A program made the translations under genes and the position numbers. Shown here piece by piece: positions 1 through 44,209 of a stretch of DNA of 44,209 nucleotides. Numbering within the stretch: the stretch's first letter is position 1; each line of letters starts with the position of its first letter. The notes beneath the pieces are model-generated. The model was not told where the DNA came from. It saw only the letters and a program-made list of their open reading frames with translations, and made no database searches. Origin of the DNA: Gammaproteobacteria bacterium (GTDB lineage Bacteria > Pseudomonadota > Gammaproteobacteria > Steroidobacterales > Steroidobacteraceae); NCBI GenBank assembly GCA_020029535.1, contig JAIBJM010000013.1, positions 1 through 44,209 on the forward strand. The letters run 5' to 3'.

Positions 1-399
1 CGGCGCCAGATGTCGCAGCAGCGGATGGTCATCGGGCGGCGCGTCGGTGTACAGGCAGCTGCCGAAGCGGCGCGGATCATTCAGCCGCAGCGCCTGACCG
101 GAGTCCAGCCGCAGTTCGAGGTGATCGTGGCTCAGTCGCGGTGTGCCGATGGGCAGTACGCGCAGGCTTCCCGACATGCCCAGATGCAGCAGCAGCGTGC
201 CGACATCGAGCCGCAGCAGCAGATACTTGGCGCGGCGCTCCACCGCGAGAATTTTCCGGCCGCTGAGCAGCGCGGGGAGACCGGGAGCTACCGGCCAGCG
301 CAACCGCGCTTCATGCACCGACACTGCGGCAATGACGCGGCCGCGCAGGTGCGGCTCAAGGCCGCGGCGGGTGGTTTCGACCTCGGGCAGCTCGGGCAT
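1..399 (-). CDS. mutM: formamidopyrimidine-DNA glycosylase MutM/Fpg, N-terminal 133 residues (cut by left edge)
   Basis: Base-excision repair glycosylase and AP lyase that removes 8-oxoguanine and formamidopyrimidines from DNA. Reading the minus strand from the ATG at 397-399 gives a protein starting MPELPEVETTRRGL, the hallmark Fpg N-terminus: after Met removal the proline is the Schiff-base nucleophile and the following Glu the general acid. The conserved lysine of the RRAKYLLL segment is near residue 58, and an HLGMSG motif and NDPRRFG segment follow. The frame is still open at base 1, so the H2TH and zinc-finger parts lie outside the window. It sits 24 nt after rpmG on the same strand, the gammaproteobacterial arrangement, and is probably co-transcribed with the ribosomal genes. 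No defects are seen in the visible part. Confidence 0.96.
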   Translation of the reverse strand, partial: MPELPEVETTRRGLEPHLRGRVIAAVSVHEARLRWPVAPGLPALLSGRKILAVERRAKYLLLRLDVGTLLLHLGMSGSLRVLPIGTPRLSHDHLELRLDSGQALRLNDPRRFGSCLYTDAPPDDHPLLRHLAP

Positions 400-423
400 C
401 GCAGGATTCGCGATGCGGCCGGG

Positions 424-579
424 CTACTTGATCTTGGTTTCTTTGTAGGCGACGTGCTTGCGCACGACCGGATCGTACTTGAGCACTTCCATCTTCTCGG
501 GATGCAGGCGCTTGTTCTTCATCGCCACATAGAAGTGGCCGGTCTTCGCCGAAGACAGCAGTTTTACTTTTTCACGCAT
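424..579 (-). CDS. rpmG: 50S ribosomal protein L33
   Basis: 51-residue basic ribosomal protein of the large subunit. The minus-strand translation begins [17 protein letters not shown] and ends KETKIK, a full-length L33. It contains no cysteine, so it belongs to the zinc-independent (C-minus) form, and no zinc ribbon is expected. It lies 13 nt after rpmB and before mutM on the same strand, the standard rpmB-rpmG pair. The gene is short but its identity is clear from the whole sequence. Confidence 0.97.
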
Positions 580-592
580 GGGCGTTTCCTGC

Positions 593-829
593 TCAGATCC
601 GCTGGCCGCGTGCGCGCAGCTTGGCCACCACGCTCTCGAAACCGTTCTTTTCGATGGTGCGCAGGGCGGCGGTGCTCAGGCGCAGGCTGACCCAGCGCTT
701 TTCGCTCTCCAGCCAGAAGCGCTGGGTATGGAGGTTGGGCAGGAAGCGGCGCCGCTTGCGGTTGTTGGCATGCGAAACGGTATTTCCCGTTTTTGGCCTC
801 TTGCCGGTGATCTGACAGACGCGGGACAT
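593..829 (-). CDS. rpmB: 50S ribosomal protein L28
   Basis: 78-residue large-subunit ribosomal protein starting [16 protein letters not shown], with the basic stretch [13 protein letters not shown] typical of L28. Length and sequence match the bacterial family. A GAGG ribosome-binding site lies 7 nt before the ATG on the minus strand. It is the first gene of an rpmB-rpmG-mutM run; a weak sigma70-like pair (TTTACG at 871-876 and TATTGA at 847-852, 18-nt spacer, both read on the minus strand) lies in the 117-nt gap to the preceding gene and could be its promoter. Confidence 0.97.
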
Positions 830-925
830 GGCAAAACCTCAAAAAATCAATAACTTGGCTTGCGCAGCGACGTAAACGGGCTGCGAAAGGGCGGCTTTTA
901 TATCAGCTGACCGCCCCGGCGGCAA

Positions 926-945
926 CCTCGACCGGCTGGCCGAGG
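926..945 (-). terminator. possible stem-loop after the alcohol dehydrogenase gene
   Basis: An 8-bp hairpin (CCTCGACC / GGCCGAGG, one G-T pair, 4-nt loop) lies immediately after the dehydrogenase stop codon. No T-run follows it on the minus strand, so intrinsic termination is uncertain. Confidence 0.25.
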
Positions 946-946
946 C

Positions 947-2056
<1,110 letters not shown>

Positions 2057-2071
2057 GCGCGATAGATTAGC

Positions 2072-2749
2072 CTAAAGCAGGCCGCGTTCGGCAAACGACA
2101 GGCAGCCGTTGTCGGCCACGATGCAGTGGTCCAGCACCCGGATATCCACCAGGGCCAGCGCTTCGCGCAGCCGGCGCGTGATCAACTCGTCGGCCTGACT
2201 GGGTTCGGCCACACCCGAAGGATGGTTGTGCGCCAGGATCACCGCGGCCGCATTGCGCGCCAGTGCCTGCTTGACCACCTCGCGCGGATGCACACTGGCG
2301 CCGTCGATGGTGCCGCGGAACAATTCATCGAAGGCGATCAGCCGGTGCCGGTTGTCCAGATGCAGGCAGCAGAACAGCTCGTGCGGCTGATCGCGCAGCC
2401 GCGCGATCAGGAAGCGGTGCGTGGCCAGCGGCGAGTCCAGCAGCGGGCCGGCACGCATGGCTTCGGCGTAGTAGCGCCGCGCCAGTTCCAGCGCGGCCTG
2501 CAGCCGGCAGTAACCGGCCACGCCGAGTCCAGGCATGGCCAGCAGCGTGGCGCGCGGTGCATTCAGCAGTTCACGCAATGAGCCATGACCGCCCAGCAGC
2601 TGCCGGCACAGGTCGACGATGTTGAGGCCGCGCACCGGCGAGCTGCCCAGCAGCAGCGCCAGCAGCTCCGCTTCCGACAGCGACTGTGACCCGCTTCCCA
2701 GCAATTTTTCACGCGGCCGCTCACCCACCGGCCAGTCACGCATGCGCAT
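2072..2749 (-). CDS. radC: RadC family JAMM-domain protein
   Basis: Member of the RadC (formerly DNA repair) family; its biochemical role is unsettled. From the chosen ATG the protein is 225 residues: an N-terminal helix-hairpin-helix-like part (LLAMPGLGVAGYCRLQAALEL) and a C-terminal MPN/JAMM metal-binding domain with the signature LAHNHPSG followed by an Asp about nine residues later. The reading frame continues upstream. The alternatives at 2743 and 2770 cannot be excluded, and none has a convincing ribosome-binding site. Starting MRMRDWPVGERPREKLL matches the family's usual beginning. It is divergent from coaBC, as in many gammaproteobacteria, with about 90 nt between. Confidence 0.93.
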   Translation of the reverse strand: MRMRDWPVGERPREKLLGSGSQSLSEAELLALLLGSSPVRGLNIVDLCRQLLGGHGSLRELLNAPRATLLAMPGLGVAGYCRLQAALELARRYYAEAMRAGPLLDSPLATHRFLIARLRDQPHELFCCLHLDNRHRLIAFDELFRGTIDGASVHPREVVKQALARNAAAVILAHNHPSGVAEPSQADELITRRLREALALVDIRVLDHCIVADNGCLSFAERGLL

Positions 2750-2840
2750 GGGGCAAGCATCGGCCGACATGGCTCCAATGTGTGATTCACATATCGGTCG
2801 CGCATGGCACGAAAGGAGGGCACTGGCCGATAATCCGCTC

Positions 2841-4061
2841 ATGCAGGGCAAGCGGGTCATTGTCGGGGTGACGGGTGGCATCGCGGCCTACAAGGCGGCC
2901 GAGCTGGTGCGCCGGCTGGTGGAGCGCGGCGCCCAGGTCCAGGTGGTGATGACCGCCGGGGCGCAGCAGTTCGTTACCGCCACCACCTTTCAGGCCCTGT
3001 CCGGTCGGCCGGTGCGCGACAGCCTGTGGGATGTGGCCGCCGAAGCAGCCATGGGCCATATCGAGCTGGCGCGCTGGGCCGAGCTGATCGTGGTGGCGCC
3101 GGCCAGCGCCGATTTCCTGGCCCGTCTGGCGCATGGTCATGCCGACGATCTGCTGACTACGCTGTGTCTGGCCACCGAGGCGCCGATCGCGGTGGCGCCG
3201 GCAATGAACCGCATCATGTGGGCCAACGCGGCGACGCAGTCCAATGTGGCTTTATTGCAGCAGCGCGGCGTGCAGGTGCTCGGGCCGGCTGCTGGCGATC
3301 AGGCCTGCGGCGAAACCGGTCCGGGCCGCATGCTCGAAGCCGTGCAGATCGCCGACCTGATAGCGCCGGCATTGCAGACTCAGGGTCCGCTCTCGGGCAG
3401 GCGCGTGCTGATCACGGCGGGCCCAACGCGCGAGGCGCTGGATCCGGTGCGTTTCATCAGCAATCGCAGTTCGGGAAAGATGGGTTATGCGGTGGCGCAG
3501 GCGCTGCGCGAAGCCGGCGCCGAGGTGGTGCTGGTCAGCGGGCCGGTGGCGCTGTGCGCACCCCCAGGCGTGCGTCGCGTGGATGTGGAAAGCGCCCAGC
3601 AGATGACGGAGGCCGTGCAGCGCGAACTGCCGGGCACCGCCATTTTCATCGGCGCCGCTGCGGTTGCCGACTACCGTCCCAGCGAATGCGCGGCGGACAA
3701 GATCAAGAAAACCGGCGATTGCATGCAGCTGGCGATGAACCGCACCGAAGACATCATCAGCGCCGTGGCGGCACGCGCCGATCGCCCGTTCGTGGTCGGC
3801 TTTGCCGCCGAGACCACTGCCGTCGAGCAGCACGCCAGGGAGAAGCTGCTGCGCAAGAATCTCGACCTGATCGCGGCCAACGAAGTAGGCGCCTGCAAGG
3901 CCTTCGACTGTGATGAGAATGCGCTGGTGGTGTTGTGGCGCGGCGGACGCCGCGAGCTGCCGAGCGCGCCCAAGCTGGATCTGGCCCGCGCGCTGGTGGC
4001 ATTGATCGCCGAGCGTTACAGCGAACATCCACAGGCTGCGAACCACGCAGCGCACGGTTAG
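2841..4061 (+). CDS. coaBC: bifunctional phosphopantothenoylcysteine decarboxylase / phosphopantothenate-cysteine ligase CoaBC
   Basis: Two consecutive steps of coenzyme A synthesis: CTP-dependent coupling of cysteine to 4'-phosphopantothenate, then flavin-dependent decarboxylation. The 406-residue length is typical. The N-terminal CoaC flavoprotein half shows [31 protein letters not shown], the PAMN motif and the [10 protein letters not shown] loop with the active-site cysteine. The CoaB half begins around residue 185 with [18 protein letters not shown] and SSGKMGYA, then AAAVADYRP and the lysine motif KIKK. The start ATG lies at the family N-terminus. The AAGGAGG at 2811-2817 is about 23 nt upstream, unusually far, so initiation may be weak or different. 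dut follows after 6 nt, probably in one operon. Confidence 0.96.
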
Positions 4062-4067
4062 GTCCCA

Positions 4068-4538
4068 ATGACAGAGCAGCGGCGCCGGGCGCTGAAAGTC
4101 CGGATCCTCGATGCGCGCATAGGCAGTGAATTTCCATTGCCGGCCTATGCCACCGGTGGTTCTGCCGGCCTGGATCTGCGCGCCTGCCTCGCCGAACCGC
4201 TGATCCTGCAGCCGGGACAGACCGAGCTGCTGCCCACCGGCCTGTCGATCCATCTGGAAGATCCGGCGCTGGCCGCCGTCATCCTGCCGCGCTCGGGTCT
4301 GGGCCACAAACACGGCATCGTGCTGGGCAATCTGGTGGGTCTTATCGATTCCGACTATCAGGGGCCGCTGATGGTGTCGTGCTGGAACCGCGGCAACGCG
4401 GCATTCACCATCCAGCCCGGCGAGCGTATCGCGCAGCTGGTGGTGGTGCCGGTGGTGCAGGTAGATCTGGAAGTGGTGACGGACTTCGCCACCTCGGCGC
4501 GTGGCGATGGCGGCTTCGGCCACAGTGGCCGGCACTGA
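4068..4538 (+). CDS. dut: deoxyuridine 5'-triphosphate nucleotidohydrolase (dUTPase)
   Basis: Hydrolyses dUTP to dUMP and pyrophosphate, keeping uracil out of DNA and feeding dTMP synthesis. 156 residues with all five trimeric-dUTPase motifs in order: GSAGLDLRA (catalytic Asp region), [27 protein letters not shown], and the C-terminal [10 protein letters not shown] arm that closes over the active site. It is 6 nt downstream of coaBC, the usual gammaproteobacterial order, and ends one base before the convergent DUF4124 gene. Confidence 0.96.
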
Positions 4539-4539
4539 A

Positions 4540-5190
4540 TCAGGGATTGGTGGCTGAGCGCGAGGTGAGTTCGCGGTAGCGCGCGATGTCAACGTCGAAC
4601 TGCGCCCGAGTATTGAGCAATTCCTGACGCCGTCTGTCCGCCGCCTTGTGCTGCGCGCGGACTTCGCTCGAAGCGCGCACCAGATCTTCGGCCAGGTCAT
4701 CGGGCATGCGCCGCGCCTTGACGCTGGTGTTGTAGGGCTTGAACTGCTGCGCGCGCACCTGCATGGCTGCCAAGCGCGTATTCAGCGATTCGATGTAGAG
4801 CGCGGCGGCCTTGATCTGGCCATCAATCTGGTCGAGGCGCTCGTCGCGCAGACGTTCGATGTCACGTATCGAGGTGTAGGTGGTCAGCAGGAAACGGTCG
4901 TGCTGCTGGCGCTGCTGCTGATCCTGCTGGCGACGCTTGTCCTCTTCCAGCTGCTGGGCATTGCGGCGCGCATTCTCGCGCTGCAATTCGACGCCCTGGT
5001 TGTTCAGCACGCGGCTTTCGCCCTGGGAGAATTCTGGCGGCACGGCATCGCCATAATGGCGCTGGCCGTCCTTGTCCACCCACATGTAGTTACGGCCATC
5101 GGACGACTTGGTGGACGCATTGCTGGCCGGCAGGGCAGGCGCGCCCATCGCGATCGCGCCTAGCAACAACAGAATCCGTCGGAATTGCAT
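4540..5190 (-). CDS. exported DUF4124 domain protein with coiled coil
   Basis: 216-residue protein of unknown function. Residues 1-25 form a Sec signal peptide (MQFRRILLLLGAIAMGAPA...). A short DUF4124-like module follows with the recognisable pattern YMWVDKDGQRHYGDAVPPE. The rest is charged and glutamine-rich (QQQRQQ), predicted as a long coiled coil. A periplasmic location is therefore likely. The ATG at 5188-5190 was chosen because the signal peptide begins there; the open frame extends upstream but reads as arginine-rich noise overlapping pyrE. It lies 44 nt after pyrE on the same strand and ends against dut with a 1-nt gap. DUF4124 proteins of gammaproteobacteria are widely seen but have no assigned reaction. 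Confidence 0.85.
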   Translation of the reverse strand: MQFRRILLLLGAIAMGAPALPASNASTKSSDGRNYMWVDKDGQRHYGDAVPPEFSQGESRVLNNQGVELQRENARRNAQQLEEDKRRQQDQQQRQQHDRFLLTTYTSIRDIERLRDERLDQIDGQIKAAALYIESLNTRLAAMQVRAQQFKPYNTSVKARRMPDDLAEDLVRASSEVRAQHKAADRRRQELLNTRAQFDVDIARYRELTSRSATNP

Positions 5191-5234
5191 GCCGGCATTG
5201 TGCACGCCGGCCACGGCGCTGCAAGTGTTCGGTT

Positions 5235-5885
5235 CTAGATTCCGTATTGCGCGCGGTAGTTGCGCATGGCGGCCAGCGCCGCGGCATCGACGCCTGCTGC
5301 ACCGCCGGCCTCCAGCGCGGCAATCAGGCCGGAAAGTGTGAGGATGCTCACGCATTGCAGGCCAAACTGCGCCGCCACTTCCTGCACGGCGGATTGGTTG
5401 CCCTGACCGCGTTCCTCCCGGTCCAGCGCCAGCGCCACGCCCGCCGGTGTGGCGCCCTGCTGACGGATCAGTTCCACCGATTCGCGGATGGCGGTGCCGG
5501 CCGTGATCACATCATCGACGATGACCACCCGTCCGTGCAGCGGGCTGCCGACGATGAGTCCGGCTTCGCCATGATCCTTGGCTTCCTTGCGGTTGAAGGC
5601 CCATGGCAGATTGCGGCCATGATGGCTGGCCAGCGCGCAGGCCGTGGTCGCCACCAGCGGTATGCCCTTGTAGGCCGGGCCGAACAGCATGTCGAACTGC
5701 AATCCCGAGGCCACCAGCGCGGCGGCATAGCACTGTCCGAGCTGTGCCAGTGAGTTGCCGTCGTTGAACAACCCGGCATTGAAAAAGTACGGACTGATGC
5801 GACCCGACTTCAGCGTGAATTCACCGAAGCGCAGCGCCTGTCGCGCCAGCGCCAGCTGTACGAACTGCTGCTGATATTCCTGCAT
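5235..5885 (-). CDS. pyrE: orotate phosphoribosyltransferase
   Basis: Converts orotate and PRPP to orotidine 5'-monophosphate in de novo pyrimidine synthesis. 216 residues, the family length. Visible features are the orotate-binding N-terminal part ([16 protein letters not shown]), [10 protein letters not shown], and the PRPP-binding motif [12 protein letters not shown] near residues 121-132. It is divergent from the AmpG-like gene with only about 22 nt between the start codons, so the two promoters must overlap the neighbouring coding starts or be read from further in. Confidence 0.97.
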
Positions 5886-5907
5886 GTGTGCACGGTATCA
5901 TGCGTAC

Positions 5908-7200
5908 ATGCAAAATTTCCTGCGCTCGCTGCGACCCTATCTTGAAAAGGAATCGCTGGCAGCATTCTTTCTCGGCCTCTCTTCCGGATTCCCGTACGCA
6001 ATGATCGGCGCAACGCTGACCACGCGGCTGGCGCAGGACGGCATCAACAAGCGCACCGTCACCGCATTCACGCTGGCCTTCCTGGTCTACAACCTGAAGA
6101 TCTTCTGGGCCTGGATGGTGGATGGCATCCGTCTGCCGCTGCTGGGCCGGCTCGGCCAGCGCGTGTCGTGGATGCTGCTGGGCGGCGCGCTGGTGATTGC
6201 CGCCGTGCTGAACCTGGCCTTCGTCGATCCGGGCGCCGACATCGGCGCCACCGTCATCGCCGCGGTGTTGGTGGGCATCGCCGGCGCCACCTACGACATA
6301 GTCATCGATGCCTATCGCATCGAAACATTGAAGCCCTATCAGCTGGGCGTGGGCTCGGGCATGTCGCAGTATGGCTGGCGCATCGGTTCGGCCGGCGCTG
6401 CGGCGTTGGCACTGGTGCTGGCGAACCGTTATGGATGGATGGTTGGCTATGCCGCCTGCGCCGCGCTGGCCCTGCCGGCGATTTTCACCGCGCTGATCCT
6501 CGGCGAGCCCGTTCGACACATGGTGACCAATACGCGGCAGGGCCTGGCGCAGGTATGGAATTCCATCGTCGGACCGCTGAGCGAATTCTTCCGGCGCAGC
6601 GGTGCCTGGCTGGTGCTGGTCTTCATTCTGGTGCACAAGATTGGCGACACGTTGTCGCAGCTGACAGTGCGTCTGCTGTTCAATGAGCTGGCTTTCACCA
6701 ACGACGAAGTTGCGTTGTACGACGTGGGTGTGGGCTTCTGGGCCTACCTGGTCGGCATCTTCATCGGCGGCTGGTTGTACGTGAAGATGGGGCTGAAGAA
6801 CTCGGTGCTGCTGGCGCTGGTGCTGATGTGCGTGTCCAACTTCGGCTTCGCCTGGCTGGCCACCGTCGGTCACAGCAACCAGGGGCTGGCCGCCGCGATG
6901 GCTTTCGAGAATGCGGCCAGTGGCTTTGGCGGAGTGGTGGTGACCGCCTACTTTTCGGCGCTGTGCAATCTGCGCTACACGGCGGCGCAGTACGCGCTGA
7001 TCTCGGCCGCTACCAGCGTGCTGGGTCGGTTATTCACCGGGACGCAATCCGGCGCGCTGATCGAGAGCATGGGCTTCGTGAATTTCTACATCCTGACCGG
7101 CCTGGTGGCGCTGCCGGGCATCGCGTTGTTCTGGTACATGATGAAACGCGGCTTCATCGACAGCTCGCTGGGTTCGGCGGGCACCGTCAACGGACGATGA
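5908..7200 (+). CDS. AmpG-like MFS permease (muropeptide transporter family)
   Basis: 430-residue major facilitator superfamily membrane protein with about 12 hydrophobic segments. The beginning (SLAAFFLGLSSGFPYAMIG) and LAFLVYNLKIFWAWMVDGIRLP resemble AmpG permeases, which import GlcNAc-anhydromuropeptides from the periplasm for peptidoglycan recycling. ATG 5908 was preferred over 5884 because the protein family begins near this point; 5884 would overlap the pyrE start codon. Its stop overlaps the start of a small Rieske protein (ATGA), indicating translational coupling. Substrate is inferred from family only; no ampD or ampC homologue is visible nearby. Confidence 0.85.
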   Translation: MQNFLRSLRPYLEKESLAAFFLGLSSGFPYAMIGATLTTRLAQDGINKRTVTAFTLAFLVYNLKIFWAWMVDGIRLPLLGRLGQRVSWMLLGGALVIAAVLNLAFVDPGADIGATVIAAVLVGIAGATYDIVIDAYRIETLKPYQLGVGSGMSQYGWRIGSAGAAALALVLANRYGWMVGYAACAALALPAIFTALILGEPVRHMVTNTRQGLAQVWNSIVGPLSEFFRRSGAWLVLVFILVHKIGDTLSQLTVRLLFNELAFTNDEVALYDVGVGFWAYLVGIFIGGWLYVKMGLKNSVLLALVLMCVSNFGFAWLATVGHSNQGLAAAMAFENAASGFGGVVVTAYFSALCNLRYTAAQYALISAATSVLGRLFTGTQSGALIESMGFVNFYILTGLVALPGIALFWYMMKRGFIDSSLGSAGTVNGR

Positions 7201-7583
7201 GCGCCGAAATCGATCTCGAGCGCGTGTTGTGCCGGCTTGCCGATCTGCAGATCAGCGGCTGTCGTGAGTTCAGGCTGGGCGGCGGCGAATGGCCGCTGCG
7301 CGGCTTTGTGGTGCGCACCCGGGATGGCGTGCGCGCCTACGTCAATCGCTGCGCGCATCTGCGCTATCCGTTGAACTATGCCGAAGACCGCTTCCTCAGC
7401 TACGACGGCAGCATGATTGTCTGCTTCGTGCACGGCGCATTGTTCGAAAAGGAAAGCGGCTATTGCGTGGCCGGGCCCTGCGCGGGTCTGTCGCTGGCGC
7501 CGGTGCCGGTGCGGCTGGAAGGCGACCTGGTGCTGCTGTCCGAAGCAGTGGATCCCGCGGAATTCGCTGCGCGCTACGAGTGA
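7197..7583 (+). CDS. small Rieske-type [2Fe-2S] protein
   Basis: 128-residue soluble protein with a full Rieske cluster-binding pattern: C52-x-H54 (NRCAHLRYPL) and C76-x2-H79 (VCFVHGALF), then the usual GYCVAGPCAGL loop. No catalytic oxygenase domain or transmembrane segment is present, so it would act as an electron carrier or ferredoxin-like component. Its start overlaps the stop of the AmpG-like permease by the ATGA sequence, so it is coupled to that gene. It ends 7 nt before the convergent DUF6763 gene. The partner enzyme is unknown. Confidence 0.88.
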   Translation: MSAEIDLERVLCRLADLQISGCREFRLGGGEWPLRGFVVRTRDGVRAYVNRCAHLRYPLNYAEDRFLSYDGSMIVCFVHGALFEKESGYCVAGPCAGLSLAPVPVRLEGDLVLLSEAVDPAEFAARYE

Positions 7584-7590
7584 GCCCGCA

Positions 7591-7902
7591 TCATTCGAAC
7601 AGATCCAGCCCTTCCAGACGGCCTGCGTTCAGACGGCGCTCTTCTTCGAGGCCGCTGCCATTATTGCGCTCATCTTCAGGCGCGATGTCCACCGAGCCGC
7701 TCCAGTCCTCGGGTGCTTCGGCCTTTTGAATGTCGCCGGCGCTGGCTTCCGTTTGCCAGTCTTCGACGTCCATCTCTTCCAGCGTGCCGTCGAAATACTG
7801 GATCTCGATGGTGCCGTCTTCGTCGTCGATGGCCACCACCTCGAACAGTTCGCCCCCGCGCATGCGATACCACTCGCCAATGGTTGCGTGATGCGCGCTC
7901 AT
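7591..7902 (-). CDS. DUF6763 family small acidic protein
   Basis: 103-residue, strongly acidic protein of unknown function. The core GEWYRMRGGELFEVVAIDDE, IEIQYFDGTLEEMD and PEDWSG fits what is known of DUF6763 proteins from gammaproteobacteria (recognition from memory of the pattern). No signal peptide or membrane segment; probably cytosolic. A strong AGGAGG lies 6 nt before the chosen ATG on the minus strand, which decides the start against the longer open frame. It lies about 90 nt downstream of trmB on the same strand. Confidence 0.8.
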   Translation of the reverse strand: MSAHHATIGEWYRMRGGELFEVVAIDDEDGTIEIQYFDGTLEEMDVEDWQTEASAGDIQKAEAPEDWSGSVDIAPEDERNNGSGLEEERRLNAGRLEGLDLFE

Positions 7903-7993
7903 GCGGGGCCTCCTGAAGGTTGGCTGATGGCGATTGCGATTGATGGTGCGCCTCGGAGCGCAGCCGTTCAAGGTCAATTTTTCCTGCGCAGCA

Positions 7994-8686
7994 TCAATTG
8001 ACGCGTTTCCATAACAAATCGCGTACCACATGCCCGAGCCGCAGCCCGCGCGTTTCGAAGCGGGTGGGAGCGCGGTACGATGGGCGGTCGATGTAATCGC
8101 TCGCGATCGCGCAATTCCCGAGTTGCGCACAGCTGCGCAACACTTCAGTCATGTGCGCAGCGTAGGGTTCCCAGTCGGTAGCCAGATGCAGTGAGCCGCC
8201 GAGGCGCAGGCGCGAGGCCAACAGCGCAACGAATGGCGGCTGGATCAGCCGTCGCTTGTGATGGCGCTTCTTCGGCCAGGGATCGGGGAACAGGATCTGC
8301 ACCTGATCCAGCGATCCGGTCGGGAGGTGTTGCAGCATCTCGACGGCGTCGGCGCGCAGCACGCGCAGATTGGTGACTCCGGCGGCTTCGGCCGCCAGCA
8401 ACAGGCTGCCTACACCCGGCGGATGCACTTCGATGCCCAGAAAGTTGCGCTCCGGTTCGGCCGCGGCGCGCGCCACCAGATGCGAGCCATTGCCAAAGCC
8501 GATCTCCACGGTGGTGGGGGCAACCCGGCCGAATATCATCGCCAGATCGAGCGGTTCGCTGCCGGCATCGACGCCGAATCGCGGCCAGAGCTCGCTCAGC
8601 GCGCGCTGCTGTGCGGCTGTGATGCGCCCGCCGCGCACCACATACGAACGCACTGCCCGCTGCGACTTCTCATTGGGTTCACTCAT
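7994..8686 (-). CDS. trmB: tRNA (guanine-N7)-methyltransferase TrmB
   Basis: SAM-dependent methylation of G46 in the variable loop of tRNAs. From the chosen ATG the protein is 230 residues. The SAM-binding glycine motif VEIGFGNGSHL is at about residues 60-70. The family signature FPDPWPKKRHHKRR follows, then TDWEPYA and the C-terminal PTRFETRG motif that binds tRNA. The open frame continues upstream for more than 100 codons but that part reads as serine/alanine-rich antisense of the next gene, so MSEPNEKSQRAVRSYVVR is taken as the start. It is divergent from the vWA-protease gene set with about 58 nt between. Confidence 0.95.
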   Translation of the reverse strand: MSEPNEKSQRAVRSYVVRGGRITAAQQRALSELWPRFGVDAGSEPLDLAMIFGRVAPTTVEIGFGNGSHLVARAAAEPERNFLGIEVHPPGVGSLLLAAEAAGVTNLRVLRADAVEMLQHLPTGSLDQVQILFPDPWPKKRHHKRRLIQPPFVALLASRLRLGGSLHLATDWEPYAAHMTEVLRSCAQLGNCAIASDYIDRPSYRAPTRFETRGLRLGHVVRDLLWKRVN

Positions 8687-8692
8687 CTTTGC

Positions 8693-8721
8693 TTGTGATG
8701 CCGGAGGGGTCTGGCTATAAC
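8693..8721 (+). promoter_or_regulatory. sigma70-like promoter for the MoxR/vWA gene set
   Basis: TTGTGA (8693-8698), a 17-nt spacer and TATAAC (8716-8721) form a plausible -35/-10 pair (4/6 and 5/6 matches). The predicted start is near 8728. An AGAGGGG ribosome-binding site lies at 8732-8738, followed after 6 nt by the TTG start codon at 8745, giving a leader of under 20 nt. Confidence 0.5.
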
Positions 8722-8744
8722 AGATCGATAAAGAGGGGTCGCGC

Positions 8745-10970
8745 TTGTTTGAATGGCTCTTCAAATATACGCGAGCAGAATTTGCCCGCGGCGAAATCAT
8801 GCTGGCTGCCGACTGGCCATGGTGGCTGCTGGCCGCGGCATTCGCTGTCGGTGCGCTGCTGCTTGCGGCATTGGCCTGGCATCGCGGCCGACAGCTGGGC
8901 TGGCCGCGCTTGCTGGTGCTGTGCGCGTTGCAATGGGCCATGCTGGCCGTGGCGCTGCTGCTGCTGTGGCGGCCCTCGCTGCTGCTCAAGACTTTGCGCC
9001 CTGGCGAGAATGCGGTGGCCATCCTGCTCGACGTCTCGGCCAGCATGGCCACCGTCGATCCCGACCTCGCGCGCAGCGCCCAGGCGCAGCAGGTGCTGGA
9101 CTCGGCGCCACTCCGTCAGCTGACGCGCGAATACAAGCCGCGCCGTTATCAGTTCGATCGCGATGCGCGCCCGGTGGAGTCTTTCGAGGCCGCTGCGCCC
9201 ACCGGCAGTTCCACGGCGGTGGGCGGCTCGGTGCTGCAGCTGCTGCGCGGACTGCAGAGCACGCCGCTGGGCGCAGTGGTGCTGATCAGCGATGGCGCGG
9301 ACAGTGCCGGTGCGCTGGATGCCGAGCAGCTGGCCGCCATTGCCGGGTTCGGCGTGCCGGTGCATGTGGTGGGCATTGGCCGCGAGACCATGCCCGAGGA
9401 TCTGGAGCTGCAGGATGTGTTGCTGCCCGGGAAGACGCTGCCGGGTACCTCGCTGTCGGCCCGCGTCACGGTGCGTCACGATGGCGCGGGCACGGCACGC
9501 ATCAAGGCCTATGACGGACAGCGGTTCCTCGCCAGCACCGATCTGACGCTGCCCGCGGATGCGGCGATCACCAGCGGCTTCATCGGTTTCGAGCTTGGCG
9601 ATTCGGGTTACCGGAACCTGCGCTTCACCATCGATCCCAGACAGGGCGAGCGCGAACTGGGCAACAACAGCCGTACGCGCGTGGTGCAGGTGGCGCCGCG
9701 CCGCGCCAGCGTGCTGTATGTCGAAGGCGAGCCGCGCTGGGAACTGAAGTTCATGCGCCGCGCATTGGACAAGGACCGGGGCGTGCGGCTGGTCTCGCTG
9801 CTGCGAACCAGCCCGAATGGTTACTACCGGCAGGGCGTCGATCAGCCCGATGAATTGAAGACCGGCTTCCCCCTCGACCGGCCCACGCTGTTCCGCTACG
9901 ACGCCATCGTCATCGGCAGTATGCCGGCAGCCTGGTTCAAGCCGGCTCAGCTGCGACTGCTGCGCGAGTTTGTCAGCGACCGCGGTGGAAGCCTGCTGAT
10001 GCTGGCGGGGCCGAATGGGCTGGGCGGCGGCGGCTGGGGCAACACCGAGGTGGGACGCCTGCTGCCGGCGCAACTGTCGGATGACGCCAACAGCTTTGTG
10101 CGCCAGCAGGCGCAGGTCGAGCTGACGCCGCGCGGCCGGCGCGAGGCCATGCTGAAGCTGGCCGAGGATGGCGTGGCCAACGATCAAGCCTGGGCCTCGC
10201 TGCCGAAGATCGCCGATTACCAGTCCCTCGGCGCACTGCGACCGGCAGCGGTGTCGCTGTTGAACCTGCGCGTGGGCGAGCGCGTGCAACCGCTGCTGGT
10301 CACCCAGCCATACGGGCGCGGCCACGCTTCCATCCTGGCCACCGGTGGTACCTGGCGCTGGCAGATGCTGCTGCCGCTGGCCGATCAGCGGCATGAACAG
10401 TTCTGGCGCCAGCTGCTGCGCGGCCTGGTGGCTGAGGTCCCCGAGCCCTTTGAATTGCAGGCTCGTTCGCAGGGCGATCGGTTGGTGGTGCGCGCCGAGC
10501 TGCGCGACGAATCCTGGGTGCCGGTGCGCGACGCGACGCTGTCGGTCAGCGCCAGTTCGGGTGGAGAGTCGCTGCAACTGCCGATGCAGCCAGTGGCGGG
10601 CCAGCCCGGCAGCCATGTGGGCGAGGTGGCGGTGGCGCGTTCGGGCGCCTGGTTCGTCGATGCCACGGCGCGGCGCGGCGGCAAGGCGGTGGCCAGTGCG
10701 CGCACTGTGGTACAGCATGACCAGGGCGGTGCCGAAGCCTTTTCGCTGCGGCAGAACCGGGCGCTGCTGGAGCAGCTGGCGCGCGCCACCGGCGGTCAGT
10801 ACTGGCAGACCGGTAATCTGGCGGGGCTTCCGGATGCGGTGCGCGCCTCGGCGGCCGGTGTCACCCGCCAGGAACTGCGGCCACTGTGGGATGCGCCGGC
10901 ATTCTTCCTGCTGCTGCTGTTGCTGAAGGCCACCGAATGGTTGTTGCGCCGCCGCTGGAGTGTCGTATGA
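8745..10970 (+). CDS. membrane-anchored vWA / glutamine-amidotransferase-like domain protein
   Basis: 741-residue membrane protein. The start codon is TTG, supported by AGAGGGG six bases upstream and the absence of a better start. Two N-terminal membrane segments (about residues 24-45 and 52-75) precede a von Willebrand A domain whose MIDAS motif is DVSAS at residues 96-100, with a later ISDGAD segment. A class I glutamine-amidotransferase-like region follows (YDAIVIGSMPAAWF, VSDRGGSLLMLAG, about residues 385-445), then a beta-rich part and a last membrane helix near the C-terminus. The domain arrangement is known from MoxR-linked loci; the function is not. It is the first gene of the set, and its TGA overlaps the next ATG. 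Confidence 0.85.
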   Translation: MFEWLFKYTRAEFARGEIMLAADWPWWLLAAAFAVGALLLAALAWHRGRQLGWPRLLVLCALQWAMLAVALLLLWRPSLLLKTLRPGENAVAILLDVSASMATVDPDLARSAQAQQVLDSAPLRQLTREYKPRRYQFDRDARPVESFEAAAPTGSSTAVGGSVLQLLRGLQSTPLGAVVLISDGADSAGALDAEQLAAIAGFGVPVHVVGIGRETMPEDLELQDVLLPGKTLPGTSLSARVTVRHDGAGTARIKAYDGQRFLASTDLTLPADAAITSGFIGFELGDSGYRNLRFTIDPRQGERELGNNSRTRVVQVAPRRASVLYVEGEPRWELKFMRRALDKDRGVRLVSLLRTSPNGYYRQGVDQPDELKTGFPLDRPTLFRYDAIVIGSMPAAWFKPAQLRLLREFVSDRGGSLLMLAGPNGLGGGGWGNTEVGRLLPAQLSDDANSFVRQQAQVELTPRGRREAMLKLAEDGVANDQAWASLPKIADYQSLGALRPAAVSLLNLRVGERVQPLLVTQPYGRGHASILATGGTWRWQMLLPLADQRHEQFWRQLLRGLVAEVPEPFELQARSQGDRLVVRAELRDESWVPVRDATLSVSASSGGESLQLPMQPVAGQPGSHVGEVAVARSGAWFVDATARRGGKAVASARTVVQHDQGGAEAFSLRQNRALLEQLARATGGQYWQTGNLAGLPDAVRASAAGVTRQELRPLWDAPAFFLLLLLLKATEWLLRRRWSVV

Positions 10971-11860
10971 GTCGCGCTGCGTGGTGCTTGCTGCTGCTGG
11001 GCCTGGCCGCGCCGGCCTCGTCGGCGGCATTGCAGGTGCTGATCGCGCAGGGCCTGGGCGGTGAAAAAACCTATGACGAGCAGTTCGCGACACAGACCGC
11101 CGCGCTGCGCACGGCCGCCAACGCATTGACCGCGCCCGCCAATGTGCAGGTGCTGAGCGGCGCGCAGGCCACGCGCGAGAACATCGAGGCGGCGCTGCGC
11201 AGGCTGGCCACGGCACCGGCCGATGACCGGCTGGTGCTGTATCTGGTCGGGCATGGCAGCTTTGACGGCGATGAATACAAGTTCAACATTCCGGGGCCGG
11301 ACCTCACCGGCCGGACGCTGGCCGCATTGCTGAACGCGTTGCCAATGCGTGATCAGCTGGTGGTGGCCGGCGGCAGCAGCAGCGGCGCGCTGCAGGATCT
11401 GCTGAAGAGCGACACGCGTATCGTCATCACCGGCACCCGCAGTGGCACCGAAAGCAATATCACACGCTTCGCCGATGAGTTCGCCGTGGCGCTGGGCGAA
11501 GCTGACGCCGACATCGACAAGAACGGCAGTGTCAGTGCGCAGGAAGCCTTCGATTTCGCGCAGCGTCGCGTCAAGGATTTCTACCAGCGTGATGTGCGGC
11601 TGGCCACCGAGCATGCGGTGCTGCGCGGCCAGCGCGCGCCGCGCTTCACGTTGGCGCGCCTGCCTGGCGCGGCCGGCGAGGCGGTGATGGCCGACGAGCC
11701 GCTGCAATCTCCGGAACGCTCGCGCATTCTTGCCGCGCTCGACGCATTGCGTCTGCGCAAAGATCAACTGCCACCGACCGAATACGACGCGCAGCTGGAG
11801 ACGCTGCTGTTGCAGCTGGCCACACTGGATCTGGGCGCCGCGCCGGGAGCCAGGCCATGA
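10967..11860 (+). CDS. exported caspase-fold (C13/C14-like) protein with serine at the nucleophile position and an EF-hand loop
   Basis: 297 residues with a cleavable signal peptide (about 1-20, ending ASSA). The caspase-haemoglobinase fold is suggested by LVLYLVGHGSFDG, where H96 would be the catalytic histidine, and by the strand LVVAGGSSSGA. In active relatives the second site reads like CxSG; here S137 stands where Cys is expected. A good EF-hand loop, D182-x-D184-x-N186-G-x-V-S-x-x-E193, follows. The protein may therefore be a calcium-binding pseudo-protease, or use serine. It is coupled by ATGA to genes on both sides, upstream to the vWA protein and downstream to the TPR metallopeptidase. 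Fold assignment is by motif only. Confidence 0.72.
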   Translation: MSRAAWCLLLLGLAAPASSAALQVLIAQGLGGEKTYDEQFATQTAALRTAANALTAPANVQVLSGAQATRENIEAALRRLATAPADDRLVLYLVGHGSFDGDEYKFNIPGPDLTGRTLAALLNALPMRDQLVVAGGSSSGALQDLLKSDTRIVITGTRSGTESNITRFADEFAVALGEADADIDKNGSVSAQEAFDFAQRRVKDFYQRDVRLATEHAVLRGQRAPRFTLARLPGAAGEAVMADEPLQSPERSRILAALDALRLRKDQLPPTEYDAQLETLLLQLATLDLGAAPGARP

Positions 11861-14190
11861 ACCGCACTTCTGCGAACTCCGCTTCTGCGCATACCGCGCG
11901 ACGGCTGCTAGGTGCGGCACTGCTGCTGATGGGGACACTGGCGATGCGCATCGAGGCGCGCGGACTCAGCTATGGCGCTGTCACTGACGCTGGCCTGCAG
12001 CGGTGCGATGCCATGCAGGCCGCCGGCCGGCGGCCGGCGGCGCAGGAATGCTGGCGCGCGCTGCTGAATATCGCCGATCCGGTGCTGCAGGCCGAGGTGA
12101 GCTGGGCGCTGGATGATTTCCGCGCCGCCAACCAGCTGTTCCAGGCCGCGACGCGCGCCCGGCCCAACGACGCCATGCTGCGCGTGCGCTGGGGCGAGCT
12201 GTTCATCGATACGCATCAGGACAGCGAGGCCATCAAGCTGTTCAACGAGGCCATCAAGCTCGATGCGGCCAATGCCTGGGCGCGCGTCAATGCCGCCAGC
12301 GTGTTGATCGGCCAGTATTCGAAGGAAGCCAGGGAATATCTGGACGCGGTGCTGAAAGGAAAGTCGCCGCCCGGCGCATTGCTGCGCGCGCAGCTGCTGG
12401 CGGCCCGCGTGGCGCTGGAGGATGGCAGCGATCTGGATGCCGCCGAACAGCTGCTGAAGCAGGCCATGGCGCTGGCTACTGCGAACAACCTGCCGCGACA
12501 GGAGGTGCATGCGCTGCTGGCCGCGCTGGCGCAGATCCGCAACGGGAACAGCGCCGCCAGCATCGCGGCTGCGCTGCAGGAGAATCCGCGCTACGGTGAG
12601 TTGTACCTGACGCTGGGGCATTTCCAGGATATCCGTCGTCGCTATGACGAGGCCACGGCGCTGTATCGCAAGGCGCTGGAAGTACAGCCCGAACTGTGGG
12701 ATGCGCATGTGCAGCTGGGCACCGGCCTGATGCGCGACAACCGCTTCACTGAGGCGCGCACGCACTTCGAAAGCGCGTTCAAGGGCGATCCATACAATCC
12801 GGTCACCATCAACACGCTGCGTCTGCTGGATTCGGTGGCGCGCTTCGACACACTGGTGTGGCCCGAAGCGGCGGCCGGCAATGCCGCCAATGCAACGGCG
12901 CCGCAGATCATCGTGCGCGTCGACAAACGCGAGAGCGCGGTGCTGGCGCCCTATGTGCGGCGCCTCACTGAACAGGCCATGGCCGGCTATTCGCAACGCT
13001 ATCGTTTCCAGCTGCGGCAGCCGGTGGTGATCGAGATCTACAACAATCACGAGGACTTCGCAGTGCGCACGGCCGGCATGCCCGGCCTCGGCCTGCTGGG
13101 CGTCACCTTCGGTCATGTGCTGGCGATGGATTCGCCATCTTCGCGCGCGGTCAATGATTTCCACTGGGGCAGCACGCTGTGGCACGAGCTGGCGCATGTG
13201 TACACGCTGGAATCCACCGATCATCGGGTGCCGCGCTGGTTCAGTGAAGGCATCTCGGTATATGAAGAGTGGCGCAGCGGCCCGATCAAGGGCGTCAGCA
13301 TCCCGATGTTCGTCTACGGCGCGCTGGCCGCCGGCAAGGCGCTGCCGATTGCCGACCTCGACCGCGGTTTCATCCGCCCCGAATACGAACAGCAGGTGCA
13401 TGTCTCGTACATGCAGGCCGGACTGACCTGCGACTACATCGCGCAGCGCTGGGGCTTCGGCAAGCTGGCCGACATGCTGGCGCAGTTCAGGCGGGGTGGC
13501 ACGACGGCTGAAGCCGTGCAGGCGGCGCTGAACATTTCAGCCGACACCTTCGACCGGCAGTTCGGCGAGTGGCTGCGCGACCGGTTCGGTGCCGTGTTCG
13601 CGGGGCTCAAGCCGCTGACCGATGCGCGCGCTGCGGCCGCGAAGGCCGCGGCGGACAAGCAATGGAGCGCCGCTGTGCCAGCGGCGCAGCAGGCGCTCAG
13701 GATACTGCCCGATGACGTCGAGGAGGGCAGTCCCTACGTACCGCTGGCCATGGCACAGCAGGCGCTGGGCCAGGATGACGCCGCGCGACAGACACTGCTG
13801 GATTACTGGCAGCGCGGCGGTTACGAACCGCAGGCGCTGGGCACGCTGGCGCAACTGCTCTACAAGGCCGGGCGCAAGGATGACGCGGTGGCCGTCATGC
13901 AGAGCATCAACTATGTCGCGCCGTTTGATTATGCACAGCACGGCACCACGGGCGACTGGCTGCTGGAGCTGAACCGTCCAGGCGAAGCGCTGACGGAATT
14001 CCAGGTGGCGCTGGCGCTGAATCCGCCGGACCAGGTCATGGCGCATTACCGGCTGGCCCGCGCGCACTACGCGCTGAAGTCCAATGCCGAAGCGCGTCGC
14101 GAGCTGCTGCACGCGCTGGAAATTGCACCGTCATACCGCCCCGCGCAGCAGTTGTTACTGGAACTGGCGGGAAGTCCGCCGAAAACCTGA
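11857..14190 (+). CDS. exported TPR protein with gluzincin (HExxH) metallopeptidase domain
   Basis: 777-residue protein. The N-terminus has a hydrophobic stretch (about residues 15-32) acting as a signal or anchor. Residues about 60-300 are tetratricopeptide repeats (for example LFNEAIKLDAANAWARVNAA, ATALYRKALEVQPELWDAHV). A peptidase MA-like domain follows, with zinc ligands H443 and H447 in HELAH and E464 in the WFSEG motif, all intact. More TPRs occur from about 590 to the end. A periplasmic, probably substrate-scaffolding protease is the most likely reading. It overlaps the caspase-fold gene by ATGA; the MoxR gene starts 15 nt downstream. Confidence 0.82.
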   Translation: MNRTSANSASAHTARRLLGAALLLMGTLAMRIEARGLSYGAVTDAGLQRCDAMQAAGRRPAAQECWRALLNIADPVLQAEVSWALDDFRAANQLFQAATRARPNDAMLRVRWGELFIDTHQDSEAIKLFNEAIKLDAANAWARVNAASVLIGQYSKEAREYLDAVLKGKSPPGALLRAQLLAARVALEDGSDLDAAEQLLKQAMALATANNLPRQEVHALLAALAQIRNGNSAASIAAALQENPRYGELYLTLGHFQDIRRRYDEATALYRKALEVQPELWDAHVQLGTGLMRDNRFTEARTHFESAFKGDPYNPVTINTLRLLDSVARFDTLVWPEAAAGNAANATAPQIIVRVDKRESAVLAPYVRRLTEQAMAGYSQRYRFQLRQPVVIEIYNNHEDFAVRTAGMPGLGLLGVTFGHVLAMDSPSSRAVNDFHWGSTLWHELAHVYTLESTDHRVPRWFSEGISVYEEWRSGPIKGVSIPMFVYGALAAGKALPIADLDRGFIRPEYEQQVHVSYMQAGLTCDYIAQRWGFGKLADMLAQFRRGGTTAEAVQAALNISADTFDRQFGEWLRDRFGAVFAGLKPLTDARAAAAKAAADKQWSAAVPAAQQALRILPDDVEEGSPYVPLAMAQQALGQDDAARQTLLDYWQRGGYEPQALGTLAQLLYKAGRKDDAVAVMQSINYVAPFDYAQHGTTGDWLLELNRPGEALTEFQVALALNPPDQVMAHYRLARAHYALKSNAEARRELLHALEIAPSYRPAQQLLLELAGSPPKT

Positions 14191-14205
14191 AGCAATGGAA
14201 ACATC

Positions 14206-15191
<986 letters not shown>

Positions 15192-15195
<4 letters not shown>

Positions 15196-16103
15196 GCAAC
15201 GGCGCCCGACAGGATGCACGCAGCCGGCTGATCAGGCCGGAGGTGCTGTCGGGCCTCGCCAATCTGGAACTGATTGCGCGCTCGGTGGTGGAGGGCGTGC
15301 TGATCGGTCTGCATCGCTCGCCGTTCTTCGGTTTCAGCCAGGAGTTCGCCGAATACCGTCCCTATGTCGAAGGCGACGATCCGCGCTTCGTGGACTGGAA
15401 TGTCTATGCGCGCACCGACCGCACCTACATCAAGCGCTTTCTCGGCGACACCAACAGCCATCTGATGCTGCTGCTGGATGCCAGCGCCTCGATGGGCTAT
15501 GGCTCGGGCAAGCTGAGCAAGTTCCGCTATGCGCAGATGCTGGCCGGGTGCCTGGCCTGGCTGTCGTCCAGACAGCACGACGCCGTGGGCACGCTGATCT
15601 TCGACGACGCGGTGCGCGACTATCGCGCTCCGTCGACGCGCAGCGGCCAGTTGCACGCCATATTGCATGCGCTGGATTCGGCGCAGCCGGCGCGTCGCAC
15701 CGATCTCGGCGCGCCGTTCCGCCGCTTCCGCGAACACATCTCGCGGCGCGGCATGGTGGCGGTGATTTCCGATTTCTACTGCGACCCCGAAGAAATGCTG
15801 CAGGCGGTGCGGCCGCTGGCCTTCCAGGGCCAGGACGTGGTGTTGATGCAGGTGCTCGATCCAGCCGAGTTGCAGCCAACGATTGCTTCTTCGACGCTGC
15901 TGGAAGACATGGAGACCGGCGAGGCCGTTGAAGTGTCGCCCGATTTCATGCAACGCGAATATCCCGAGCGCATGCGCGCGCATATCGAAGCGCTGCGCAA
16001 CGCGGCGGTGCGCGCCGGCGCCGATCACATCGTGATGAATACGTCGGCGCCGCTGGATGAGCCGCTGCGCCGGTATCTGACCTTCAGGCAGAAACGCCGA
16101 TGA
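15192..16103 (+). CDS. DUF58 / vWA domain protein
   Basis: 303 residues. The DUF58 core motif EFAEYRPYVEGDDPRFVDWNVYART is present (about residues 50-75), followed by a vWA fold with the MIDAS sequence DASAS and, later, ISDFYCDPEE. There is no N-terminal membrane helix pair, unlike many DUF58 proteins, so it is probably soluble and the direct partner of the MoxR ATPase encoded just before it. ATGA overlaps join it to both neighbours. Confidence 0.9.
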
Positions 16104-18106
16104 GCCTGCTGGCGCCGCTGTTCCTGCTCGGACTGGCCGGCATCGCGCTGCCGCTGTGGCTGCATCGCCTGCAGACGCAGAAGCCTGAACGACTGCCGAT
16201 CAGCTCGGTGATGCTGCTGGCGCAGAGCGAGCAGCGCCTGCATGTGCAGAAGAAACTGCGCTTCCTGTTGCTGCTCTCGCTGCGCATCCTGCTGCTGGCG
16301 CTGGTGGCTCTGGCCTTCGCGCAGCCGCTGTGGAAGCTGGCCGCGGGCGCGGGCCTGATCGGCAAGGCGCGCGAGCACCTGATCATCATCGACAACTCGC
16401 TGTCGATGTCGGCCGAAGGCCGGCTGGATGCCGCGCGCGCCGCAGCCGACAGCATCATCGGCGAACTGGCGGGCGGCGATCGCGCACAGATTGCCGCGGC
16501 GGGCAGCAGCATCGAGTTGCAGGTCGCCGGCAGCGGCGGCGCCAGTGCCGACAAGGCCGCATTGCGGCGGGCGCTGGCGCAGATCCGGCCGGGTGCCGGA
16601 CGACTGGAATACGCCACGGCGATCGGTGCCATCGACAGCCTGGCCACCGATTCGCAGCTGCCGCTGGTGGTGCATCTGATCAGTGACTTCCAGGCCAGTG
16701 GACTGTCACCGCGCTTTGCCGATCTGCTGCCGCACACCGCACAGGCGCGGCCGGTGGAGCTGCAGTTGCATGCAGTGGCGGCCATGGCCGCGCCGAACTA
16801 CACCATCGCCGCGGTGCGCGCCGCCGCCGACGGCATCCATGTCACTGTGCGCGGCCATGGCACACCGGCGGCGCCGGTGGCCGTGCATCTACGCGTCAAC
16901 GATGTGGAGCGCGGCGTGCAGCGCCAGACCGCGCCCGCCGACGGCGAGGTGACGCTGCAGTTCACCGGCATTGCGCTGAACGCCGGTGACAACCGCGTGC
17001 TGGCGCAGCTCGAACCGGCCGATCCGCTGGTGGCCGACGATGCTCATTACGCGGTACTGCAGGGTGGTGGCGCGCAGGCCGTGCCGTTGCTCACCGCCGA
17101 TATACGCGGGCCATCGGTGACCTACATCGGCGCGGCGCTGAATGTGGCGGCGGCGCGCTACCGCGCACAGGCGCTGCGCATCGGCGAATTCGATGCGCGC
17201 ACGCTGGAACGCTATCGCTGGGTGCTGGTCGATGACATTGGTGCGCTCGACGCTGCGCTCGCGAACGGCCTGCAGAAGTATCTGGAATCCGGCGGCGCGG
17301 TGTTGGCGGCCAGCGGTGCGCGTGCGGCAGCGCTGCAAACGCTGCCGCTGACCGGCCAGTCCGTGCGCGGCGTCACCGTGCGCAATGCCGATCCGCTCAG
17401 CATCGGCCGGGTTGATGGCACGCATGCGCTGCTGGTGAACACCAGCGGCTGGCAGAACCTGTCGGTGGCCCGCATGCTGAAGGTGGATGCCGCGACCGCC
17501 GATCGTGTGCTGATCGCCAGCGAAGATGGCGAACCACTGCTGCTGGAACGGCGCATCGGCACCGGCCGCCTGCTGCTGCTGACCAGCAGCCTGGACAATG
17601 CATGGAACGATCTGCCGGTGCAGCCGGTGTTCGTCAATTTCATTGCCGAGGCCGCGCGCTGGCTGGCCGGCGATGATGCCGCCGGCGTTCAGCAACTGAC
17701 CGGCGCCCTGTTGCAGTTGCCCACTGCCGGTGGTGGCGCGGTGCAGGTGGTCGATCCCGAGGGCCGTGAACTGCTGTCGCTGTCGGCCACACGCAGCGCG
17801 CGCAGCCTGCGCCTGCCGCGCAGCGGCATCTACCGGCTGGTGACACCGGCGCGCGAAACGTTGATCGCCGTCAACTCCGACCCGCGCGAGTCCGACCTGC
17901 TGCCCATTGACGAGGCCGCGTTGACCGGCTGGCGCAATGCCGCTGCCGCAGCGCAGGCGGTTGCGCCTGAAGAGGGTTCGGTGCAGGCTGAAAGCGGCTC
18001 GCTGCCGCTGGCGCAGTGGTTGCTGTTGTTGCTGGCTCTGGTCGTTGTGGCCGAGTCGCTGGCCGGCAACTGGCTGCTGCGGCGGGGCACCGGAGTACCG
18101 TCATGA
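16100..18106 (+). CDS. BatA-like membrane protein with vWA domain
   Basis: 668 residues. The N-terminus is the BatA-type beginning (LFLLGLAGIALPLWLHRLQTQ, then KKLRFLLLLSLRILLLALVAL) with two membrane segments. A vWA domain follows with MIDAS motif DNSLS near residue 100 and ISDFQASG later. The middle has an amidotransferase-like segment (RYRWVLVDDIGALD, YLESGGAVLAASG). A last membrane helix (about 640-658) places most of the protein outside the inner membrane. It has the same overall plan as the 741-residue protein encoded at 8745, so the two may be paralogues forming related complexes. ATGA overlaps on both sides. Confidence 0.88.
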   Translation: MSLLAPLFLLGLAGIALPLWLHRLQTQKPERLPISSVMLLAQSEQRLHVQKKLRFLLLLSLRILLLALVALAFAQPLWKLAAGAGLIGKAREHLIIIDNSLSMSAEGRLDAARAAADSIIGELAGGDRAQIAAAGSSIELQVAGSGGASADKAALRRALAQIRPGAGRLEYATAIGAIDSLATDSQLPLVVHLISDFQASGLSPRFADLLPHTAQARPVELQLHAVAAMAAPNYTIAAVRAAADGIHVTVRGHGTPAAPVAVHLRVNDVERGVQRQTAPADGEVTLQFTGIALNAGDNRVLAQLEPADPLVADDAHYAVLQGGGAQAVPLLTADIRGPSVTYIGAALNVAAARYRAQALRIGEFDARTLERYRWVLVDDIGALDAALANGLQKYLESGGAVLAASGARAAALQTLPLTGQSVRGVTVRNADPLSIGRVDGTHALLVNTSGWQNLSVARMLKVDAATADRVLIASEDGEPLLLERRIGTGRLLLLTSSLDNAWNDLPVQPVFVNFIAEAARWLAGDDAAGVQQLTGALLQLPTAGGGAVQVVDPEGRELLSLSATRSARSLRLPRSGIYRLVTPARETLIAVNSDPRESDLLPIDEAALTGWRNAAAAAQAVAPEEGSVQAESGSLPLAQWLLLLLALVVVAESLAGNWLLRRGTGVPS

Positions 18107-21100
18107 GCGAACACGCCAACTCCATCATCCGGCTGGACCGGCATCTGGAAGCATTCCGGCTGCGGTTGCGCCGCCTGCACCTGATGCGCGCACTGGCCGC
18201 GGTGGCGCTGGCGGTATTGCTGCTGACCGTCATCGGCGTTTACTTCGCCGTTCAGCGTGGCTTCGCGCCGGCCATCATCCAGGGCACCCGCATTGCGTTG
18301 CTGCTGTCGGTGGCGACGCTGCTGCTGTTGCTGCTGGTGCGGCCGTGGCGCCGGCTGGCGCGCGCGTTACCGGCCCAGATCGAGCAGCGCACGCCCGAGT
18401 TCGGCGGCCGCATCGAGACCTACGCCGGCCTCGCCGGCAGTGGCAATCCATTGCGCGAGCTGCTGGCCGAGGAAACGCTGCAGCTGGCCGATCGCCACAA
18501 TGCCGAAACGCAGATCCGCCGCTGGATGATCGCGGTGCCGGCCGCCATTGCCGTGGTGGCCGCGGCCGTACTGCTGTGGCTGGCCGTGGCCGGTCCCGGC
18601 CTGTATGGCTATGGTGTGCGTCATCTGTATGCCGGCTGGGCCATGAAGAATCTGCTGCCCGAGCAGGGCATTCTGGTGACGCCCGGCAACCAGGCGGTGC
18701 GGCGCGGCGGTTCGGTGCCGGTGCTGGCCACGGCGCATGGTTTCAACCCCGCCAGTGCCGCCATCCATGTGCGCGTGGGCGAGGGCGCCTGGCAGCAGGT
18801 GGAGATGAGTCGTTCGGCACGCGGCTTCGCGTTCACCTTGCTGTCGGTGCGCGAGCCGGTGCAGTACTTCGTCGATGCCGCTGGCGTACGCAGCGCCAGC
18901 TATCGCGTCGACGTGGTCGAAGTGCCCAATGTCGAGAACATCAGGCTGGTCTACGACTATCCAGCCTGGACGCGCCGCAAGGATGAAACCCAGGATCCGG
19001 GCGGCGATGTCACCGCGGTGGCGGGCACCGAAGTGCGGCTCGAGGTGAAGACCGACCGGCCGCTGGGCGCCGGCGCACTGGTGCTGAACGGCAAGGACAG
19101 CGCACTCGCTGCCTCGGGCACCACGGCGCGCGGCGATTTCAAGGTGGCTGAAGACGGCCGTTACTACCTGGCGGCACGCGTCGGCAATGAAACCGTGCGT
19201 CTCACCGACGACTACCTGATCAAGGTGGTGCCTGACAACAAGCCCGAAGTGAAGATTGCCAGGCCGGGCCGCGACCGCAGCGCCAGCAACATCGAGGAAG
19301 TGGCGGCACGCGTGCAGGCCAGCGACGACTTCGCGCTGGAGAATCTCGAGCTGCGCTATGCCGTCAATGGCGGCGCCTGGCAGTCGGTGCTGCTGCGCGC
19401 CAGGGGCGCCGACCATGTCGAGATCGATCACACGCTGATGCTGGAGAACATGCAGGCCGGTGGCGAGCAGCGGCCGCTGGCCGCCGGCGATCTGCTGGCC
19501 TACTACGCCGCGGCACGCGATCGTTCGCAGAGCGCGCAGACCGACCTGTACTTCGTCGAGATCCGGCCCTTCGATCGACGCTACACGCAGTCGCAGTCCG
19601 GGGGCGGAGGTGGGGGCAGCGGTGGTGACGAGCAGTCGGAGATTTCGCAGCGGCAGAAGCAGATCCTGGTCTCCACCTGGAACCTGATCCGCCAGAACAG
19701 CGATCCGCAGCAGTCGCGGGCCGCCGAGGTACGCGACAACTCGGTGCTGCTGTCGGATGTGCAGGAAAAACTGGCGCTGCAGACCCGGTCGCTGTTGCAA
19801 CGCGCCGAGGCGCGCGCGCTCGGCGACGAAGATCCGCTGATCAAGTCCTTCGTCGATCTGATGCAGCAGGCCGCGAAGGCCATGGACCCGGCCGCGCAAC
19901 GGCTGGCGGCGGTGGATCTGGAGCAGGCCATCCAGCCCGAGCAACTGGCGCTGCAGTACCTGCTGCGTGCCGAAGCGGTGTTCACCGACCTGCAGGTGGG
20001 GCAGAGCGTCGGCGCCGGCGGGGGTGGTGGCCAGCAGCAGCGCGATCTGGCGCAGCTGTATGAACTCGAAATGGATCTGCAGAAAAATCAGTATGAAGCG
20101 GCCAACAGCGCATCGCCCGATTCTGCGTCACAGGAACTCGATGAACTGGGACGGCGACTGCGGGAACTGGCGCGCCGGCAGGAACAGCTGGCCAACGAGG
20201 CGCGCCGCCAGCAGCAGCTTACCGACGAGCAGCGCTGGCAGCAGGAGTCGCTGCGTCGCGAGGCCGAGCAGCTGCGCCAGCAGCTGCAGGCCGCCAACAG
20301 CCAGCAGGGGCAACAAGGGCAACAGGGTCAGCAGGGACAGTCCGGTTCGGCCGGCCGACAACTGGAGCAGGCCATCTCGGCGATGAATCGTGCCAGCGAG
20401 GCCATGCGCAACGGCGGCGATGCCAACGAGCAGCGCGAGCAGTTGCAGCGCGCCGCGCAGGAAGCGCAGCGACAACTGTCGGGGGCCAGCCAGCAGCTGT
20501 CCCGGCAGCGGCAGGATGCCATCCGTTCGCAGCTTGAGGATCTCAGCCAGCGCGCCGAGGAGATCCACGCCGCGCAGGCGGCGGCCGAGCAGCGTCTGCA
20601 GGAATCGGCCAGTGCCGCCGCGCGTCCGGGCACCCGCCGCGACAGTTCTGCGGGACTCAGCGCTGCGCAACGCCAGCAGCTGGCCGGGCAGAAGCGTCAG
20701 CTGGGCGCTGACATCCAGCGCATGGAACAGGATCTGTCGGAGGCGGCACGCCGGCTGCGCACTGACGCCCCGCAGACCGCGGACTCGATGCAGCAGGCCG
20801 GGCAGCTGCTGTCGCAGAACGCCATCCAGAATCAGCTGGCGCAGGCGGCGCGCTACATCGAGAGCGGGCAGGCGGCGTACGTGGTGGCGCGCGAGAGCGG
20901 CATCACCGAGACGCTGCGCGAAGTGCGCGATGAACTGCACGCTGCGCAGGGCCGGTCCGATGACGGCGCACCGCGTGGCGATCAGCAGTTGCAGGATGCA
21001 TTGGCGCGGGTGCAATCGCTGCGTCAGCAGCTGCAGCAACTGGCCAACGCCAATGCCACCGGGCAGCGCCCCGGCGATCAGCAAGGCCAGCAGGCACAGG

Positions 21101-21471
21101 CCGGCAATTCCGGCGGCGACGGCGACGGCGACGGCTATGGCGATGTGAATCGCGCGCTGAACAACGCCGCCCGTCAACTCGGCGGCTATGGCTCGGTGTT
21201 GCGCGGCCGCGGTGTCAGCGAGCGGTCCATTGAAGAAGTGCGGAGTCTGGCGCAGCAGCTGCAGTCGGCCAATCTCGATGGTCGCGGCGATCAGCTGAAT
21301 CGCCAGCTGGCCGGCAGCCTGACATTGCTGGAACAACTGGAACTGCGTCTGTCGCAAAGCGTGCGCGGCAGGGATGGCAGCGGCCCGGTACGCACCGCCG
21401 TCAACGAGCCGGTGCGCGACGACTACCGGGACGCGGTCGCCGAGTACTTCCGTCAGCTCAGCAAGGATTGA
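18103..21471 (+). CDS. DUF4175 family large membrane / coiled-coil protein
   Basis: 1122 residues. Three membrane segments lie near residues 28-50, 60-85 and 143-165, then beta-rich domains (about 200-490), a glycine linker (GGGGGGSGG near 500), and a very long alanine/glutamine/arginine-rich helical region to about residue 980. A short acidic DGDGDGYGD stretch is at 1006-1014 and a conserved-looking tail ends near YRDAVAEYFRQLSKD. The topology suggests an inner-membrane anchor with a large periplasmic rod. DUF4175 proteins are known companions of MoxR/vWA genes, function unknown. Start is the ATG overlapping the BatA-like stop (ATGA). Confidence 0.85.
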   Translation: MSEHANSIIRLDRHLEAFRLRLRRLHLMRALAAVALAVLLLTVIGVYFAVQRGFAPAIIQGTRIALLLSVATLLLLLLVRPWRRLARALPAQIEQRTPEFGGRIETYAGLAGSGNPLRELLAEETLQLADRHNAETQIRRWMIAVPAAIAVVAAAVLLWLAVAGPGLYGYGVRHLYAGWAMKNLLPEQGILVTPGNQAVRRGGSVPVLATAHGFNPASAAIHVRVGEGAWQQVEMSRSARGFAFTLLSVREPVQYFVDAAGVRSASYRVDVVEVPNVENIRLVYDYPAWTRRKDETQDPGGDVTAVAGTEVRLEVKTDRPLGAGALVLNGKDSALAASGTTARGDFKVAEDGRYYLAARVGNETVRLTDDYLIKVVPDNKPEVKIARPGRDRSASNIEEVAARVQASDDFALENLELRYAVNGGAWQSVLLRARGADHVEIDHTLMLENMQAGGEQRPLAAGDLLAYYAAARDRSQSAQTDLYFVEIRPFDRRYTQSQSGGGGGGSGGDEQSEISQRQKQILVSTWNLIRQNSDPQQSRAAEVRDNSVLLSDVQEKLALQTRSLLQRAEARALGDEDPLIKSFVDLMQQAAKAMDPAAQRLAAVDLEQAIQPEQLALQYLLRAEAVFTDLQVGQSVGAGGGGGQQQRDLAQLYELEMDLQKNQYEAANSASPDSASQELDELGRRLRELARRQEQLANEARRQQQLTDEQRWQQESLRREAEQLRQQLQAANSQQGQQGQQGQQGQSGSAGRQLEQAISAMNRASEAMRNGGDANEQREQLQRAAQEAQRQLSGASQQLSRQRQDAIRSQLEDLSQRAEEIHAAQAAAEQRLQESASAAARPGTRRDSSAGLSAAQRQQLAGQKRQLGADIQRMEQDLSEAARRLRTDAPQTADSMQQAGQLLSQNAIQNQLAQAARYIESGQAAYVVARESGITETLREVRDELHAAQGRSDDGAPRGDQQLQDALARVQSLRQQLQQLANANATGQRPGDQQGQQAQAGNSGGDGDGDGYGDVNRALNNAARQLGGYGSVLRGRGVSERSIEEVRSLAQQLQSANLDGRGDQLNRQLAGSLTLLEQLELRLSQSVRGRDGSGPVRTAVNEPVRDDYRDAVAEYFRQLSKD

Positions 21472-21473
21472 AC

Positions 21474-23336
21474 ATGTCGGGATGGAAGCTGCGCGGCCAG
21501 CTGCTTGGCCTGCTGTTGCTCGGATGCGCTTCCGCCCATGCGGCGGACTGGGATCTGACCGATCTGTATGCGACGCCACAGGCCTGGCGCGCCGAACTGG
21601 ATCGCCTGCGCCAGGAGGCCGGCAAACTGTCGAGCTACAAGGGTACGCTGGGCACCAGCTCGTCGGCGATGCTGCGCGGCCTGGATGCCATCAGCGGGGT
21701 GCGCCGCGATTATCTGCGCGTCGCGGCGTACGCCAGCCTCACGGCTGATACCGACATCCGCGTGGCCGCCAACCAGGAGAATGAACAGCAGACACAGTCG
21801 CTGGGCACGCTGTTCGGCGAACAGACCGCCTGGCTGGCGCCGGAGCTGCTTGCGATTGGCGGCGACACCGTCGCCCGCTTCACCAGGGCCGAGCCGGAAC
21901 TCGCCCGTCGCTTTGGCTACTTGCTCGAGAACACGCTGCGCGGCGCGCGGCATACGCTGAGTGTGGAATCCGAAGGTGTGCTGGCCGCGGCCGGCAATGT
22001 GCTGCAGCAGCCGGGCAACCTGCACAACCAGTTCGCCAATGCCGAGCTGCAGTTTCCGAACATCACGCTGGGCAGCGGCGAGAGCGTGCAGATGAGCGCC
22101 GCGGCTTATTCGAAGTACCGCCAGGTGGTGCAGCGCGCCGATCGAAAGCGGGTGTTCGATGCCTTCTGGAGCAGCTGGAAGCAGTACGAGGGCACGCTGG
22201 GTTCGATGCTGACCACGCAGGTGATGGGCAATGTGTTCAATGCCAGGGCGCGCAAGTTCGACAATGCGCTGCAGTCCGCGCTGTTCCCGGACAACATGCC
22301 GGTGGATGTGTACCGCCGGCTGGTGGCCGAGACCAATGCCGCGCTGCCCACGCTGCATCGCTATCTGAAGCTGCGCAGGCACGTGCTGGGCATCAGCGAC
22401 GATCTGCAGTACTACGACAACTATCCGCCGCTGTTCCCGCTGGCGAAGGAGCCGACGTTCGACATCGGGGCTGCCAAGCGCATCACGCTGGAAGCATTGC
22501 GGCCGCTGGGTGAACCCTATCTCGCGCAGCTGCGGCGCGGCTTTTCCGGGCGCTGGATGAGCCCGTATCCGGCCGAGGGCAAGCGTTCGGGCGCCTACAT
22601 GAATGGCTCGGCCTACGATGTGCACCCCTACCTGCTGCTGAACCACAACGACGATTTCGATTCGCTGTCCACCTTCGCGCATGAGTGGGGTCATGCCGTG
22701 CATTCGCTGCTGGCGCATGACGCGCAGCCCTTCGAGACCGCCGACTATTCCACCTTCATCGCCGAGTCGGCCTCGATCGGCAACGAGATGCTGCTCGAGG
22801 ATTACCTGGTCGCCCATGCGAAGAGTCGCGAGGAAAGGCTGTACTACCTGGGCAATGCCGTCGAATCCATCCGTACCACCTTCTTCCGTCAGGTGATGTT
22901 CGGTGAGTTCGAGCTGGCCATTCACGAGGCGCTGGAGAAAGGGCAGCCGCTGTCGGGCCAACGCATGAGCGAGATGTACTGCGGCCTGCTGCGGCGGTAC
23001 TACGGCGAGGCCGAGGGTGTCATGAAGATCGACCCGGCGTACTGCATCGAATGGGCCTTCATTCCGCACCTCTATTACGACTTCTATCTGTATCAGTACG
23101 CCACTTCGATGGCCGGCGCCGCGTACATGACCGACCAGCTGCAGAAGGCCGGCTCCTCCGGTGCCCAGGCACGCGAGCGCTTCCTCAATCTGCTGCGCGC
23201 CGGCGGTTCGGGTTATCCTTACCAGCTGTACAAGACAGCCGGTCTCGACATGGCGACCTCCATGCCCTATCAGGCATTGATCGCGCGCATGAACCGGCTG
23301 ATGGACCAGATCGAGGCGCTGCTGCGCCAGGGTTGA
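21474..23336 (+). CDS. exported M3-family oligoendopeptidase F-like metallopeptidase
   Basis: 620-residue zinc peptidase. Zinc site H403-E404-W-G-H407 with the third ligand E431 in FIAESASIGNE is intact, as is the downstream HLYYDFYLYQYATS substrate-binding region typical of M3B enzymes. Residues 1-24 look like a signal sequence; the LLLLGC segment could also be a lipobox, so either a periplasmic enzyme or a lipoprotein is possible. Most M3B relatives are cytosolic, so export here is notable. The ATG at 21474 is 2 nt after the DUF4175 stop; a TTG overlapping that stop (21468) is a possible alternative. It ends the gene set; it cleaves short peptides rather than folded proteins in known relatives. 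Confidence 0.88.
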   Translation: MSGWKLRGQLLGLLLLGCASAHAADWDLTDLYATPQAWRAELDRLRQEAGKLSSYKGTLGTSSSAMLRGLDAISGVRRDYLRVAAYASLTADTDIRVAANQENEQQTQSLGTLFGEQTAWLAPELLAIGGDTVARFTRAEPELARRFGYLLENTLRGARHTLSVESEGVLAAAGNVLQQPGNLHNQFANAELQFPNITLGSGESVQMSAAAYSKYRQVVQRADRKRVFDAFWSSWKQYEGTLGSMLTTQVMGNVFNARARKFDNALQSALFPDNMPVDVYRRLVAETNAALPTLHRYLKLRRHVLGISDDLQYYDNYPPLFPLAKEPTFDIGAAKRITLEALRPLGEPYLAQLRRGFSGRWMSPYPAEGKRSGAYMNGSAYDVHPYLLLNHNDDFDSLSTFAHEWGHAVHSLLAHDAQPFETADYSTFIAESASIGNEMLLEDYLVAHAKSREERLYYLGNAVESIRTTFFRQVMFGEFELAIHEALEKGQPLSGQRMSEMYCGLLRRYYGEAEGVMKIDPAYCIEWAFIPHLYYDFYLYQYATSMAGAAYMTDQLQKAGSSGAQARERFLNLLRAGGSGYPYQLYKTAGLDMATSMPYQALIARMNRLMDQIEALLRQG

Positions 23337-23369
23337 GAACCAGAATCAAGAATTAAAGGGGGAGAGCAC

Positions 23370-23783
23370 ATGTCGATGCAATGGGTCGAGTTGGTGACAC
23401 TGGCTGCGATCGTGCAGCTCTTCATTTTCGGCGGACTGGTGGGGAACGCCCGACGGCGCTACAACGTGCCGCCGCCGGCGCCCACCGGTCATGAGATGTT
23501 CGATCGCTACCAGCGCGTGCACATGAACACGCTGGAGACCATGGTGGTGTTTCTGCCGGCGCTGTGGATTGCCGCGCAGTACTGGCGCCAGGAGATCGTC
23601 GCGCCGATCGGCGTGGTGTACCTGATCGGCCGTCAACTCTATCTGAGCGGCTACATCAACGAACCCAAGCGCCGCGGTCTGGGCTATGGGCTGAGCATAC
23701 TGCCCACCTTTGCGCTGGTAGTGCTGGCCGTCATCGGCATCGTGCGGGCCTGGCTGGCCGCAGGAACCGTGGGCGCGGTGTGA
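23370..23783 (+). CDS. MAPEG family membrane protein
   Basis: 137-residue integral membrane protein with four hydrophobic helices. The MAPEG signature is seen as FDRYQRVHMNTLETM (about residues 46-60), followed by YLIGRQLYLSGY with the conserved arginine and tyrosines. Relatives include membrane-bound glutathione transferases and peroxidases; the substrate here is unknown. A strong GGGGGAG ribosome-binding site precedes the ATG. The MFS gene begins 2 nt after its stop, suggesting co-transcription. Confidence 0.9.
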   Translation: MSMQWVELVTLAAIVQLFIFGGLVGNARRRYNVPPPAPTGHEMFDRYQRVHMNTLETMVVFLPALWIAAQYWRQEIVAPIGVVYLIGRQLYLSGYINEPKRRGLGYGLSILPTFALVVLAVIGIVRAWLAAGTVGAV

Positions 23784-23785
23784 CC

Positions 23786-24988
23786 ATGCGCGAAGCGGCC
23801 GGCGTTGCGGAGAGCCTCAGCGCCGATCGACTCAGGGTGTACCTCAGCTGCGCTCTGCTCGCCATCGGGCAGTTTGCCTTCGTCACCAGTGTGTGGATGC
23901 TCACCGGTGTGCTGCGCCCGATCGCCGACGAGTTCGGAGTTTCACTGGGCGTTGCCGGTCAGGTGCTGAGCGTATTTTCGATTACCTACGCTGTTTCGGC
24001 GCCGTTCCTGGCGGTTGCCACTGCCCGATTTGACCGGCGCGTCGTGCTGACCGGCACGCTGGCGATCTTCGTTGCGGCAAACCTGCTGTCCGTTGCGGCG
24101 CAGAGTTTTGGCATGTTGATCGTGTGGCGCATCGTGGCCGCGGCGGCGGACGGGCTGTTCGCCGCCACAGCGACCGCGGTGGTCGTCGCGCTTGCCTCGC
24201 CCGAGACACGCGGACGCACGCTGGCGATATTCCATACCGGCACCATGTCCGCACTGTTTGCCGGTGTCCCCCTGAGTACGACTATCGCGTTGACCTTCGG
24301 ATGGAACGGCCCCTTTGTCGGAGTGGCCGTCATTGCAACGGTTGCAATTCTCGGTCTGCTGTTCTTTCTGCCGCGCCTTGCCACGCCTCCCGTCGCCGGT
24401 CTTCGCGAGCGTGTCGAGGTCATCCAGGTGCCGCAGGTGTTGCCGCTGATGTTCGTCGCCATCCTTTCCTATCTGGGCATGTTTTCCGTCTACTCGTTCC
24501 TGGCGCCGATTCTCGCGGAAACCGCGGGTGCCAGGCCCGCCGACATGAGCTTCGTGTTCCTGGCATTCGGACTGGGAGCGCTTACCGGAAGCTGGCTCGG
24601 CGGATGGGCTACGGATCGCTGGAATGCCACGCGCTGTCTGGTAGTCAGCTTCGCGACAGCAGTCGGGCTGCTCGCCGTCCTGCCGTTCTTTGCCATCTCG
24701 GTGGACAGGGCGGCGGTGCTGGTATTCCTGTGGGGCGCCGCACACTTCTTCGGGCTGCCGCCGCTGCAGCTGTATCTGAGCGCCATTACCTCGAAGCGCG
24801 CGGGTATTGCGCTGGCACTCTTCAATTCGTGCGCCTACCTGGGCGTGGCGATCGGTGCCGTGGTCGGTGGAATCTTCATCGACAATTTTCCGCTCGTGAC
24901 GCTGGGTGTGATGGGCGCGCTCTTCAAATTATCGGCTCTGGTGCTGTTCATATGGACTTCGCGGTCTCAGCGCCGAGCTATGGCATGA
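23786..24988 (+). CDS. MFS transporter of the DHA1 / AraJ-like type
   Basis: 400-residue transporter with about 12 membrane segments. MFS features include RPIADEFGVSLGVAGQVLS in the first loop, RFDRRVVL between helices 2 and 3 (motif A variant) and WRIVAAAADGLFAATA. Family members export sugars, drugs or amino acids; no substrate can be assigned. The ATG lies 2 nt after the MAPEG stop. An exported VOC protein gene starts 4 nt downstream, so a MAPEG-MFS-VOC unit is likely. Confidence 0.87.
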   Translation: MREAAGVAESLSADRLRVYLSCALLAIGQFAFVTSVWMLTGVLRPIADEFGVSLGVAGQVLSVFSITYAVSAPFLAVATARFDRRVVLTGTLAIFVAANLLSVAAQSFGMLIVWRIVAAAADGLFAATATAVVVALASPETRGRTLAIFHTGTMSALFAGVPLSTTIALTFGWNGPFVGVAVIATVAILGLLFFLPRLATPPVAGLRERVEVIQVPQVLPLMFVAILSYLGMFSVYSFLAPILAETAGARPADMSFVFLAFGLGALTGSWLGGWATDRWNATRCLVVSFATAVGLLAVLPFFAISVDRAAVLVFLWGAAHFFGLPPLQLYLSAITSKRAGIALALFNSCAYLGVAIGAVVGGIFIDNFPLVTLGVMGALFKLSALVLFIWTSRSQRRAMA

Positions 24989-24992
24989 GCCC

Positions 24993-25484
24993 ATGCTGAT
25001 GCAGGGAAAAATCCGGGCGATATCGGGGCTGGCGCTGCTGCTGTGCTCTGCCGCAATGGCCGGGCAGGCGGACAATCCACTGGGTCTGCGGCTGCATCAC
25101 TTCGTTGCCGTGGTGCGCGATGTGGATCGCACCGCGCAGTGGTATCGCGAGACGCTGGGCTTTCGGCTGGATCTGCGCGGCAGCCGCGCCGATGGCCGCT
25201 TCCAGTTCGCCGACATGTCCATTCCCGGTTTCCGGGCCACTTTCGTGGAGGTGCGCGATGAAAGCGGCCGCGCCCTCGCCAAAGCCGGTCCGCGCGTGCC
25301 GGGCACACCGGGCTGGGCGCGCCTGACGCTGGCCGTGCCCGATCCAGTAGCGCTGTATGCCGAGATGCAGAAACGCGGTGCCAAACCGCGCACGCGCGGC
25401 AGCGGTCCGCTGAACAGCTTCCTGATCAACGACCTCGACGGCAACGATATCGAGATCGTGCGGATCGGCTCCGAGATTCGCTAG
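24993..25484 (+). CDS. exported VOC (glyoxalase-fold) protein
   Basis: 163 residues. Residues 1-23 form a Sec signal peptide (GLALLLCSAAMAGQA). The rest is a vicinal-oxygen-chelate fold: LHHFVAVVRDVDRTAQWYRETLGF, then FVEVRD and finally INDLDGNDIEIVRI, which supplies the usual terminal Glu ligand; H36 of LHHF is the probable first metal ligand. VOC enzymes include glyoxalase I, fosfomycin resistance proteins and extradiol dioxygenases, most of them cytosolic, so a periplasmic one is less common. The start could also be the ATG two codons later. tRNA-Gly begins 14 nt after the stop. Confidence 0.82.
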   Translation: MLMQGKIRAISGLALLLCSAAMAGQADNPLGLRLHHFVAVVRDVDRTAQWYRETLGFRLDLRGSRADGRFQFADMSIPGFRATFVEVRDESGRALAKAGPRVPGTPGWARLTLAVPDPVALYAEMQKRGAKPRTRGSGPLNSFLINDLDGNDIEIVRIGSEIR

Positions 25485-25487
25485 AAT
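25482..25487 (+). promoter_or_regulatory. possible -10 element for tRNA-Gly
   Basis: TAGAAT (5/6 match) overlaps the stop codon of the VOC gene and lies 11 nt before the mature tRNA. No clear -35 is visible at the right distance, so read-through from the VOC gene is equally possible. Confidence 0.3.
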
Positions 25488-25498
25488 CCTGGCACGAA

Positions 25499-25572
25499 GC
25501 GGGTGTAGTTCAATGGTAGAACTGCAGCTTCCCAAGCTGCTAACGTGGGTTCGATTCCCATCACCCGCTCCA
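25499..25572 (+). tRNA. tRNA-Gly (anticodon CCC)
   Basis: A complete cloverleaf: acceptor stem GCGGGTG with CACCCGC, D-arm with GTTCAATGGTAGAAC, anticodon stem GCAGC / GCTGC around loop TTCCCAA (anticodon CCC, reading GGG), a short variable region, T-arm with GGTTCGATTCC, discriminator T and an encoded CCA at 25570-25572. Confidence 0.96.
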
Positions 25573-25583
25573 GCCTGCGCTTT

Positions 25584-26678
25584 CTACCCTTTGCGCTCGC
25601 GCAGCTGCCGCCACAGATCCGGACTGATGCCGGCGGTCAGCGCAATGTGCTCGCTCTCGGCCGGACCCAGCTGACCGGTATCGCACAGCATCGACAGCGT
25701 GGCCAGCATGGCGCCGGCGTGCTGCGCTTCGACCAGCCGCGCCAGCTCCTCATCGGGTGGCACGCTGCGTGAATCGCCGGCCGCGGCCAGCGCCAGCTGC
25801 ATGCGTTGCGACAGATCCCAGGCGCCGGCCACGCGCAGCGTAGTGGCGGTGCCGGCTTCGGCAATCATCTGCAGGAACAGCGTGGCCGAGGGTTTGAGCT
25901 GCGGATGCGCGCGGTACTGATCGGCCAGCACGCGATACACCACCAGCGGCCCGAGCGTGGCCAGCAGCGCCAGCAGCTGCGCGGTCTGCGCATCGTTTGG
26001 ATCGCGCGCGCGTGTATAGGCGCCGGCCGCGATGGAGGCCAGACCGCTGAATTCCCACAGCCTGGGCGGGAACTGGTTGAACACGGCGCCGGTGCTGCGA
26101 AACACCGGCTGCAGCAGGGCGCGCGCCGCCAGCGATTGCAGGCCATCGGTCCCGCACACCACCACGGCGCGCTGGATGCTTTCAATGGGCTGGCTGCCGG
26201 GCCGCATCAAGGCGCTGTTGGCGAGGCGCAGCACGTCGCCGGCCAGCACCGGGTCCTGCGCAAGGATGCCGGCCAGCTTGCTGGCGCCGGCGGTGGCGCT
26301 GTGCACAGCGGCCATCAGCTGCGGCATCAGCGTGGGGCGGCGCGGAAAATAACGATCGTCGAGGGCGCCGGCGGCCAGCGTCGCACGTGTGGCATGACGC
26401 AGCGGTTCGTGTTCGGCAGCGGGCGGCAGGGCATCACTCTCCACGCCGAATACCAGGCACCACATGCGGCGGTTCAGCGCCGACAGACTTTCGCCGGAAG
26501 GGTCTTCGGTGGGTGCCTTCGACGCGAACATGCGCGCCAGCGTGGTGTCGCCGGGCGGCGTGCCGTCGATGTTGCCCCTGGGCAGATCCGGCGCGCGGCG
26601 CGGCCAGAACTGCCAGGCCAGCACTGCCCCGCCTGCCGCTGCGATCAGCGCGGCGATGATGATCCAGGCCAGGTTCAA
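25584..26678 (-). CDS. membrane-anchored HDOD domain protein
   Basis: HDOD proteins are signalling-output proteins related to HD phosphohydrolases but lacking a full catalytic HD site. A single membrane helix (NLAWIIIAALIAAAGGAVLAW) lies at the N-terminus. A central HDOD domain follows, about residues 115-315, with LAGILAQDPVLAGDVLRLAN and SIQRAVVVCGTDGLQSLA. The chosen start is the TTG at 26676-26678, which overlaps the stop of the preceding gene (TTGA) and begins exactly at the membrane helix (364 residues). The open frame extends further upstream inside the other gene and that part has no recognisable character. No catalytic or DNA-binding domain is visible. Confidence 0.78.
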   Translation of the reverse strand: MNLAWIIIAALIAAAGGAVLAWQFWPRRAPDLPRGNIDGTPPGDTTLARMFASKAPTEDPSGESLSALNRRMWCLVFGVESDALPPAAEHEPLRHATRATLAAGALDDRYFPRRPTLMPQLMAAVHSATAGASKLAGILAQDPVLAGDVLRLANSALMRPGSQPIESIQRAVVVCGTDGLQSLAARALLQPVFRSTGAVFNQFPPRLWEFSGLASIAAGAYTRARDPNDAQTAQLLALLATLGPLVVYRVLADQYRAHPQLKPSATLFLQMIAEAGTATTLRVAGAWDLSQRMQLALAAAGDSRSVPPDEELARLVEAQHAGAMLATLSMLCDTGQLGPAESEHIALTAGISPDLWRQLRERKG

Positions 26679-27073
26679 GGGCGCGGTTTCCGGTCCGGCA
26701 GATACATCTGGCTGGCCGCGACATAGCGGCAGGGCGGCTGGCCGCAGAAGCGCACGAACTCCACCAGCCAGCCATTGCAATACAGTTCCAGCCGCGCCAC
26801 CCGCAGGTCGCTGGCGTCGCCGTCGATGGTGCAGCGGGCGCGGCGACCGCCGGGTTTGCCCGGCTCAGCCAGCGGTATGGCGTGCGACCCCACCTGTTTC
26901 ATGATTTCGCCGATGCTTGCCTCGTCGACCACCCGCGAGGTCACCTGCACCTGGCGGCCATTGAGCTGCACCGTGCGGCTGGCCGGCGGTGCGGTCGGCT
27001 CGCTGTGCGCGACGCTGGCCAGCAGCACAGGCGCCGCAGCCAAAAAACGCCTCAAATCCCGCATTCTGCGCAT
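26675..27073 (-). CDS. small exported protein of unknown function
   Basis: About 132 residues from the ATG at 27071-27073 (the ATG at 27062-27064 is an alternative). The N-terminus MRRMRDLRRFLAAAPVLLASVAHS is a signal peptide. The mature part contains VQLNGRQVQVTSRVVDE and three or four cysteines (CTIDGD, LYCNGW, RFCGQPPC) that could form disulfides in the periplasm. I do not recognise the family. It precedes the HDOD gene with a stop/start overlap, so the two are probably translated together. Confidence 0.6.
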   Translation of the reverse strand: MRRMRDLRRFLAAAPVLLASVAHSEPTAPPASRTVQLNGRQVQVTSRVVDEASIGEIMKQVGSHAIPLAEPGKPGGRRARCTIDGDASDLRVARLELYCNGWLVEFVRFCGQPPCRYVAASQMYLPDRKPRP

Positions 27074-27173
27074 AGCCGCCACTGTAGCAGGCTGTCTGCG
27101 GCCTACGACAATGGAGCGGTAGCCGGCGCAGGTGCAGAATCCGCACCCGATCACGGGCAAGCAAAGGATTGCG

Positions 27174-27404
27174 ATGACCAAGCCATCTGCCGACCTGCAG
27201 GCGGTCAAGAATGCGCTGCGACGCTACGAGCACACCTGGCGGGCCCGACTGCCTGTGGGCCGTACTGAAATGAGCCTGGAGATGGCCGATCTGCTGATGG
27301 CCCTGCTGCGCACGGCCGATCAGCTGGATGTGGATCTGCTGGACTCGGCCGAAACGCTGCTGGAGCGGCGCCTGCCCGGGATTCCGAAACTGGTGAACCG
27401 CTAG
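27174..27404 (+). CDS. small helical protein of unknown function (weak MazG-like pattern)
   Basis: 76 residues, no signal peptide. The ATG at 27174 has AAAGGA 7 nt upstream. The second half (SLEMADLLMALLRTADQLDV, then LLDSAETLLERRLPG) resembles the last helices of MazG-like nucleotide pyrophosphohydrolases, but the N-terminal metal-binding helices of that fold are not evident. It could equally be an unrelated all-helical protein. It stands alone between divergent and convergent neighbours and is followed by a strong hairpin. Confidence 0.55.
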   Translation: MTKPSADLQAVKNALRRYEHTWRARLPVGRTEMSLEMADLLMALLRTADQLDVDLLDSAETLLERRLPGIPKLVNR

Positions 27405-27410
27405 GGCCTG

Positions 27411-27446
27411 AGCGGCGGCCGGTGGGGACATCCGGCCGCCGCTTTC
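27411..27446. terminator. strong bidirectional terminator hairpin
   Basis: Perfect 11-bp stem GCGGCGGCCGG (27412-27422) / CCGGCCGCCGC (27432-27442) with a 9-nt loop, extended by an outer A-T pair and followed by TTTC. It lies between convergent genes (the 76-residue protein and the PhoX-like protein), as expected for a shared terminator. The T-run is short. Confidence 0.7.
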
Positions 27447-27455
27447 CCGGTCAGC

Positions 27456-29069
27456 TCACAGCGGACCGTTGCGCCACGGACCGGTGATGGCGAAGGTGAT
27501 GCCCGGCGTCTGGATGTTGGCGAACAGCCAGTCACCGCTGGAATCGAAGCAGGCGCCCGCCCACTCATTCGCACGCTGATTGCCGGTGAAAATCATGCTG
27601 TTGTCCGGTCGCGAATAGGTGCTGCTGCCGAAGTCCACCAGATTCTGCGCGAAGGTGAAGAGGCGGCCATCGCGCGTCAGTGCCACCAGCCTTTCGGTGC
27701 TGATGCCGTTCAGCAGGTAGCTCGGGCTGCCCGAGTTGTCCTCGCAGAACAGCAGTCCGCCGCGCGGCGTGACGATCAGGTTGTCCGGATTGTCGAGCTC
27801 GTTGGCGGACGGTGCGTCGTACAGCAGCACCAGCTGTTGCTCGACGATGTCGAAGCGGAACACCTGGCCGTTGCCGCTCTGGCCGCCGTCGGTGCAGACG
27901 AAGTAGATGCTGCCGTCGCGATAGGCCGTGCCCTCGGGGCGGCGGAAGATGGCGCCGCCCTGGGCCTGACCCTGGGCGAAATTGCTGGCGGCGACCAGGT
28001 TCTCGGGATCGGCGATCTCCACCCAGGACACATCCAGCGGCGCGCCCACCGCCACCGGATAGGCGGCGCCACCACCGCCCAGCGGATTCGCGCCGCGCAG
28101 GTTGGCGTTGTCGATGCCCACCACCTTCAGCATCTCCAGCCTGCCGCCGCGCTGATAGTCGAAGCGATGGTTCGGCGTGAAGCGGTAGAAGCCGCCGGGG
28201 CTGGCGTCTTCGGTCAGGTATACCACGCCGGTCCGCGGGTCCACTGCGGCGGCTTCGTGATTGCGCCGGCCCATGGCCTTGATGGGCTTGCCATTCGAGG
28301 TGCCGACCGCCGGCACATCGAAGAACCAGCCATGTGGAAAGCTGCGCGTGGCATCGGCCGGATCGGTGGTGTTGATCAGCGTTTCTTCGCCGCTGAGCCA
28401 GCTGCCCTGCGGGGTGGTGCCGCCACCGCAGTTACGCACCGTGCCGCTCAGCGTCGGCCAGGCCATCAGCCACTTCTGCTTGCGACGGTCGAACACCAGA
28501 TTGGTGTTGCCGCCTGGAGCGCCCGGCGAATACTGCAGCTTGCCGCTGAGGAAGGAAGTGCCGCTCGAGACTTCGTGATTGCGGCACAGCACGGCCAGCG
28601 AACCGATTTCGCGCACCACGCCCATGCCATCGTGCATCGGTGGCGTGACCAGACCCGGCACATCCGGATACATCGGGTCGCCGGTCCAGCCGAAGGACCA
28701 GTACTTGAAGCCTGGCGGCAGGCCGAGCAGCGGCAGGCCGGTGGTTTCATCCAGCGTGGGCACCGGATCGCCGTAGGGCGAGGGCACCACGCCGATGTCG
28801 GTGCTGAAATCGCCGACACGACCGCGGCCATGTGCGTTGCCATTGGAGGCTTCGGCGCGGCGCGCCATGAACATCTGCAGCGTGCCGGCAATGGCCACGG
28901 CGCCGGCGGTGGCCGCACCGCGTTGCAGGAAGGCGCGGCGATCGAACTGCGCCGGTTGCGGCGTTTCGAGCTGCTGCGGTGACTTCAGCGTTTCGCCCTG
29001 TTCGGCAGCCAGCTGCGCAATGACCTGATCGATGTGCTGCAGCTGCGTTTCGATTTCATTGGTGCTCAT
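27456..29069 (-). CDS. PhoX-like (DUF839) protein with Tat signal
   Basis: 537 residues. A twin-arginine signal begins near residue 43 (FDRRAFLQRGAATAG), preceded by an unusually long hydrophilic N-terminal stretch containing a Q-rich helix. The mature part is a beta-propeller of the PhoX/DUF839 type with CRNHEV, WLSGEETL, GRRNHEAAAVDPRTGVVYLTED and CEDNSG segments. PhoX enzymes are calcium/iron-dependent periplasmic alkaline phosphatases; activity is inferred from family. The ATG at 29069 was preferred over a GTG at 29102 because GAGG lies 8 nt upstream. No pho box is obvious upstream. Confidence 0.85.
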   Translation of the reverse strand: MSTNEIETQLQHIDQVIAQLAAEQGETLKSPQQLETPQPAQFDRRAFLQRGAATAGAVAIAGTLQMFMARRAEASNGNAHGRGRVGDFSTDIGVVPSPYGDPVPTLDETTGLPLLGLPPGFKYWSFGWTGDPMYPDVPGLVTPPMHDGMGVVREIGSLAVLCRNHEVSSGTSFLSGKLQYSPGAPGGNTNLVFDRRKQKWLMAWPTLSGTVRNCGGGTTPQGSWLSGEETLINTTDPADATRSFPHGWFFDVPAVGTSNGKPIKAMGRRNHEAAAVDPRTGVVYLTEDASPGGFYRFTPNHRFDYQRGGRLEMLKVVGIDNANLRGANPLGGGGAAYPVAVGAPLDVSWVEIADPENLVAASNFAQGQAQGGAIFRRPEGTAYRDGSIYFVCTDGGQSGNGQVFRFDIVEQQLVLLYDAPSANELDNPDNLIVTPRGGLLFCEDNSGSPSYLLNGISTERLVALTRDGRLFTFAQNLVDFGSSTYSRPDNSMIFTGNQRANEWAGACFDSSGDWLFANIQTPGITFAITGPWRNGPL

Positions 29070-29144
29070 CGTGATTGCCTCGCGATTGCTGGGTGAGGGC
29101 ACAACGGTGTCACCCTCCGATGACGCGACGATGGCGCGCAGGTT

Positions 29145-29534
29145 TCAGAATCGTGGCGCGGCGTCGGCACGTTGCTCGGCGTTCAGCGCGGTGACCATGT
29201 CAGCCAGTTCCATCACCGCATCCAGCGCGGCCGGATCCTGCAGGTCGGCCACAGCGTCGATGGCCTGCAGCACTTCGGTGGAGTAAGGCGGCGCCCGCCA
29301 GCTCTCGGGTAGCGGTGGCCCGGACGATGAGGCGAGTGGTGCAGCAAGCGGTGCGGTGGGTGGTGGCACTGGCCCGGATTGCGCCGCCGCCGCCGCCGCC
29401 GCCGCGGGCAGCGTCGCAGCAATGCGCGCGGCGTGCGCCGCATCGGCTGCGCGCCAGCCGTACATGGCCAGCGACAGCGCAGCAGTGGCTGCCGCCGCCA
29501 GCAGCAATAGTCGCGCACGCGGTGAGGTGGGCAT
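29145..29534 (-). CDS. small alanine/proline-rich membrane or exported protein, unknown
   Basis: 129 residues from the ATG at 29532-29534. The N-terminus MPTSPRARLLLLAAAATAAL is a signal or anchor. A poly-alanine run encoded by a GCC repeat and a proline-rich stretch follow. The C-terminal 45 residues (TEVLQAIDAVADLQDPAALD, AVMELADMVTALN) look like a real helical segment. I do not recognise it. It lies 75 nt upstream of the PhoX-like gene on the same strand and could be co-transcribed with it. Coding status is supported mainly by the signal sequence. Confidence 0.5.
   Translation of the reverse strand: MPTSPRARLLLLAAAATAALSLAMYGWRAADAAHAARIAATLPAAAAAAAAQSGPVPPPTAPLAAPLASSSGPPLPESWRAPPYSTEVLQAIDAVADLQDPAALDAVMELADMVTALNAEQRADAAPRF
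29383..29405. repeat. GCC trinucleotide repeat (about 7 units)
   Basis: A pure run of GCC/GGC triplets inside the alanine-rich small protein gene. Changes in unit number would keep the frame, altering only alanine-run length. Confidence 0.7.
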
Positions 29535-29611
29535 GCACCCATTGCAGCGCGCGGCGATGACGATGCGATGACAGCCGCGGGGCCGGGCGCTAAGCTCGCA
29601 GTGCATTGAAT

Positions 29612-30847
29612 ATGAAGCGTAAATTGTGGTGGATCGGCGGGGTGCTGGCAGCGCTGCTGGTGTTGCTGGTGCTGGCTGTGCTGGCGGTGATGTTCCTCGT
29701 CGATCCAAACCGCTTCCGCGGCCAGATCGAGAGCACGGCGCTGCAGCGCTTCGGCATCCCGCTGCAGCTGGCCGGCGACCTGGCCTGGCAGTGGTGGCCG
29801 CTGTTGTCCATCGACATCGGCCGCGGCAGCGTGGGCGATCCGGCCGGCGGCGCACCCATCGTTTCGTGGCAACAGCTCAGTCTGGGTGCGGCATGGCGCC
29901 CGCTGCTGAACCGGCAGTTCATCGCCGATCGCATCGAGGTGCACGGATTGATGCTGAACCTGGCCCGCGATGCCAGGGGCCGTGGCAACTGGCAGGCGTT
30001 GCTGGATGAGATCGCGCGGCGCAATGCCGCGCCGGCAACGCAGCCGGCATCACCGTCATCGCCGCTGCAGGCCAACAGTCTGAAGCTGCGCGATGCGCAG
30101 CTGATGTTCGCCGATACCGCCAGCGGTTCGATGTGGCGTGTGCAGAGCCTCGACCTCGACAGCGGTGGTCGTTACGACGGCGCCCGCAGCGAAGCCAGCG
30201 CGAACGGCGTGCAGCTGTCGGCCGTGGTGGTCGGTGGTTCGTTGCCGGCCGCTGGCGTGCCGGTGAAATTCGCAACCGGCGCCATTGCCTGGGCTGGCGA
30301 TGCCGGCACATTGCAGCTGCCGGCCTGGACCCTGCATCTGGGCAATGCCGAGATCAACGGAGAACAGCAGGGCGCATTGCAGCTGTCACCGCTGGGTGGC
30401 GCGGGGACGCTGAGCGTGTCGTCACCCTCGCTGCGCGAACTGCTGACCACAGTGGGCATTGCCGCGCCGCCGACGCGCGATCGCGGTGTGCTGGGTGAAC
30501 TGTCGATGGAAACAGGCTGGTCGCTGGCCGCGATGAAGCTGAACCTGCAACCGCTGAAAATCGTTGCAGACGACACTACGCTGAGCGGTGCCGTCATGTG
30601 GCCGCTGGATCAATCGACCTCGGCCATGCTGGAACTGGCCGGCGATAGCGTCGACTTCGATCGCTATCTGCGGCCCGAGGATGATCCGGGCGAGCCCTTC
30701 TCGCTGCCGGTGGAGACGCTGCGCGCCATCGACGTCAATGGCACTGTGTCCTTCAACACCGTGAACATGCAGGGACTGAACGTGCGCGGTGCGCGCTTCA
30801 GGCTGTACAGCGATGGCGGTGCAGTGTCGGCGGGTCGCGCGCGATGA
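29612..30847 (+). CDS. AsmA family protein, C-terminally short
   Basis: 411 residues. A single N-terminal membrane helix (IGGVLAALLVLLVLAVLAV) and the AsmA beginning (DPNRFRGQIESTALQRFGIPLQLAGDLAW) identify the family, whose members are implicated in outer-membrane assembly and lipid transport across the periplasm. The protein stops at [19 protein letters not shown], just where relatives continue with a conserved C-terminal domain (E. coli AsmA is about 617 residues). The stop overlaps the mutY start (ATGA). A TTG two codons earlier (29606) is an alternative start. Either a short form or a deletion that removed the C-terminal domain. Confidence 0.82.
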   Translation: MKRKLWWIGGVLAALLVLLVLAVLAVMFLVDPNRFRGQIESTALQRFGIPLQLAGDLAWQWWPLLSIDIGRGSVGDPAGGAPIVSWQQLSLGAAWRPLLNRQFIADRIEVHGLMLNLARDARGRGNWQALLDEIARRNAAPATQPASPSSPLQANSLKLRDAQLMFADTASGSMWRVQSLDLDSGGRYDGARSEASANGVQLSAVVVGGSLPAAGVPVKFATGAIAWAGDAGTLQLPAWTLHLGNAEINGEQQGALQLSPLGGAGTLSVSSPSLRELLTTVGIAAPPTRDRGVLGELSMETGWSLAAMKLNLQPLKIVADDTTLSGAVMWPLDQSTSAMLELAGDSVDFDRYLRPEDDPGEPFSLPVETLRAIDVNGTVSFNTVNMQGLNVRGARFRLYSDGGAVSAGRAR

Positions 30848-31890
30848 GCGGCCTGATCGCCGAGCGCCTGCTGGTGTGGCACGCAAAGCACGGCCGGCAC
30901 GATCTGCCCTGGCAGCGCGATCCCACTCCATACCGCGTATGGGTGTCGGAAGTGATGCTGCAGCAGACGCAGGTGGCCACGGTGATTCCCTACTTCGAAC
31001 GCTTCATGCTGCGCTTCCCCGAGGTGCAGTCGCTGGCCGCCGCGCCGGCCGACGATGTGCTGCATCTGTGGTCAGGACTGGGCTATTACTCGCGCGCGCG
31101 CAATCTGCAGCGCGCGGCGCAACGCGTCGTGGCCGAATTCAACGGTGAACTGCCCGACGATGCGGCAACGCTGGCCACGCTCCCCGGCATCGGCCGTTCC
31201 ACGGCCGCGGCCATCCTCGCGCTGTCGCGCAACCAGAAGCAGACCATTCTCGACGGCAATGTGCGGCGCGTGCTGGCGCGCTACTTCGCCGTGGAAGGAC
31301 CACCGTCGCAGCGCGCGGTGGAACAGCGGCTGTGGCAGCTGGCCGAGAACGCCACACCCGATCGCGATGTGGGGATCTACACGCAGGCCATCATGGATCT
31401 GGGCGCCACCCTCTGCGTGCGTTCGCGACCGCTATGCAATGCCTGCCCGCTGCATGAAGACTGCCGCGCGCGCCGTCAGGGCCGTCAGTCGCAATTGCCG
31501 ACACCCCGCCCGCGCGCCGCCAAGCGTGTGCGCGGCGTGGTGATGCTGGTGGCACAGCGCGGCGACGGCAGCATTCTGCTTGAGCGCCGCCCCGAGCGCG
31601 GCATCTGGGGCGGGTTGTGGTGCCTGCCGGAATTTCACAGCCTCGATGGCGCGCGCGAGTTTGGCGCCACCCGACTGGCGCATGCCGACATCGAAGCCGA
31701 CACACGCGCACTGGTGCGCCACGCCTTCACGCATTTCGAACTGGAGATCCGGCCCCTGCTGGCGCGCTGCGAGGGTCTTGCCGGTGTGATGGAGAGCCCG
31801 CCGACGCTCTGGTATAACGCCGGCGCGCCGGAACGTATTGGATTGCCGGCGCCGATCAGCCAGATCATCCGGAGCCTGCAAGCCATATGA
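30844..31890 (+). CDS. mutY: adenine DNA glycosylase MutY
   Basis: Removes adenine mispaired with 8-oxoguanine. 348 residues. Catalytic Glu36 lies in [17 protein letters not shown]; the helix-hairpin-helix reads [16 protein letters not shown], and the catalytic Asp is in [14 protein letters not shown]. The [4Fe-4S] cluster cysteines follow the C-x6-C-x2-C-x5-C pattern ([17 protein letters not shown]). The C-terminal NUDIX-like 8-oxoG-sensing domain is present ([22 protein letters not shown]). It is coupled to the AsmA-like gene and to yggX by ATGA overlaps. Confidence 0.97.
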
Positions 31891-32156
31891 GTCGCACCGT
31901 GCAATGCGCGCTGCTGAAGCGCGAAGCCGAAGGACTGGACCGCCCGCCCTATCCGGGGCCGCTGGGCCAGCGCATATTCAACGAGGTGTCGAAGGAAGCC
32001 TGGAGCCGCTGGGTCAAGCACCAGGTGATGCTGCTCAACGAGTACCGCCTCTCGCCGGTGGATCCAAAAGCTCGCGCTTTTCTTGAAGGCGAGATGGAGA
32101 AGTTCCTGTTCGGCGGCGACGCGGCCAAGCCCGAGGGTTACGTCGCGCCAAAGTAA
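31887..32156 (+). CDS. yggX: probable Fe(2+)-trafficking / oxidative damage protection protein YggX
   Basis: 89 residues, family length. The pattern [40 protein letters not shown] and [15 protein letters not shown] is diagnostic. YggX protects iron-sulphur enzymes during superoxide stress. The pairing with mutY, itself an Fe-S enzyme, is conserved in gammaproteobacteria, here with an ATGA overlap. It ends one base before the convergent histidine kinase gene. Confidence 0.96.
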
Positions 32157-32157
32157 C

Positions 32158-35112
32158 TCAAATACCTGGCGATGCGGGGCGCGTCGCCAGTTCGGCCAGT
32201 GCCGCACGCACCTCGGACAGCCGCGGTGGTTTGCTGAGGATGCGATCGATATGCTGCGGCAGGGCGCCTTCACTTTGCAGCCGCTGGCCCCAGCCGGTCA
32301 GAAGAAAGATCGGCATGTCCGGCGCGCTGGCCTTGATCGTCGCCGCCACGGTGCGCCCGTCGACATTCGGCATGCCAAGATCAGTGATGACAACGCTGAA
32401 CGGTTCACCGCGCTGGTGCGCGGACAAACACTCGTCGATGCCCTTCTGGCCGCCTTCGGCGGAAGTTACCGCATGGCCATCGGATTCGAGCACATCGCGC
32501 AGCGAGCGGAGAATGAGCGGATCATCGTCGATCAGCAGTACGCGCAGCGGCGCGGTCTGTATCGGCGGAGCAGTCACGGGCAGGCGATCGACCGGTGACG
32601 CTGCCGTGAAGTTGATGCGCATGGTCGTGCCGCGTCCGGGCTCGCTGTCGATGCCGATATCCGCGCTGTGCCGCTGCACCATTCCGTACACCATGGCCAG
32701 TCCCAGCCCGGTGCCCCGTTCACCCTTGGTGGTGAAGAAAGGCTCGAGGCAGTGGGCGCGTACGGATTCCGACATGCCCGCGCCGGTGTCGCAGACTTCC
32801 ACCACCACTGACGGAGGCGAGCCCGCCCGATGGGTCGGATCGATCCGGGTGCGCAGTGTCAGCGTCCCTCCCTCGGGCATGGCATCCACTGCGTTGAGCA
32901 CCAGATTGGTCAGGGCATCCCGGATCTCATTCTCGGCGCCCATTACCGGCGGCAGCGCGTTGGCGAATTCGCACTTCAGTTCAATGACGATGCCACGTTC
33001 CTGAGGAATGGAACTCCAGCGGGCGCGCGTCAATTCCGCAACCTGGTCCAACAGCGCATTGAGATCGACCGCAGCAAGCGCCAGCTGGTCTTCACGCGGA
33101 CGATAGAACATCCGCATGCGGGCCACGGTGTGGCCGACACCTTCGATCGCGCGCTGGATGACCGTAAGCTGTTCGCGCGCTTGCGCGTTGAGGGACGGAT
33201 TGCGCTCGAGAAGCGACTGCGTATACAGCGCGGCGGGCGACAGAGCGTTGTTGATGTCGTGCGCGATGCCGCTGGCCATCTGCCCAAGCGCGCGCAGCCG
33301 CTCCTGCTGCATCACGGATTCCTGCGTCCGGCGCAGATCGTCGTAGGCGCGCTGCAGGGATCCGTGAAGCTGTGCCTGGTGGCCGGCGAGCGCCAGGTGC
33401 TCGCTGAGTTGCCGCAGGAATTCGCAGTCGATGCTGGCGAAGCTGCCGGGATTGCGGCGGGCGGCAACCAGCACGCCGAAGACCCTCTTCTCCACGCTCA
33501 GCGGAGCAATCACCAGGGCACGCAAGCCGCCGCGCGCAATGGCGGCCGTGAAGGGGTGTGGCGATCCGGCAATATCCGGTTCGTATACCAGCTCTCCGTT
33601 GACGCTGCGTCCCAGCCCATTCCGATCGACGCTGATACGCGCCTGCTCGGTCAACGCGAGTTCGAGGGCCAGCGCGCGGCTTTTGGCGCCGACGCAGGCG
33701 ATTTCCAGTGTCTGCGCGGCCGGCTCGTACAGGCAGATGCAGCCGAAGTCGATCGGCAGGTGATCCTCGAGGCTGCGGATCGCCACCTGGAATATGCTGT
33801 GTACGTCCTGCCGTTCGGCGATGGCCCGGGTACTCCGATCCAGCAGGCTCAGCCGTTCGGACTGGGTGCGCAGACGCTCTTCGGCGCGCTTGCGCTCGGT
33901 GATGTCGCGCACGAATGCGCTGAAGCCGATGCTGTCGCCCAGACGTATCGGTGTGATGGCGATTTCGACCGGAAACTCGGTCTGGTCGCGCCGCAGGGCA
34001 GAGAGCTCGATCCTGCGGTTGAGCACCGGACCCTCGCCGGTGGCCAGGTAGTGCTCCATGCCGCGCTGATGATCGAGGCGGTAGCGCCCGGGAATGATCA
34101 TCTCGGCAAGTGTCCGGCCGACTGCTTCGCTGGCCGTCCAGCCGAACAGGACTTCGGCCTGACCGCTCCAGCCGGTGATCGCATCCGAGCGATCGATGGT
34201 GATGACGGCATCCAGCGCGTTCTCGATGATGAGACGGGTACGTTCCTCGCTGGCGGCGAGCGCCATCTGCGCCTGCTGCCGCCCGGCATCTGCGCGGGCG
34301 AGCTGCGCCGCATCGATCCACACCAGCATGGCCAGAACCAGTACGCTCGACAGCGCAAACAGCGAAAAGCTCTGTTCGACGCCCAGCGAGCCAGCGTGGT
34401 AGGCCGCCAGCGCCAGTGCGCCGGCGGCAAGCGGCACCAGCAGCGCGGCAGGCAGCAGGCGCCGCGCGCTGTCCCCCGACGGACCGGCATCGGTCAACAG
34501 CATGAAGAGCCCGGTATCCCGGCGCAGCGCGACGACGCCGGTGGCCAGCAGCATCAGCATGATCGCCGTATGGATTGCCATCTGGCTGAACGGCAGTAGT
34601 GGAATGCCGCCGAACAGATAGCGCGCAAATCCCAGCCACGCCGTCAGCATCGCGAGCAGCGCCAGGATCTGATACACGCGGGCCCATCGCAGGCGGCGGC
34701 TCAGCAGCAGGGTGGAGGCAATCAGCGCAAAACCCAGCGCCGTGCCCGGCGACATCAAGCCGATGCGCAATTCGTGAATTGCCGCATGCTGCTCGAGCCC
34801 GAGGCCGTCCAGTCCCGCATCCCAGCGCAACAGATATGCGGTAAGCCGGGTCAGAGTCAGAACCAGTGCGAGCGCGGCGCAGCTCATCGCGGGAAGGCGT
34901 ACATCGACGCTGAAGAGCGTCAACGACGCAGCACAGAGCGTGATGGTCAACGCTGTCAGCGGCGTCATTGCCGGCCAGCCGGGTACGACAGTGGTGAGTG
35001 TCGCAATGCCGAGCAGCCAGCCCGTCAGTACCGCCAGACCGACTGCGAGCCCGATGAGGCCAACCAGCCCCGCATACCCTGCTGCAGTCCGCCCCGACCC
35101 GATCGCGTTCAT
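32158..35112 (-). CDS. hybrid sensor histidine kinase with membrane, PAS, GAF and receiver domains
   Basis: 984 residues. About eight N-terminal membrane helices (to residue ~270) resemble a MASE-type sensor. A PAS domain (~290-405, followed by RDITERKRAEE), GAF domain (~420-575), HisKA with phospho-acceptor H618 (GIAHDINN), HATPase (N-box NLVLNAVDAM, G-boxes CDTGAGM and GTGLGLAMVYG), and a C-terminal receiver with acidic cluster D862-D864, D911 and K961. All key residues are intact. There is no partner response regulator or Hpt gene nearby, so it is an orphan. The ATG at 35112 was chosen; a GTG nine codons upstream is possible. No output beyond phosphotransfer is encoded. Confidence 0.92.
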   Translation of the reverse strand: MNAIGSGRTAAGYAGLVGLIGLAVGLAVLTGWLLGIATLTTVVPGWPAMTPLTALTITLCAASLTLFSVDVRLPAMSCAALALVLTLTRLTAYLLRWDAGLDGLGLEQHAAIHELRIGLMSPGTALGFALIASTLLLSRRLRWARVYQILALLAMLTAWLGFARYLFGGIPLLPFSQMAIHTAIMLMLLATGVVALRRDTGLFMLLTDAGPSGDSARRLLPAALLVPLAAGALALAAYHAGSLGVEQSFSLFALSSVLVLAMLVWIDAAQLARADAGRQQAQMALAASEERTRLIIENALDAVITIDRSDAITGWSGQAEVLFGWTASEAVGRTLAEMIIPGRYRLDHQRGMEHYLATGEGPVLNRRIELSALRRDQTEFPVEIAITPIRLGDSIGFSAFVRDITERKRAEERLRTQSERLSLLDRSTRAIAERQDVHSIFQVAIRSLEDHLPIDFGCICLYEPAAQTLEIACVGAKSRALALELALTEQARISVDRNGLGRSVNGELVYEPDIAGSPHPFTAAIARGGLRALVIAPLSVEKRVFGVLVAARRNPGSFASIDCEFLRQLSEHLALAGHQAQLHGSLQRAYDDLRRTQESVMQQERLRALGQMASGIAHDINNALSPAALYTQSLLERNPSLNAQAREQLTVIQRAIEGVGHTVARMRMFYRPREDQLALAAVDLNALLDQVAELTRARWSSIPQERGIVIELKCEFANALPPVMGAENEIRDALTNLVLNAVDAMPEGGTLTLRTRIDPTHRAGSPPSVVVEVCDTGAGMSESVRAHCLEPFFTTKGERGTGLGLAMVYGMVQRHSADIGIDSEPGRGTTMRINFTAASPVDRLPVTAPPIQTAPLRVLLIDDDPLILRSLRDVLESDGHAVTSAEGGQKGIDECLSAHQRGEPFSVVITDLGMPNVDGRTVAATIKASAPDMPIFLLTGWGQRLQSEGALPQHIDRILSKPPRLSEVRAALAELATRPASPGI

Positions 35113-35229
35113 TGTGTGCGGGAGTCTGCGACAACTCACCTATCGGTTATCCCGAATTCTGCTGCAGTCCGAATGCGGTGTTCTGTATCCGCGCCACTAC
35201 GGAAATCAGTGGCTTAGCGAGCCGTTGGC

Positions 35230-35258
35230 TTGACGCCCCTGCGCCCGGCCGGTCTAAT
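35230..35258 (+). promoter_or_regulatory. sigma70 promoter of tRNA-Phe
   Basis: TTGACG (35230-35235, 5/6), a 17-nt spacer and TCTAAT (35253-35258, 5/6) precede the tRNA; transcription would start near 35265, about 16 nt before the mature 5' end. Confidence 0.75.
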
Positions 35259-35280
35259 ACGCGGCCTTCCGATTCCCCGT

Positions 35281-35356
35281 GGCCGGGTAGCTCAGTTGGT
35301 AGAGCAGCGGATTGAAAATCCGCGTGTCGTTGGTTCGATTCCGACCCCGGCCACCA
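35281..35356 (+). tRNA. tRNA-Phe (anticodon GAA)
   Basis: 76-nt cloverleaf with acceptor GGCCGGG / CCCGGCC, D-loop AGCTCAGTTGGTAGAGC, anticodon loop TTGAAAA flanked by CGGA / TCCG (anticodon GAA), T-arm GGTTCGATTCC, discriminator A and encoded CCA. Its last 25 nt recur at 36379-36403, marking it as an integration site. Confidence 0.96.
35332..35356 (+). repeat. att-like direct repeat, left copy (3' end of tRNA-Phe)
   Basis: The final 25 nt of tRNA-Phe (from GGTTCGATTCCGAC to the CCA) match 36379-36403 at 24 of 25 positions. tRNA 3' ends are the standard attachment sites of integrases. Confidence 0.75.
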
Positions 35357-35407
35357 TCAATTTGTGGGTCTATCCCGGTCACATGGGTGACGGTTTATAC
35401 CGGAGAC

Positions 35408-35716
35408 ATGGGTAACACTCACATTGGCTCCGCGCTGAGTGTGGCGCAGTACGGGGGCAAGCATCCGGACGCCAAGGCATGGAAGGGTTTGGGATCCGGC
35501 GTGTTCGAGGTGGTGAGCAACTTCGACACCAATACGTTCCGCGCCGCCTATGTCGTGCGATTTGCGGAGGCAATTTACGTACTGCACTGCTTTCAGAAAA
35601 AGTCGCCCAGCGGAATCAGGGCCGCCAAGACGGATGTGGATTTGATCGCACAGCGGTTGAGGATGGCCGCTGCGGATCATGAGGAACGATATGGCAAAGC
35701 GAAGAAAGAGCGCTGA
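35408..35716 (+). CDS. HigB/Gp49-like toxin, N-terminally shortened
   Basis: 102 residues from the ATG at 35408, the first start in the conserved part. The sequence from IGSALSVAQYGGKHPDAK onward, including LGSGVFEVVSNFDTNTFRAAY and IYVLHCFQKKSPSGI, fits the phage Gp49-like/RelE-fold toxin family, ribonucleases that cleave mRNA. Relatives carry roughly 30 more N-terminal residues before this point, with the pattern of a short strand and helix; here that place is taken by the DNA next to the tRNA. The toxin is therefore probably inactive or altered. It overlaps the antitoxin start, toxin first, the HigBA order. Confidence 0.72.
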   Translation: MGNTHIGSALSVAQYGGKHPDAKAWKGLGSGVFEVVSNFDTNTFRAAYVVRFAEAIYVLHCFQKKSPSGIRAAKTDVDLIAQRLRMAAADHEERYGKAKKER

Positions 35717-36023
35717 GATCGAACGCAGCTCCGGGAACGTGTTCACGGACCTGGGCCTGCCCGATGCCGTGGAACTGGATACCAAGATGCGCTTGGCCGT
35801 GGCAATCAACCGGCTGTTGACGGCCAAGCACCTGACTCAGGCCGATGCCGCCGCCAGGTTGTCGATCAATCAACCGAAGATCTCGGCTCTGAAGAACTAC
35901 AAGCTGGAAGGCTTTTCGGTCGAGCGGCTGATGGGGTTTCTGACGGCGCTGGGTAGCGACATCGAGATCCGTATCGGGCCGCCGAAGCGCTCGCCAGGCA
36001 GGATCGTGGTGGAAGCGGCGTAG
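35691..36023 (+). CDS. XRE-type helix-turn-helix antitoxin (HigA-like)
   Basis: 110 residues from the ATG at 35691 (35679 is possible). The N-terminus is basic (MAKRRKSAEIERSSGNVF). A helix-turn-helix follows: LAVAINRLLTAKHLTQADAA, ARLSINQPKISALKNYKLEG. These antitoxins neutralise the linked toxin and repress their own promoter. The start overlaps the end of the toxin frame. The gene is intact, so it may persist as a regulator after loss of toxin function. Confidence 0.85.
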   Translation: MAKRRKSAEIERSSGNVFTDLGLPDAVELDTKMRLAVAINRLLTAKHLTQADAAARLSINQPKISALKNYKLEGFSVERLMGFLTALGSDIEIRIGPPKRSPGRIVVEAA

Positions 36024-36097
36024 ATGCGAATGCTTGAACCACGTTTGCAGCCGTGCGAACGGCCACATAGTTTCTCCCGCAACTGCATGAGGGAGAA

Positions 36098-36378
36098 ATG
36101 GCCACGAAAAACCCAGCCGGCCGCTAGCTGCGGCTGACGGTCTTCTTGATCAAGGAAGGCTACGCCACCGTCGAGTCCTTGGTGGCTTTCGCAGCAAGCC
36201 ACCGTGGGCATCTCTCTTCGAGGAAATTCCAGGTTTCGATTCAAGCAAGATTGTGAACCAGGGATCCCGTGCCGTGTTCGTCACACAGATTTCCAAGCGC
36301 TGGTTCTGTTTTACTTTTGGCTACGCGCGCCGTCTGATTCTCGATACGGCCATAGAGCGCAACTTCGGCCTCATTGTC
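36098..36378 (+). pseudogene. broken N-terminal part of a DUF6119 / TIGR04141-type gene
   Basis: An ATG with GGGAGAA upstream begins MATKNPAGR, is interrupted by an in-frame TAG (36125-36127), and continues LRLTVFLIKEGYATVESLV, the usual beginning of this family. The reading frame then shifts near 36185-36195 and continues as SKPPWASLFEEIPGF, SRAVFVTQISKRWFCFTFG and RRLILDTAIERNFGLIV, again a family hallmark (wFaltFGyGr ... FGL). It stops at the tRNA 3'-end copy. Intact relatives are about 500 or more residues. Family recognition is from memory of the pattern. Damage: one stop, one frameshift or small deletion, and loss of most of the gene. Confidence 0.65.
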
Positions 36379-36403
36379 GGTTCGATTCCGACGCCGGCCA
36401 CCA
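36379..36403 (+). repeat. att-like direct repeat, right copy (tRNA 3' end without a tRNA)
   Basis: Matches the last 25 nt of tRNA-Phe with one C-to-G change; its T-arm (GTCGG / CCGAC) is perfectly paired and CCA is present, but no upstream tRNA halves exist. It marks the right boundary of the mini-island. Confidence 0.75.
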
Positions 36404-36412
36404 ATTTTTCGG

Positions 36413-37513
36413 TTACTTGCCGCGCTCCAGGTATCCCTGCGCCAGCATCGGCAATATGTAGACCTCGTCGATGACCTGCGAGTCCGGTGCACCCGGATTC
36501 ACCTGATGCGGACCGATGGCGAACAAGGTCTTCTTGCCGGGTCCGCCGAAGACCACGTCGACGAGGCGACGCGGCGCCGGAATGGTGCCCAGATATTTGC
36601 CGTCCGGCTCAAACACGCGCACACCTGCGTCGCCGGTGATGTAAATGCGACCCTGCGAATCCACCGTCGCGCCGTCATTACCGCCACCGGGAATCTGCGC
36701 CAGCATGCGTGTGTTGCTGAGCATGCCATCGGCACCGACATCTCCGACGTACAGATTGCCGCCACTGCCCATGTACAGCCTGGTCTCATCGGGGCTGAGC
36801 GTCGCGCCATTGACCGGCTGGTCGAATACCTTGGTTACCTTGCCGTCGGGACTGGCGTAGTAGTACCCAGTCCAGGCGAAGTAGACGCCACCGTTGTGCA
36901 GCGCTGCGGCTGAGTCCATCACGCCAGAGCCTTGACACTCGAGCGCCTCACCCTTGTAGGAATTGGCAATGAGTTTTCGTTCCGGCGCCAACTGCCATAT
37001 CGATGGAATCAGCGAGCGCTCGGCGATGAACAACTCGCCCTTTTTATTCAGGGCGAGCGAGCCGCCGGTATTGGTGTCCTTGTAAGCGACCGTGGCGTGG
37101 CCTTCGGGAGTGAGGCGCACGACTTCGCTGTTGTCGTTCTGTGCAATCAGCACGCTGCCGTCAGGCAACCCGACCATGCCGTCGGTATTGTTGCCGGTCT
37201 GCACCCAGATCAGCTTCCACTTCACGTCCGCATCGACCACGCCGGGAATGGCCTTGATCGAATACGGGAACGGACCGACATCCGGTGCCGTCGCCCGGGC
37301 CAGCAACGCGGCAGGAATCTGCGGCCGCGGTGGCGGCTGTTTGCACATGGCGCGCAGCACCTCGCTGCGCAGATCCAGCCCGGATTGAAGGCCCGAACCT
37401 GCCGGCTGCGCCTTGCTGATGGGAACGGGATATGGACGGCGGTCCGGCTGTGCCGCATTTGCGGTCAGCACTGCGCCGAGCGCGAAGAGAAAAGCCAAAG
37501 AGAGTGGTTTCAT
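36413..37513 (-). CDS. exported SMP-30/gluconolactonase-like beta-propeller protein
   Basis: 366 residues. A signal peptide (MKPLSLAFLFALGAVLTANA) directs it to the periplasm. The mature part is a beta-propeller with repeated blades (GMVGLPDGSVLIAQND, GSLALNKKGELFIAERS, GATLSPDETRLYMGSGG, GATVDSQGRIYITGD), as in SMP-30/gluconolactonase-like enzymes that hydrolyse sugar or aromatic lactones with a metal ion. Substrate unknown. Its ATG overlaps the stop of the lyase gene upstream (ATGA), so both come from one transcript. Confidence 0.82.
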   Translation of the reverse strand: MKPLSLAFLFALGAVLTANAAQPDRRPYPVPISKAQPAGSGLQSGLDLRSEVLRAMCKQPPPRPQIPAALLARATAPDVGPFPYSIKAIPGVVDADVKWKLIWVQTGNNTDGMVGLPDGSVLIAQNDNSEVVRLTPEGHATVAYKDTNTGGSLALNKKGELFIAERSLIPSIWQLAPERKLIANSYKGEALECQGSGVMDSAAALHNGGVYFAWTGYYYASPDGKVTKVFDQPVNGATLSPDETRLYMGSGGNLYVGDVGADGMLSNTRMLAQIPGGGNDGATVDSQGRIYITGDAGVRVFEPDGKYLGTIPAPRRLVDVVFGGPGKKTLFAIGPHQVNPGAPDSQVIDEVYILPMLAQGYLERGK

Positions 37514-38505
37514 GATGGTCGCCCTTTCTTTTGGATTGTCCGCGAGAAATCCACCCGGTGGCCCCGGGTAGAGGTGTAGTCGCGCTGCGCTTTCTTCGGC
37601 AGGTATTTGTCCTCGATCTGGCGGATGCGCGCGGCGCCCACCAGCTTGGCCTGCGGAACCCGACCCCACTTGCTCGAGTTGGCGCGGCCGTTCCACGCGT
37701 GCAACGCCGTGCCGCCGTCCTTGCGCACGTCGTTGAGCAGTTCCCACGCCGCCTGTAGTCCGGCAGTGGCGCAGAACACCGGATAGAGGACGATGCGCAG
37801 TCCGAGTTTTTCGTACTCCGCTTCGGTGGGCGGTGTGTCCTCGCCGCCCCAGATGGCGAGCACCGGCGCCGGGATTTCCTTGCAGGCGCGCTTCACCTGC
37901 TGGCGCGTCTCGACCGAGTTGAGCCAGACGAAGTCGGCGCCGCCCTGTTCCACATAGGCGATGCAGCGCTCCAGTGCGTCGTCGAAGTTGCTGCCCTCGG
38001 CACCCAGCGCGTCGCAGCGGGCGCAGATCACGAACTCGGGGTCGAGTTCGTCGCGGGCGGCCACCGCGGCCTGCAACTTGCCGACCTGCTCTTCCTGGCT
38101 GATCACCCGGCGCCCGGCCAGAGTGGATGATTTCTTCGGCGCTTCCTGGTCTTCGAGCGACAGAGCGGCGACGCCGCTGCGTACCATCTCCTGCACCGCG
38201 AAATGCACATTGACCGCGTTGCCGTAGCCTGTGTCGGCATCGATCATGATCGGGATATCGGTGCGTGCTGCCAGGTGGCGCGCGTGGTCGGCCACGTCGC
38301 GCAGCCCGATGATGCCGTTGTCGGGCACACCGTACAGGAACGCGGAAAGTTGCGAGCCGGCCATGAAGAAGGTTTCAAACCCCACCTCCTGGGCGAGACG
38401 GGCGTAAAGCGGCGAGAACCCGCCTGGCATGACGGTGAGCCGTTTGCGTTTCAGGATGGCGCGCAACTTGCGCCGCTTGTCGGTGGATGAGGGGGGCTTC
38501 GCCAC
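37510..38505 (-). CDS. isocitrate lyase / PEP mutase superfamily enzyme
   Basis: 331 residues. The superfamily core is clear: SPLYARLAQEVGFETFFMAG, then IMIDADTGYGNAVNVHFAVQ (metal-binding Asp pair), LSLEDQEAPKKSSTLAG, and ICARCDALGAEGSNFDDALE. The loop that reads KKCGH in isocitrate and methylisocitrate lyases reads KKSST here, so the catalytic cysteine is absent. A decarboxylase, hydrolase or aldol-type lyase on another 2-oxo or hydroxy-acid is more likely than a true isocitrate lyase. The start is GTG at 38505 with GGAG 8 nt upstream. It is divergent from the TonB receptor gene. Confidence 0.87.
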   Translation of the reverse strand: MAKPPSSTDKRRKLRAILKRKRLTVMPGGFSPLYARLAQEVGFETFFMAGSQLSAFLYGVPDNGIIGLRDVADHARHLAARTDIPIMIDADTGYGNAVNVHFAVQEMVRSGVAALSLEDQEAPKKSSTLAGRRVISQEEQVGKLQAAVAARDELDPEFVICARCDALGAEGSNFDDALERCIAYVEQGGADFVWLNSVETRQQVKRACKEIPAPVLAIWGGEDTPPTEAEYEKLGLRIVLYPVFCATAGLQAAWELLNDVRKDGGTALHAWNGRANSSKWGRVPQAKLVGAARIRQIEDKYLPKKAQRDYTSTRGHRVDFSRTIQKKGRPS

Positions 38506-38535
38506 GGTCTTTTCTCCAATGCGGTTTCCAGCATT

Positions 38536-38594
38536 CCGGAAATGGGCCGAGGCAGATCGGGAACGGCTCCATTCCATGGTCCCAGTTGTATCAT
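38536..38594 (+). promoter_or_regulatory. conserved operator/promoter module A, upstream of the TonB receptor
   Basis: Block 38536-38580 matches 43957-44000 at 38 of 45 columns. It includes an imperfect inverted repeat with half-sites AATGG (38541-38545) and CCATT (38569-38573). TATCAT, a likely -10, lies 8 nt after the block at 38589-38594, in the same position as in the other copy. It lies between divergent genes, so it may serve both. See the finding on this pair. Confidence 0.65.
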
Positions 38595-38644
38595 CGTCCC
38601 ACAAAAGCATAGAGCCATTGAATTTGGCGCATGGGGGGAGATGT

Positions 38645-40933
38645 ATGAATCGCTATTCAATTGCGGCGCTTGTTCATGCGTTGCCTTTTCTTGTTGTCGC
38701 CGCTTCGGCATGGGCGCAGGACGATGCTCTCGATGAAGTTGTCGTCACTGCGCAAAGGCGTGAGGAGAGCGCGCAAAGGTCCGCGATTGCGATTTCAGTA
38801 GTGACTCCTCAGGACCTGGCCGATGCGGGGATCACAAATCCGGTCGAACTGACCAAGATCGTGCCGGCCCTTCAGGTCACGCCCACCTCAAGCACCTTCA
38901 CCATTTTCAACATCCGCGGCATCGCCAATTACGCCGTCAATCCCTGGTCGGACCCCGCCATCCTCTTCAATTATGACGGCGTCCCGATCGCACGTCCGAC
39001 CGGTGTCTACGGGCTCTTTTACGATCTGGAGCGCGTCGAGGTGCTGAAGGGGCCGCAGGGCACTCTTTACGGCCGCAATGCCACGGGCGGCGCGATCAAC
39101 GTTCTACCGCATCGTCCGGAACTTGGAAAATTCGGCGGCGATCTCAGCGTGGAGATCGGCAATTACGATCTGAAACATGTCGCTGGCGCTGTGAACGTGC
39201 CCGTGACGGACCAGGCCGCGCTGCGCGCCGCCTTCGACATCATGGACCGGGATGGCTATCTCTCGACCGGAACCAGCGACAATGTCGGCCAAGCGGGGCG
39301 GCTGCAGTTTCGGGTCGAGCCTTCCGATGCCCTGTCGATCGTTTTGGGCGGCGACTACTATCATCAGGGTGGCCGGGGACCCGGCTCCACCCTCATCCAT
39401 GGGCGATATCTCGTCGGCACGTCACAGGCCGACCCGCAGATGCGCCAGCCCGTCGCGGGCTCCTGGACAGACCTCAACGATCCGTCGGTCTGTGCGGCCA
39501 CGGCCGCCTATTTTTCGAATGACCGCTCGGTCTGCCTGAACACCTCCCGCGTGGACAACACATTCTGGGGGGTCAATGCGACCATCGACTACCAATTCAG
39601 TTTCGGCACCTTCACCATCCTCCCCGCCTATCGGCGATCGACAGTCAACTTCGACGGGCACAACAATCCCAACTTCCACCAGCGCCTGGTCGAAAAGCAG
39701 ACCTCCGTCGAGGCACGGCTTGCCTCCAATGACACCGACGCTCCGCTGAAATGGGTTGTCGGCGGCTTCTGGCTGGACAATCCCAGCCACGGCGACATGG
39801 GCGTCAGCCTGCGGCCAACGGAGCTGACCCTGCTGAGCAACCTGACAGACCTCGGCACCACCAGCTGGGCGGCGTTCGCCCAAGGCACCTATTCCGTGCG
39901 ACCCCGGGCGCGTGTCACTGCGGGCGTTCGCTACACGCGTGACGAAAAGGACTTCGAGGCCCGCGCTGTCGACAACACCGGTGCGATCACCGGGGTCGTT
40001 GGCAGGACGCTATCGAGCCAGGATCGCAACAAGTCCTGGAGTGCGGTAACCGGCAAGGCGGGCGTCGAATTCGATGCGGCGGACAACTCGCTGCTCTATT
40101 TCAACTACGAACGCGGTTACCATTCGGGCGGCTTTTTCATCACCGGTTTGCCCAACGATAACTACAAGCCCGAGACCGTGCAGGCCTATACGGTGGGCTC
40201 CAAGAATCTTTTCCTCGACCGGCGTCTGCAGGTCAATGTCGAGGCCTTCCACTACTACTATACAAATCAGCAGATCTCGCATCTCATGACGAGCGTATTT
40301 GGAGGCGTGCCCGCTCCAGGATTCGTCACCGAAAATGTCGGCAAGTCCAGGATCTGGGGTGTGGAGCTTGATACCGCGTATAAGGTCACGCCCAACACGC
40401 TCATCACGGCGGATCTGCAATGGCTGCGCGCCAGGTACGACGAATTCACTTACTCCTCCGGCGTTGCACCGACCACTTCGGGCTGTACCGCCCTCGCTCC
40501 AAGACCAACCGGGATCGCGGGATTCCCGGTCAGCTTTTTCTATGATTGCAGCGGCAGACAAATGGTGAATTCACCGACCTGGAAATCCGCGGTCGGGATC
40601 CAGCAGACCATTCCGCTCGGCAATGGCGGCGACATCGTCGGTGAAATGCGCGCCTATGCCCAATCCAGCGCCTGGCTCAACGGCTATGACTATTTGCCGT
40701 TCGATCGCGACGGCACGAATTGGAGCGGAGACGTATCCCTTTCCTATCGTGCGCCGGAGGAACGCTGGAGCCTGACGGCCTTCATGAACAACTTCACCAA
40801 CGAGAGAAACGCTGCGGTTATCTATGGGACCGGCGACACCGAGAACTCTGTGACGCATGCCAACGGCTCGCCGCCCACGGCGGTATGGAAGGCGCCGCGT
40901 ACCTACGGCGTTCGCATGGCAGCGCATTTCTAG
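38645..40933 (+). CDS. TonB-dependent outer-membrane receptor
   Basis: 762 residues. Signal peptide to about residue 24, then a TonB box (DEVVVTAQRREES), a plug domain (LTKIVPALQVTP, FNIRGIANYAV, ERVEVLKGPQGTLYGRNATGGAINVL) and a 22-strand-type barrel ending in RTYGVRMAAHF with the terminal phenylalanine of outer-membrane proteins. This type, common in sphingomonads and related environmental bacteria, imports large or hydrophobic substrates. GGGGGAG lies a few nt before the ATG. Placement beside lyase, dehydrogenase and oxygenase genes suggests uptake of the catabolic substrate rather than iron. Confidence 0.93.
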   Translation: MNRYSIAALVHALPFLVVAASAWAQDDALDEVVVTAQRREESAQRSAIAISVVTPQDLADAGITNPVELTKIVPALQVTPTSSTFTIFNIRGIANYAVNPWSDPAILFNYDGVPIARPTGVYGLFYDLERVEVLKGPQGTLYGRNATGGAINVLPHRPELGKFGGDLSVEIGNYDLKHVAGAVNVPVTDQAALRAAFDIMDRDGYLSTGTSDNVGQAGRLQFRVEPSDALSIVLGGDYYHQGGRGPGSTLIHGRYLVGTSQADPQMRQPVAGSWTDLNDPSVCAATAAYFSNDRSVCLNTSRVDNTFWGVNATIDYQFSFGTFTILPAYRRSTVNFDGHNNPNFHQRLVEKQTSVEARLASNDTDAPLKWVVGGFWLDNPSHGDMGVSLRPTELTLLSNLTDLGTTSWAAFAQGTYSVRPRARVTAGVRYTRDEKDFEARAVDNTGAITGVVGRTLSSQDRNKSWSAVTGKAGVEFDAADNSLLYFNYERGYHSGGFFITGLPNDNYKPETVQAYTVGSKNLFLDRRLQVNVEAFHYYYTNQQISHLMTSVFGGVPAPGFVTENVGKSRIWGVELDTAYKVTPNTLITADLQWLRARYDEFTYSSGVAPTTSGCTALAPRPTGIAGFPVSFFYDCSGRQMVNSPTWKSAVGIQQTIPLGNGGDIVGEMRAYAQSSAWLNGYDYLPFDRDGTNWSGDVSLSYRAPEERWSLTAFMNNFTNERNAAVIYGTGDTENSVTHANGSPPTAVWKAPRTYGVRMAAHF

Positions 40934-40955
40934 CGTTCGCCGTCCAGTGCATGAG

Positions 40956-43085
40956 TTATGGCTGCTTCGCCAGTGCCGCGTCCTCATGCGCGCGGGCGGT
41001 GACGTAGTGGCGGATATTGTCCGCCTCCTGCGAGGTCATCACCGGCGCCCAAGAAACCATACCCCCCTCTTTCAGCACGCCGTCGATGACGATGATCCGC
41101 CACGTATTCGCATTCTCGAGCGTGGCGCTGTAGCGCAGATCCGGATTGAGCGCGCCGGACACCGCTGCATCGCCGTGGCAGACGCTGCAGAAGCGCGCGA
41201 ACAGCGCCTTGCCCTGCTCAACCTGCTGCGGTGAACCGGTCAGCTTCGGCGGATCGAGCGGCAAGCGGGTGGGAGGCGGTGGTGCAGCGGGCAGTTGCGC
41301 GGTGCCACCGAGCTTGAACACCAGCAACCGGCTGATGTTGCGGATCGGCCCCGACTTGTCGGCGAGTACGCCGGTAGCAACGTCCCAGACGCCGCCCCAG
41401 CCGGCCATCACCGCGACATACTGCACGCCGTTGATCGAATAAGTCATCGGCGCGGCCATCACGCCACTCTGCACCGGCATCCACCAGAGCTTCTGCCCCT
41501 TGTCGGCACTGTAGGCGATGAAATTGCCATTGGCGGTGCCTTCGAACACCAGGTTGCCGGCGGTCGAAAGAGAGCCGCCGTTCCAGGGTCCGACATAGTC
41601 CACGCGCCATCGCGTTTTCTGCGCCACCGGATCCCACGCCACCAGCGCGCCGGTGCTCCCGGCACGTGCCATCCCGCGTTGCCTGATATCGGCCGGCATG
41701 GCAGTTTTGCCGGCGTCCATCGCCGTGTTGTAGCCGAGCTCGGCCGGCTTCCAGTCGGGACCCGCTGCCGCATAAGGGAAGGACACTTCGTTGACCGGAA
41801 TGTATACCAGGCCCGTCTTCGGGCTGAATGACATCGGCTGCCAGCTGTGTGCGCCGGCTGCGCCGGGAAGCGAGATGAAGGGCGTTCCGGTCTTGTCGTA
41901 AAACGCGGCCGGGATCGGCGACGGGCGGCCAGTCACCGGATCGATGTCGCGGGTCCAGTTGATCGCCCTCACGAACGGCTTGGCCGAGAGGAACTTGCCG
42001 GTCGCCGCGTCGAGCATGTAAAAGAAGCCATTCTTCGGCGCATGCAGCACAACGCGCCTCAGCTGGCCGTTCACCGGCAGCGTCGCCAGCATGATGTGCT
42101 GGGTCGAATCAAAGTCCCAGCGGTCGCCGGGCGTTTCCTGAAAGTGCCAGACGTATTCGCCTGTCTTCGATCTCACCGCGACGATGGAGGAGGTGAACAG
42201 ATTGTCGCCACCCTGAGGCGAGCGCACTGATGCATTCCACGGGCCGCCGTTGGCGGTGCCGAAATAAAGCAGGTCGAGATCGGGATCGTAGGCGATCGCA
42301 TCCCACACCGTGCCGCCGCCGCCATATTTCCACCATTCGCCGGTCCATGTCCTGGCTGCCTGGGCGAGCGCCGGCTGCTCGAACGGCTGCGACGGATCGC
42401 CGGGCACGGTATGGAAGCGCCAGACCCGCTTGCCGGTGGTCGCGTCGTAGGCGCTGATATAGCCGCGGGCGATATATTCGGCGCCGCCATTGCCGATGAT
42501 CACCTTGCCGTCGATTACCCGCGGCGCGCCGGTGATGGTGTAGACCTTGTCCTTCTCGGTGGTATCGACGCTCCACATCGGCGTGCCTGTCTTGCGCTCG
42601 ATCGCGATCAACCGGCCGTCCAGCGTGCCGATATAAAGCAGGTTGCCCCAGGCGGCAAGGCCGCGATTGACAGCATCGCAGCAGGCCCGGACGAGCGTTT
42701 CGCGCGGCACCTTCGGATCGTAGGTCCAGAGCAATTTGCCGGTCGCGCCGTCATAGGCTTTGACCAGGCTCCAGGCCGTGGAGACGTAGAGCACGCCGTC
42801 GATTACGAGTGGCGTCGCTTCCTGGCCGCGGGCGGTGTCGAGATCGGAATACCAGGCGAGGCCCAGCTTGCCGACATTTTGATCGCTGATCTGCTCGAGC
42901 GGGCTGTACCGCTGCTCGTCATAAGTGCGGCCGACGGTCAGCCAGTTGTCGGCATCCTGATTGGCGGCGAGCAGTCGCGCGTGCGTGACGGCGCCGTTGC
43001 TTTCCCCCTGCTTCTCGCTCTTCTGGACTGAACACCCGCTGATGAGCAGCGTTGCGGCAAGCAACGAACCCAGGAACTGACGCAT
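40956..43085 (-). CDS. PQQ-dependent quinohaemoprotein alcohol dehydrogenase, lipoprotein-type
   Basis: 709 residues. A lipoprotein signal ends LLISGC18. The eight-bladed PQQ propeller is seen through repeated tryptophan-docking motifs (GKLLWTYD, YAVAMAGWGGVWDVA-like strands) and the vicinal disulfide C135-C136 (RACCDA). NWTRDIDP probably holds the catalytic Asp. A C-terminal cytochrome c domain carries C633-S-V-C636-H and a likely axial Met in GGMVSWAPVMT. Such type II enzymes oxidise primary or secondary alcohols in the periplasm and pass electrons to cytochromes. It starts 8 nt after the IclR gene on the same strand, one operon. The ATG at 43085 (GAGG upstream) was preferred over GTG at 43097. 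Confidence 0.94.
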   Translation of the reverse strand: MRQFLGSLLAATLLISGCSVQKSEKQGESNGAVTHARLLAANQDADNWLTVGRTYDEQRYSPLEQISDQNVGKLGLAWYSDLDTARGQEATPLVIDGVLYVSTAWSLVKAYDGATGKLLWTYDPKVPRETLVRACCDAVNRGLAAWGNLLYIGTLDGRLIAIERKTGTPMWSVDTTEKDKVYTITGAPRVIDGKVIIGNGGAEYIARGYISAYDATTGKRVWRFHTVPGDPSQPFEQPALAQAARTWTGEWWKYGGGGTVWDAIAYDPDLDLLYFGTANGGPWNASVRSPQGGDNLFTSSIVAVRSKTGEYVWHFQETPGDRWDFDSTQHIMLATLPVNGQLRRVVLHAPKNGFFYMLDAATGKFLSAKPFVRAINWTRDIDPVTGRPSPIPAAFYDKTGTPFISLPGAAGAHSWQPMSFSPKTGLVYIPVNEVSFPYAAAGPDWKPAELGYNTAMDAGKTAMPADIRQRGMARAGSTGALVAWDPVAQKTRWRVDYVGPWNGGSLSTAGNLVFEGTANGNFIAYSADKGQKLWWMPVQSGVMAAPMTYSINGVQYVAVMAGWGGVWDVATGVLADKSGPIRNISRLLVFKLGGTAQLPAAPPPPTRLPLDPPKLTGSPQQVEQGKALFARFCSVCHGDAAVSGALNPDLRYSATLENANTWRIIVIDGVLKEGGMVSWAPVMTSQEADNIRHYVTARAHEDAALAKQP

Positions 43086-43093
43086 CTGACACC

Positions 43094-43861
43094 TCACCGC
43101 CTGGATGCCATTATTTTTGGAGCGGAGAGATCTTCGGCCAGCATCTGGGCTGACGAAATCAGCAGCAGGACCAGGCGTTGTTCGAGAGCGCGGTTGAGGA
43201 TTCTGGCTTCGACCACCAGGCTCAGGCTGGCCGCGGTGCCGGAGGCCGCCACGACCAACGGCACGGCAATGCCAACCAGCCCCTTGTCGATCTCACCGCG
43301 CGTGATGGCGTACCCGGCCCGTCGTATGCCGGCCAGATGCTGCTGCAATTCTTCAAACCGCTCGTGCCGGGTGCGACGGGAGAGAGGCTCCTTCTCCCAC
43401 AGGCGCTTCAAGCGCCGGGTCGGCAGCTGAGCCAGGATGGTCTGTGAGGTGGCGCCGAGCATGAGGGGCATGGGCCGGCCCCGTTCATAGCTGGAATGGA
43501 CAGTGGCCCCCGGGGCCGGCGCATCGGCAATGCACATCACTGTTTCGTGATAGAGCCGGGCCAGCAGGCCCACGCAGACAATCTGCGCTTGCCGGACCAC
43601 CTCCTGCAACAGCTGTTCGCCCTTTTGCATGAGCGGGTCGGTCAGGCGCATCAGCCGATCGAATTTCACGAACGCAGCGCCGAGCCGATAAGTGGCGCCT
43701 GCGGAGGGTTCCAGGAAGCTCTCGGCGACCAACTCACGCACGGTGCGATAAACCGAGCTGGCCGGCACATTCAGGGCCTCGGACATGGCCGGTACCGTCC
43801 ATGCGCCTTGCCTCTCACTGAACAGGCGCAACACCGTGGTAAAGCGGCTCAGGGCAGGCAT
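43094..43861 (-). CDS. IclR family transcriptional regulator
   Basis: 255 residues. N-terminal winged helix-turn-helix (RFTTVLRLFSERQG, MSEALNVPASSVYRTVREL) and C-terminal effector-binding domain (GATVHSSYERGRPMPLMLGATSQTILA, GYAITRGEIDKGLVGIAVPLV). IclR proteins often control catabolic operons and bind aromatic or small acid effectors. It heads the dehydrogenase operon and is divergent from a Rieske oxygenase gene; the 45-bp element between them is the natural candidate for its binding site. Confidence 0.92.
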   Translation of the reverse strand: MPALSRFTTVLRLFSERQGAWTVPAMSEALNVPASSVYRTVRELVAESFLEPSAGATYRLGAAFVKFDRLMRLTDPLMQKGEQLLQEVVRQAQIVCVGLLARLYHETVMCIADAPAPGATVHSSYERGRPMPLMLGATSQTILAQLPTRRLKRLWEKEPLSRRTRHERFEELQQHLAGIRRAGYAITRGEIDKGLVGIAVPLVVAASGTAASLSLVVEARILNRALEQRLVLLLISSAQMLAEDLSAPKIMASRR

Positions 43862-43956
43862 TGTTCGCTCTCAGATTCCCGACGGGATGCGAGATTTTAT
43901 TGATGACAACTTATCACAGCGAACCCCCGCAGTTGCGCGACATTCGATCCGTAAAT

Positions 43957-44014
43957 CCGGAAATGGATCGAGGCGTTCCGGATCGGCTCCATTCGATGGT
44001 GCTGGCGATATCAT
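43957..44014 (+). promoter_or_regulatory. conserved operator/promoter module B, upstream of the Rieske oxygenase
   Basis: Block 43957-44000 matches module A at 38 of 45 columns. Half-sites AATGG (43962-43966) and CCATT (43989-43993) are present, and TATCAT (44009-44014) lies 8 nt after the block. It sits between the IclR gene and the Rieske gene, divergent, so self-control of the regulator is plausible. Confidence 0.65.
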
Positions 44015-44053
44015 GGCAGCACCTCATCGAGCACTGAATTTTCGGAGTCGTTC

Positions 44054-44209
44054 ATGCTTTCGAAGGAGCGAAACGAACTGGCCTGCCGCAGCGGTGCGGG
44101 CACGGCCGGTGGGAAGCTGTTCCGCCAGTACTGGCAGCCGATTGCGCTGACGACGGATTTTCCGGCCGATGGTGCGCCGTTGCCGATCCAGGCACTGGGG
44201 GAGAAGTTC
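44054..44209 (+). CDS. Rieske ring-hydroxylating oxygenase, large subunit, N-terminal 52 residues (cut by right edge)
   Basis: The visible part reads MLSKERNELACRSGAGTAGG, then KLFRQYWQPIALTTDF and PLPIQALGEKF, matching the beginning of phthalate 4,5-dioxygenase-type large subunits, which lead into the Rieske domain. The Rieske cysteines and the iron-binding catalytic domain lie beyond the window. GGAG (44044-44047) lies 6 nt before the ATG. It is transcribed away from the IclR gene and is preceded by the shared operator-like element, so it is probably part of the same regulon. Confidence 0.8.
   Translation, partial: MLSKERNELACRSGAGTAGGKLFRQYWQPIALTTDFPADGAPLPIQALGEKF

Follow-up and report, generated by a model that had tools for sequence, protein, structure and literature searches.

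A shared operator-like block upstream of TonB-receptor and Rieske-oxygenase genes, and the regulators that may read it

The gene cluster at the contig end

The window (the whole stretch of 44,209 nucleotides analysed here) ends in a gene cluster that extends past the end of the contig (Table 1). The genes of a propeller protein and a lyase probably form one operon: the propeller start, read from the translation, lies at about position 37513 and touches the stop of the lyase gene. The gene of the PQQ-dependent alcohol dehydrogenase and iclR overlap by 4 bp. For the IclR protein the best NCBIfam model is PcaR/PcaU/PobR (TIGR02431), but its 66.3 bits fall below the cut-off of 284.75, so that the protein is not assigned to this subfamily. 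The last gene is represented by a fragment that matches no NCBIfam model; in tblastn its identity to annotated Rieske 2Fe-2S proteins reaches 55.8%. Nine Rieske-domain matches in the same genome, including one at 7302-7484 of the window, were considered for a continuation of this gene on another contig, and by position none looked suitable. Two similar blocks, sites A and B, both lie between divergent transcription units within the cluster, upstream of the receptor gene and the oxygenase gene, respectively; on this arrangement our gene calls agree with the first-pass annotation.

Table 1. Genes, operator-like blocks and promoter elements in the right-hand part of the window.
Feature	Position	Strand	Basis or remark
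SMP-30/gluconolactonase-like propeller protein	36413..37513	-	Pfam PF08450 on ORF 36413-37747
PEP mutase/isocitrate-lyase family lyase, GTG start	37513..38505	-	Pfam PF13714, 144.8 bits
Site A, 46-bp common operator-like block	38535..38580	+	AATGG 38541, CCATT 38569, ATGG 38576
TATCAT, putative -10 of the TonB-receptor promoter	38589..38594	+	20 bp from CCATT start, as in site B
TonB-dependent receptor, downstream of site A	38645..40933	+	Pfam PF00593, PF07715
PQQ-dependent alcohol dehydrogenase with cytochrome c domain	40956..43097	-	TIGR03075, 618.6 bits vs cut-off 480.05
IclR-family regulator	43094..43861	-	PF09339 35.5 bits, PF01614 55.8 bits, both over the curated cut-off
TGATGACAACTTATCA, predicted operator of the local IclR protein	43901..43916	.	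swapped (group-2) arrangement of subfamily half-sites
Site B, 45-bp common operator-like block	43956..44000	+	one base less between half-sites than in site A
TATCAT, putative -10 of the Rieske-gene promoter	44009..44014	+	20 bp from CCATT start, as in site A
Rieske oxygenase N-terminus, 52 aa, cut at contig end, downstream of site B	44054..44209	+	tblastn

Close relatives of the cluster's genes were rare in the genomes searched. The lyase was detected at 1e-100 in 1 of 396 genomes of the order, i.e. in its own genome alone; the TonB receptor at 1e-150 in 2 of 396, and at 1e-180 in 1 of 369 genomes of the class; and the IclR protein at 1e-40 in 2 of 396 genomes of the order. These genomes are samples of larger groups, with scoring limited to the few top candidates in each. 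The cluster is sporadic among them; it looks like a degradation cluster and was probably acquired.

Sequence, geometry and copy number of the block

In a local alignment sites A and B have the same orientation and are identical at 39 of 46 columns, with six mismatches and one 1-base gap; an earlier count of 38 of 45 is reproduced exactly once the first of the 46 columns is dropped. The alignment scores 55; when the intergenic region of site B was dinucleotide-shuffled 2000 times, scores averaged 17.7 and never exceeded 33. From the start of AATGG to that of CCATT there are 28 bp in site A and 27 bp in site B (43962 to 43989), and six of the seven differences between the sites fall between these two motifs. 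Both the spacing of about 27-28 bp and the equal distance to TATCAT had been described in the first-pass annotation. With scores of 12 on the upstream and 17 on the downstream side, the flanks are at chance level (shuffle means 13.8 and 14.5), so that the similarity stops at the block and TATCAT; this bears out the earlier view that the two regions are less alike outside the block and are not simply a duplicated gene start. From the putative -10 elements, transcription of the TonB-receptor gene would start near 38601 and that of the Rieske gene near 44021. Consensus scans detected no sigma-70 consensus pair in the A or B region, a result of little weight because shuffles yield just 0.1-0.2 such pairs.

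Neither BLAST nor a sequence model detected any copy besides sites A and B in their own assembly (2.87 Mb, 95% complete). When the A region is compared with this genome, BLAST retrieves site B at E = 7.7e-7, and the remaining seven matches besides A itself cover 15-27 bases at E >= 0.75. Within the window, a consensus pattern with the spacing of site B and up to 3 mismatches matched B alone, with 0 matches expected (the pattern misses A, which is one base longer). The first-pass annotation had called for a genome-wide search and had named a dispersed repeat as one outcome that would speak against its reading; with two copies only, a dispersed repeat is rejected for this assembly. Across 98 genomes including the own one, searched with strict filters that lose weak matches and with the related genome G388 left out, the A/B model gave matches at E <= 1 in 37. 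Outside the window there were 49 such matches, the best at E 0.007 in genome G109; this match and that in G015, the two of the 49 loci for which ORFs were listed, both lie inside long ORFs. A match in one of 59 other genomes (G028, E 0.0015) was likewise rejected as a further copy, as it falls within a 450-aa ORF.

The operator of the IclR subfamily

The vicinity of related regulators provides two ways of asking whether the local IclR protein reads sites A and B: by conservation of the block, and by likeness to the operator of the subfamily. The A/B model has no match in 41 loci of IclR relatives or in the TonB contig of G388, the genome that carries an 83%-identical IclR relative, and the best A/B-like score there (22.5) is below the best shuffled score (23.5). 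Comparison of A and B with the upstream regions of 26 of these relatives (200 mononucleotide shuffles each) gave a best score of 25, against 55 between A and B themselves. The lowest P values were 0.005 (L018), 0.025 (L053) and 0.05 (L029), not unusual for 26 tests, and the alpha/beta relatives L017 and L042 gave 0.25 and 0.23. A half-site likeness, GGGAATGG, in L017, L027 and L042 was dropped for the same reason.

What recurs in these loci is a different element, the palindrome TTMTC-N6-8-GAKAA, which has 36 matches in the 41 loci where mononucleotide shuffles yield 3.5. Six of the 36 (in L030, L032 and L039) are of a CTCCC type, and the palindrome was first spotted by eye in the upstream regions of about 20 relatives and G388 and scored afterwards. 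No paper on an IclR site containing TTATC and GATAA turned up in a literature search. For an operator matrix we took 19 distinct N7 sites, which come from 18 loci; matches containing CTCCC, and G388, were kept out. In G388 this matrix scores 22.7 upstream of iclR, the next best score on that contig being 5.8, and the predicted recognition helix residues of this relative are the same as those of the local IclR protein. The best matrix scores are -5.3 in region A, -11.8 in region B and 0.7 in the whole window, far below the 22.1-36.9 of the 19 training sites. These comparisons suggest that the local IclR protein uses a DNA site other than A and B.

The subfamily operator search found no full canonical (group-1) site in the own genome, so that the local IclR protein might have changed its site. 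A second model (R2) found no group-1 site there either, but this model is weak, its own G388 training site reaching just E 7.5; its match in G388 is circular because the model includes that site. The predicted operator lies 40-55 bp upstream of iclR and is the top placement of the swapped, group-2 arrangement in the 44-kb window (12.5, the next being 8.95; the best in region A is -8.4). Its significance is modest, with a best-of-both-arrangements P of 0.032 in 1000 dinucleotide shuffles of 43862-44053 (an earlier value of 0.007 came from mononucleotide shuffles). Three further group-2 sites score 13.0-14.7 in nine unrelated or related loci totalling 77,790 bases, so equal sites arise by chance, and the sequence upstream of the G388 TonB gene had been seen before the swapped arrangement was scored.

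Regulators that may act on the block

With a different operator in the loci of IclR relatives and a separate candidate site before iclR, a second regulator becomes the likelier binder of A and B, and we lean slightly towards reading the blocks as a shared promoter-operator module recognized by such a regulator rather than by the local IclR protein. In the promoters of the TonB-receptor and Rieske-oxygenase genes, a DNA-binding regulator would cover roughly positions -66 to -21. The right half of the block would then sit at the -35 position, at a fixed distance from the common TATCAT -10, a geometry suited to an activator that compensates for a weak -35. As the same block has the same position before both genes, the receptor and oxygenase genes are probably switched on together, which would couple the uptake of a substrate to its oxidation. 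The divergent lyase operon may likewise come under the influence of site A, which is 29 bp away from the lyase start. The regulator in question is possibly encoded past the contig end, and the local IclR protein would bind its own predicted site.

LysR- or AraC/XylS-type activator sites overlap the -35, and the extent of A and B resembles such sites. A TCSGGA direct repeat with 21-22 bp spacing in the blocks fits an AraC-type layout, albeit with a repeat of merely six bases. We know of no published site that the DNA specificity of A and B fits. No LysR- or AraC/XylS-type regulator was found in the sequenced part of the cluster. That iclR is the sole regulator gene there counts against a second regulator. 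The module itself lacks support from a second genome, the A/B element being absent from both G388 contigs on which relatives of the IclR and TonB proteins are encoded. According to PMC13273656, motif preference can moreover differ between regulators that are 60-70% identical.

Direct binding of A and B by the local IclR protein, perhaps as paired dimers on a site drifted in this lineage, with repression or activation of the whole cluster, is in our estimate rather unlikely. Besides being the only regulator gene in the sequenced part of the cluster, iclR adjoins site B, and the missing canonical site in the own genome agrees with such a drift. Like A and B, IclR-family operators (PMC8222616) consist of half-sites that are paired and inverted and lie upstream of the genes under control; tandem sites spaced by 18-22 nt and three-box layouts are known, and the ATGG/CCAT/ATGG half-sites recall the latter. 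For the left half, GGAAAT, there is a similar half-site, TGGAAAT, in an IclR motif quoted in PMC13273656. That paper describes the IclR-family regulator PheR of Sphingobium sp. SHPJ-2, which controls a phenanthrene-degradation operon and affects TonB/ExbBD-dependent functions, a setting comparable to the local cluster; its essential core GCAACG, however, lies in a 44-bp footprint at one promoter, whereas A and B have another sequence and stand at two. Neither of the consensuses given in PMC8222616 (group 1 GKTYCRYW3-4RYGRAMC; group 2 TGRAACAN1-2TGTTYCA) fits A and B in sequence or spacing, as judged by eye on their alignment, and AATGG through CCATT spans 32-33 bases against about 15-18 for the IclR palindromes published there. 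The relatives of the regulator speak against it as well: their loci hold another operator and no A/B-like element, the 83%-identical protein shares the predicted recognition helix residues, and the better subfamily-like site of the window stands apart from A and B. Thus, of the earlier interpretation, the real two-copy operator-like block stands, being neither a dispersed repeat in this assembly nor a mere duplicated gene start, but IclR as its binder is weakened, A and B scoring far below the TTMTC-N6-8-GAKAA operator of the relatives.

A promoter segment copied by a short duplication, without a specific regulator on it today, is an improbable account of the two blocks. The cluster looks acquired, and the conserved stretch continues from the half-sites into the -10; yet 39 of 46 columns are kept between flanks at chance level, and six of the seven differences fall between the half-sites, a pattern that would suit a selected binding site better than a neutral copy. 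A dispersed repeat or transcribed RNA element is very improbable: folded as single-stranded DNA, site B does surpass its shuffled versions (z -2.35), but site A does not (z 0.48), Rfam has no match at gathering score in 36000-44209, the genome yielded just the two copies, and the block lies upstream of the putative start sites.

A fuller version of the second-regulator reading, which we find doubtful and to which we give less credence than to direct binding by IclR, is a two-layer control in which IclR would autoregulate iclR and the PQQ dehydrogenase gene through the half-swapped (group-2) site, and the second regulator, so far undescribed, would read A and B, coupling receptor uptake to ring oxygenation. 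If a second regulator does act on A and B, the cluster would be a compact case in which a single operator links uptake through the outer membrane with the first step of oxidation, and it would separate, in a testable way, a neighbouring regulator from its assumed binding site. A by-product of the analysis is an operator prediction for an IclR subfamily, TTMTC-N7-GAKAA, to which a half-swapped variant may perhaps be added; in the three rhizobial plasmid loci with annotation that were examined, members of this subfamily lie beside genes for aromatic degradation.

Two copies of an operator-like block

Site A stands between a minus-strand pair (a lyase gene of the PEP mutase/ICL family, then an SMP-30-like propeller gene) and the plus-strand TonB receptor gene; site B separates the minus-strand iclR/PQQ-dehydrogenase pair, whose genes overlap by 4 bp, from the plus-strand Rieske oxygenase gene, which is cut off by the contig end. 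Gene calls confirm the first-pass placement of both between divergent gene pairs, so that one site stands at each divergent promoter region in the sequenced part of the cluster, two in all. Elsewhere in the window, 7302-7484 matches part of the Rieske domain with 33.5 bits, which exceeds the Pfam cut-off.

Features of the shared block, the IclR-type sites and the tRNA gene
Feature	Position	Strand	Remarks
Site A	38535-38580	+	39/46 columns identical with site B, one 1-base gap
Site B	43956-44000	+	same orientation as site A
Predicted group-2 IclR site TGATGACAACTTATCA	43901-43916		40-55 bp upstream of iclR; score 12.5
Swapped IclR-type site TGATATATCATTATGA	L068 (G388) 4374-4389		upstream of TonB receptor gene; score 14.2
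tRNA-Phe	35281-35356		3' end repeated at 36376-36403

The two blocks align with a score of 55; over 2000 dinucleotide shuffles the scores averaged 17.7 and did not exceed 33. Their flanks score at the level of their own shuffles, in line with the first-pass annotation, which had the two regions less alike outside the blocks. Its 38 identical columns of 45 also hold (our alignment adds one), as does the equal placement of TATCAT, the putative -10 of the TonB-receptor and Rieske-oxygenase promoters, which starts 20 bp after CCATT in both. On the minus-strand side the block lies 29 bp from the lyase start at A and 94 bp from the iclR start at B; given the fixed distance to TATCAT, these unequal distances tie the block geometry to the plus-strand promoters. 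Neither the A nor the B region shows a sigma-70 consensus pair in the scans, an absence of little weight, as shuffles yield just 0.1-0.2. With TATCAT read as the -10, the block would extend from about -66 to -21, a position that would suit an activator compensating for a weak -35.

The genome-wide search proposed at first pass returned two copies only. The source genome assembly has 120 contigs totalling 2,871,623 bases and is 95.17% complete; the window makes up its entire contig C23. With the A region as query, BLAST there gave A, then B (E 7.7e-7), then seven matches with E of at least 0.75, and A and B were the sole matches in it of a sequence model built from the two. When this model was run on a set of 98 genomes, the best match outside the source genome had E 0.007 and lay inside long ORFs. 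The two sites form a real pair that looks functional. An 8-bp inverted repeat, ATCCGGAA...TTCCGGAT (43955-43983), is perfect in site B and only partly kept in A.

Predicted operators of the IclR relatives

IclR relatives were taken from plasmids and from 38 loci of the genome collection, and a palindrome recurs upstream of many of them. Across 41 loci with 680,466 bases in all, G388 entering once, there are 36 occurrences of TTMTC-N6-8-GAKAA, compared with 3.5 in mononucleotide shuffles, and 23 of these loci carry one or more; six of the 36, of CTCCC type (L030, L032, L039), are probably unrelated. A matrix of 19 sites from 18 loci was built without G388, a genome of the same order whose IclR protein is 83% identical to that of the window, with agreement over VPASSVYRTVRELVAE, presumably the recognition helix. 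The matrix scored 22.7 upstream of the G388 iclR (next best on that contig, 5.8). Sites of at least 16.5 were found anywhere in the locus in 11 of the 16 outside-matrix loci listed (there are six further ones), including the gammaproteobacterial L053 (23.2); L017, L022, L042, L046 and L051 reached just 3.6-15.2. TTMTC-N7-GAKAA (group 1) is thus the predicted operator of this IclR subfamily, upstream of iclR or neighbouring genes (L011-L054). In three annotated rhizobial plasmid loci, iclR is accompanied by genes for a VOC protein, a fumarylacetoacetate hydrolase-family protein and a 3-(3-hydroxyphenyl)propionate hydroxylase.

The first-pass proposal that the window's IclR protein binds A and B is weakened, as the relatives' loci point to a different operator: the best matrix scores are -5.3 (A region), -11.8 (B region) and 0.7 (whole window), against the 22.7 in G388. 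The best A/B-like element in the relatives' loci scored 22.5, below the best shuffled value of 23.5 (L047 duplicates L054 in this comparison), and the block model had no match in the 41 loci or the G388 TonB contig. A full canonical group-1 site is absent from the source genome, which has six one-mismatch places (two for the reversed control), so the IclR specificity may have changed in this lineage; a second, weak group-1 model likewise found no site there.

The IclR family, according to the comparative study PMC8222616, uses two arrangements of the same half-sites, each the other's swap, plus three-box sites. With the group-1 half-sites exchanged and 1-2 bases between them, the predicted site upstream of the window's iclR tops all swapped placements in the window (next best, 8.95). 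The best swapped site on L068, the 8.7-kb G388 contig, precedes a TonB receptor gene whose product is 51% identical to that of the window; a second, weaker swapped site overlaps it. Three other scores of this order (13.0-14.7) occur in nine loci (77,790 bases, L068 included). In 1000 dinucleotide shuffles with both arrangements allowed, best-site P values were 0.032 (window iclR region), 0.022 (G388 TonB region), 0.001 (G388 iclR region) and 0.28 (A region). These values support an IclR site separate from A and B, modestly so in the window; the lack of a full group-1 site in the source genome speaks against it.

Rarity and origin of the cluster

Of 396 genomes from the order, only the source genome passed 1e-100 for the lyase; two passed 1e-40 for the IclR protein, and two (the source genome and G388) passed 1e-150 for the TonB receptor. 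The tRNA-Phe 3' end (35329-35356) and its repeat agree at 26 of 28 bases, and the catabolic cluster, with a G+C of 0.62-0.63 at the low end of the window range (0.62-0.69), begins right after the repeat. The cluster is likely an island acquired at tRNA-Phe. Between the two copies lie Gp49-like and HTH_37 ORFs (35312-35716 and 35679-36023), a toxin-antitoxin-like pair. In three genomes of the same genus, the 3' part of tRNA-Phe matches twice on a single contig, at spacings of about 18 kb (G007, C4), 5.8 kb (G008, C39) and 3.6 kb (G010, C400). This would fit use of the tRNA-Phe gene for integration within the genus; some of the matches could be other tRNA genes.

Reading of the A/B module

The relatives lend no support to the neighbouring IclR protein as the binder of A and B, for which a putative second regulator, possibly encoded past the contig end, is a somewhat likelier candidate. 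The module is ordinary in kind and is best read as one putative operator used twice, which would couple uptake with oxidation.
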